Translations under genes and position numbers: made by a program
Source of the DNA: an uncultured Bacilli bacterium
GTDB lineage: Bacteria; Bacillota_I; Bacilli_A; RF39; UBA660
NCBI GenBank assembly: GCA_904420615.1
Contig: CAJFVY010000035.1
Span: forward strand, 1 to 40,698
DNA length: 40,698 nucleotides
Direction of reading: 5' to 3'
The notes under the pieces: generated by a model
What the model was told of the DNA's origin: nothing
Database searches by the model: none
What the model saw: only the letters and a program-made list of their open reading frames with translations
In this document: one piece after another, positions 1 to 40,698 of the stretch
How positions within the stretch are numbered: the stretch's first letter is position 1
Layout: every line of letters starts with the position of its first letter

Positions 1-71
1 AACCCAAAAAGAATTCATTCTTCTATAGGGTATTATTCACCTATCGAGTTTGAAAAAATCTACTTTAATTC

Positions 72-96
72 AAAAAAAGAAGGGAAACCCCCCTCT
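72..96 (-). terminator. Intrinsic terminator after leader ORF (candidate attenuator)
   Basis: In the minus-strand RNA, AGAGGG pairs with CCCTTCT (one bulged base) around a GGGTTT loop, followed directly by seven T. An alternative structure is possible: AAG..GGGA at 124-132 pairs with TCCC..CTT at 77-85, consuming the terminator 3' arm. The two structures are mutually exclusive. Confidence 0.6.
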
Positions 97-142
97 AAAA
101 ACAGTACCAAATATTGACATAACTCCCAACTTTATTTTTCAT
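95..142 (-). CDS. Putative 15-aa leader peptide
   Basis: A minus-strand ATG preceded by AAAGGTGAG opens a 15-codon ORF reading MKNKVGSYVNIWYCF, then TAG. The stop codon lies in the first bases of the 5' arm of an intrinsic terminator (72-96). Codons 4-7 also hold AAGTTGGGA, which can pair with the terminator 3' arm. This geometry (promoter, SD, short ORF ending in rare W-Y-C-F codons, terminator) is that of a transcription-attenuation leader peptide. The controlled gene is outside the window, so the signal sensed (an aminoacyl-tRNA level or a ribosome-targeting drug) cannot be inferred. It could also be a chance short ORF. Confidence 0.45.
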   Translation of the reverse strand: MKNKVGSYVNIWYCF

Positions 143-169
143 ATGTCTCACCTTTGTCTTTCTAGGTTA

Positions 170-199
170 ATCATACCATATAATGATTTTCAAAATCAA
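170..199 (-). promoter_or_regulatory. Putative promoter for leader ORF and gene beyond left edge
   Basis: On the minus strand TTGATT (194-199) and TATGAT (170-175) are 18 bases apart. A well-placed AAAGGTGAG ribosome-binding site and an ATG follow within 35 bases. It lies just past the aspS terminator, so it starts a new unit running off the left end of the window. The -35 box is only moderately conserved. Confidence 0.5.
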
Positions 200-240
200 T
201 CCCTTTGACAAGTAAACTTTCATTTTAGACAACTATAGAC

Positions 241-269
241 AAAAAGTTACTAATAAGGAGTAACTTTTT
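241..269 (-). terminator. Terminator of the gatCAB-aspS operon
   Basis: A perfect 11-bp inverted repeat AAAAAGTTACT / AGTAACTTTTT with a 7-base loop lies two bases past the aspS stop codon. It has T runs on both strands, so it could work bidirectionally. Confidence 0.85.
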
Positions 270-271
270 AG

Positions 272-2014
272 TTAACGTAACTTAATATGTGCTTCTCTTA
301 ATTGTAATTCACTTACTTCGCTTGGAGCTCCCATCAAGTTATCAGCACCATTTGCATTTAATGGGAATGGAATTGTCTCTCTAATAGAATCTTCATCTAA
401 TAACATCATTAACATTCTATCAATTCCAGGAGCCATTCCAGCATGAGGTGGAGCACCATATTGAAAAGCCTCATATAAAGCTTTAAATCTAGTTTTTATA
501 TCTTCTTCTTTATAACCAGCTATTTCAAAAGCTTTACGCATAATATTTAAATCATGATTACGAACGGCACCACTAGCTAATTCAACACCATTACAAACAA
601 AGTCAAATTGATATGCCAAAATATCTTCTTTATTAGGATTATCTAAAGCTTCTAAACCGCCTTTTGGCATACTAAAAGGATTATGCATGAAAATATATTT
701 TTCTTCTTCTTCGCTCCATTCGTACATTGGAAAATCATTAATAATACAGAATTCAAAGCGATCATTATCTAATAACTCTAACTTACGACCTAATTCATTT
801 CTAATTTCTCCTGCTAGAGTTGCTGCTTTCATACGATCGGCAATAAAGAATAATACATCTTGTTTATGAAGTCCTGCCTTATCAATAATATCTTTTCTTT
901 CATCATCTGATAAGAACTTATCGATAGGACCTGCGAATGACATATCGTCATTTACTTTAATATAACCAATTCCTGGCATACCAATACTTTTAGCAAAATC
1001 AACTACTTCATTAAACCAAGAATTAGATTTACTAGCAATATTTTCTACTTTAATACCCTTAACCGTAACTCCTCTAAATGGACGGAATTCTGTTTCTTCG
1101 AATTGTTCAGTTAAATCAATAATAATAAGAGGATTTCTTAAATCAGGTTTATCTGTTCCATATTTTTCCATAGCTTCTTTATAACTAATTCTTGGAAAAG
1201 GACGATCACTAACCTTTTTATCCGAAAATTTCTTAAAAGTCTTATAGAATATTTTCTCTCCAACTTCTAAAACATCATCTTCCTCCGCAAAAGCCATTTC
1301 AAAATCTAATTGATAAAATTCTCCATAGACACGATCACTTCTTGCATCCTCATCACGAAAACATGGAGCAATTTGAAAATAGCGATCAAAACCAGCACAC
1401 ATTAATAGCTGTTTAAATTGTTGAGGAGCTTGAGGTAGTGCATAAAACTTTCCTTGATATTTACGACTTGGTACAATAAAGTCTCTAGCTCCTTCTGGAC
1501 TAGATGCTGTCAAAATAGGAGTTGTAATTTCTAAGAAATGATCATCCGTCATCTCTTCACGCAAGAAAGAAATGACCTTACTCCTAAATATAATATTATC
1601 TTTTACTTTAGGATTTCTTAAGTCCAAATAACGATATTTTAAACGTACATCCTCTCCTACTTCTTTACTAGTAATAACTTCAAAAGGTAATACGTTTTTA
1701 CACTTACCTAGTACTTCAATCTTATCTACTAAAAGCTCAATTTTACCTGTTTTAATCTTTGGATTATAATCCTCTTCTTTTCTTTTTCTAACAGTTCCAG
1801 AAACACTAATACTAGACTCTCTAGTTAAACCATCAAAAATACTATCATCATTACTAACTAACTGTAAAGTTCCAAACTGATCACGAAGATCAACGAAAAT
1901 TACACCACCATGATCACGAATATTTTCAATAAAACCAGCTACTTTAACATTTTTACCGACATCATCTTTTTCTAGTTTTGACGCTAAATGATCTCTATAT
2001 TTATTTGCCTTCAT
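272..2014 (-). CDS. aspS: Aspartyl-tRNA synthetase, probably non-discriminating
   Basis: Class II synthetase of 580 residues, the usual length for bacterial AspRS. It charges tRNA-Asp with aspartate in the cytoplasm. Visible parts are an N-terminal OB-fold anticodon domain (about 1-105), class II motif 2 with FRDEDARSDR, a GAD insertion (about 290-410), and motif 3 near the C-terminus (GIDRMLMML, followed by IPFPLNANGADNLMGAPSEV). After motif 2 it reads GEFYQLD rather than the EFTQLD of most Bacillus-type enzymes. Its 5' end overlaps gatB by 14 bases, and it is the last gene of the T-box operon with gatCAB. This context strongly suggests it also makes Asp-tRNA-Asn for GatCAB to amidate. Non-discrimination is inferred from operon context, not proved by a residue. 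Confidence 0.95.
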   Translation of the reverse strand: MKANKYRDHLASKLEKDDVGKNVKVAGFIENIRDHGGVIFVDLRDQFGTLQLVSNDDSIFDGLTRESSISVSGTVRKRKEEDYNPKIKTGKIELLVDKIEVLGKCKNVLPFEVITSKEVGEDVRLKYRYLDLRNPKVKDNIIFRSKVISFLREEMTDDHFLEITTPILTASSPEGARDFIVPSRKYQGKFYALPQAPQQFKQLLMCAGFDRYFQIAPCFRDEDARSDRVYGEFYQLDFEMAFAEEDDVLEVGEKIFYKTFKKFSDKKVSDRPFPRISYKEAMEKYGTDKPDLRNPLIIIDLTEQFEETEFRPFRGVTVKGIKVENIASKSNSWFNEVVDFAKSIGMPGIGYIKVNDDMSFAGPIDKFLSDDERKDIIDKAGLHKQDVLFFIADRMKAATLAGEIRNELGRKLELLDNDRFEFCIINDFPMYEWSEEEEKYIFMHNPFSMPKGGLEALDNPNKEDILAYQFDFVCNGVELASGAVRNHDLNIMRKAFEIAGYKEEDIKTRFKALYEAFQYGAPPHAGMAPGIDRMLMMLLDEDSIRETIPFPLNANGADNLMGAPSEVSELQLREAHIKLR

Positions 2015-3446
2015 ACTCTTTTTTCCTTTCTTCTAATTGTTGTTTTATTAAATCCAAAGTCCTATTTGGATTTGCTTGTCTATTACTCTTTTGCATTACT
2101 TTTCCCATGAAAAAGTTTACCACATATTGATTATCTTCTTCAAGATATTGTCTTAATTGTTCAGGATTTTCTGAAAAGACAGCTTTAATATAATCAAGTA
2201 ATACTTGGTCATCATCAATTTGACTTAAAGAAGATTCTTCTATAATTTCTACTGGATCTTTTTTCTTTTCGATAGCTTGATACATAATCTTCTTACCATG
2301 ATCTAAAGATATTTTACCTTTATGAACATAATCAATAATACCACTTAACATCTTAGGTGTAATAAAGAATTCATCTAATCCTATTTCTAGTTTATTTAAA
2401 GAACTAAGTACACTAGTTGTAACAAAATTAACAGCTAATTCAATATCACTACCATAACTTAATACTTCTTCAAAATAATCAGCTATATCCCTGTTCTTAG
2501 ATAATACCTGTGCATCATACTCACTTAAATGATATTCTTTTATATACTTTTCAAAGCGATCTAACTTTAACATTGGAATACTTTTTTCTAGTTCTTCTTT
2601 ATAAGCATCTGTTAATTTAACTGGTGGAATATTAGGTTCTACATAATATTTATAGTCTATGGCATCTACCTTTTCTCTCATCGAATACGTTTTACCATCT
2701 TCATCAATTCTTCTTGTTTCTTGTACTACTTCTTTGCCTTCATCTAAAAGAGCACTTTGACGTTTAATTTCATATAAAATTGCGGCTTTGACACTATTAA
2801 AAGCATTGATATTTTTCATCTCTACTTTAGTACCTAATTTAGTTTCGCCTTTCTTTTTCAAGGAGATATTGACATCGCATCTCATTTGTCCTTTATCGCT
2901 TTTTGCTTCACTAACACCACAGAATAAGAATACATCACGTAAGTCTTCTAGGAAAGTTACAGCTTCTTCTGCACTAGAAATACATGGCTCGGTTACAATT
3001 TCCATTAAAGGAATACCACTACGATTATAGTCAATCAAAGAATACGTATTATAATGATCCAAACTAGCCGTATCTTCTTCTAGATGCAATTGATGAATTA
3101 AAATTCGTTTCGTTTTACCATCTACCATAATATCTAAATAACCATTTCTTCCCATAGGTTTCGTCATTTGGGTAATTTGATAACCCTTTGGAAGATCAGC
3201 ATAGAAATAGTTCTTACGATCAAAAATTACTTCATCCGGTGTCGTACAATGTAGGGCCATAGCCGTTTTTAAGGCTTTACGACAAGCTTCTTCGTTTACA
3301 ACAGGTAAGATACCAGGTAGGCCTAAATCTACTGGTGCGACATTAATATTTGGAATATGTGTATATTCGTTACGTGCACTAGAAAAGTTTTTAGACTTTG
3401 TATCTAACTCACAATGTACTTCTAAACCAATTACTACTTCATACAT
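2001..3446 (-). CDS. gatB: Asp/Glu-tRNA amidotransferase subunit B
   Basis: 481 residues, full length for GatB. This subunit binds the mischarged tRNA and phosphorylates the Asp or Glu side chain before amidation. The sequence begins with the family signature YEVVIGLEVHCELDTKSK and has the conserved zinc-site/kinase-core region with YFYADLPKGYQIT. It ends in the YqeY-like helical tail (NFFMGKVMQKSNRQANPN). It overlaps gatA by 13 bases upstream and aspS by 14 bases downstream, so translation of the operon is probably coupled. In bacteria lacking AsnRS or GlnRS the complex makes Asn-tRNA and/or Gln-tRNA. Confidence 0.97.
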   Translation of the reverse strand: MYEVVIGLEVHCELDTKSKNFSSARNEYTHIPNINVAPVDLGLPGILPVVNEEACRKALKTAMALHCTTPDEVIFDRKNYFYADLPKGYQITQMTKPMGRNGYLDIMVDGKTKRILIHQLHLEEDTASLDHYNTYSLIDYNRSGIPLMEIVTEPCISSAEEAVTFLEDLRDVFLFCGVSEAKSDKGQMRCDVNISLKKKGETKLGTKVEMKNINAFNSVKAAILYEIKRQSALLDEGKEVVQETRRIDEDGKTYSMREKVDAIDYKYYVEPNIPPVKLTDAYKEELEKSIPMLKLDRFEKYIKEYHLSEYDAQVLSKNRDIADYFEEVLSYGSDIELAVNFVTTSVLSSLNKLEIGLDEFFITPKMLSGIIDYVHKGKISLDHGKKIMYQAIEKKKDPVEIIEESSLSQIDDDQVLLDYIKAVFSENPEQLRQYLEEDNQYVVNFFMGKVMQKSNRQANPNRTLDLIKQQLEERKKEYEGK

Positions 3447-4903
3447 CTTTCATCACCTGCTTTCATACCTTTTAATCCTGTTATTTTCTCTATTTGATAA
3501 GCCATATTTAAAACAACATCATCTTCTTTTACTTTACCTGTTAAATTGATACCAATTGGACAGTGATCAATAAAGCCACTTGGTAAAGTAATACTAGGAA
3601 AACCACCAAAATTACCAATAGCCATGTGATTTTCCATTAATAAGTAACGTTCTGATAATTGATCTGTTGCTTCGTTAAAATGAGGTGCTGCTCCGCCACT
3701 ACATGGTAAGATCATTCCGTCATAAGTTTTAAATAGTTCATTCATCTTATCTACAATTAATCTTCTAATACGGCAAGCATTTAAATATAATTTTTCTTGA
3801 TTTTCTTTTTGTAAAATATAACTTCCTAAAACAAATCGACGTTTAATTAATTCAGAAAAACCTTTCGTCCTAGCATCAAACATAATCTCCAGAACAGTAT
3901 TACCTTCTCCTCTTGGACCAAACTGTATTCCCGTTAAGTTAGCATTATTACTAGTAGCTTCAGCACAAGAAATACACATATAAGTAGGATAAATAGCCGC
4001 TAATAAGTCTTGATCAATTGATACTTCTTCCACTATAAAGCCATTTTCTTTCATTTTATCTAATAATTCATAAAAATTGTCTAACACTTCTAAGACCGTT
4101 TTATCTTTTTCTTTATCATACTGACTACGATCACAAATTTCCTTAATATAGAAAATTTTACGCCCCTTAATAGAATTATCTAGGGTTTCTGTTAAGTCTT
4201 TACCATCATCTTTTAAACTTGTCATATCATGAGGATCATATCCTTTGATAATATTGGTAACTACTGCGATATCATAGACAGAACGAGCAAAGCAACCAAC
4301 ATGATCTAAACTAGATGCAAAAGCAAATAATCCATATCTTGAAATTAACCCATAAGTTGGTTTAAATCCTACAACGCCCCCGAAAGCAGCTGGTTTACGG
4401 ATAGAATCTCCTGTATCGGAACCAATCGCAAAAGGTACAATACCAAGGGCAACAGCAGCAGCACTACCGGCACTACTACCACCAATTTCACGAGTTTTAT
4501 CCCATGGGTTATATACAATTCCTGTATGTCCAGTCGTACCAGTTCCTCCCATAGCTAACTCATCAAGAACTGTTTTACCAACTAATACTCCTCCTGCTTC
4601 CTTTAATTTCTTATAAACTGTGGCATCAAAAACAGGAATATAATCTTTTAAAATATTACTAGATGCTGTAGTTAAAATATTACTCGTTGAAATATTATCT
4701 TTCAAAGCATATGGTATACCAGTAATAATGGTATCTTTCTTCTTTTTCATTTTATACTTATCAATAATTGTTACAAAAGGGTTATACTCTTCTTGATATT
4801 GATGAGCTAATTTATTAGCTTCTTGAAATAATTCTTCACTTGTCACTTCGTCTTTATCTAAAGCTTCTCTTAATTCTTTTAAAGTCATTTTACTATATTC
4901 CAT
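3434..4903 (-). CDS. gatA: Asp/Glu-tRNA amidotransferase subunit A
   Basis: 489 residues, an amidase-signature enzyme that releases ammonia from glutamine for GatB. The Ser-cisSer-Lys triad is readable as Lys68 (in YALKDN), Ser143 (in GGSSAGSA) and Ser167 (in GSDTGDSIRKPAAF). The 75- and 24-residue spacings match the family. The usual DTGGSIR is DTGDSIR here, a small oddity next to the nucleophile. It starts 1 base after the gatC stop with a good AAAGGTGG ribosome-binding site. Second gene of the T-box operon. Confidence 0.97.
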   Translation of the reverse strand: MEYSKMTLKELREALDKDEVTSEELFQEANKLAHQYQEEYNPFVTIIDKYKMKKKKDTIITGIPYALKDNISTSNILTTASSNILKDYIPVFDATVYKKLKEAGGVLVGKTVLDELAMGGTGTTGHTGIVYNPWDKTREIGGSSAGSAAAVALGIVPFAIGSDTGDSIRKPAAFGGVVGFKPTYGLISRYGLFAFASSLDHVGCFARSVYDIAVVTNIIKGYDPHDMTSLKDDGKDLTETLDNSIKGRKIFYIKEICDRSQYDKEKDKTVLEVLDNFYELLDKMKENGFIVEEVSIDQDLLAAIYPTYMCISCAEATSNNANLTGIQFGPRGEGNTVLEIMFDARTKGFSELIKRRFVLGSYILQKENQEKLYLNACRIRRLIVDKMNELFKTYDGMILPCSGGAAPHFNEATDQLSERYLLMENHMAIGNFGGFPSITLPSGFIDHCPIGINLTGKVKEDDVVLNMAYQIEKITGLKGMKAGDERCMK

Positions 4904-4904
4904 T

Positions 4905-5201
4905 TTATTCCACCACCTTTGGTACTTTTACTTGATCATTAATCTGATGCTTACAGTTGGCTAATACTTCGTTTACTGTTAGAGTTTCATTTTCATCTAC
5001 TTCATCCTTTCTCCATTCTACATCATAAGTAATATAAGGAAAAGTCATAGGTTTTACCTCTTTAATATTAGGAATCTCTCCTATTAAATCCATTTGCTTT
5101 AAAATAATTTTAAATTCTTTTTCTAATGTTTCATATTCTTCTTCCTTCATATCAAACATTAATTTAGAAGCATACTTTTTTAAATCCTCTTTACTAACCA
5201 T
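4905..5201 (-). CDS. gatC: Asp/Glu-tRNA amidotransferase subunit C
   Basis: 98 residues, the normal size for GatC, the small subunit that wraps around and stabilises GatA-GatB. It has the helical N-terminus (SKEDLKKYASKL) and the conserved central and C-terminal segments (KPMTFPYI, WRKDEVDE). First gene of the operon, preceded by AGAAAGGATG and, 25 bases further up, by the T-box terminator. Expression should therefore follow uncharged tRNA levels. Confidence 0.95.
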   Translation of the reverse strand: MVSKEDLKKYASKLMFDMKEEEYETLEKEFKIILKQMDLIGEIPNIKEVKPMTFPYITYDVEWRKDEVDENETLTVNEVLANCKHQINDQVKVPKVVE

Positions 5202-5225
5202 TTTTCATCATCCTTTCTAACAACA

Positions 5226-5455
5226 AAAAATTCTCAATCCCATAAGGGACGAGAATTATAAACCCGCGGTACCACCCAATTTATTACCAGACACGATAAT
5301 CGCTTTCTTTGATAACGAGGTTATCCCCGGCTTAGTCTACTAAATTTCTTTAAGCACTCCGAAGTGTTATTCACTATAACCATTTATTTGCTCTCACCAA
5401 CCACAAACTCTCTTAAAAATAAGTTATAATTACTTCTCTTCATCATCATTTTGAC
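5226..5455 (-). ncRNA. T-box riboswitch leader, specifier probably AAC (Asn)
   Basis: The minus-strand RNA carries the diagnostic antiterminator sequence GGGTGGTACCGCGG (about 5263-5278) and Stem I elements (AGAGAG, GGTTGGTGAGAGC). It ends in a terminator at 5229-5257 (AATTCTC / GAGAATT, inner CCC/GGG, then six T). In the specifier-loop position the RNA reads GTGAATAACACTTC. By the usual GAA-N-codon-A layout the specifier is AAC (5366-5368), an asparagine codon. This fits control of gatCAB-aspS by uncharged tRNA-Asn. A GAA triplet (5370-5372) sits just upstream, so a second Glu reading cannot be excluded. Transcription reads through when uncharged tRNA binds. Confidence 0.93.
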
Positions 5456-5461
5456 AAGTCT

Positions 5462-5490
5462 ATTTTACTATTATTCTACCAAGATGTCAA
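5462..5490 (-). promoter_or_regulatory. Promoter of T-box gatCAB-aspS operon
   Basis: Perfect -35 TTGACA (5485-5490), 17-base spacer, -10 TAAAAT (5462-5467), directly upstream of the T-box leader on the minus strand. Confidence 0.85.
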
Positions 5491-5515
5491 TTTTTTAAAC
5501 TATAAATTTTATCTT

Positions 5516-6199
5516 TTAAACTCTATTTAGCACTTTACGGTAAGTATTAACTGCTTTTCTGCCACTATCTTGATTTGCTACTAATCTTATATTACCAAGA
5601 TAATCTTCATTTTCTAAAATATCTTGATTACGTGCTAAACAACTAGCATAATAAGATTGTACATCACCATTAGCATGAGCAACAGCATCTGCTAATAGTA
5701 GTGTATTCTCTCCAGCATATAAGCGAACTTTTTCATCACAAATAACTCTACTAGCATTTAAAGCTTTATTTACATCATCTGTCTTAGATACTGTGTCAAC
5801 ATAGTTACTATAATCATGATCATTATAAGGAACAACACGACTTAATTTTAATAATTGTTGTAATTTTTGCTTAGAAACTTCCTCTTTTTCAGCCTCTTCC
5901 TTTACTGCTGCCACAATAGTGGTTTTATCATCATCTGTGCTTTCTTCAAAGTTTGCATCACTAAACAATACAACCATAGATTGTTGTAATAATGAATTTT
6001 CCATATTTGTTATAGAATCTAATATTTCTACATCTTGTACATTACTAACAAAATCCTCTACTTTAAAACTACGATCTGATAAATAAGCAAGTACATTGTA
6101 ATAATCCTCATTTCCTACTATCTTTGCTAATAGAGGTGTCATCTTCTCCGCTACTTCAGGTGCTACATTTTTTAACAATTCAATTACTATACCTTTCAT
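5516..6199 (-). CDS. Hypothetical helical protein
   Basis: 227 residues, not recognised. It has no signal peptide or membrane segment and is acidic in the middle (ESTDDDK, EEAEKEEVSKQ). The C-terminal third looks helical with a repeated Leu/Ala pattern (ALNASRVICDEKVRLY, TLLLADAVAHANGD), suggestive of a helical-repeat fold. The start is supported by AAAGGGAG 8 bases upstream. A clear promoter (6234-6262) precedes it. It ends just upstream of the T-box promoter, so it is probably a single-gene unit. Confidence 0.75.
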   Translation of the reverse strand: MKGIVIELLKNVAPEVAEKMTPLLAKIVGNEDYYNVLAYLSDRSFKVEDFVSNVQDVEILDSITNMENSLLQQSMVVLFSDANFEESTDDDKTTIVAAVKEEAEKEEVSKQKLQQLLKLSRVVPYNDHDYSNYVDTVSKTDDVNKALNASRVICDEKVRLYAGENTLLLADAVAHANGDVQSYYASCLARNQDILENEDYLGNIRLVANQDSGRKAVNTYRKVLNRV

Positions 6200-6233
6200 T
6201 CTATTTTCTCCCTTTCATGTAAAGATAGCATGT

Positions 6234-6262
6234 ATTATATCATTTTTTTGTCGAATAAGCAA
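6234..6262 (-). promoter_or_regulatory. Promoter of the 227-aa hypothetical gene
   Basis: TTGCTT (6257-6262), 17-base spacer, TATAAT (6234-6239) on the minus strand, 35 bases upstream of the ATG at 6199. Confidence 0.75.
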
Positions 6263-6281
6263 GGGTTTTTTATTAAACATT

Positions 6282-6821
6282 TTATCGAATCATCGTGTAT
6301 ACTTTCTCATCATAGTACTTATCTTCTAATTTATAACCATCATGTTTTATGGATTCAAACTGCATGTCAAGACTTTCTGCCAAGTGAATAGAATCAATAT
6401 TTTCTACTACAATATCTGCTTCAACCCTATGAAATTTTAACTCCTGAAAGGCAAAATCGAGTATTTTTTCTACCGCTTCTTTGGCATAACCTTGTTTATT
6501 ATATCGATAACTAATAATATAACCTATTTTACAATTATTATTTAAAGTATCTTTAGAATGAAGATGGATAGCCCCAATCATTTCATTACTATTCTTTTCA
6601 ACAATTCCCCATCTAAAATGGTTCCCATTAAGATACCATTCTTTATATTTAGAAACCAAATCCTGGTACTCCCCTAAACTTTTAAAGGGTACCTGATAAT
6701 AAAACTTATACCAATCAAAATTATTAAAAATGTTTTGATATAACATCTTAGCATCTATATCTGTAATCTTCCGAAGCATTAACCTTTCTGTTTCTAATTC
6801 TTTATATTTATCTTCAATCAT
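6282..6821 (-). CDS. GNAT acetyltransferase, RimJ/RimL type
   Basis: 179 residues. The start ETERLMLRKITDIDA is typical of RimJ/RimL-like GNAT enzymes. The acetyl-CoA-binding motif A is seen as IGYIISYRYNKQGYAKEAVEKIL. It is followed by FHRVEADIVVENIDSIHLAESL, the usual motif-B pattern where Asn and Ser bind CoA. Such enzymes N-acetylate ribosomal proteins, small metabolites or antibiotics, and the substrate here is unknown. It lies 17 bases downstream of another GNAT gene and is probably cotranscribed with it. Confidence 0.88.
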   Translation of the reverse strand: MIEDKYKELETERLMLRKITDIDAKMLYQNIFNNFDWYKFYYQVPFKSLGEYQDLVSKYKEWYLNGNHFRWGIVEKNSNEMIGAIHLHSKDTLNNNCKIGYIISYRYNKQGYAKEAVEKILDFAFQELKFHRVEADIVVENIDSIHLAESLDMQFESIKHDGYKLEDKYYDEKVYTMIR

Positions 6822-6838
6822 GTTTATTTTTCTCCTTT

Positions 6839-7951
6839 TTATATTTGATCAGAATCTAGTAAGAATATTGGTAATGGAAACCACGATTCTAATAATTCAT
6901 TTACTCTATTTTTCTCTAACACAACACTATTAGTTTGTAATATTATTTTTTGCATTGCGTCATAAGAAACTTCTAAATCAAAGTGTTTACTTTTGTTACT
7001 AACAATTGCTTTTCCTTCATAAACTTCAATAGTAAAAGTATCGTAAGCAATTACCTTGATTCCTAAAGAACCTTCTTTTAAGATTTCATGTCTTAAACGA
7101 TAATTTAAAAAAACAGAAATTACTTTTTCTAGATGAATAATTTGAAAAAGCTTATTATTTTTATTATATATCATTTTATTGCTAGTATTTTCTTTATCAT
7201 AATCGCTATTCAATATCTTTCTTTTTATTTCATCAAGTTGTTTATATGCCATAAATGTAGTAATTATTCCTTTTAGTTGTTTCTTGTCTTCTACTTTTAT
7301 TTCTTCTATTTCATTTTCAAGAGGAAAATAAACTAAATAACCAATTATATGACTTTGATGTAAAATAAAATATCCTTCTTTACACCACTGAATACAATTA
7401 TCTATAAAGTCTTTCTTGGTTCTCTTTATATATAGTTCACTTTGTTCATAAAGGGGCAAAGAATAATCTACATATTCATTATTACCATCTTCCATTTTAC
7501 AAAAATGAATATCAGGATTTATATTACGAGAAGCAGAATAAGATACATAATAGCACTGATTGCTAGATTCATATAAAAAATGATGATAACGCTCATATTT
7601 ACCACTTAAAAAAGCCATATCACAATTTTGTTCTCTTAATAATTTATTAGCATAATTAAGCATTTGTTGCATTAACCCCTGATTACGATAATCTTTATGT
7701 ACACAAACACTACCAATCTCCCCTATTTTTAACGTGTCTTCTAAACATACTAAATCTCTACAAAGCAAACAAAAAATAGCAACGATCTTATCATCTTCTT
7801 TTATTATATAATGATTTTTCATTCTGTTTTTATTTTCATTATATAATACTGGTACACTTTTTACCATATCTTTTTCAAAGCATAAATTAACAAGCTTAAT
7901 TATCTCATCTGCATCTTGATCTTGTGCTATCTCTATTTTTAGATCATTCAT
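6839..7951 (-). CDS. GNAT acetyltransferase with C-terminal extension (Eis-like layout)
   Basis: 370 residues. The N-terminal half is a GNAT domain with IGSVCVHKDYRNQGLMQQML (about 82-101), the acetyl-CoA pyrophosphate-binding loop. It ends with MAFLSGKYERYHHFLYESSN, as in Eis-like enzymes. The rest resembles a second degenerate GNAT plus a small C-terminal domain, the arrangement of Eis-type N-acetyltransferases (about 400 residues). Assignment to Eis itself is not certain. The start has GAGGT upstream. First gene of a probable two-gene unit with the following GNAT. Confidence 0.8.
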   Translation of the reverse strand: MNDLKIEIAQDQDADEIIKLVNLCFEKDMVKSVPVLYNENKNRMKNHYIIKEDDKIVAIFCLLCRDLVCLEDTLKIGEIGSVCVHKDYRNQGLMQQMLNYANKLLREQNCDMAFLSGKYERYHHFLYESSNQCYYVSYSASRNINPDIHFCKMEDGNNEYVDYSLPLYEQSELYIKRTKKDFIDNCIQWCKEGYFILHQSHIIGYLVYFPLENEIEEIKVEDKKQLKGIITTFMAYKQLDEIKRKILNSDYDKENTSNKMIYNKNNKLFQIIHLEKVISVFLNYRLRHEILKEGSLGIKVIAYDTFTIEVYEGKAIVSNKSKHFDLEVSYDAMQKIILQTNSVVLEKNRVNELLESWFPLPIFLLDSDQI

Positions 7952-7984
7952 ATTCTTACCTCATTTTCATCATAATTCAATATT

Positions 7985-8012
7985 ACTATATCATAATTTA
8001 TATATATTACAA
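7985..8012 (-). promoter_or_regulatory. Putative promoter of the two-GNAT unit
   Basis: TTGTAA (8007-8012), 16-base spacer, TATAGT (7985-7990) on the minus strand, 34 bases upstream of the ATG at 7951. The surroundings are very AT-rich, so the call is moderate. Confidence 0.45.
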
Positions 8013-8104
8013 AACTAAAATATAAAAGGTAATTCGTAAATTTATACTTGTTTTAACATAATCGTGTATAATAGAATATATGCATATTTAATGGTGAAAA
8101 AATT

Positions 8105-8291
8105 ATGAAGATGGAAAACAAATACAAATTATAATGACAAATGGGAATATTATTCTAGCTTCATCTTATAATACGAGATTATATATGAAGACACAGAACC
8201 ATTCAGTATAGAAGATATTACCATTTCTATATCTCCTAGTACTAATGAAATAGGATTTATAGGGCCTCAAAAGATACTTCTAAAATATTAG
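8105..8291 (+). pseudogene. Decayed short gene with frameshift
   Basis: This 437-bp gap between genes holds a plus-strand coding relic. One frame reads DGKQIQIIMTNGNIILASSY up to about 8175-8187. A second frame continues EDTEPFSIEDITISISPS and then NEIGFIGPQKILLKY with a TAG at 8289-8291. Both halves have protein-like composition and would join through a single-base indel. It is followed by a strong terminator, as a real gene end would be. The parent family is not recognised and the start is unclear. It could instead be one small gene broken by a sequencing error. Confidence 0.45.
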
Positions 8292-8294
8292 AAA

Positions 8295-8325
8295 AAAACA
8301 GTAGTAACTAATCCGCTACTGTTTT
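8295..8325 (+). terminator. Terminator after the decayed ORF
   Basis: AAAACAGTAG (8295-8304) and CTACTGTTTT (8316-8325) form a 10-bp stem with an 11-base loop, four bases past the TAG. It is symmetric and so could work on either strand. Confidence 0.75.
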
Positions 8326-8360
8326 CTTGACAAAAAAGTATAACCCAAATTTTGTGGCTT

Positions 8361-8384
8361 AAAAAGTTATATTGACTAACTTTT
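8361..8384 (-). terminator. Terminator of the HelD-like gene
   Basis: AAAAGTTA / TAACTTTT with a 7-base loop sits 5 bases beyond the stop codon of the helD-like gene on the minus strand. The T tract is short. Confidence 0.6.
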
Positions 8385-8388
8385 ATGA

Positions 8389-10395
8389 CTATAATTCATA
8401 TATAACTAGTTCCTCTCTTGCTCTAGTACATGCTACATAATACAAATATTTATCTAATTTAAAATTATTATCTTGATCAATAATAATTACACAATCAAAC
8501 TCTAAACCTTTAGCAATATAAGAAGGAACTACCACTAAATTTTTTATAAACTTTTTACTATCCTCATTTAATAGACTAATATTCACTTCATCTTTTAATA
8601 AATGATAAATAGCATTAGCTTTTCTTTCCTCTTTCGTAATAATAGCAAGAGATTTATATATTCTAGTATAACTTACAATATCTTCTAGTAAACTTTCCTT
8701 AAAAGAACCAATATTTTTTCTTATCAAAACATCTTTGTTATTACTCTTTTTTATCGCATTCAGATAATTTAAATTTAAAATCTTATTGTTATAATCCATT
8801 ATTTCTTTTGTAGACCGATAAGTTTTTAAAAGTTCTAAATATTTACTATCTGGAAAAATTGTTTTTAATTCTTCTAATGAATTATACTTCCAATAAGGAT
8901 TGATATTTTGATTTACATCTCCCAATATAGTAAAAGAGGCTTTTGGAAACATTTCTTTAATAATAACATATTGTAAATAATTATAATCCTGAGCTTCATC
9001 AATTACTACTTGTTTAATATAATTATTATAAGGAAAACCAAATAACTTACCTTTTATATAAGATATTAATAATGCATCAGCATAACCAATCATCTTAGTA
9101 TTTTTAATCTCTAATTTATATTTTGTATAGGAACTTTTAAAGAAATTTTTATATATTTCTTTTATATTTAAATTAATATTGATATTATCCTTGATTATTT
9201 TTCTAATAGAAGCTTTTTTCTTACTGCTAGATCCATAATATTTTAATGATAAATAATTGGCTGCCTCGTCTATTCGTTCTAATAATGGAAAACGGCTATA
9301 TTTTTCTTTTAATAAATAATTAAGTTCCTCTTTATCTATTTCATTGACCTTATCTATATCTATATTATTCAAAACTTTAAAGTTACAAATTAAATCATGT
9401 ATATAGCAATCTAAATCACTAATAATTTCTTTACTTTGTTTATATTTTATAATCTCCTGATCTTCTTTTGTCCCCTCATAATAATGACTAATAAAAGAAG
9501 GAAAGCTTTCAATATTTTTATATTCTTTTAAAAAGTAACTTAAATAATCACTAAAAGTTGTTTCTTCAGTATTTGCCTCACCTAGTTCTGGTAAAACATT
9601 AGAAATATATTCTGAAAAAATAGCATTTGGTGAAAAAATTAACACATTATTAGAACTTAAATTTTTAATACGATATAAAAGAAAAGCAATTCTATGAAGG
9701 GCAACAGATGTTTTACCACTTCCTGCTATTCCTTGAACAATTAAGTTATTATCATCCAAGTTACGTATTACTTTATTTTGTTCAGCTTGAATCGTATTAA
9801 CGATATTCTTCATTTTTTCATCATCTGTAGTAGCAATTACCTTTTGTAATAGTTCGTCATCAATATTTAAAGAATTATCAAAGACATTTACTAATTTTCT
9901 ATTTTCAATAATATATTGTCTTTTTCTTTGAAGGTTTCCCTCATAAACACAGTTATCTACTTGATACTTGCAGGCTCCTACTTCATAGTCATAAAATAGA
10001 CTACAAATAGGACTACGCCAATCATAAAGAATATTATTATTTAAATCGTCTTTTAAATAGGTTAAAGACATATAAATATTAAATAATTGATGATCACTAT
10101 CTTCATAGATAAAAGATGCAAAATAAGGTTTATCTTTAATAGTAATTAAAGATTTATAATATTTTCTTTTGCCAAGTATTCTTCTTGCTTCCATTTCATC
10201 ACTAGTCATCACTTGATTAAATTCTTGTTTATCAAAAGAAGCTCTATCTTGATAATTTAGTTTTCTAAAACTAATAAGCTCTTCTTCTTTCAGAAAAAGA
10301 TTACTGCTAATTTTTTCAATTTCTTCATCTAAATCTTTAATAACTTTCTTCAATTTTTGTTTTTCTTTTCTTATTTCTTCTTTACTAATAGACAT
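8389..10395 (-). CDS. helD: HelD-like RNA polymerase recycling ATPase / UvrD-type helicase
   Basis: 668 residues. The N-terminus is a coiled coil (about 1-45), as in HelD, where it enters the RNA polymerase secondary channel. Next come the family YDWRSPI block (about 124-130) and the signature run around AEQNKVIRNL leading to Walker A (GIAGSGKTSVALHR, 222-235). SF1 motifs follow: VVIDEAQDYNYLQ (motif II), LGDVNQNI, LLKTYRST, AKGLEFDCVII and YVACTRAREEL. HelD uses ATP to strip stalled RNA polymerase from DNA. Bacillus HelD is about 774 residues, so this one is compact. The ribosome-binding site is AGAGGAGGG. Monocistronic. A generic UvrD/Rep helicase is the alternative. Confidence 0.85.
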   Translation of the reverse strand: MSISKEEIRKEKQKLKKVIKDLDEEIEKISSNLFLKEEELISFRKLNYQDRASFDKQEFNQVMTSDEMEARRILGKRKYYKSLITIKDKPYFASFIYEDSDHQLFNIYMSLTYLKDDLNNNILYDWRSPICSLFYDYEVGACKYQVDNCVYEGNLQRKRQYIIENRKLVNVFDNSLNIDDELLQKVIATTDDEKMKNIVNTIQAEQNKVIRNLDDNNLIVQGIAGSGKTSVALHRIAFLLYRIKNLSSNNVLIFSPNAIFSEYISNVLPELGEANTEETTFSDYLSYFLKEYKNIESFPSFISHYYEGTKEDQEIIKYKQSKEIISDLDCYIHDLICNFKVLNNIDIDKVNEIDKEELNYLLKEKYSRFPLLERIDEAANYLSLKYYGSSSKKKASIRKIIKDNININLNIKEIYKNFFKSSYTKYKLEIKNTKMIGYADALLISYIKGKLFGFPYNNYIKQVVIDEAQDYNYLQYVIIKEMFPKASFTILGDVNQNINPYWKYNSLEELKTIFPDSKYLELLKTYRSTKEIMDYNNKILNLNYLNAIKKSNNKDVLIRKNIGSFKESLLEDIVSYTRIYKSLAIITKEERKANAIYHLLKDEVNISLLNEDSKKFIKNLVVVPSYIAKGLEFDCVIIIDQDNNFKLDKYLYYVACTRAREELVIYEL

Positions 10396-10562
10396 TCTTA
10401 CCCTCCTCTTTTAATTAGTAAAGTTCTTTTGAAAACTAAGAAAACCTACATAAGTTAATATGTAGTATAATTTAAAGAAATAGGTTTTAAGCATAAACGT
10501 CACTAAGAATATAGCAAAGAATGATGTTCTTGTAAAGATTTTTGTAATATTATTAACTATTT

Positions 10563-11141
10563 TTAGAAAGCTGGTTTTGCTCTATCTATCTTTTTTACTC
10601 TTCCGCGGATTTCTTTATCTAATACATGTAAAGTACTTTTAAAATTCATCTTTGATAGGACATGTAAGACATAAGCATCAACCATAGATAATTTTTCATA
10701 GTTTTCTAATCTTTCATCTTTCTTTATTTTTTGACTTAACTCTTCTAGTGGTTGATCTTTTAAATCAGTTATTCTATCTTTTGCTTTTTTTAATTCAGAA
10801 GAAGTCAATTTATCAAGCATTAAATCCTCAAGAGAATTTCCCATATAATGATATACTTCACTATACTCATGAATAGAGCATTCACCTTTTGCATATTTCT
10901 TAAATAAAAGTGCCATATGATCTCTTTCTTTATATTTGGCTAGTTCTACACTTTCCTCTTCCGATAATTCTAAATAACTTTTTGAGCTAAAGTATGCTTT
11001 TCTTGCTTTTTCATGTTCACTTTCATGGGATAACCACTTAATCCATTCTGCAATAAGATCCAAATTGCCTGCTATATCTCCATGAATTAGTTTACTTCCT
11101 GATTTTTGTGCCTCTTTGATTAATTCTCTAGATTTAAACAT
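10563..11141 (-). CDS. Hypothetical helical protein
   Basis: 192 residues, not recognised. Charged and mostly helical, no signal peptide or membrane helix. It is rich in Lys/Glu/Leu (SSELKKAKDRITDLKDQPLEELS). The C-terminus ends in KPAF. It lies 41 bases downstream of the first of two paralogous genes, all in the same direction, so the three may share transcripts and perhaps function. AAAGGATG precedes the ATG. Confidence 0.7.
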   Translation of the reverse strand: MFKSRELIKEAQKSGSKLIHGDIAGNLDLIAEWIKWLSHESEHEKARKAYFSSKSYLELSEEESVELAKYKERDHMALLFKKYAKGECSIHEYSEVYHYMGNSLEDLMLDKLTSSELKKAKDRITDLKDQPLEELSQKIKKDERLENYEKLSMVDAYVLHVLSKMNFKSTLHVLDKEIRGRVKKIDRAKPAF

Positions 11142-11182
11142 ATTCTCTTCATCCTTTCTAATTTATAAAAACTTATATTATA

Positions 11183-11878
11183 TTAGTTATTAATATTAAT
11201 TAATGTCTTTACTTTCTGTTGCTTGTTTTGCTCTAATTCTTCTTTTTGTTTTGTTGTTAAAGGAACATAGCCTGCCCCACAATCAAAATATTTTTCATTA
11301 TCAAATGAATATAATTGTAATGACCTATCGGGATATAAAACTTCTCTAGAAAAATGTCGAACTCTGCTAGTTAAATAAGTGTTTAAAGTATTGGCTTTTC
11401 TTTCTTTATTATGTAAATTTCTAAGATTATAAATAGTAGGTTTAACTAATCTTTCAACATCACTATTCAATATATATCCTTCTTCATCAAAAGATAGATC
11501 TAATGTATCCATATATTCTTTTATTTCACCAAAATCTTTTTCATTAATTTTCTCTATGATACCTAGTAAAGTTTGTGTTTTATTCTTTACTATTGATATA
11601 TATGTTTTAAAATATCGTAATATTTGAGGAGCATCCATACATCTTTCTTCTTTTATACAAACTGCTACTTCTCGAACTGGATAAGCGGTTTGTAAATCAA
11701 ATGCCTGGTTTAAATATCCCATTATATTTTCTAATGTAACAGATACTCTCACCTTATCTACAGAGCTTTTTAGGTCTTCAAAATTCATTTCCATAATTTC
11801 TTCTAAGGAAGCTACTAAAACCTTAGGATTCACATAATTTTTACCTTCATTAGCTATATTTAACTCTATATTTTCCAT
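11183..11878 (-). CDS. Hypothetical protein, paralog A of a tandem pair
   Basis: 231 residues, family not recognised. It aligns end to end with the next upstream gene (12074-12775). Shared blocks include LDLSFDEE, LNSDVERLVKPTIYNL against LSSDVERLIAPTIYNL, LHNK, and a C-terminal GYVPLTxxQK. Helical, no signal peptide, no membrane segment. Its own promoter (11929-11958) and the terminator of its neighbour show the two copies are separate units. The duplication is old, since identity is only moderate. Confidence 0.75.
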   Translation of the reverse strand: MENIELNIANEGKNYVNPKVLVASLEEIMEMNFEDLKSSVDKVRVSVTLENIMGYLNQAFDLQTAYPVREVAVCIKEERCMDAPQILRYFKTYISIVKNKTQTLLGIIEKINEKDFGEIKEYMDTLDLSFDEEGYILNSDVERLVKPTIYNLRNLHNKERKANTLNTYLTSRVRHFSREVLYPDRSLQLYSFDNEKYFDCGAGYVPLTTKQKEELEQNKQQKVKTLININN

Positions 11879-11928
11879 ATTAATACTACTCCAATTTGTA
11901 TCTACTTACTTCACAATGATACATTACC

Positions 11929-11958
11929 ATTCTATAGCCATAAGAAAGAAATTGTCAA
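11929..11958 (-). promoter_or_regulatory. Promoter of paralog A
   Basis: TTGACA (11953-11958), 18-base spacer, TAGAAT (11929-11934) on the minus strand, 50 bases upstream of the ATG at 11878. Confidence 0.65.
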
Positions 11959-12022
11959 TTATTTAAATAAAATTATTTCAAATACTAGTTTGTAAAATAT
12001 TTCTTATGTGAATAGAAAAGAA

Positions 12023-12052
12023 AAAAGTACTGAACTTTTATCAAATACTTTT
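12023..12052 (-). terminator. Terminator of paralog B
   Basis: AAAAGTA / TACTTTT with a 16-base loop, followed by a T-rich run on the minus strand, just past the stop of the 12074-12775 gene. Confidence 0.5.
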
Positions 12053-12073
12053 CATACTTTATAAATCTAAATC

Positions 12074-12775
12074 TTAAAACCAAGCAGGTAAGCTTTTTAC
12101 AAATGTCTTTATGGTGTCTTTATCTTTTTGTTGTATTTTCTGTTTTTGATTTTCTGTTAGTGGAACATATCCTCCATATTCTTCATTATCAAGCGATTTA
12201 ACTTGTAAAGAAGAAGAAGGATATAAACACTCATAAGAACTACCATATGGCATCCTAGTAGTTAAATAAGTTCCCATAGCATTTGATTCATCTACTTTAT
12301 TATGTAAATCTGTAAGATTATAAATAGTAGGAGCAATCAATCTTTCAACATCACTACTTAATATATTTTTCTCTTCATCAAAGGATAAATCTAACTCATC
12401 TATATATTCTTTAACAGAATCTAAATCTTTAATACTAAGTTTTCCTATCAATTCTAATAAAGTTTGTGATTTTGTTTTAACTATATTAATATATCTTTTT
12501 AAATATTCTAAAATATCAGGAGCTTGAGCATATCTTTCTCCTTTTATAACACCCATTATTTCACTTTCAGGGTACATTTGTTGTTCATTAAAAACACGAT
12601 CTAAGTAACTATTTACTTCTTGTAATGTAATAGTAACTCCTATTTCATTCACTGAAGTTTTCAAATCTTCAAGATTCTTTCCTGTAATTCTTTCTAAAGC
12701 TGTTATTATAGCCTTAGGATCTACATATTTTAATTCCTGGTCCTTTCTATTCTCTGTTAAATTTAATTGTTTCAT
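12074..12775 (-). CDS. Hypothetical protein, paralog B of a tandem pair
   Basis: 233 residues, homologous over its length to the 231-residue protein at 11183-11878. Conserved positions include YVDPKAIITALE, LKTSVNEIGVTITLQ, KTKSQTLLELI, DELDLSFDEE and the terminal GYVPLTENQKQ. Its extreme C-terminus (LPAWF) differs from the paralog. No domain known to me. It has its own promoter (12817-12846), and an AAAGGAA ribosome-binding site precedes the ATG. It lies downstream of the SleC-like gene but is separated from it by this promoter. Confidence 0.75.
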   Translation of the reverse strand: MKQLNLTENRKDQELKYVDPKAIITALERITGKNLEDLKTSVNEIGVTITLQEVNSYLDRVFNEQQMYPESEIMGVIKGERYAQAPDILEYLKRYINIVKTKSQTLLELIGKLSIKDLDSVKEYIDELDLSFDEEKNILSSDVERLIAPTIYNLTDLHNKVDESNAMGTYLTTRMPYGSSYECLYPSSSLQVKSLDNEEYGGYVPLTENQKQKIQQKDKDTIKTFVKSLPAWF

Positions 12776-12816
12776 CCTATTGAATTCCTTTCATTATATA
12801 CACTACTGTCAATATT

Positions 12817-12846
12817 ATTTTAGCATATTATCTTTATATAAAACAA
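12817..12846 (-). promoter_or_regulatory. Promoter of paralog B
   Basis: TTGTTT (12841-12846), 18-base spacer, TAAAAT (12817-12822) on the minus strand, ahead of the ATG at 12775. Confidence 0.5.
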
Positions 12847-12858
12847 GAAGTTTATATC

Positions 12859-14070
12859 TTAACTATAAATACTATTTGTCATCTTACTTACGGCTATAAA
12901 AATATAAGAAATCTTATACCATGTTTGAAAATTTACGGTACCCGTAGGAGATAGATTAAATACTTCCTGAAATTTTCTAACGGCTCTAGTAGTAGCACTA
13001 TCAAATAAGCCTGACGGATTTTCAATCATGGGAATTCCTGGGTAACTACTACGAATATAATTTAAAGTATTTTGTAATCTATAAACATCTATACTGCAAT
13101 CTCCTTCTTCTAAGGTTGTTGTAAAAGAATATGGGTAACTTTGAGTAACTTCTGCTTCATAAATATTAATATTATTCCCATAATAATATCTTAAAATTTC
13201 TAAATAGTTATACCCCCTATCTCCTAATTCTTTTGAACCCCATTGACTCATATTTCCCGGTTCTGTTGTACTACTCTTATAATGAGCAAGTAAAGGCTCC
13301 ACTCTATATCCTTGACGAATGTAATTGGTAAATATTTCATCTACTACTCTAGAAATAGGTTCAAATATTGTACCATTTACTGTATATTTCTGATCATAAC
13401 TAGTAGTAGATGTGATTGTAAAATCATATCCCCTACTTCTATACCATTCTGTAAAAATACGATTTAGCGTATAAGAAATGATTGCTAAGACATTGGCTTT
13501 TATCGTTTCCTCAGGCCAAGTACTATAAATTTCACTACTTGCTACATTCTTTATATAGTCAATAAACGGGACAGTATAATTAGGTGCACTAGAATTAGAA
13601 GGAATACCATCATGTACAATAATATTTGCAGGAATCACTACTTCAGATAAAACATTGAGATTAATTTCTTCTTCCTGTTCTTCTGTTATATTTTGGGGAT
13701 ATTCTTGCCATAAAGTACTAGGTGTGATAGTAGAAGTATCTTCCCCTTGATTTTCATCTATAGAAGTTAAATAAATATTTTGAATAGAAGTAACTCCATC
13801 AAAAATTTGTACACCTACTATTTTAGTAGGAGTAAGACCTAATGCCGTTACTAACACATCATAAGTCTCATAAGGCCTCACCTCATGTTGTTCTTCTAAA
13901 GAATAACTTTTATCTACTGTTTGCAAAGTAATTGGAGGAGTCTTACCATCTTCATCCGTCATCTCAGTTATTAAGTTAACACCATTTTTAGATACTGTTA
14001 CCATTGCATTTGGAACAGGATTTGCAATTGTATCACTATAAACATTAACAACTAAATATCCATTTGCCAT
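12859..14070 (-). CDS. sleC-like: SleC-like spore cortex-lytic enzyme (SpoIID-like core + PG-binding domain)
   Basis: 403 residues, close to clostridial SleC (about 430). The order matches that family. An N-terminal carboxypeptidase-regulatory-like prodomain (about 1-105) begins GYLVVNVYS and contains VRPYETYDVLV. A SpoIID/LytB-like lytic transglycosylase core follows (about 145-305) with VPFIDYIKNVASSEIYSTWP, EWYRSRGYDF and MSQWGSKELGDRGYNYLEIL. The C-terminus is a PG-binding_1 domain (about 325-392). Glu180 aligns with the SpoIID catalytic Glu. There is no signal peptide, consistent with action inside a developing spore rather than export. SleC degrades cortex peptidoglycan at germination after cleavage of its prodomain. 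Whether this organism sporulates is unknown, so the native role is inferred. Confidence 0.8.
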   Translation of the reverse strand: MANGYLVVNVYSDTIANPVPNAMVTVSKNGVNLITEMTDEDGKTPPITLQTVDKSYSLEEQHEVRPYETYDVLVTALGLTPTKIVGVQIFDGVTSIQNIYLTSIDENQGEDTSTITPSTLWQEYPQNITEEQEEEINLNVLSEVVIPANIIVHDGIPSNSSAPNYTVPFIDYIKNVASSEIYSTWPEETIKANVLAIISYTLNRIFTEWYRSRGYDFTITSTTSYDQKYTVNGTIFEPISRVVDEIFTNYIRQGYRVEPLLAHYKSSTTEPGNMSQWGSKELGDRGYNYLEILRYYYGNNINIYEAEVTQSYPYSFTTTLEEGDCSIDVYRLQNTLNYIRSSYPGIPMIENPSGLFDSATTRAVRKFQEVFNLSPTGTVNFQTWYKISYIFIAVSKMTNSIYS

Positions 14071-14166
14071 ATTTCACCTTCTTATATAATAGAAACCTAT
14101 TATATCCTTTCTTTATAGTATATGAATTTTTATAAACAAATGCATATAATTTACTGAGGTGATATC
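14071..14166. promoter_or_regulatory. Divergent promoter region between SleC-like and LysM genes
   Basis: 96 bases separate the two divergent starts. TATAAT-like hexamers face outward in both directions: plus GCATATAAT at 14142-14150, minus GGATATAAT at 14099-14107. Neither has a recognisable TTGACA-like -35 at 16-18 bases. The plus CATATAAT resembles the -10 of mother-cell sigma-E promoters, but no matching -35 is convincing. An alternative sigma factor is therefore possible but unproved. Confidence 0.35.
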
Positions 14167-15273
14167 ATGCAAGATAATAATTTACAACTAGGAGATAGTG
14201 GTGATCTTGTCCGTATATTACAAGAAAAATTAAAAATACTAGGATTTTACAATGCTATTATCACAGGAGACTTTGGGCTTGCTACCGAAGCTGGAGTAAT
14301 TGCTTTTCAACAAACATATGATTTAGAACCAACAGGTGTTGTTAATAATGAAATGTGGCAATTACTTTTTGAATTAACAGAAGTAGCTTCCCCCATTACA
14401 CTAAGTGAGTATCCCATTTTAGAAATAGGGTCTAGTGGACCTTATGTAAGAGAATTGCAAACCAACTTAAAAACACTTTTATATTATACTGGAGATATTA
14501 ATTCATATTTTGATACAGAAACACAACTAGCTGTTAAAAGATTTCAGTTTCATAATAATTTAACAACTACTGGAATTGTAAATGCACAAACTTGGAATTC
14601 ATTAAATACTTTGTTTGGAAATTTAAATGAATGTGCTATTTCTGGTACAGAAAATAACTATATTACTTATATTGTAGAAGCTGGGGATACTTTATATGCT
14701 ATTGCTAGAAGATATAATACCACAGTAGATGCTATTAAAGAACTTAACAATTTAACTAGCAATACTTTAAGCATTGGACAAGTTTTAAGAATACCTTCTA
14801 CTAATGAAACTACTCCTACTGTTACTTATACTGTTAAGGCGGGGGATACTTTGTATGCCATTGCTAGAAAGTATAATACTACAGTAGATGCTATTAAAAG
14901 TCTGAATAATCTAACTAACAATACTCTAAGTATTGGACAGGTTTTACAAATTCCTTCTAATAATGAAACTACCCCTACTATTACTTATATTGTTAAAGCA
15001 GGTGATACTTTATATGCTATTGCTAGAAAATATAATACTACAGTAGATGCTATTAAAAGTCTGAATAATCTAACTAGCAATACTCTAAGTATTGGACAAA
15101 TCTTACAAATACCCTCTACTAATGAAACTACTCCTACTATCACTTATATTGTTAAAGCAGGTGATACTTTGTATGCCATTGCTAGAAGATATAATACTAC
15201 AGTAGATGCTATTAAAGCTCTTAATAATCTAACTAGTAATACCTTAAGTATTGGACAAGTTTTATTAATTTAA
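14167..15273 (+). CDS. Peptidoglycan-binding protein: 2 PG_binding_1 + 4 LysM
   Basis: 368 residues, no signal peptide or anchor. Two PG_binding_1 domains (about 5-68 and 85-147) are each built around LG.SG..V..LQ...K and end in TGVVN or TGIVN. Four LysM modules follow (about 167-212, 220-265, 273-318, 326-368), nearly identical, with AGDTLYAIARKYNTTVDAIK and SIGQVLQIP. LysM and PG_binding_1 modules bind glycan and stem peptides, so it should bind peptidoglycan. No catalytic domain is visible. It is divergent from the SleC-like gene, and both lack export signals, so a joint role in spore or forespore wall assembly is plausible. The start is supported by GAGGTG 6 bases upstream. Confidence 0.85.
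   Translation: MQDNNLQLGDSGDLVRILQEKLKILGFYNAIITGDFGLATEAGVIAFQQTYDLEPTGVVNNEMWQLLFELTEVASPITLSEYPILEIGSSGPYVRELQTNLKTLLYYTGDINSYFDTETQLAVKRFQFHNNLTTTGIVNAQTWNSLNTLFGNLNECAISGTENNYITYIVEAGDTLYAIARRYNTTVDAIKELNNLTSNTLSIGQVLRIPSTNETTPTVTYTVKAGDTLYAIARKYNTTVDAIKSLNNLTNNTLSIGQVLQIPSNNETTPTITYIVKAGDTLYAIARKYNTTVDAIKSLNNLTSNTLSIGQILQIPSTNETTPTITYIVKAGDTLYAIARRYNTTVDAIKALNNLTSNTLSIGQVLLI
14662..15270 (+). repeat. Four tandem 159-bp LysM-encoding repeats
   Basis: The GGG/GGT-GAT triplets of the LysM core fall at 14686, 14845, 15004 and 15163, an exact 159-bp period. DNA identity between units is high, above that expected from protein constraint alone. Recent unit duplication or gene conversion is likely, and copy number may vary between strains. 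Confidence 0.85.
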
Positions 15274-15290
15274 AATTAACATTATTACAA

Positions 15291-15329
15291 AATAAAGGCA
15301 CAGCCTAAGAATGCTACTGTGCCTTTATT
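15291..15329. terminator. Bidirectional terminator between convergent genes
   Basis: AATAAAGGCACAG / CTGTGCCTTTATT, a perfect 13-bp stem with a 13-base loop, lies between the convergent LysM gene and the gene at 15328. It touches the stop codon of the latter. T-rich on both sides. Confidence 0.85.
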
Positions 15330-15882
15330 AATAATGGGTTCTAAGTTCATACACAATTACTTTTTCTTTTTTTATACCTACGTCTTTATTGAATAAAGAA
15401 AATTCAACAATGGAATCTTGTAAATTATGATCAATTACATATTGATATATAATATCGAAATGAGGTATATTATTTAATCTTTTATCAAAAATATCACTTT
15501 TAAAATTAAAGGTTGGCTCTACTAAAGCATCCCTTACGGAAGCTGCCGCATCAGTAGATAAAGTTGCATAAACTTCACCATTAGATAAAAATTCAATTTC
15601 TCCAACTAACAATTGATTTTCAACATAATTTATAGAACTAACATTAATTGTAAATAAATTATATTCTTTTATCTCTTCTAATACTTTATCATAATCAACT
15701 TTCAATTTAAAAACTCCGCAAGCTTTAGATCTATCTCTTATAGCATAATAATTAGCAGGATAAGTTTTTAAAAATTCCCTTACTTTTTCATCTTCTCCCT
15801 TTTTAAATAACTGTTCAGGAAACTTATTTAAACCAAGTTCTGTAATTTTTTTAATACTTTCTAATTTATTATTGATAATCAA
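15328..15882 (-). CDS. Hypothetical protein
   Basis: About 184 residues, not recognised. No signal peptide or membrane helix. Recognisable blocks are FPEQLFKKGEDEKVREFL, YPANYYAIRDRSKACGVFKL, INYVENQLLVGEIEFL and a C-terminal VIVYELRTHY. An earlier GTG (15891) sits too close to the ribosome-binding site. A TTG at 15882 is 8 bases from AAAGGAA and is preferred. It follows the DUF4932-like gene after 29 bases and may be cotranscribed with it. Confidence 0.65.
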   Translation of the reverse strand: MIINNKLESIKKITELGLNKFPEQLFKKGEDEKVREFLKTYPANYYAIRDRSKACGVFKLKVDYDKVLEEIKEYNLFTINVSSINYVENQLLVGEIEFLSNGEVYATLSTDAAASVRDALVEPTFNFKSDIFDKRLNNIPHFDIIYQYVIDHNLQDSIVEFSLFNKDVGIKKEKVIVYELRTHY

Positions 15883-15911
15883 ACTAAACACTTCCTTTCA
15901 GCAGTTTCAGT

Positions 15912-16946
15912 TTATGCTAACTTTGTGTTTTTATATTCTTTTATCTTTTTTATTATAATTGGGTAAAAATCATCAATCCTTTTATAAATATTTCTTTGTC
16001 TTTCATATTGACATAAAGAATTAACTATAGGCTCAATATATATAAAACTATTTTCTTTTTCATCTTCTATTAGTTCTTGTGCCCATTTATAATCACCATA
16101 CACATTTATTATATATCTTATTTCAAGAGCTCTTACGATGTGTTCGTTTATAATATGAGTATCATATGGATAAGCTTGTCTTTTCATACTTTCCCTTATA
16201 TCATCAAAGAAATTTGTATCTTTTGTTAAAATCTTTAACTTATCTGTTATAGGATTAATATATGCATGACTAAATTCATGAAATGGATTAAAAAGTGTTA
16301 TTTTTTCATGATTAGTACTATCAAATAAAGTTTCTGCTTGCATTCCCTCAAATACTGGAAAACAATCATAAACTTCATTATCATTACTGCAATAAAAACC
16401 ACCATTAGTCATAAAAGGAATTAAGTTAACTATTAATTTTTTATTTAAATTATATCCATAATACTTAAAAAAATAGTTAGAAAGATTATACTTTTTAAAG
16501 GCATAAGACATTCCATTAATCCATTTAGCATATAAAGTTCTATGAGAATTATAAAACTCATAAAAATCAATTTCATTACTAAAAGTATTTAATTCGTTAA
16601 TAAAATCAAAAATTTTCTCATCACCTTGTAATCTATCCAAGTAACAATAATCAGTCAATTTATTAGTATTTAATTTTGAATCTAACTGCAAAAACAAATC
16701 TAGAGGAGCATCATAATTAAAGGAATGTTTTTCTACTAAAGCTTCAAATTTTTTTATTAATTTATGATTTTTATATTTAGAAAAATGTTTTAAAATATCA
16801 TTTACATAAAACTCATTTCCACATTTATTAAATAATTGCTTATACTTTTCATGATAATTACTAATCCACATAATTACCCCAAGCAATTCTGTTCTATAAT
16901 CTACTTCTATATAAATATTATCTATTTTTACTCTAACACTTTCCAT
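15912..16946 (-). CDS. DUF4932-like putative metalloprotease
   Basis: About 344 residues. It has a gluzincin-type zinc site: HEFSH (HExxH) in FNPFHEFSHAYINP, followed about 46 residues later by NEHIVRALEIRYI, whose Glu or His would be the third ligand. This pattern matches DUF4932 proteins, which are predicted metallopeptidases of unknown substrate. No signal peptide, so presumably cytosolic. The start was moved from an upstream TTG to the ATG at 16946, which has AGAAGGA at the right distance. Neighbours are an unknown protein and a DUF2441-like protein. The AT-rich accessory setting suggests horizontal acquisition. Confidence 0.7.
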   Translation of the reverse strand: MESVRVKIDNIYIEVDYRTELLGVIMWISNYHEKYKQLFNKCGNEFYVNDILKHFSKYKNHKLIKKFEALVEKHSFNYDAPLDLFLQLDSKLNTNKLTDYCYLDRLQGDEKIFDFINELNTFSNEIDFYEFYNSHRTLYAKWINGMSYAFKKYNLSNYFFKYYGYNLNKKLIVNLIPFMTNGGFYCSNDNEVYDCFPVFEGMQAETLFDSTNHEKITLFNPFHEFSHAYINPITDKLKILTKDTNFFDDIRESMKRQAYPYDTHIINEHIVRALEIRYIINVYGDYKWAQELIEDEKENSFIYIEPIVNSLCQYERQRNIYKRIDDFYPIIIKKIKEYKNTKLA

Positions 16947-17061
16947 ATTTATCATTCCTTCTAAAGTAATTAATTTCATAATTAATTGGTCCAATTTCTT
17001 ACAATCTTTATATATTACAAGACTTCTTCTACTACTGCAGTACCTGCAAATAAATACTCCT

Positions 17062-17589
17062 TTATATTTTTTTTTTACTTCCTGTCCAATACAACCTTGC
17101 TTGTTCTTTCTTTTTATTCAAAGAAATATTTTGCCTTAAGATAAAAGAAGCGTCACCAAGAAAAACTTTGCCGGTTAATTTTAATTTTAGTAATTGAAAA
17201 TTTTTCTTATTAGTCCTTTTAAAAATATTAATCCATTCGTTTATTTCTTCCTCAGTTTTACAAACATATAAACATTTTAATCTAGATGGCAATTCTGAAT
17301 TAATTTCTTTTCTTACCTCTTCAAACATTAATTCTCTTGTAATCATAGCATCATCATTTATTGTTTTAAAAATTAAATTAGCAATCTCTTTATTAAGTAT
17401 TAAATTATTGTTTTTTCGCATTTCCATTAAAAACTGATTAGCATCTTTTTCACTTTCTAAATGTTCACAATTATAAATCTCGTAATAAAAATTATTAAAT
17501 TCTTCACCGATTTTTAAAACATCACCTACTTTTAACTTATTACCTGTATTAATATGATAATAAACTTCATCAATTATATTACTTAGCAT
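17062..17589 (-). CDS. DUF2441-like protein
   Basis: 175 residues. It begins YYHINTGNKLKVGDVLKIG and ends with blocks ELPSRLKCLYVCKTEEEINE, LKLTGKVFLGDASF and QARLYWTG, the pattern I recognise from DUF2441 proteins. Their function is unknown. The fold may relate to ADP-ribosyltransferase-like domains, but that is only an inference. AAAGGTG precedes the ATG. It lies between the DUF4932-like gene and an IS66 relic, in an accessory-looking patch. Confidence 0.6.
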   Translation of the reverse strand: MLSNIIDEVYYHINTGNKLKVGDVLKIGEEFNNFYYEIYNCEHLESEKDANQFLMEMRKNNNLILNKEIANLIFKTINDDAMITRELMFEEVRKEINSELPSRLKCLYVCKTEEEINEWINIFKRTNKKNFQLLKLKLTGKVFLGDASFILRQNISLNKKKEQARLYWTGSKKKI

Positions 17590-17627
17590 TTTAAATCACC
17601 TTTTTCTTAAACATTTATACTATTTTA

Positions 17628-18090
17628 TCACAAATTTGTATATATTAAAACTTCCATTAACAAAGTAAATAACTCATTCAAATAAATTTTTATATTATTT
17701 CCATATATTACCGGACTAGAAGTAATGTTTTGAGGAGTAGTTGGATAGCAAGCATGTTTTATTAAGACTTTTTCTACTTTAATATCTGTTTCGTAAGTTA
17801 CAACTAGTGTATTATTTTCTGTTAATTTATTTTTATTTTCTATCATTTTATCTATTTTTTCCTGATTTCTGGCGATTGTTGATAATTACTTTTTTATATC
17901 CATTAGTGGAAGAAGGCTTACTATAATTAGAACTATCTTTATCGTTATTATTTTTTAATCTTTCATTTTCAAGTAATAATTCTTGAACTTTTTTATTTGC
18001 CTTTTCTAGTTCTTTTGTAAGTTTCTTATTATTTTCATTTAATTCTTCAAATTGTTTATAAACATCATGTACATATCCTTTTGTTGTCAT
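17628..18090 (-). pseudogene. IS66-type transposase relic
   Basis: Two small minus-strand frames are remains of one IS66-like transposase. The first (17848-18090, 80 aa) is the N-terminal leucine-zipper segment with LLLENERLKNNNDKDSSN and KPSSTNGYKK, typical of IS66/DUF6444 N-termini. It ends at a TAA instead of running into the Gly/His-rich region. The second (17628-17846, 72 aa) resumes in another frame with TPQNITSSPVIYGNNIKI, the block just before the catalytic domain. The middle and all DDE catalytic residues are missing, so it is dead. No terminal inverted repeats found. Confidence 0.75.
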
Positions 18091-18161
18091 ATCTAATACC
18101 TACCTTTGTTTTTATTATAAACAAACTGTAACTTCTAAATTGTCATAAATTTAGTAAATTA

Positions 18162-18190
18162 TTGTTTTAAGAACAAGCGTTCGTTATAAT
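18162..18190 (+). promoter_or_regulatory. Promoter of the small hydrophobic peptide gene
   Basis: TTGTTT (18162-18167), exactly 17 bases, perfect TATAAT (18185-18190) on the plus strand. The spacer is almost filled by a LexA-type operator. Confidence 0.8.
18171..18182 (+). promoter_or_regulatory. LexA (SOS) box inside the promoter
   Basis: GAACAAGCGTTC is an exact GAAC-N4-GTTC, the core of the Gram-positive LexA/DinR operator, and it fits the R-N-R-Y centre. It sits between the -35 and -10 boxes, where bound LexA would block RNA polymerase. No second copy was noticed elsewhere in the window. Inference: the gene is DNA-damage inducible. Confidence 0.8.
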
Positions 18191-18217
18191 ATATTTAGGA
18201 ACATTTAATAGTTGGGT

Positions 18218-18250
18218 GCTACCTCTGACTTTACAGATAGGAGGTGATGC
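18218..18250 (+). promoter_or_regulatory. 5'UTR hairpin burying the Shine-Dalgarno
   Basis: ACCTC (18221-18225) pairs with GAGGT (18241-18245), locking the AGGAGGTG ribosome-binding site into a hairpin. Outer GC/GC pairs (18218-18219 with 18249-18250) extend it. Also, TTGGGTGC (18212-18219) can pair with GCACCTAA (18341-18348) at the 3' end, one G-U included. That resembles the 5'-3' foldback of type I toxin mRNAs. Confidence 0.6.
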
Positions 18251-18252
18251 TT

Positions 18253-18336
18253 GTGAGTAAGAAAAATTTTTTGATCTTTTCTTTAATCATTATCATCCTT
18301 TTACTTATAGCATTACTTTTTGTAATTCTAAAATAA
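18253..18336 (+). CDS. 27-aa hydrophobic peptide, candidate SOS-induced type I toxin-like
   Basis: A GTG start 8 bases after AGGAGG gives a 27-residue peptide. It has an MSKKN head, one continuous hydrophobic stretch of about 21 residues rich in Ile/Leu (LIIIILLLIALL), and a single terminal Lys. An in-frame ATG 6 bases earlier would give 29 residues but lies too close to the SD. A promoter with a LexA box precedes it, a SD-sequestering hairpin covers its start, and a strong terminator follows. It should be a single-pass membrane peptide. Layout and size resemble E. coli TisB, an SOS-induced membrane toxin, without evident sequence kinship. No antisense antitoxin promoter was found, so toxicity is only inferred. 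Confidence 0.65.
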   Translation: MSKKNFLIFSLIIIILLLIALLFVILK

Positions 18337-18340
18337 AAAT

Positions 18341-18370
18341 GCACCTAACTCAAGCTTTGAATTAGGTGCT
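18341..18370 (+). terminator. Terminator of the small peptide gene
   Basis: GCACCTAA (18341-18348) and TTAGGTGC (18362-18369) form the stem, with further TCAA/TTGA pairing inside. It starts 4 bases past the stop codon. Its 5' arm can also pair with the mRNA 5' end. Confidence 0.75.
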
Positions 18371-18461
18371 ACACAAATTATTGGGTAACACTCAACACGG
18401 CAATATTGAATGTTCCTTTAATATTTTATGATTTTTTCTTCATCCATATACATAATAACAC

Positions 18462-18513
18462 AAAAACGACTTTCTGACAAGTCGTTTTCTATTGTTACGC
18501 GAAAGTTCGCGTT
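18462..18513 (-). terminator. Two hairpins downstream of tRNA-Arg
   Basis: On the minus strand, ACGCGAA / TTCGCGT (18496-18512) comes first. AAAACGACTT / AAGTCGTTTT (18463-18488) with a T tract then acts as the intrinsic terminator of the tRNA-Arg transcript. The latter is symmetric and could also stop plus-strand transcription. Confidence 0.65.
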
Positions 18514-18524
18514 TACTATCAATC

Positions 18525-18601
18525 TGGTGTCCCAGAAGGGATTCGAACCCCTGACACCCGCCTTAGAAGGGCGATGCTCTATCCAGCTGAGCTACTGGGA
18601 C
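18525..18601 (-). tRNA. tRNA-Arg (anticodon UCU)
   Basis: Cloverleaf with acceptor GTCCCAG / CTGGGAC, D-arm AGCTCAGCTGGATAGAGC, anticodon loop CTTCTAA (anticodon TCT at 18565-18567), T-loop GGTTCGAATCC, discriminator A and encoded CCA. It reads AGA, the dominant Arg codon in this AT-rich genome. Confidence 0.97.
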
Positions 18602-18632
18602 AAAAATGATATTTTTTTCAAATACCAATATA

Positions 18633-18661
18633 AATATATACCAAAAAATACAAGTTGGCAA
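18633..18661 (-). promoter_or_regulatory. Promoter of tRNA-Arg
   Basis: TTGCCA (18656-18661), 17-base spacer, TATATT (18633-18638) on the minus strand, 32 bases ahead of the mature 5' end. Confidence 0.65.
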
Positions 18662-18887
18662 GCAAAAAGTGAGAATATTATGTATTTTTTACAATGGGAA
18701 GTACATACAATATCAAAAAAAATAAACTTTAATATACTAGTAAATCTAGTAACTTTTCCTATATATCTAATACTTTACCACTATTGTTTCTTCTAATTTT
18801 GCAACACATTGTTCAAACTGATATCGTGCAACTCTTTTTTCCATGTATTTTCTCACTAACTAGTAATAAAATCAAAGATATACATTT
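18662..18887. other. Gene-poor stretch between tRNA-Arg and the Hpt-receiver gene
   Basis: About 230 bases (18602-18921 with the flanking sites) without a convincing gene. A 25-codon minus-strand frame (18767-18844, starting MEKRVARYQFEQ) and a 38-codon plus-strand frame (18680-18796) are open but lack good ribosome-binding sites. Either may be a remnant. Confidence 0.4.
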
Positions 18888-18910
18888 AAGAGCCATTTAA
18901 AATGGCCCTT
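18888..18910 (-). terminator. Terminator of the kinase/Hpt-receiver unit
   Basis: AAG-A-GCCATT pairs with AATGGC-C-CTT, with the downstream T run on the minus strand weak, 12 bases past the stop at 18922. Confidence 0.6.
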
Positions 18911-18921
18911 ACTAATTTATA

Positions 18922-19695
18922 TTAATGAGCATATTGAATAGTCTTATCCACTACTGTCTTAATATCACGTTCATTAAATGGTTTTCTAATGACATCAACA
19001 ATTGGATATTCAAATGCTTTTGCTAGTAAATCATTACTACCAAGACCTGTAATAATAGAAACTGGGATCTTATCAAATAAATTATTATTCTTAAAATATT
19101 CTAATACTTGGAAACCATTTACATTTGGCATATTAAGATCTAATAACATACCAACAATTTTAGTATTAGAAGAATTAATAATTCTTAAAGCTTCTTCTCC
19201 ATCACTAGCCATTAATACTTCAAATTGATTATTAAAAATCTTTTGAATAAAGTTCTTAATAACAGCTGAATCATCAACCACAATTAAAGCTCTATCTAAT
19301 TTGGGCATTGTATAAGTAGTTGTAGTTCCAACTTCTTCTAATCCTAAATATTGTTTTACTAAATGAACAATACGATCTAACTCTTGAATAAAAGAATCAA
19401 AATTTTCTGTCACATAGTACATATTATTTTGTTTACTAGCCATTTCATGTTGATAGGCAAGATCTGCTAAATGATCAAATCCAAAATATTTAGAATCACT
19501 CTTAAGTCCATGAACTAAGATAGAATAATTAGCCATATCTCCTGTTTCTTTATATTGTTTAATTTTAGATTCTTTTTCATCTACATCTTCTAAGAAATCA
19601 CTTAAAGTATCATCATAAGTTGCCATATCCCCAAATAACTCCAAACTTTTTTTTACATTTACTCCATTATTAATTAACAAATTTACATCTCTCAT
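18922..19695 (-). CDS. Hpt domain + receiver domain response protein
   Basis: 257 residues. The N-terminal histidine phosphotransfer domain (about 1-120) has its phospho-His at His62 (VHGLKSDSKYFGF). The C-terminal receiver domain (about 133-257) has acidic Asp141/Asp142, phospho-acceptor Asp186 (LLDLNMP) and Lys in RKPF. No DNA-binding or enzymatic output domain. It overlaps the hybrid kinase stop by one base (TAATG), so the two are translationally coupled and almost certainly form one phosphorelay: kinase His, receiver Asp, Hpt His, receiver Asp. The final output must be encoded elsewhere or act by protein contact. Confidence 0.9.
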   Translation of the reverse strand: MRDVNLLINNGVNVKKSLELFGDMATYDDTLSDFLEDVDEKESKIKQYKETGDMANYSILVHGLKSDSKYFGFDHLADLAYQHEMASKQNNMYYVTENFDSFIQELDRIVHLVKQYLGLEEVGTTTTYTMPKLDRALIVVDDSAVIKNFIQKIFNNQFEVLMASDGEEALRIINSSNTKIVGMLLDLNMPNVNGFQVLEYFKNNNLFDKIPVSIITGLGSNDLLAKAFEYPIVDVIRKPFNERDIKTVVDKTIQYAH

Positions 19696-21521
19696 TATTT
19701 TTCCTCCTTAGTTAAATATTTATCGAGAACTTCATCTAGTTCCTTTTTATTAATTGGTTTAGCCAAATAATCATCAAATCCTAAAGCTAAATAGTCTTCT
19801 TTCATACCACTAACAGCATTTGCAGTCAACACAACAACAGGTGTCTTAAAATCAGGATTTTCTTTCAATTTAGCAAATGTTTGTTTACCACTCATTACAG
19901 GCATCATATCATCCAATAAAATTAAATCATAATACTCACTAGCTACTTTGTCTAAACATTCTTGCCCACTCATGACTGAAGTAATATCAACTTTATATGG
20001 AACCAGTAGACGGCCTGCAACCTTTAAATTAAGTTTATTATCATCTACTATCAATACCTTCTTGCCAGGATAAATTTTAATTTCATTAGAAACTATCTCT
20101 TTCTTTTCTTGTGCTTTTTGAGTAACTATTCTTTGATCAATCGATACCGTAAACTTGCTTCCTTTACCATAAACACTTTGTACTACTAAACCGCCATGCA
20201 TTAATTCTACTAATTTTTTAGTGATTGCAAGCCCAAGACCAGTTCCTTCAATCGTAATATTCCGTTCCTCATCAAATCTCGTAAACTTATCAAAAAGCTT
20301 ATCAATTTTATCTTTTTTAATACCAATACCAGTATCTTCTACAGCAATAATTAACCTACATACATCATTATGAATAACAGAATTAACATAAAAATCAATA
20401 GAACCCTTTTCAGTATATTTTACAGCATTCGTTAGAATATTCAGTATAACTTGTTTTACTCTAGCATAATCTCCATATAGTGTATCAGGAATATCTTCTG
20501 AGAAGTGAGTTCGGAATTCAATTGGTTTTTCATTTCCTAACCTAGCTTTCGTAAGGACGACTAGTTCATTTAAAATTTGATATGGATGATACGTAGTATT
20601 TACAATTTCTAATTTACCTGCTTCAATTTTAGAAATATCTAGAATACCATTTACTATTTCTAAAAGGCTATCAGATGCCATTATAATATCTTTTACATCT
20701 TCTTTAGCTTTAGATGGTAAGCCTTCTTCCTCTGACAATACCTGGGAAAGACCTGTAATAGCATTAAGTGGTGTTCTAATTTCATGAGACATATTAGATA
20801 AAAATTCTGTCTTAGCCCTATTTGCTTTATCAGCTTGATTTCGAGCAATATTTAATTCTTCTATCATCTTCATATCTGGATTTTCAAGAGTAAAATACAT
20901 AAGGAAAGTAACAAAGGCTTCTACTGACGTCAAAAGAATCATAGATGGGAACATATATTGTATAAAAGTAGCTATAATACCTAAAAACATAAAAATAAAT
21001 AAGGGAAAGAATTTCTTAATATTAACACTACGAATATTACAAAGCATAACAATAATCATAGCAAAAATGCCTATAAACGATATAATATAAACACCATTAA
21101 CAGCAGGTCCATATGGGAAAATAGCATTTTTTTCTGTATTGAAATACATCGGCAATGCTATAACGCATAAAACAGACGCCAAAAATATGACTGTTAGTAT
21201 TTTTATTAATCGTTTACAGGCATTAAATGTCTTATCTTTTTTAGAGATAACAAAAACATACATAACAAATAAATACATCCATGACATAAAGTAAATCAAA
21301 ACGCTTTTAGTCAATAAAAAATAAATAATAGATGAGGTACTAACTCCTAAATAATTGATAATAAAACTAATATTATCTAAAAGTACACCGACTAGAGTCA
21401 CCACAATTAAAATAGAATAAATTTTATTTTCCAAATAATCAATCCGCTTTTTGGAATAATAAACTATTACTATTAAGAATATATAAAATAAACTGCACAC
21501 CGAAAATGCTAAACTATTCAT
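19695..21521 (-). CDS. Hybrid sensor histidine kinase
   Basis: 608 residues. The N-terminus (about 1-212) has seven hydrophobic segments without a periplasmic sensor domain, so it is an integral-membrane 7TM-type sensor. HisKA domain with phospho-His246 in SNMSHEIRTPLNAI. HATPase domain with N box (ILTNAVKYTEKG), G1 (VEDTGIGIKKDKID) and G2 (GTGLGLAI). A C-terminal receiver carries phospho-acceptor Asp537 (LLDDMMPVMSG). The ligand is unknown. Partner is the coupled Hpt-receiver protein just downstream. Start supported by AGGAAGTG. Confidence 0.93.
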   Translation of the reverse strand: MNSLAFSVCSLFYIFLIVIVYYSKKRIDYLENKIYSILIVVTLVGVLLDNISFIINYLGVSTSSIIYFLLTKSVLIYFMSWMYLFVMYVFVISKKDKTFNACKRLIKILTVIFLASVLCVIALPMYFNTEKNAIFPYGPAVNGVYIISFIGIFAMIIVMLCNIRSVNIKKFFPLFIFMFLGIIATFIQYMFPSMILLTSVEAFVTFLMYFTLENPDMKMIEELNIARNQADKANRAKTEFLSNMSHEIRTPLNAITGLSQVLSEEEGLPSKAKEDVKDIIMASDSLLEIVNGILDISKIEAGKLEIVNTTYHPYQILNELVVLTKARLGNEKPIEFRTHFSEDIPDTLYGDYARVKQVILNILTNAVKYTEKGSIDFYVNSVIHNDVCRLIIAVEDTGIGIKKDKIDKLFDKFTRFDEERNITIEGTGLGLAITKKLVELMHGGLVVQSVYGKGSKFTVSIDQRIVTQKAQEKKEIVSNEIKIYPGKKVLIVDDNKLNLKVAGRLLVPYKVDITSVMSGQECLDKVASEYYDLILLDDMMPVMSGKQTFAKLKENPDFKTPVVVLTANAVSGMKEDYLALGFDDYLAKPINKKELDEVLDKYLTKEEK

Positions 21522-21547
21522 ATTCTACACTTCCTATTTCTATATTA

Positions 21548-21576
21548 AGTATGCCACAGAAATATTTTGAACGCAA
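21548..21576 (-). promoter_or_regulatory. Promoter of the kinase/Hpt-receiver unit
   Basis: TTGCGT (21571-21576), 17-base spacer, CATACT (21548-21553) on the minus strand, 26 bases before the ATG at 21521. Confidence 0.5.
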
Positions 21577-21626
21577 CAAATTGTTTATTTTTTAACAGTT
21601 TATTTTACATTTTATAGGTAAATTAA

Positions 21627-21650
21627 AATAAGCAGAATAAACTGCTTATT
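21627..21650 (-). terminator. Terminator of the acyl-CoA synthetase-like gene
   Basis: AATAAGCAG / CTGCTTATT, 9-bp stem with a 6-base loop and T-rich tail on the minus strand, 3 bases past the stop at 21654. Confidence 0.8.
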
Positions 21651-21653
21651 TAA

Positions 21654-23474
21654 CTATTTTTTTACTTTCACATTTTGTTTTGTTGTATTTTCGGAATATT
21701 TTATTTGTGCAATGGCTTGTATCTCTAAAGTACGAAAATCAATTTTACCATTAGGTGTATAAAGTAGTTTATCAACGGATTCAACATATCCTGGAACAAC
21801 CTCAGCTGATATAGATTTAGCAACAAAATCAGTTACATATTTTTTTAATTCATTTTCAGATAGTTTATTTTTGTAGTTTTCTTTTAATACTGTATATACA
21901 TAAGGAACTGTTCTGCGAACCTCATCCGGAACTCCTACTACTACACATTGATCAATAAATGGTAAGTGACTAATAGCTTCTTCCATTATTGGTGGATAGA
22001 CTTTATCAACTCCACATACAAATTGTCTCTTATAGCGTCCTTCAACATGAATCTCACCATCATGATCTATAGAACCAAAATCTCCTGTATAAAACCAGCC
22101 ATCTTTAAAGGCCTTAGCCGTTTCTTCAGGATTATTGTAATAACCCAAAGCCATGGATCTACCTGTTACGACAATTTCACTACGTTGATCATACTTTAAT
22201 TCCTCACCTGTTTCACGATCAACAATTTTGACATTATTGAAAGGAAGTGGATAGCCTACTGTACCAATTTTATTCTTTTCACCACATTTTACTGCAACTA
22301 CTCCACACATTTCAGTATTACCATAACCATTAAATATAGCATTTTTCATACCACGATTCAAATAAAATTGGTTTAACTCATTATATTTACTTATATTTAA
22401 TTTCTCGCCACCAGTTACCGCTACTTTAACATATGATAAGTCGGCATGTTGTAGTTCTCTACTTTTAGCTCCTGCTTCATAATGGATAGGACCGCCATAA
22501 ATTACGTTTGGTTTTAGTTCTACAATTTCTTTACCAAAAGTAGCTGGAGAAGAAGTAGGAAGCATATACATATGTAAACGCTTACATAAAGACAAATGCA
22601 TTGTTGAAAGACCATATGCCATAAATTGTGGTAATGGATTATATAGGGTATCTCCTGCCACTACATCACCCATTAGATATTTATGTTGATAAACAGTAGC
22701 ATTAAGAGCATCATCTGATAAAATAACTCCTTTATGTACTCCAGTAGTTCCACCAGTATGAACCATTAAGAAACCACCATTGCTAGCCAAAGCACATTCT
22801 ACCATTTTACTATCTTTAAACATGTTAATATACTTATTTTTTTTAGAAAGTGGAAGGTTTCCTTCAAAAAAGTATTTCAAATTAGCTACATTTTCAAACA
22901 ACTTAAATTTGATATCTTTATCCTCTTTTTTTATAGCAGATTGAAGTGGTGATACGATAGAAACAAAATCTAAAGGATGTTCTTTTCTGATTTTTTTAAC
23001 ACTACTATATACATTATTAATTCCTAGAAAAGCTTTTACATCACCATTTACAATATCATGTCTTAAAGTTTCTAAATTAGAGCGTGGATCAATATTGCAT
23101 GGTATAGCACCAATTTTATTTAAAGCATAAATAGCATAAACAGATTCTGGCATATTAGCAAGAGCTAATCCTACGATATCTCCCTTTGTAATTCCTTTCT
23201 TAATAAAAGCTTTTTGAAACTCTTCTATTCTAGTATGAATTTCTTCTGCCGTTATTTTATTCTTAATATATTCAATTAATATATCATTCATATGATCTTT
23301 TGTAGATTCATAAAAATAATCATATAAAGACATCTTAGGAAAATCAGTTTCTGATATTCCTTCTGGATAATGTTTTAACCATGGTTTATCAATACTTGGA
23401 TACCCTGTTAAAGTGTTTTTTAAAGCATAATCTTTAGCTTTAAAGTTTTCATTTGCTACTTCTAAATTTTTCAT
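21654..23474 (-). CDS. AMP-forming acyl-CoA synthetase-like enzyme
   Basis: About 606 residues of the ANL superfamily. The AMP-binding P-loop HTGGTTGVHKGV, the adenine motif NGYGNTEMCG, the hinge GWFYTGDFG, KRQFVCGVDKVYPPIMEE, and the C-terminal catalytic Lys in TPNGKIDFRTLE are all present, so it should be active. Long-chain fatty acid or another carboxylate is activated to its CoA ester, and the substrate cannot be told. No membrane segment. ATG 23474 is preferred over the TTG 3 bases upstream, being 8 bases from GGAGG. A strong promoter (23608-23635) and a ~124-nt structured leader with a terminator hairpin precede it, suggesting attenuation control. Confidence 0.85.
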   Translation of the reverse strand: MKNLEVANENFKAKDYALKNTLTGYPSIDKPWLKHYPEGISETDFPKMSLYDYFYESTKDHMNDILIEYIKNKITAEEIHTRIEEFQKAFIKKGITKGDIVGLALANMPESVYAIYALNKIGAIPCNIDPRSNLETLRHDIVNGDVKAFLGINNVYSSVKKIRKEHPLDFVSIVSPLQSAIKKEDKDIKFKLFENVANLKYFFEGNLPLSKKNKYINMFKDSKMVECALASNGGFLMVHTGGTTGVHKGVILSDDALNATVYQHKYLMGDVVAGDTLYNPLPQFMAYGLSTMHLSLCKRLHMYMLPTSSPATFGKEIVELKPNVIYGGPIHYEAGAKSRELQHADLSYVKVAVTGGEKLNISKYNELNQFYLNRGMKNAIFNGYGNTEMCGVVAVKCGEKNKIGTVGYPLPFNNVKIVDRETGEELKYDQRSEIVVTGRSMALGYYNNPEETAKAFKDGWFYTGDFGSIDHDGEIHVEGRYKRQFVCGVDKVYPPIMEEAISHLPFIDQCVVVGVPDEVRRTVPYVYTVLKENYKNKLSENELKKYVTDFVAKSISAEVVPGYVESVDKLLYTPNGKIDFRTLEIQAIAQIKYSENTTKQNVKVKK

Positions 23475-23477
23475 CAA

Positions 23478-23605
23478 CTATTCCTCCTAAAAATAAAAGA
23501 GATGGTTCTTTCCATCTCTTTTTTATTACCTATCGAGAGAAGGAGCGAGCAAAATATTAAATTATAATACTTCTACAACGTCAATACTTCTCCGACATTT
23601 GTAGA
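23478..23605 (-). promoter_or_regulatory. Structured leader with pseudoknot potential and terminator (candidate riboswitch/attenuator)
   Basis: The minus-strand leader of the acyl-CoA synthetase gene has hairpin 1, TCTACAA / TTGTAGA (23572-23605). Its loop carries GGAGAAG (rc of 23587-23593), able to pair with CTTCTCT (rc of 23536-23542) 45 bases downstream, a pseudoknot. Then comes an 11-bp terminator, AAAAGAGATGG / CCATCTCTTTT (23495-23522) with a TTTTATTTTT tail, right before the ribosome-binding site. TCTCT in the pseudoknot arm could instead pair with AGAGA of the terminator arm, giving two exclusive states. It matches no riboswitch class I know. Confidence 0.55.
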
Positions 23606-23607
23606 CT

Positions 23608-23635
23608 ATTATATTGGCATTTAATAAAATGTCAA
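23608..23635 (-). promoter_or_regulatory. Promoter of the acyl-CoA synthetase-like gene
   Basis: Perfect TTGACA (23630-23635), 16-base spacer, perfect TATAAT (23608-23613) on the minus strand. The -35 box contains the TGA stop codon of the upstream 67-residue gene. Confidence 0.85.
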
Positions 23636-23835
23636 GTATTTTGCGTTACTTTCTCGAGTTCATCACGGCAATAAGATTTTACTTCATGATTTTCAAGTTC
23701 TACTTGTAACAGATTACCAATTTTAAAGACGATCGTCCCTACTTCTTTGGTATCAACTACCATTACCGTATCATCTACGTAAAAATCATCATTATCATTA
23801 TCGTCATATGTTGTATTTCTAACAATCAAGCCCAT
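23632..23835 (-). CDS. Small hypothetical protein, possible SH3/KOW-like fold
   Basis: 67 residues, acidic N-terminus (YDDNDNDDFYVDD), then DTVMVVDTKEVGTIVFKIGN and LLQVELENHEVKSYCRDELE. The short alternating hydrophobic pattern suggests a small beta-barrel, but the family is not recognised. AGAAGGAG precedes the ATG, and its own promoter lies at 23862-23889. Probably monocistronic and not part of the synthetase transcript, which has its own promoter. Confidence 0.65.
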   Translation of the reverse strand: MGLIVRNTTYDDNDNDDFYVDDTVMVVDTKEVGTIVFKIGNLLQVELENHEVKSYCRDELEKVTQNT

Positions 23836-23861
23836 AAAAATCTCCTTCTCATCTTAATTAG

Positions 23862-23889
23862 AGTATAACATATTTTTTTATTAATACAA
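23862..23889 (-). promoter_or_regulatory. Promoter of the 67-aa gene
   Basis: TTGTAT (23884-23889), 16-base spacer, TATACT (23862-23867) on the minus strand. Confidence 0.6.
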
Positions 23890-23893
23890 AGAA

Positions 23894-23911
23894 AAAAAGC
23901 TTACGCTTCTT
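23894..23911 (-). terminator. Terminator of the HD-yceD-rpmF unit
   Basis: AAGAAGC / GCTTTTT with a 4-base loop that is the rpmF stop context (GTAA), then a T run on the minus strand. Confidence 0.6.
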
Positions 23912-24119
23912 GTTTTTCTTCATCTTTTGTTACAACAACTTTACCTTTGTAACTTCCACAATTAGGGCAAACACGATGAGGTTTAATCATTTCACCGCAA
24001 TTAGAACATTTAACCATACCAGGTAGATCTAAAGCATTATGACTCCTTCTCATTCTCTTTCTTGTCTTTGATACTTTTCTAAAAGGTACAGCAAACATTT
24101 GAATTTCTAATTTTAACAT
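23901..24119 (-). CDS. rpmF: Ribosomal protein L32 with N-terminal prosequence
   Basis: 72 residues from the ATG at 24119, chosen because AAGGAGTG sits 5-6 bases upstream. The core [22 protein letters not shown] and the four-Cys zinc ribbon ([16 protein letters not shown]) identify bacterial L32 of the 50S subunit. Canonical L32 starts (M)AVPFRK. Here nine residues MLKLEIQMF precede AVPFRK. They closely resemble the L27 prosequence of Firmicutes (such as MLKLNLQFF), which the Prp protease removes before Ala. The internal ATG two codons before AVP lacks a ribosome-binding site. It follows the YceD (DUF177) gene, the usual neighbour of rpmF. Confidence 0.95.
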
Positions 24120-24138
24120 GTTTTCACTCCTTCCTATA

Positions 24139-24585
24139 TTAAAGCAAATCTTTAAATGGATTTTCTTTAACTGGACCTTGATATTCGTCTTCACTTATCA
24201 CTTTCCAGCCATCCCCAGAGAATTGTTCATAGTTTGTTACTAATGAATAATGCATAGGGATCTCTAGTAGAATATTTTCCCATAAAATGGCTAGAATATC
24301 AAGTCTATTTTCATCTTTTTTTAAATTTTCGGTAACATCTTCCTCTATTTCACAAGAAAATGGATAACTTACCTCTTCTAATGAAACAGAATCTGGAATT
24401 ACCATGGTACCAGAAATTATAGCATTTAAAGTTAATTTTTCTTCAAAATAAGTTAATTCACCTTTTATATTTACCGGATCTAACTTTATAATTTCATTAT
24501 CTTTATATATATCTTTAGGAATTTCAATTGTTTCATCTATTGGTAAACTGGTAGTTGCACCTTGTAATAATTCTGTTATTATCAT
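24139..24585 (-). CDS. yceD: YceD/DUF177 family 23S rRNA accumulation protein
   Basis: 148 residues. The DUF177 pattern is seen in the middle ([22 protein letters not shown] and the [11 protein letters not shown] segment) and in the short C-terminal NPFKDLL. In other bacteria YceD supports 23S rRNA accumulation and is encoded directly before rpmF, as here. Gap of 8 bases to the HD gene upstream and 19 to rpmF, so likely one transcript. Confidence 0.85.
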
Positions 24586-24593
24586 AATCTTAC

Positions 24594-25097
24594 CTATTTC
24601 TTTAACATCATAACAAACATCATGATGATACTAAATCCTAAAGACATATTTTCTTTTAATACGCATGTTTTTTCATACACACTCACTACATCATCCACTA
24701 AGTCAACAATCCAACTTTCTAAATATTTCGGAATATGTCTTCCAACCGGAAACATATGAGCTTTAATAATATCTTCTTCTAGTTGAGTAAGTTCAAAATG
24801 TTTCTTTGAATTTTCCAAAGCAACATTGGGATGATTTACTAGCCTTTTTACTTTCCCCTCATCATTTATATCTTCGAAAAAAAAGTCATGCAAAGCTGCT
24901 GCTCGTGCTGTCTCTTTATAATTTAAGCGTAAAGCTTTTGTAATTCTATATGAATAATAACTGACTCTTATCATATGATCATAACGATTCATACCATGAT
25001 GAATGCAGTCTTTTGTTTTTTGATATTCTTCATTTTCAATGATTGGCATGATGACTTGATTAAATTCTCGATCATAATAATTTGTTTTAATTTTCAT
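24594..25097 (-). CDS. HD-domain phosphohydrolase-like protein
   Basis: About 167 residues. An HD metal site is readable: HHGMNRYDHMIRVSYYSY, then AAALHDFFFED (the His-Asp pair) and a later VDLVDDVVSVYE Asp cluster. HD proteins hydrolyse nucleotides or phosphoesters, and the substrate is unknown. The C-terminus has a hydrophobic stretch (SLGFSIIMMFVMM) that may be a membrane helix. An ATG at 25097 is preferred over two upstream TTG codons. First gene of a unit with yceD and rpmF. Confidence 0.75.
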   Translation of the reverse strand: MKIKTNYYDREFNQVIMPIIENEEYQKTKDCIHHGMNRYDHMIRVSYYSYRITKALRLNYKETARAAALHDFFFEDINDEGKVKRLVNHPNVALENSKKHFELTQLEEDIIKAHMFPVGRHIPKYLESWIVDLVDDVVSVYEKTCVLKENMSLGFSIIMMFVMMLKK

Positions 25098-25127
25098 CAA
25101 CAATCCTACTTTCTTTCAAACATAGAT

Positions 25128-25156
25128 AGTTTAGCATACTTTTTTTCTTTTTTCAA
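25128..25156 (-). promoter_or_regulatory. Promoter of HD-yceD-rpmF
   Basis: TTGAAA (25151-25156), 17-base spacer, TAAACT (25128-25133) on the minus strand, 30 bases upstream of the ATG. A second candidate, TTGACA (25186-25191) with AATAAT (25163-25168), sits just above it. Confidence 0.65.
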
Positions 25157-25249
25157 GAAAAGATTATTGCTTCCATAATATTGACTGTCAACTAACTACA
25201 GTATTATATGAAAAATAAAGCGAATATATTATGTTATTCTGTTATTCAT

Positions 25250-26314
25250 TTAATCTGTAATTTGATTTTTAACAATCTTTACACCTTTTTTGATATCATT
25301 TTTAAAGAAACGATAACTAGCAGATATTAAAATATATACTGGAAGTGCTACCACGATACCTAAAAATCCACCCAAGGTACCACCTACTGATACTGCCATA
25401 ATGGTAACTAATGGATTGACTTTATTGGTTTTACCATATACTTTTGGTGATATAAAATAGCCATCGATTTGTGGAAAAATAATACATACTACTAAAGTAG
25501 CAATAAATACTTGCATACTAACTGTAGATGCTATTAAAAGGGCTAATAAATTGGTAACTAAACCACCAAAGTATGGAATAACAGAGGCAATACAAGCTAA
25601 GAAACCAAAAAATAGCCAATATGGATGTCCCACTAAGAAAAACACGATAGAATATTCAAAAAATTGAATAATCATAAATAGACCAAGACCTTTTAAATAA
25701 TTTCCAAATTCTTTATCTAATGTTTTAACATATTGATACCATTTTCTTTTTGTACTTCTTAAAAAGTCTTTGATTGCTGTTCTAATTTTATCCATATATG
25801 CTAAAAAATAAATAGTAACTACAGTTATAATAACAGCTTGTCCTAGGAATGAGACAGTTTTTCCAACAAAATCAATGGTTCCTTGTTGAATAATATTGCC
25901 AAGTCCATGAATAAGACTATCTAAGTAAGAATCTACTCCACTTTCTAAATCAGATAAATTCAAATTAAATTTAGCACCAATATCTTGAATGACAGTCCCA
26001 ATACTAGAAGAAAAAGAAACTAATTGGTTATATAAAAGTGGTAGACTAATTATTAAGATCAGAGCAATTAATAAAAAGAATCCCACAACGACAGCTGTAA
26101 TTGCTAATGACTTTCTAACTCCTTTTTTTTGTAACCAATTGACTAGTGGATGTAATGCGTAAGCAATGACAAAGGCAATTAAAAATGGCATACAAACACT
26201 TATTACTGACATAAGTATATTAAACCAAGTTCCTATATTAGTTACACAGATATATAACAATCCCATTAATATTAAAAAGTTTAATAGCTTATAGTTTAGT
26301 CTATTCTTATACAT
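25250..26314 (-). CDS. AI-2E family transporter (PerM-like membrane protein)
   Basis: 354 residues with about 7-8 membrane helices. The core is the PF01594-like fold, including LISLPLLYNQLVSF, an amphipathic middle region (DLESGVDSYLDSLIHGLGN) and the conserved IIFPQIDGYFISPKVYGKTNKVNPL. Members include permeases linked to sodium/proton or signal export, but the substrate is rarely known. Four bases after dtd, so cotranscribed as the last gene of the comN-secDF-rel-dtd operon. Confidence 0.9.
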   Translation of the reverse strand: MYKNRLNYKLLNFLILMGLLYICVTNIGTWFNILMSVISVCMPFLIAFVIAYALHPLVNWLQKKGVRKSLAITAVVVGFFLLIALILIISLPLLYNQLVSFSSSIGTVIQDIGAKFNLNLSDLESGVDSYLDSLIHGLGNIIQQGTIDFVGKTVSFLGQAVIITVVTIYFLAYMDKIRTAIKDFLRSTKRKWYQYVKTLDKEFGNYLKGLGLFMIIQFFEYSIVFFLVGHPYWLFFGFLACIASVIPYFGGLVTNLLALLIASTVSMQVFIATLVVCIIFPQIDGYFISPKVYGKTNKVNPLVTIMAVSVGGTLGGFLGIVVALPVYILISASYRFFKNDIKKGVKIVKNQITD

Positions 26315-26318
26315 TTTT

Positions 26319-26750
26319 TCACCTCTCTATCACAATTGTTACGGGTCCATCATTTATAGAACTAATTTGCATATTAGCTCCAAATACACCTGTTTTTGTC
26401 TTAATTTCTTTATTTAACATCTCATTAAAGTATTGATAAAGCAAGGAAGCCTTTGGCTTTGCAAGTGCTCTTGCAAAACTAGGACGATTGCCGCTTTCTA
26501 AAGTTGCATATAAAGTAAACTGTGGAATAGATAAAATTTCACCATCTACATCTTTTACTGATAACGTCATTTTTCCATTCTCATCAAAAATGCGCAAGTG
26601 GATAATTTTATTTACCATCCACAAAATTTTCTCTTTATTATCTCCTTCTTCAAAAGCTACTAAAAGCAAGAGCCCTTTTTCTATACTACTAAATGTCTTA
26701 TTTTTAATAATACAGCTAGCATTTTTACAACGTTCTACAATTACTTTCAT
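26319..26750 (-). CDS. dtd: D-aminoacyl-tRNA deacylase
   Basis: 143 residues, full length. It removes D-amino acids (and mischarged Gly) from tRNAs. The Gly-cisPro motif NDGPVTIV is intact, and GNRPSFARAL and RIFDENGKM are present. The usual SQFTL motif reads PQFTL here (Pro76), a change at the conserved Ser. It overlaps rel by 4 bases (ATGA type), as in many Firmicutes. Confidence 0.95.
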   Translation of the reverse strand: MKVIVERCKNASCIIKNKTFSSIEKGLLLLVAFEEGDNKEKILWMVNKIIHLRIFDENGKMTLSVKDVDGEILSIPQFTLYATLESGNRPSFARALAKPKASLLYQYFNEMLNKEIKTKTGVFGANMQISSINDGPVTIVIER

Positions 26751-28903
26751 TGAATTAACCTCTCAACATTATCAATATATGGTTCTTTTTTTAATTCTAG
26801 TAATAATTTATTTAAATGATCTAAATTACGTACATAACTAGTCATTTCATAGACATTTGTACTACCCTTTGTAATTACCTTTACAGCATCTATATTAACA
26901 TCTAATTTACTAGTTATTTTAATAATATCTGCTAATTTATTTTCATTGGTATTAGAGTATACAATTAAGTCTGTTTCATATTTAGAGTTTGGCTTATTTG
27001 TCCAAGATACTTCTATACATCTATCTTCCATTCTAGCTAAATTATGACAGTTACTCCTATGGATACTAATTCCATTTCCTCTTGTAATATAACCAATAAT
27101 GGGATCACCATAAACAGGATCACAACAAGATGCAAAACTTACTTTAATATTGTCGATACCTGCAACCATAACATCAGATGAAGTTTCTGAAAGTTTAATT
27201 GGAGCTGGACTTTTTGGTTTTTCTTCCTCTTCTTCTTCGGGTTTAAATACAACCTGAATAACAGTATGTGCTCCGTAATGACCATTACCAATATTTAAAT
27301 AAAGGTCTTCTACATCTTCTAATTTTAGAGTAGCAAACACTTTCTTTAAATTTTCTTCTTTCATAAATTCTTGAATACTATATTTTTGTTTACGTAATTC
27401 TTTTTCTAAGATATCCTTACCACGTTCTATCAAGACTTCATGTTCACTTTTAGAAAAATAACTTCTGATTTTATTTCTAGCCTGTGTTGTTTTTACGATA
27501 TTTAACCATTCTTTACTTGGATGAGATGTTTTATTGGTATTAATTTTAACAATATCATTATTTTTGAGTTCATAATTCAAAGGAACGATCTGGCCATTAA
27601 CAATAGCCCCGACAGTAGTTTCTCCTACTTTAGTATGTACACGATAAGCAAAATCTAGTGGTGTTGCACCCTGTGGTAACTCAATTACATCCCCCTTTGG
27701 AGTAAAGACATAAATATTATTATTTAATACTTCATCCTTAACACTATTCACAAAGTCTTCACTACTCATTTTATCTTGAGATAATTCAATAATAGATTTG
27801 AAAAATTGTAATTTTTGTTCTGTAGTAGACTGTAAATTGGCTGTTACCTTAGAGCCACCATTTTCTTTATAAGCCCAGTGAGAGGCTATACCATTCTCAG
27901 CTACTTCATCCATTTCATATGTTCTTATTTGAATTTCAAATAAATAACCATCAATTCCAAAGACAGTCGTATGCAAAGACTGATACATATTAGGTTTTGG
28001 CATAGCAATATAGTCTTTAAAACGATTAGGAATAGGACGAAACTTAGCATGAATAATTCCGAGTGATAAGTAACAGTCTTGTTCCGTATCAACTAAAATA
28101 CGTAATGCTAATAAATCATAGATATCACTAAACTTACGACCATGATCTAATTTATTATAAATACTATATATACTTTTAGAACGTCCCTTTATTTGATGTG
28201 GAATATTATGTTCATTCAATAATTCACTTACTTCTTTTAACATATCATTAACAGCTGCATCACGTTCTACTTTTGTTTTATTTAGTTTTTCAGCAATATC
28301 ATAAAAAACAGCTGGTTTTAAATAGCGTAGACATAAATCTTCTAATTCACTTTTTATTTTATGAATACCTAAATGATGAGCAATAGGAGCAAATATTTCA
28401 AGAGTTTCTCTTGCTTTCTTCTTTTGTTTATCTAATGGTAGCGCCCAAAGAGTACGCATATTGTGCAAACGATCAGCTAGTTTGATAATAATAACTCTTA
28501 CATCCTCACTCATACCAACAATAATCTTCTTATAATATTCAATTAAATAATCATTATCAGTTGCAAAATGTATTCGACTCAACTTAGTAACGCCATCTAC
28601 AAGTTTAAAAACTGTATCACCAAAATTTTCTTTTATTTCTTCTTCACTACAGTCACAATCTTCTAAAACATCATGAAGTAAAGCTGCTTCAATACTTTCT
28701 TTATCAGCATAAACAGTTGTTAAAATATAAGCAACATTTAGGGGATGAATAATATATTCTTCCCCACTCTTTCGAAATTGTCCTCTATGTTTTTCTTTGG
28801 CAAATAAATAGGCTTTTCTAATCTCTTCTTGATCTTTTGAATCCTTCGTATAAAAACTTACTTTTTCCATTAAATCATTAATCGTAATATTTTTTCTTAC
28901 CAT
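26747..28903 (-). CDS. rel: Bifunctional (p)ppGpp synthetase/hydrolase
   Basis: 718 residues. HD hydrolase domain first (His53, His77-Asp78 in ALLHDVLED). The synthetase domain contains YDLLALRILVDTEQDCY, then YQSLHTTVFGIDG and LFEIQIRTYEMDEVAE. Next come the TGS domain (GDVIELPQGATPLDFAYRVH) and a C-terminal ACT domain. Both enzymatic halves look complete, so it should make and degrade (p)ppGpp in the stringent response. It follows secDF after 20 bases and overlaps dtd. Confidence 0.97.
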   Translation of the reverse strand: MVRKNITINDLMEKVSFYTKDSKDQEEIRKAYLFAKEKHRGQFRKSGEEYIIHPLNVAYILTTVYADKESIEAALLHDVLEDCDCSEEEIKENFGDTVFKLVDGVTKLSRIHFATDNDYLIEYYKKIIVGMSEDVRVIIIKLADRLHNMRTLWALPLDKQKKKARETLEIFAPIAHHLGIHKIKSELEDLCLRYLKPAVFYDIAEKLNKTKVERDAAVNDMLKEVSELLNEHNIPHQIKGRSKSIYSIYNKLDHGRKFSDIYDLLALRILVDTEQDCYLSLGIIHAKFRPIPNRFKDYIAMPKPNMYQSLHTTVFGIDGYLFEIQIRTYEMDEVAENGIASHWAYKENGGSKVTANLQSTTEQKLQFFKSIIELSQDKMSSEDFVNSVKDEVLNNNIYVFTPKGDVIELPQGATPLDFAYRVHTKVGETTVGAIVNGQIVPLNYELKNNDIVKINTNKTSHPSKEWLNIVKTTQARNKIRSYFSKSEHEVLIERGKDILEKELRKQKYSIQEFMKEENLKKVFATLKLEDVEDLYLNIGNGHYGAHTVIQVVFKPEEEEEEKPKSPAPIKLSETSSDVMVAGIDNIKVSFASCCDPVYGDPIIGYITRGNGISIHRSNCHNLARMEDRCIEVSWTNKPNSKYETDLIVYSNTNENKLADIIKITSKLDVNIDAVKVITKGSTNVYEMTSYVRNLDHLNKLLLELKKEPYIDNVERLIQ

Positions 28904-28923
28904 TTAGAAAAACCTCCTTTTTC

Positions 28924-31167
28924 TTAATCATTTATTCCTTTAATTGTACGTTCTTGCACTTCTTTTCTTACAACTTTTTTAGAACCATCTTTTCCTAATT
29001 GTCTTTTAGTAAATAGATACCAAAGGAATCCAGCAATAAAGATAGAAGAATAAGTTCCTGCTATTAAGCCAATTAATAAAGCTACATCAAATCCTAAAAT
29101 TTCATGGCTTCCTAAAATCATTAGAGTAACAACTGGAATAATGGTAGTAATAGATGTATAAATAGATCTTACAATCGTTTGATGAATACTTAAATTAATA
29201 AGATCTTTTAATTCATTGTCTTTCATTTTTTCTAGTTGTTTATTCTTTCTATTCTCACGAATTCGGTCAAAGACTACAATTGTATTATTGATAGAATATC
29301 CAATAATAGCTAATACTGCTGCAATAAACATAGAGTCTATTTCAATTTGTAAGATAGCCATCATGGCAATCATGATAAAAGCATCATGTACCAAGCAAAG
29401 AACAGAACTAATAGCAAATCCAAAGGCAAAGCGAATACTAACATAAAGAATAATACCAACAAAGGAAATTAGGATAGCTAAAACTGCATTCTTAATTAAG
29501 TCTTGTTTTACAACATTTGATATTACTTGTATATCTACATCAGCTTCATATTTATCTGCAAAATAATTTTGAACAGTATCAATACTATCTTCTTGTAAGA
29601 TATCTTCTATGCGAATTGATAAGCCATTATTCGTTGTTTTAGTCTCTACTTCAGTTAATGAAAGTTCTTCCAAGTCACTTTCTATTTCTTCATTTGTAAT
29701 ATTAGCTTCCGTGTTTAAAGTAATTTCACTACCACCCTGATAGTCAATTCCTAAATGAAATCCTTTAGTACTAAAGAAAATCACACCAACAATTACAATA
29801 ATAAGAGAAAGACCAATAAAGTATTTACTATATTTTAAATAATTATGTGGTTTTACCTTTTGTACTTCCTCTAATGTTGTTTTCTTCTCATTAATAAATA
29901 ATTTCGTTTTATTATTAAAGTAACCAGTCTTAATAAATAGTTTTAATAATCCTCTAGTAATAGCAACCATAGTTAACATAGTAACAATAATATTAATGAT
30001 TAACATCGTCGCAAATCCTTTTACACTACTCTCACCAAAGATGAACATAATGATAGCTACTAAAAGAGTAGTTAAATTGGAATCTAATATTGTATTAAAA
30101 CTTAATTTACTACCAGTCTTAAAGGCACTTTCAAGACTTCTTCCTTTACGCAATTCTTCTTTTATTCTAGCAAACATCAAGACATTGGAGTCTACCGCCA
30201 TACCAATACCTACAATTAAGGCTGCTATTCCAGGTAAAGTTAATACTCCACCAATTAACCAGAATAAAGCAAAAACTAAGATAGTGTATAGTAAAATTGC
30301 AATTGCTGAGATAAATCCTGCAAAATGATATATAGCAATCAACATGGCAACAATTAAAACTACTCCTACGATTCCTGCTACTAACATAGTATTTAAGGTA
30401 TTATCGCCAAAAGAAGCTCCAACTGTTTGGCTAGAAATTTCTGTTAATTTTGTAGGTAAACTACCTGAATTAATCAAATCAACTAAATCTTGAGCTTCAT
30501 CTGTTGTAAAATTTCCCTGAATAATAACATCACTAGCAAAACCTTGAGAAACAGTCGCAGCACTTAAACAATGACTATCTTCACTAGTACCACAAGTTAA
30601 CTGACTATTCGCATAACTATCTGTTGTCTCATCATAATCAAGCCAAATAACAATAATATTGTTTTCATAATCCTTTACTCTATTTGTAACTTCATAAAAA
30701 GTATCCTTATCTTTAACACTAAGCGAAATAGCAGGACGTCCTTCAGAATCAGTAGTTACTCTTGCTCCCCCACTATTTAATACATCACCAGTCATTAATA
30801 AGTTATCATCTGCATCACGAAATGATAAACTAGCAACCGTTGATAATACTTCTCTTGCCTCTTCTTGATTCGTAACACCAGCTAATTGTACACGAATCTT
30901 ATCAGGAGATTCTAAGGTAATTTCTGGTTCTAAAACTCCAAGAGAATCAATTCTTCTTTGCATACTCTTATAAGTAGCCGTCAACTGCTCATCTGTCATT
31001 TCACTACCATCTAATGGCTCTACTTGATACAAAATCTCAAAACCACCTTGCAAATCAAGTCCAAATTTTAAAGCATTAAACATTGGTCTAAATAATAAAC
31101 ATATTAAAACACCTAATAATATTAACGTAATACTTAATGTAATTACTTTTCCTCTTTCTTTTTTCAT
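28924..31167 (-). CDS. secDF: Fused protein-export translocase SecDF
   Basis: 747 residues, a single-chain SecD-SecF fusion as in Bacillus. SecD part: first helix, then GLDLQGGFEILY, periplasmic P1 domain (about 50-240), then a 5-helix block with VGVVLIVAMLIAIYHFAG. SecF part: helix, GIDYQGGSEITL, small periplasmic domain, and a second 5-helix block with YSINNTIVVFDRIRENR. It uses the proton motive force to pull proteins out of SecYEG. Located in the membrane. Second gene of the comN-led operon. Confidence 0.97.
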   Translation of the reverse strand: MKKERGKVITLSITLILLGVLICLLFRPMFNALKFGLDLQGGFEILYQVEPLDGSEMTDEQLTATYKSMQRRIDSLGVLEPEITLESPDKIRVQLAGVTNQEEAREVLSTVASLSFRDADDNLLMTGDVLNSGGARVTTDSEGRPAISLSVKDKDTFYEVTNRVKDYENNIIVIWLDYDETTDSYANSQLTCGTSEDSHCLSAATVSQGFASDVIIQGNFTTDEAQDLVDLINSGSLPTKLTEISSQTVGASFGDNTLNTMLVAGIVGVVLIVAMLIAIYHFAGFISAIAILLYTILVFALFWLIGGVLTLPGIAALIVGIGMAVDSNVLMFARIKEELRKGRSLESAFKTGSKLSFNTILDSNLTTLLVAIIMFIFGESSVKGFATMLIINIIVTMLTMVAITRGLLKLFIKTGYFNNKTKLFINEKKTTLEEVQKVKPHNYLKYSKYFIGLSLIIVIVGVIFFSTKGFHLGIDYQGGSEITLNTEANITNEEIESDLEELSLTEVETKTTNNGLSIRIEDILQEDSIDTVQNYFADKYEADVDIQVISNVVKQDLIKNAVLAILISFVGIILYVSIRFAFGFAISSVLCLVHDAFIMIAMMAILQIEIDSMFIAAVLAIIGYSINNTIVVFDRIRENRKNKQLEKMKDNELKDLINLSIHQTIVRSIYTSITTIIPVVTLMILGSHEILGFDVALLIGLIAGTYSSIFIAGFLWYLFTKRQLGKDGSKKVVRKEVQERTIKGIND

Positions 31168-31177
31168 GTCTTCACCT

Positions 31178-31459
31178 CTATATAATTTCTAAATTTGTGG
31201 TATCTTTTACTATAATAGTTTCTTTACTATTTTTAATAAATTCATTTAATGACTTTAAATCGGCATTTAAAATATCATGAACAATGTCAAAAAGGACTAA
31301 GTTATGTGCCTTTGTCCATTTGGTCTTTATTAAATAATTCCAAATATCTACTGTTCTAATATAAGTAATACCAAGACGTTTGAATTCATTACATTTGGCT
31401 TCTAAAGCAGGTTTTACTCTTTTATATAATTCTTCCTTGCTTTTGAATTCGAAGTCCAT
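31178..31459 (-). CDS. comN: ComN-like post-transcriptional regulator
   Basis: 93 residues from ATG 31459, which has GGTGG 5 bases upstream; an earlier in-frame ATG has no ribosome-binding site. KPALEAKCNEFKRLGI, VDIWNYLIKTKW and LVLFDIVHDILN match the short ComN/YrzD family, found next to secDF in Bacillus, where ComN is reported to affect comE mRNA. Context with secDF supports the call. Mechanism in this organism unknown. Confidence 0.8.
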   Translation of the reverse strand: MDFEFKSKEELYKRVKPALEAKCNEFKRLGITYIRTVDIWNYLIKTKWTKAHNLVLFDIVHDILNADLKSLNEFIKNSKETIIVKDTTNLEII

Positions 31460-31482
31460 ATTACCACCATCCAAACAATTTA

Positions 31483-31511
31483 ATTATATTGTATTTTTTA
31501 TAATTTGGAAA
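31483..31511 (-). promoter_or_regulatory. Promoter of comN-secDF-rel-dtd-AI-2E operon
   Basis: TTTCCA (31506-31511), 17-base spacer, TATAAT (31483-31488) on the minus strand, 24 bases upstream of the chosen start. Confidence 0.65.
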
Positions 31512-31520
31512 GTATAATTC

Positions 31521-32243
31521 TCATTTTTTCTTATGATTTAACTGATTTTTCATTAACTTATCTAAATATTGTTTTAATCTTGCTAAGATATTATCATCTG
31601 ATGTTTTTCTTAAACGAGGAAAAGCATTTAACATATGACGAATTAAAAGAGAATGATTTAATAACTCTTTTTTTATCATAGCTCGAATTTCAGCTGTCGC
31701 ATCTTTCTTTTTAAATTCTTGACTTGCAATCTTAACTTTTACTAGTGTTATAATCGTAATAATCACATCTGTAACAAAAGCAATAAGCAAAACTAAACTA
31801 ATCGTAATTAAAAGCCATTCTGGCATAGAAAGATATATATGCACTAAAAAGGGTGATATCACATAAAGACAAAAAAATCCTCCAATTCCAAAGAGGAAAG
31901 AATTCTCAAGGCAAACTCTACCACAGATATTAAACTTTTTATCACTGTAATCCCACCAACGAGATCCAAATATCTTTTCTAATATCAAACTTGTAAAGTA
32001 TTCCATTACAGTAGAAATAAATGCTCCCATGACAAAAACAACAAAGGGATCTTCCCTATATCTTACAAGCAATAACGTAATGATGATACAACTAAATCCA
32101 TAAATAGGCAAATAAGGCCCTAAACAAAATCCCCTATTTAAAACTAATTTATGTTCATTTAAAGAACAACTAATTACTTCTACAAGATATCCTAAAAAAG
32201 AATAAGATAAAAAAATCAAAAACCAAAGACAAAATAAATACAA
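31521..32243 (-). CDS. CmpB-like (putative ABC-transporter type IV) membrane protein
   Basis: 240 residues, about 5-6 membrane helices. SYSFLGYLVEVI, NRGFCLGPYLPIYGFSC, GAFISTVMEYFTSLILEKIFGSRWWDYS and NICGRVCLENSFLFGIGG match the PF06541-type family often labelled ABC-transporter type IV, but with no assigned substrate. It starts at TTG with AAGGAGTG upstream. Last gene of the uppP-ZIP unit (13-base gap). Confidence 0.8.
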   Translation of the reverse strand: MYLFCLWFLIFLSYSFLGYLVEVISCSLNEHKLVLNRGFCLGPYLPIYGFSCIIITLLLVRYREDPFVVFVMGAFISTVMEYFTSLILEKIFGSRWWDYSDKKFNICGRVCLENSFLFGIGGFFCLYVISPFLVHIYLSMPEWLLITISLVLLIAFVTDVIITIITLVKVKIASQEFKKKDATAEIRAMIKKELLNHSLLIRHMLNAFPRLRKTSDDNILARLKQYLDKLMKNQLNHKKK

Positions 32244-32256
32244 CCTACTTCACTCC

Positions 32257-33018
32257 TTAGTGTACATGAATAAATAAAGTAATGACTAATAATAAAATTC
32301 CCGTAATAAAACCAGCTACAGTAACTTTTTTATTAGATGTTTTTATAATTCTTGGATATAATTCCATCACTACTATATAGCATAACATACCTAAAGTAAG
32401 TGCTAATAAAGATCCCATTACAATATCGTTCACATCACTAATATTAAAACAATATGGTATTAAACCGCCAATAAAACTAGATATAATAAAAAGAATTAAA
32501 TAAAATATATAAGAACGATGTTTTGTATGACTTTGATAAAAGGTACTACTAATAACCATTCCTAAAGGAATATTATGAAGACCTACTCCAAGACTCATCA
32601 TAATACCGAGTGAAATATCGCTACTAGCGGCAATAAAAATAGCCATCCCTTCAATAATATTATGAAGTACTAAAGCAAAAGTTGTTAAAGTACCAATATG
32701 AGCAATATTATCCTCCATTTCTGTTTTCGTCATTTTATTATGTTGATGTTTTGGAACAAAAGAATCCAATATTTTAAATAGTAAGAAACCCACCATAGAG
32801 AAAATAAGAAATAAAAAGATATATTTCATAGTCAAGTGCTCTATCGTTTCTGGTAATAAATCTGTTAAAATCAGCATGACAATAATACCAAAAGCCATAG
32901 CTAGAATAAAATCCATTACTTTAGATTTCTTATTAAGGAAAAAGGCTAAAATTACTCCAATTAAGATGAAAATTCCTAAAAGAAAAGTTAATAGTAAAGC
33001 AATATTACGTCCATTCAC
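32257..33018 (-). CDS. ZIP-family divalent metal transporter
   Basis: 253 residues, 8 membrane helices. Helix 4 has the metal-site motif LVLHNIIEGMAIF (His119, Asn120, Glu123) and helix 5 has GVGLHNIPLGMVIS (His148, Asn149), diagnostic of ZIP/ZupT transporters. A His-containing loop (PKHQHNK) lies before helix 4. Imports Zn or other divalent metal. GTG start with AGGAGTG. 12 bases after uppP. Confidence 0.92.
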   Translation of the reverse strand: MNGRNIALLLTFLLGIFILIGVILAFFLNKKSKVMDFILAMAFGIIVMLILTDLLPETIEHLTMKYIFLFLIFSMVGFLLFKILDSFVPKHQHNKMTKTEMEDNIAHIGTLTTFALVLHNIIEGMAIFIAASSDISLGIMMSLGVGLHNIPLGMVISSTFYQSHTKHRSYIFYLILFIISSFIGGLIPYCFNISDVNDIVMGSLLALTLGMLCYIVVMELYPRIIKTSNKKVTVAGFITGILLLVITLFIHVH

Positions 33019-33030
33019 AGTGTATCACTC

Positions 33031-33843
33031 CTAAAACAAAACGGTTATTAAAACAACAATTGCTAAAATAATACGATAAATCATAAAGATTTTGAAATCA
33101 TGTTTACGCAAATATTTTAACAAAAACTTAATACATAATAAGCCAATAATAAAAGATACTAAAATACCTAAAATGAAAATTAATGGTTCACTAGCAATAA
33201 TAGAAATAGTAGATGATTTAAATAGTTGTATAACACATGCTCCTAAAACAACTGGTGCTGATAAGTAAAACGAAAATTTAGCAGCATCAGCACGATTTAC
33301 TTTAGCAACTCTTGCAGCAGTTATAGTAGTACCACTGCGACTAAAGCCTGGAATAAGAGCAAAAACTTGGGCACAACCAATTAAAAAAGCCTCTTTAAAA
33401 TTAATTTCTTTTACTGTTTTTTCTTCTTTACTCTTCTTATCGACTACATAAATAACAATACCCATAAAAATAAGGGCAAAGGCAATTAAAACATAATTAG
33501 TCCTAATCATATCTTCAATGACATCTTCAAATAGTACCCCAACAATTGCTGCTGGAATAGTTGCTACCACTAATTGCCAGAAAAGGCGTCCGTCTTTTTC
33601 TTTTGTGCCTTTTGTTAAGCCACTTGTAATCATTTTCCAAAAATCACTAAAAAAGAATACTAAAATAGCTAGTAGTGTTCCTAAATGTAGAGCTATATCA
33701 AAACATAAAGCTGTACTAGCAGTCATAGAACCAATTCCAAACACATCACGGAAAATAATCAAGTGTGCGCTTGATGAAATAGGTAAAAACTCCGCAATTC
33801 CCTGTATAAAGGCTAAAATAACAGTAGATATTATATCATTCAC
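33031..33843 (-). CDS. uppP: Undecaprenyl-diphosphatase (UppP/BacA)
   Basis: 270 residues, about 8 helices. Motif I EFLPISSSAHLI (residues 18-29) and the second motif PGFSRSGTTI (165-174, Arg169) are the catalytic signatures. It dephosphorylates undecaprenyl diphosphate so the lipid carrier can be reused for peptidoglycan. GTG start with GGGAGTG. First gene of the unit with ZIP and CmpB-like genes. Can confer bacitracin tolerance when overexpressed. Confidence 0.96.
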   Translation of the reverse strand: MNDIISTVILAFIQGIAEFLPISSSAHLIIFRDVFGIGSMTASTALCFDIALHLGTLLAILVFFFSDFWKMITSGLTKGTKEKDGRLFWQLVVATIPAAIVGVLFEDVIEDMIRTNYVLIAFALIFMGIVIYVVDKKSKEEKTVKEINFKEAFLIGCAQVFALIPGFSRSGTTITAARVAKVNRADAAKFSFYLSAPVVLGACVIQLFKSSTISIIASEPLIFILGILVSFIIGLLCIKFLLKYLRKHDFKIFMIYRIILAIVVLITVLF

Positions 33844-33867
33844 AATTTATCACTCCCACTTAATATG

Positions 33868-33896
33868 ATTATAACAAAAAAATAAGTCTATGAAAA
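33868..33896 (-). promoter_or_regulatory. Promoter of the uppP operon
   Basis: TTTTCA (33891-33896), 17-base spacer, TATAAT (33868-33873) on the minus strand. Confidence 0.65.
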
Positions 33897-33945
33897 CTTA
33901 TTTTTGAAATCATTTAACACATTTTATTATTAATTACAAATAAAA

Positions 33946-33973
33946 AACTCCACTTAACTTCTGAAAGGGAGTT
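33946..33973 (-). terminator. Terminator of the tRNA-Ile/tRNA-Leu unit
   Basis: AACTCC / GGAGTT with a 16-base loop, followed by a run of T on the minus strand, downstream of tRNA-Leu. Confidence 0.65.
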
Positions 33974-34013
33974 ACTTTTAAACGAGCAATACAGTGTTCG
34001 TATTAATCTTTTA

Positions 34014-34097
34014 TGGTGCGGGTAACAGGAGTTGAACCTGCACGTCATAGACACTAGATCCTAAGTCTAGCGCGTCTGCCAATTCCGCCATACCCGC
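34014..34097 (-). tRNA. tRNA-Leu (anticodon UAG)
   Basis: Class II cloverleaf with long variable arm. Acceptor GCGGGTA / TACCCGC, D-arm GGCGGAATTGGCAGACGC, anticodon loop CTTAGGA (anticodon TAG), T-loop GGTTCAACTCC, encoded CCA. Only 6 bases separate it from tRNA-Ile upstream. Confidence 0.96.
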
Positions 34098-34103
34098 ATA
34101 TGT

Positions 34104-34180
34104 TGGTGGACCCTGATGGACTCGAACCATCGACCGTCCGGTTATGAGCCGGATGCTCTAACCAACTGAGCTAAGGGTCC
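34104..34180 (-). tRNA. tRNA with CAU anticodon, probably tRNA-Ile2 (lysidine type)
   Basis: Acceptor GGACCCT / AGGGTCC, D-arm AGCTCAGTTGGTTAGAGC, anticodon loop CTCATAA, T-loop GGTTCGAGTCC, discriminator A, encoded CCA. The body is close to Bacillus tRNA-Ile(CAU), where TilS turns C34 into lysidine so it reads AUA. The elongator Met loop is normally TTCATAC. Initiator identity is ruled out by the paired 5' acceptor end. Confidence 0.9.
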
Positions 34181-34191
34181 ATTGCTTCTTA

Positions 34192-34220
34192 ATAATATCA
34201 TAAAAAAAAAGAGCTGACAA
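34192..34220 (-). promoter_or_regulatory. Promoter of the tRNA-Ile/tRNA-Leu unit
   Basis: TTGTCA (34215-34220), 17-base spacer that includes nine T, TATTAT (34192-34197) on the minus strand, 12 bases from the tRNA-Ile 5' end. The -35 lies inside the terminator of the gene upstream. Confidence 0.6.
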
Positions 34221-34230
34221 CCCTTTTTTC
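34201..34230 (-). terminator. Terminator of the 139-aa hypothetical gene
   Basis: An AAAAAAG / CTTTTTT-type stem with a loose interior, ending in nine T on the minus strand, just past the stop of the 34240 gene. It overlaps the tRNA promoter. Confidence 0.5.
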
Positions 34231-34239
34231 AAAAAACAT

Positions 34240-34659
34240 TTATTTGTTTAACATATTTAATAAATTAATCTTAAACATATCTTTTTCTGGATGTGATTTA
34301 GAAATCATGACACCTTTATAAGCTGATAATTCTGCACGATGTCCTTCATCTAAAATACCCTCTGGTGTAATATTAGTAAGTAATATTATATTCTTATCTA
34401 AATACACAGTATAATGAACACGTATTTCACCATGTACTTTAGCAAATAACTCATCAGTTGGTAATTTTAATTCATAATTTACTGTTTTTGCTTTTAAATC
34501 TTCACTTACTTTCTCACCTAAAAAATGACCTTTTCTAAGTTCTGGATAATATTCGAATGTTAACTTTTTATAAGCTAACATATTATACTTTCTAACAGAA
34601 CGTTCTTTCTTTCTGAAATCATTTTCATCTAAATATTCAAATACATATGAATGATCCAT
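34240..34659 (-). CDS. Hypothetical protein
   Basis: 139 residues, not recognised. Soluble and charged, with a beta-rich C-terminal half (VHYTVYLDKNIILLTNI, then PEGILDEGHRAELSA). The strong promoter at 34701-34729 and a RBS-like AGGGGGG suggest high, independent expression. It is not part of the addAB unit. Confidence 0.7.
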   Translation of the reverse strand: MDHSYVFEYLDENDFRKKERSVRKYNMLAYKKLTFEYYPELRKGHFLGEKVSEDLKAKTVNYELKLPTDELFAKVHGEIRVHYTVYLDKNIILLTNITPEGILDEGHRAELSAYKGVMISKSHPEKDMFKINLLNMLNK

Positions 34660-34700
34660 AATCTTTCCCCCCTAAACTCTTTTACCCTGAAGTTGGCTTT

Positions 34701-34729
34701 ATTATACAACAAAATTAACAAAATGTCAA
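34701..34729 (-). promoter_or_regulatory. Strong promoter of the 139-aa hypothetical gene
   Basis: Perfect TTGACA (34724-34729), 17-base spacer, perfect TATAAT (34701-34706) on the minus strand. The -35 overlaps the end of addA. Confidence 0.9.
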
Positions 34730-37700
34730 ATATTTTCTATTTTTGTAAGGGTTTCTTGCATAATAGAGTATAAATAGCAGGTAACTGGTAAGTGTAATTT
34801 ATCTGTAATAATCGTTTTATAACCTCTTAATTGATCTAAATAAGCAGAATCTTTTACATTACTAAGCTTATAATCAATAATAATAGCATCTTTCTTACTT
34901 ACCAGTAATAAATCTATGATTCCATGTCTTATTTTAGAACCATCCCGAGTCATAAATTCATATTCTTGATATACTTTATAATCTTTTATATTACTAAAAA
35001 GATCATTATGTAAAAAAGCAGATATTTTATTCTTTAATTTTTCATCATGAATAATTGGCATTTTTTTATTTTTAATGTCACATCGCTCTAAAATTTCATG
35101 AACTTTAGTTCCATATTCCAATAACTCTAATTCTTCTTGTGTTTTACTCTTTAAACTTGTTTTAGAAAATGTTTCGCTATTAAGATCTTCACTACTATAT
35201 TGTGATGGTATTAGTACTTCTTCTTTTTCTTTGAAAGAAGTAATTTGACTATCTTTTTTTACTTCTAAATATGATTTTGTTATATGATCTATTTTATTAA
35301 TTTCTTTTATATTATTTTGAAATAGAATACTAACACTTTTCATAATCTTATAAAAAGAATTATAACTATAGCGTATACTATTATCTACTAACTCCCCTAC
35401 TTCTTCATAACTTTCAAATTGAGGAAGTACCAAAATCATTTTTTCTCTAGCTCTAGTTAAGGCTACATAAAGAAGTCTTATTCTTTCACTAATATCTTCT
35501 TGAGTCATTTTTTCTACTAATAAAGTACGAGTGATAATGTCACTTTCTTCATCAGGATCACTAATTACTATTCCAAAATCAGCATCGAATAATACTCGCT
35601 TTTTAGTATCATCATTATTAAATTTCTTAGTAAACCCCGCAAAATAGCATAATGGATATTCTAATCCCTTAGAAGTATGTATTGTCATAATCTTGACGCT
35701 AGATCCTTCTTTATAACGAATAGGAAGTCTAATTTCTAGGCCACTCGCTGTTAAATCTTTAAAATAGTTTGCTATTTCTTCAATAGTAAAGTTACTCTTT
35801 TCAAGGGAATGAATCAACTGGTAAAAATATTCTAGTCTAGCAGAATAATTATCTATCTGTCCCACAAGTGTTAATTTCTGTTCATAGTTTAGTTTTGTAA
35901 TCATAGTTAAGAAATATTGACTAGGTGTCATAGTATCATAATCTACTATTACACTGGCAAAGTCTTGATAAAGATTACTTTTTTTTATATCACCATTTAA
36001 TTCATTATAAATTTCTTCATCTGTTTTTTGATATAGAAAACTACGCGCTAAAGAAGTATAAGCTGTTTTAAACTCTGAATCTATAAGGTTATTTCTCATC
36101 TTAAAGGCCATAATAAAGATATTTTTAATCAAAAACAAGTCCATTTTCCCATTTGATGATTCATCTTTCCAAATAATAAGAGGAATACCTAAATATTCAA
36201 AAATCTGTTTATATCTAACAAAATCGGTAGATCTATCTAATAAAATAACGATATCACTATATTCTAGTTTTCTTAATTTATTTTCATCTTTATCAAAGAC
36301 AAAATAATTACTATTCATTTTTTCTTTAATGTCATTCGCAATAATAAAGGCTTCTTTCTCAACAGTGGTATATTCTTTATCTTGATCATCATAACTTAAT
36401 ATCTCTAGCTTACAAGGAGTTTCTACTTTAGCTTCATTCTCATAAACTTGATTACCAAATACCATCGCATGCCCATCAGTATAAGTTGCTCCTCCTAACG
36501 GACTATCCATAACATGACTAAAAATAGTATTAATGTCAGCTAATACTTCTTTCCTACTACGAAAGTTCTTAACAAGATCAATTACCATTCCATCATCATG
36601 TTGTTTATAACGATCATATTTATCCTTAAAAATCAAAGGATTAGCATTACGAAAACGATAAATAGATTGTTTTATATCTCCTACCATATAAACATTATGT
36701 TTAGCTATATAACTGATAAAACACTCTTGAATATCATTCGTATCTTGATATTCATCAATTAAAATTTCTTGAAATGAATCTCTTAACTCATTTCTTACTT
36801 CTTCAAAATCTCGTACTAACTCTATTGCCATCTTTTCAATATCTAAAAAAGTATAATACTGCTTTTCTTCTTTATATGCCTTTATTTTTTGATTTAATCT
36901 TGTAATACACTCTATAATAAATTCTGCTAACTCCTTGGTTGAAAATAACTTCTCATAAATCTCTTTTTCATCTTGATAAGAAAAATAACTATGAATTTCT
37001 TTTAACATCTTAGCTAATTTTGTCTTACTAGTCTTTAACTCTTCACTACTATTCTTTGGTAAATTAGGTAAAGCACTAGGTAATTTTTCTTTTCTTTTTT
37101 GATATTCTTGTTCACTAAAGAAAGGATCTAACAAAACATGTAGCTTTTCCTGAAACTTTCCTTCACTATAAGATAATACAATTTGATATTCTTCTTCTAA
37201 AGCATTTATTTTTTGATCTAATACTTGATTATATAATGTTATATAATGATTTAAATTAGAAGGAGAATAATACCAATCCATATACTTTTCTATATATTCA
37301 TCACGATTTAATAATAAATCCATCTTATCATCTAATTCTAAAATAATATTTTTTAAAGACTTATCATCTTTTAAACATAATAAATGGATCATCTTTTCAA
37401 AATTAGGAGTAGGATTTTGATAATATTCTAAAAAAAGTTCATCAATTAATTTTTGCTTTGCAAGTTGTAAAACAGAATTTTCAGCAATCGTAATATTAGA
37501 AGATACATGCAAAAAGTCAGCATATTTCCGTACTACTGATAGAGAAAAAGAATCAAAAGTAGTAATATAGCTATTATCCATCAATAATAATTCTTCTTGG
37601 AAATTTTCCTTCATTAATTTCTGTCTAATTCTCGCTTGCATTTCCATAGCTGCTTTATTAGTAAAGGTTAAGATTAATAACTGATTAATATGAATTCCCT

Positions 37701-37836
37701 GTTTTACTTTTCGTAATACTCTTTCTGTCAATACAGCTGTTTTACCACTACCAGCTCCAGCACTAACTAATACATTAAAGCCTTCTACATCAATAGCTTG
37801 TTGCTGTTCAGGAGTAAATTTAGGCATCTTCTTCAC
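34726..37836 (-). CDS. addA: ATP-dependent helicase/nuclease subunit A
   Basis: 1036 residues, shorter than Bacillus AddA (about 1230). It is a UvrD-like SF1 helicase with a C-terminal RecB-type nuclease. Motifs: Walker A VSAGAGSGKTAVLTERV (about 25-41), DEYQDTNDIQE (motif II), GDIKQSIYRFRNA, KNFRSRKEVL, MTIHTSKGLEYPL, RLLYVALTRAREKM. Nuclease: GIIDLLLVSKKDAIIIDYKLS with the catalytic Asp/Asp-Tyr-Lys. With AddB it resects double-strand breaks. It overlaps addB by 17 bases. Confidence 0.96.
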   Translation of the reverse strand: MKKMPKFTPEQQQAIDVEGFNVLVSAGAGSGKTAVLTERVLRKVKQGIHINQLLILTFTNKAAMEMQARIRQKLMKENFQEELLLMDNSYITTFDSFSLSVVRKYADFLHVSSNITIAENSVLQLAKQKLIDELFLEYYQNPTPNFEKMIHLLCLKDDKSLKNIILELDDKMDLLLNRDEYIEKYMDWYYSPSNLNHYITLYNQVLDQKINALEEEYQIVLSYSEGKFQEKLHVLLDPFFSEQEYQKRKEKLPSALPNLPKNSSEELKTSKTKLAKMLKEIHSYFSYQDEKEIYEKLFSTKELAEFIIECITRLNQKIKAYKEEKQYYTFLDIEKMAIELVRDFEEVRNELRDSFQEILIDEYQDTNDIQECFISYIAKHNVYMVGDIKQSIYRFRNANPLIFKDKYDRYKQHDDGMVIDLVKNFRSRKEVLADINTIFSHVMDSPLGGATYTDGHAMVFGNQVYENEAKVETPCKLEILSYDDQDKEYTTVEKEAFIIANDIKEKMNSNYFVFDKDENKLRKLEYSDIVILLDRSTDFVRYKQIFEYLGIPLIIWKDESSNGKMDLFLIKNIFIMAFKMRNNLIDSEFKTAYTSLARSFLYQKTDEEIYNELNGDIKKSNLYQDFASVIVDYDTMTPSQYFLTMITKLNYEQKLTLVGQIDNYSARLEYFYQLIHSLEKSNFTIEEIANYFKDLTASGLEIRLPIRYKEGSSVKIMTIHTSKGLEYPLCYFAGFTKKFNNDDTKKRVLFDADFGIVISDPDEESDIITRTLLVEKMTQEDISERIRLLYVALTRAREKMILVLPQFESYEEVGELVDNSIRYSYNSFYKIMKSVSILFQNNIKEINKIDHITKSYLEVKKDSQITSFKEKEEVLIPSQYSSEDLNSETFSKTSLKSKTQEELELLEYGTKVHEILERCDIKNKKMPIIHDEKLKNKISAFLHNDLFSNIKDYKVYQEYEFMTRDGSKIRHGIIDLLLVSKKDAIIIDYKLSNVKDSAYLDQLRGYKTIITDKLHLPVTCYLYSIMQETLTKIENI

Positions 37837-40105
37837 CTTCTTCTTTTTCTAGATATACATAATCATTTGCTTCATAAAAACAAAGCTCATAAAAAGGACA
37901 ATTCTCACAACTAATATTTTTTTGATTAACTATTTTAGGTTGTATCATAAATTTACTATTTAGAATATCGTCTTTAAACTCTTTTATTTTATGATCTACC
38001 ATTTCAACCATCATATCTTTTTCCTTATTAGTAAATGTCTTCATACGACTACTAATAGTATTTTGTTTCGTAAAAGATAGTCCTTTAATTAGTTCACTAT
38101 GTTGATAATTTTCATCTAAAAGACTTAAAGATTCTTCATCATTAGAAACAATTCCAAACAACTTCAAGTTTTTATCTTTATCTTGTAAATCTTTTATAGA
38201 TGGTAATAAAGGTTGATAAAACAAGCCACTACAAAAAGAATTAGAAAATAATTTACTCTTTTCTACTAAGTATAGATAAAAAGGTAATTGCATATAAAGT
38301 CCATCTTTTAAATAATCTAATATTAATTTTACATTTCCTGTTTTATAATCAACAATAGCATAATAAGTAATACCATTCACTGTATGATAAAACAATTTAT
38401 CAATAATCCCTTTTATCTTAATAGAGGAATCTGTAATTTCTATTTTCTTTTCTAAGTATCTATTAGTTAAAAGTGTACTTTCTTCTTTTTCTTTAATAGT
38501 CTTAATAATTTCTTTTAATTCTTCTTTTAATTTAACCATCAAGAATTGTTCTCTTACATCTAACTCTTCTATATCTACATACTGTTGATAAATTTTCTCA
38601 AAATCAAAATTACTATCATACATATGAAGCAAGACTCCATGATAAATATTACCTAGTTTCTGATTAAAGGTTTTTATAAATTCTGATAAATTTAATACGT
38701 ATTTGACATAATATCGGAAAGGACATAAAGCATAATCATTCAAGTTAGTATAAGAAAAAACTAATGGCTTTAGAGGAACAGAAAATTCTTTAAATTGATG
38801 ATCATACGAACGATAACTATCTTCTATTTCTTTTGTAAATATTTGTTTTAAGTCTTTATTTTGTTCATGATAAGTATAATAATAATCAAGAAAAGAAGTA
38901 GCCATATATCTATTATAATCTTTACTATAACAATATTTAGCTTTTTCTCCTTCTTCTACTTTTATATTATCTTCACTAATATAACTACTAGGATTAAAAG
39001 TAGATTGTAAAGAGGTATCTATATAAGATAGAAAAAGATGTTTTACACTAGTTAAGGCAAGCTTAGTAATCTTTTTGTTTTTTATATTCTTCTCAGTAGA
39101 AGTTAAGAGTCCTAATTCTTGTTTTTCTCTATCACTAAAGTATTCTTCATCTTTATAAGTCTTTGGAATTCTTCCTTGATTAAAGCCTAACACAAAAAGA
39201 TAATCATCTTCTTCCAAATAGTTAGGAATAGTAATTGTTTCTTCACAAATAGAAACTGCATCTTTCTTTTTTATAACTTTAAAAGATGTATTTTCTAATT
39301 CTTGTGCTAATAATAATGAGTAATAAGGACTATCTTTAGCATAAAGAAGTCTTTCATTAATAGAAAGTAAAGTTTGTTTATACTTATCGTCTAATTCTTC
39401 AATAATTGTTTGATCTAACAAGTAATTATGACCAATAGTAGTTTCTAATAAGCTAAAATGAAAGTTTAAGTTCAAAGGAATATCAAACTTTTGAAAGATT
39501 GTATATAAAAGATAATGATAAGACTCATCAATACCCGCTAAAAAGATATGATCATAACGAATTCCTTGATAATTTAAATCTCTGATCTGGCTTGCAATAG
39601 CTGTTATTTCTTCACGCATAGTTTCATAATGAGAGCAAAAAGGAAAAGGATATTCTTGTTCCACACTAGAATATATATTAGCATGTACTTCTTCTAACAT
39701 TTTTTCTTCGTATGGCTCTAAAAAAGGATAACCCATAACAATTACTTTTTTAGTAGTAATATATTCATGAAAAGAAGAGTCATATTCAAGTAAATTATGT
39801 TCTTCTAATTCTTTTTTTATTTTTTGTAAACGAATTGCTTTAGACGTTTTATAGGTCTTATTATCATCAACAGCATAAATTTTTTTTAATATTTCATCAA
39901 TAACATCTAATGAATCTTGATACTTCTCTAATAAATATAGCTTAGCTTCTTTCTTTATTTTAAATAAATATTTTTCTTTAAAAGAATTTAAATCATCAAA
40001 TAAAATATTATAAATTGTATCATAACTACTAAGTTCTAATAAAATCTTTTCTTTCAATTTTTGAGGAATAATAAAATAAATATTATCAGCAAGATATTCT
40101 TTCAT
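37820..40105 (-). CDS. addB: ATP-dependent helicase/nuclease subunit B, short form
   Basis: 761 residues, much shorter than Bacillus AddB (about 1166). A RecB-type nuclease is at the C-terminus: GIIDKLFYHTV with Asp569, then AIVDYKTGN with Asp586 and Lys588. The Fe-S cluster ligands Cys461 (ALCPFRYYV), Cys733, Cys736 and Cys742 (CENCPFYELC) are complete. The N-terminus (KEYLADNIYFIIPQKLKEK) lacks the GxxGxGKT Walker A seen in classic AddB, and the inactive helicase part is reduced. AddA is just downstream. RBS AGAAGGAGG. Confidence 0.9.
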   Translation of the reverse strand: MKEYLADNIYFIIPQKLKEKILLELSSYDTIYNILFDDLNSFKEKYLFKIKKEAKLYLLEKYQDSLDVIDEILKKIYAVDDNKTYKTSKAIRLQKIKKELEEHNLLEYDSSFHEYITTKKVIVMGYPFLEPYEEKMLEEVHANIYSSVEQEYPFPFCSHYETMREEITAIASQIRDLNYQGIRYDHIFLAGIDESYHYLLYTIFQKFDIPLNLNFHFSLLETTIGHNYLLDQTIIEELDDKYKQTLLSINERLLYAKDSPYYSLLLAQELENTSFKVIKKKDAVSICEETITIPNYLEEDDYLFVLGFNQGRIPKTYKDEEYFSDREKQELGLLTSTEKNIKNKKITKLALTSVKHLFLSYIDTSLQSTFNPSSYISEDNIKVEEGEKAKYCYSKDYNRYMATSFLDYYYTYHEQNKDLKQIFTKEIEDSYRSYDHQFKEFSVPLKPLVFSYTNLNDYALCPFRYYVKYVLNLSEFIKTFNQKLGNIYHGVLLHMYDSNFDFEKIYQQYVDIEELDVREQFLMVKLKEELKEIIKTIKEKEESTLLTNRYLEKKIEITDSSIKIKGIIDKLFYHTVNGITYYAIVDYKTGNVKLILDYLKDGLYMQLPFYLYLVEKSKLFSNSFCSGLFYQPLLPSIKDLQDKDKNLKLFGIVSNDEESLSLLDENYQHSELIKGLSFTKQNTISSRMKTFTNKEKDMMVEMVDHKIKEFKDDILNSKFMIQPKIVNQKNISCENCPFYELCFYEANDYVYLEKEEGEEDA

Positions 40106-40151
40106 CTTTTCCTCCTTCTATTAACATAATCTTTTTCATATAACCAATATC

Positions 40152-40180
40152 AATATATAATACATTTGTTTGGAAGTCAA
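40152..40180 (-). promoter_or_regulatory. Promoter of addBA
   Basis: TTGACT (40175-40180), 17-base spacer, TATATT (40152-40157) on the minus strand. No LexA-type GAAC-N4-GTTC was seen here. Confidence 0.7.
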
Positions 40181-40203
40181 TCTTATTTTGAACATAACAA
40201 AAA

Positions 40204-40230
40204 GAACTAACTATATTATATAGTCACTTC
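40204..40230 (-). terminator. Terminator of the surface-protein gene
   Basis: GAA..ACTATAT / ATATAGT..TTC forms a hairpin with a CTTTTTG run on the minus strand, 11 bases past the stop at 40242. Confidence 0.65.
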
Positions 40231-40241
40231 TCTTCTATTTA

Positions 40242-40698
40242 TTATTTATTTTCTAATGTTTTAGATCTTTTTCTATAGTATAAATATAAAATGGTTGCCA
40301 TTACTAAGACTATAGCTAAGCTTATTGCTATATAAGTACTACTAATAGTGATAGGATTCTTGATTACTGTTACTTCTATTTCATAAGTTGTTCCATCTTC
40401 TCCTACTCCTCTTATCGTTGTTATTCCTTCTTTTATTCCTAGAATTTTACCATCTTCTATTTTAGCTATACTTTCATTTTCACTAGTCCAAGTGATATTA
40501 CCACTTAGATCTACTGTTTCTGTAAAAGCACTATTATCATCTACACTACTTCCTTCTTCTATTGTTACTTTTCCTTTATAACTATTCTTTTTAGCTTCTA
40601 CCAAAATATACGGATTATCACTCGTTCCATCTCCTACTAGTGTCATTCCTTCTGTTGATAGATTGATGACAGGACGGATACTAGGATTTTCTACAATA
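40242..40698 (-). CDS. C-terminal part of a large surface protein (Big_2-like domain + membrane anchor), partial
   Basis: Open to the right edge, so this is only the C-terminus (about 151 residues visible). The upstream frame reads SIRPVINLSTEGMTLVGDGT and then SDNPYILVEA, a repeat-like module of secreted proteins from related low-GC bacteria. A bacterial Ig-like Big_2 type domain follows (ITWTSENESIAKIEDGKILG, IKEGITTIRGVGEDGT). A single membrane helix (ISSTYIAISLAIVLVMATIL) and a basic tail (YYRKRSKTLENK) end it. No LPXTG motif seen. It should be surface-exposed with the C-terminus inside. Confidence 0.8.
   Translation of the reverse strand, partial: IVENPSIRPVINLSTEGMTLVGDGTSDNPYILVEAKKNSYKGKVTIEEGSSVDDNSAFTETVDLSGNITWTSENESIAKIEDGKILGIKEGITTIRGVGEDGTTYEIEVTVIKNPITISSTYIAISLAIVLVMATILYLYYRKRSKTLENK

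Follow-up and report, generated by a model that had tools for sequence, protein, structure and literature searches.

A probable SOS-controlled type I toxin-antitoxin module of an undescribed family in an uncultured Bacilli bacterium

Introduction

What is encoded by a 27-codon hydrophobic ORF that sits behind a promoter with a LexA-like box, and how is its message kept silent? The ORF lies in the window examined here, a 40,698-nt stretch of contig CAJFVY010000035.1 from an uncultured Bacilli bacterium, and an earlier note on this DNA had proposed that it is a TisB-like SOS toxin candidate. In E. coli, the type I toxin genes tisB, dinQ, and symE are SOS-inducible, carry LexA boxes, and have antitoxins that are made constitutively (PMC5848175, PMC6563280), and the type I antitoxins of B. 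subtilis pair with the 3' ends of toxin mRNAs (PMC6562991). In this work we collected the relatives of the locus by nhmmer and pattern searches; comparison of these copies is the source of what is said below on the promoter layout, the LexA box, the RNA structures, coding selection and the family itself. We consider it probable, with good confidence, that the locus belongs to an undescribed family of type I toxin-antitoxin modules, and that it is under SOS control and has an antisense antitoxin.

Results

The putative toxin promoter and its predicted LexA operator

The toxin promoter (18162-18190, plus strand) was read from the sequence as a -35 element TTGTTT (18162-18167) and a -10 element TATAAT (18185-18190) separated by a 17-bp spacer, with the transcription start site (TSS) predicted near 18197. 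The spacer contains the predicted LexA operator GAACAAGCGTTC (18171-18182), an exact GAAC-N4-GTTC motif with a fixed position in homologs; the earlier note had described this arrangement, and all of its elements lie where it placed them. The -10 element and the body downstream of it are kept across the module family in the aligned copies. Motif count alone was rejected as support for LexA control: the window contains two exact GAAC-N4-GTTC sites, the other being at 35100 inside a coding ORF, and the genome count was not above that of a reversed-motif control. The motif is not rare by itself, so the weight of the box rests on its position and conservation. In a broad set of 91 copies from named records, 30 carried GAAC-N4-GTT(C/T) within 80 bp upstream, and the box started at -25 to -27 from the TSS in all 30. 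Of 37 genera sampled at one or two loci each, 20 showed a strict box at -25 to -27, and none was found at any other position among the copies of this sample; the copies are related, so these counts over copies and genera are not independent.

The lexA gene is present in all 35 genomes of the genus. GAAC-N4-GTTT was found in all five lexA upstream regions examined, and the recA upstream regions of the genus contain (G/A)AAC-N4-GTTC followed by G; in one genome (G000) the lexA and recA boxes are GAACAAACGTTT and AAACGATTGTTC. The toxin promoter of the window thus carries a box that matches the organism's own consensus, at a position held constant in homologs. The proposal of a LexA-controlled promoter agrees with these results, which point to SOS (LexA) control of the window module and predict its induction by DNA damage.

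Many other copies have no LexA box and carry other operators instead. Box-less copies (L034, L037, L049 and similar ones) show either the palindrome TTACGAAAATTCGTAA with CTAATTTATTACA upstream of the -35 element, or TGGTAAAAATTACCA; most copies in Onthousia-like genomes are without the LexA box and have TTACGAAAATTCGTAA or TGGTAAAAATTACCA further upstream. The palindrome TTACGAAAATTCGTAA is absent from the window copy. Sites of the TTACGAAAATTCGTAA or TGGTAAAAATTACCA type are numerous in several genomes, mostly at modules. Since some related copies have exchanged LexA for another operator, the signals to which the modules answer can be tested directly. As a separate observation, an acetate kinase-like gene and a gene that begins with MNEVVTKENIKIEDMIYEIRGKQ are separated in L426 and L422 by a region (approximately 1480-1580) with two copies of TTACGAAAATTCGTAA 47 bp apart; a link of this pair to the regulator of the box-less copies is possible. 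We also considered TTACGAAAATTCGTAA as a mark of recF regulation and rejected it, the site in L402 and L412 being inside the recF coding sequence, as judged from the translation.

The predicted toxin ORF is under purifying selection

The 27-codon ORF (18253-18336, plus strand; GTG start at 18253, TAA at 18334-18336; VSKKNFLIFSLIIIILLLIALLFVILK) encodes the hydrophobic peptide (M/V)SKKNFLIFSLIIIILLLIALLFVILK; the homologs have ATG in place of the window's GTG. Among 64 unique 27-codon ORFs, 18-21 of the 22 residues from position 6 onward are hydrophobic, which bears out the hydrophobic ORF proposed earlier, and KK and D after the start as well as several leucines are nearly fixed. At 27 residues the peptide falls within the size range of type I toxins (small hydrophobic peptides of less than 60 aa), and a transmembrane helix is expected from its hydrophobicity. 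Nearest-neighbour pairs of these ORFs differ at codon positions 1, 2, and 3 in 70, 24, and 108 cases, respectively, and give a dN/dS of ∼0.22, a signal of purifying selection that the overlap with RNA structure may inflate. Like the ORF of a type I toxin, it behaves as a conserved, real coding gene, and the selection that the earlier note looked for is present.

The window peptide gave no match in Pfam, NCBIfam (E ≤ 1), PHROGs, or PDB, searches that are limited for short hydrophobic peptides; within these libraries the peptide has no counterpart among described families, in keeping with the earlier view of a module with a sequence of its own, distinct from TisB. Other peptides were found on the same RNA scaffold, of the MKTKTFILKVLKLIPSILISLAFLVLVLKID, MRKSEKYLCTIIILLIIVILIMLIKIVPTA, and KKRVYVIKLLRYICIILSLLTLLVLVIKK types (L111, L115, L095, L127; L118; L128, L130, L205, L367).

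Extent and structure of the predicted toxin mRNA

The toxin mRNA is predicted to extend on the plus strand from the TSS to a U-rich end (18197-18424), as indicated by family conservation, a closing helix followed by a U-run, and a fold of -71.7 kcal/mol (z -7.5 vs. shuffles). The promoter-to-end unit covers 18162-18418 with an mRNA of 222 nt and an end at 18416-18424. The extent given earlier (18162-18370) was 48 nt too short, and the antitoxin had been overlooked. Aligned copies share a body that runs from AGGAACATTTAATAGTTGGGTG through the ORF and a hairpin, P3 (18341-18369), to CACTCAAC...TATTGAATGTTCC (ending at 18416) and the U-run.

The closing helix joins a 5' strand at 18198-18219 (GGAACATTTAATA, GTTGGGTG) to a 3' strand at 18389-18416 (CACTCAAC at 18389-18396 and TATTGAATGTTCC at 18404-18416). 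In 35 divergent sequences, 98% of the cells of the closing helix and P3 were paired and 9 pairs showed double changes, a level reached by 0 of 500 shuffles; slid controls were 35-43% paired. The mean probability of the closing helix was 0.98 over the 35 members, and the sense side after it carries a T-run (mean of 7.7 T in 10 nt). The mRNA likely ends with this helix and its U-run. Hairpin P3 had been taken for the mRNA terminator, a reading that we rejected from the side of its T-run: the ten bases past P3 contain 7.0 T on the antisense side vs. 2.9 on the sense side. The T-run is therefore on the minus strand, and P3 is predicted to terminate the antisense RNA, not the mRNA, in whose 3' UTR it lies.

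The Shine-Dalgarno sequence (SD; GGAGG, 18240-18244) is enclosed in a hairpin (18221-18245, plus strand) formed by ACCTC (18221-18225) and GAGGT (18241-18245), which is conserved in the family and located as the earlier note had it. The SD has a mean unpaired probability of 0.03 in the window copy; the mean for 35 family members is 0.23. The predicted occlusion is local, with a mean unpaired probability of 0.23 with the 3' UTR vs. 0.28 without it; the closing helix as the sole control of SD exposure was rejected, because occlusion hardly shifts when the 3' UTR is removed. Structure prediction and covariation together suggest an mRNA that is poorly translated through its structure, as in type I systems, with the closing helix formed and the SD mostly paired.

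The 5' end can also fold back onto P3. In the window TTGGGTGC (18212-18219) can pair with GCACCTAA (18341-18348), and the full alternative pairing joins 18211-18219 to 18341-18349; across the family, 97.5% of the cells between GTTGGGTG and the P3 5' arm CACCTAAC were paired. The base adjoining the foldback covaries (102 of 118 paired: AT 41, GC 41, CG 13, TG 4, and others), and its counterpart in the P3 5' arm is paired with the P3 3' arm as well (106/118), so that three segments are linked by pairings that exclude one another. Both pairings persist, in changed sequence, where the copies have other peptides, as with GAGTGTC and GACACTC in L111, L128, and L130. The foldback of the mRNA 5' end onto the hairpin 5' arm, which had been suggested from the window copy, thus recurs in relatives with compensatory changes; such changes were found in the closing helix as well, next to a conserved SD hairpin.

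A predicted antisense RNA covers the 3' UTR

A minus-strand RNA of the module, the predicted antitoxin, would start near 18445 and end after P3 (18337-18445), with its promoter and terminator conserved in other copies. It spans the whole mRNA 3' UTR, an overlap of ∼80-90 bases. The antisense promoter (18452-18480, minus strand) consists of TTGTCA (18475-18480), a 17-bp spacer, and TATTAT (18452-18457), a layout shared with other copies. Taken singly, the copies show a modest excess in promoter score (9.3 vs. 8.5 of 12 in shuffles); it is the conserved position and the alignment of many copies, not the single-copy scores, that argue for this putative promoter. The antisense leader contains a small 5' hairpin (mean of -4.7 vs. 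-1.3 kcal/mol in shuffled sequences), and antisense promoter, leader hairpin, and terminator are all conserved among the copies. A terminator-like hairpin at 18466-18485 overlaps the antisense promoter.

Modules behind tRNA genes

A tRNA-Arg(TCT) gene (18525-18601, minus strand) lies on the antisense strand at a distance of 109 bp from the module; it is followed by a trailer hairpin CGCGAA/TTCGCG (18498-18511, minus strand) of a kind common to tRNA genes of the lineage with or without a module. A tRNA gene is near 22 of 150 copies, nearly all of the LexA type or close to it; 13 more cases were found in the 37-genus sample. In the tRNA-adjacent copies the tRNA is on the antisense strand with its 3' end usually 106-112 bases from the module, and the genes concerned are those for Leu, Arg, Met, Thr, Ala, and Lys-Leu arrays. 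We rejected the spacer right behind the tRNA as a part of the module: this sequence (CCAGATTGATAGGAAACTCGAAC..TTCGAGT) is a trailer also present behind module-free tRNAs, and modules are therefore placed behind the trailer. In the window, the trailer hairpin and the terminator-like hairpin (18466-18511) overlap or adjoin the antitoxin -35 region. Read-through from the tRNA gene might affect the antitoxin supply. None of the fetched loci of relatives that contain the window's neighbouring response-regulator gene had a module nearby. Just upstream of the module, an 80-residue minus-strand ORF (17848-18090) gave a weak, sub-threshold YabA match.

Distribution of the family

Within the genus, a 231-base query matched 31 of 35 genomes and gave at most 13 matches in any one of them, so that the unit, proposed from one locus, belongs to a conserved multicopy family; Candidatus Onthousia faecipullorum (DVKQ01000015.1, DVKQ01000024.1, DVKQ01000036.1) is among the genus genomes with the motif. 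Across the taxonomic family to which the genus belongs, a 21-base motif of the 5' end (one mismatch allowed) was found in 39 of 117 genera (91 of 385 genomes); the reversed pattern, used as a control, gave 0 matches. The motif itself gave 0 in 341 genomes from the other families in the class. Judged by record titles, the carriers are mostly metagenome-assembled Bacilli, many of them from animal guts. No blastn or tblastn match was obtained in 50,697 phage and 72,556 plasmid records, nor any match in a pattern scan of viral contigs. A covariance model of the module scored the window copy at 204.7 bits (filters off). The module had no Rfam match above the gathering score; the window contains a T-box and tRNAs only, apart from sub-threshold chance matches. 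Tandem arrays of up to four copies ∼333 bp apart occur (L236 2513-3730; L187; L076). Further, more divergent modules were seen behind tRNA trailers in three genomes (L300, L310, L314, L318 in G014, G002, G031), and the family is therefore larger than counted.

Discussion

Proposed mechanism

From transcription and SOS induction through RNA-RNA pairing to toxicity and growth arrest, the following course of events is what the sequences lead us to expect. In an undamaged cell, LexA bound between the -35 and -10 elements would silence the toxin gene, and the constitutive-looking minus-strand promoter would yield an antisense RNA of ∼110 nt. Upon DNA damage, cleavage of LexA would allow toxin mRNA synthesis. 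This mRNA would be compact and poorly translated: a local hairpin would hold the SD, and the 5' end would be paired to one of two partners, the P3 5' arm or the mRNA 3' end. The antisense RNA, perfectly complementary to the 3' UTR, would bind to it, prevent refolding, and attract RNase III. When the mRNA exceeds the antisense RNA, the 27-residue single-helix peptide would be made, insert in the membrane, and arrest growth.

Alternative explanations

The peptide could instead be an SOS-induced membrane regulator, for example one that inhibits division or modulates a membrane enzyme, and the antisense RNA would then only set its level. The fixed KKD motif after the start and the defined hydrophobic pattern could mean a specific partner, and SOS regulons do include small division inhibitors such as YneA and SidA. 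We regard this as unlikely, since many copies per genome, tandem arrays, and varied peptides on one scaffold are typical of type I toxins, as are an antisense RNA and SD occlusion, whereas a dedicated regulator is rarely so multiplied. SOS induction frequently accompanies phage attack, and the patchy, insertion-like distribution near tRNA genes, which are common sites for integrative elements, would also suit a device that serves mobile elements in addiction or phage defence and takes SOS as the alarm for invasion or prophage induction; the empty searches of phage and plasmid records and of viral contigs speak against such a device, to which we give a rather low probability.

The copies are dispersed, tandem, and often behind tRNA genes, relatives have the neighbouring gene with no module nearby, and the ends AGGAACATTTAATA and TATTGAATGTTCC are inverted repeats. 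From this the locus could be read as, in the main, a small mobile element of RNA or DNA whose conserved ends are transposition signals and whose ORF is secondary. However, conservation exceeds the repeats: the antisense leader, the LexA box, and the two promoters are kept as well. Purifying selection acts on the ORF, and an internal arm covaries with the 5' end. Such an element is highly improbable in our view, and a type I toxin-antitoxin module remains the preferred reading.

A wider proposal, which we put forward tentatively and hold to be less likely than its negation, is that the family is one RNA scaffold (the 5'/3' closing helix, the three-segment switch, and the 3' antisense RNA) with interchangeable peptides and operators, LexA among them, and that the LexA type is docked behind tRNA trailers with the antitoxin promoter overlapping the tRNA terminator. 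If so, the supply of antitoxin would be tied to tRNA transcription and that of toxin to DNA damage.

Comparison with known systems

The proposal of a TisB-like SOS toxin was right in kind, given the LexA box, the coding selection, and the structures. The layout departs from that of TisB, because the predicted antitoxin would be transcribed convergently and overlap the 3' end of the mRNA. TisB/IstR-1 of Escherichia coli (PMC8309996) shares with the module, as predicted here, an SOS-linked membrane peptide of similar size, an inhibitory 5' structure, and an RNA antitoxin; IstR-1 is constitutive, and the module's antisense promoter is constitutive-looking. The target of IstR-1 is a standby site in the 5' region, whereas no such block is seen here, the predicted antisense RNA being over the 3' UTR. 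The window peptide had no match pointing to TisB homology in NCBIfam or Pfam (E ≤ 1), a test that short hydrophobic peptides weaken. There may be a second, trans-acting RNA besides the antisense RNA.

DinQ/AgrB of Escherichia coli resembles the predicted module in its 27-residue single-helix membrane peptide, LexA control, mutually exclusive mRNA structures, and RNA antitoxin (PMC8309996; PMC6563280). It differs in that it is from another phylum and has no sequence match in the libraries searched, and in that the module here forms a multicopy family. AgrB is encoded separately, whereas the module's predicted antisense RNA overlaps the mRNA 3' end. Long-range pairing between the mRNA 5' and 3' ends is shared with Hok/Sok of plasmid R1, where it keeps the transcript inert. 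Sok pairs near the 5' leader, the peptide differs from that of the module, and we know of no LexA box in this plasmid system.

The Bacillus subtilis pairs BsrG/SR4, TxpA/RatA, and BsrE/SR5 are like the predicted module in that the antitoxin pairs at the 3' ends, and the bsrG SD is occluded; they have different peptides and a complementarity of 100-140 bp vs. ∼80-90 here, and the review of these pairs makes no mention of LexA (PMC6562991). The conserved promoter and terminator of the module argue for a convergent antitoxin of this TxpA/BsrG type over the mRNA 3' end, and no Pfam or NCBIfam match links the window peptide to TxpA or BsrG. We found no earlier description of the module family in the open-access papers searched; one may exist elsewhere. 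To our knowledge, no SOS-controlled type I module had been known outside enterobacteria. The SOS-controlled type I toxins in the reviews consulted (tisB, dinQ, symE) are all from E. coli, and the module would be an independent family of gut Bacilli, with no sequence relation to these toxins that could be detected, spread over dozens of genera and below the size that most gene callers accept. It would place the same logic of DNA damage, membrane peptide, and RNA antitoxin on another RNA architecture, and its copies form an unusually rich natural alignment for studying how toxin mRNAs stay silent. This is a new family, not a new principle: on our best reading, the window module combines the SOS logic of the E. 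coli toxins with the 3'-overlap architecture of the B. subtilis pairs.
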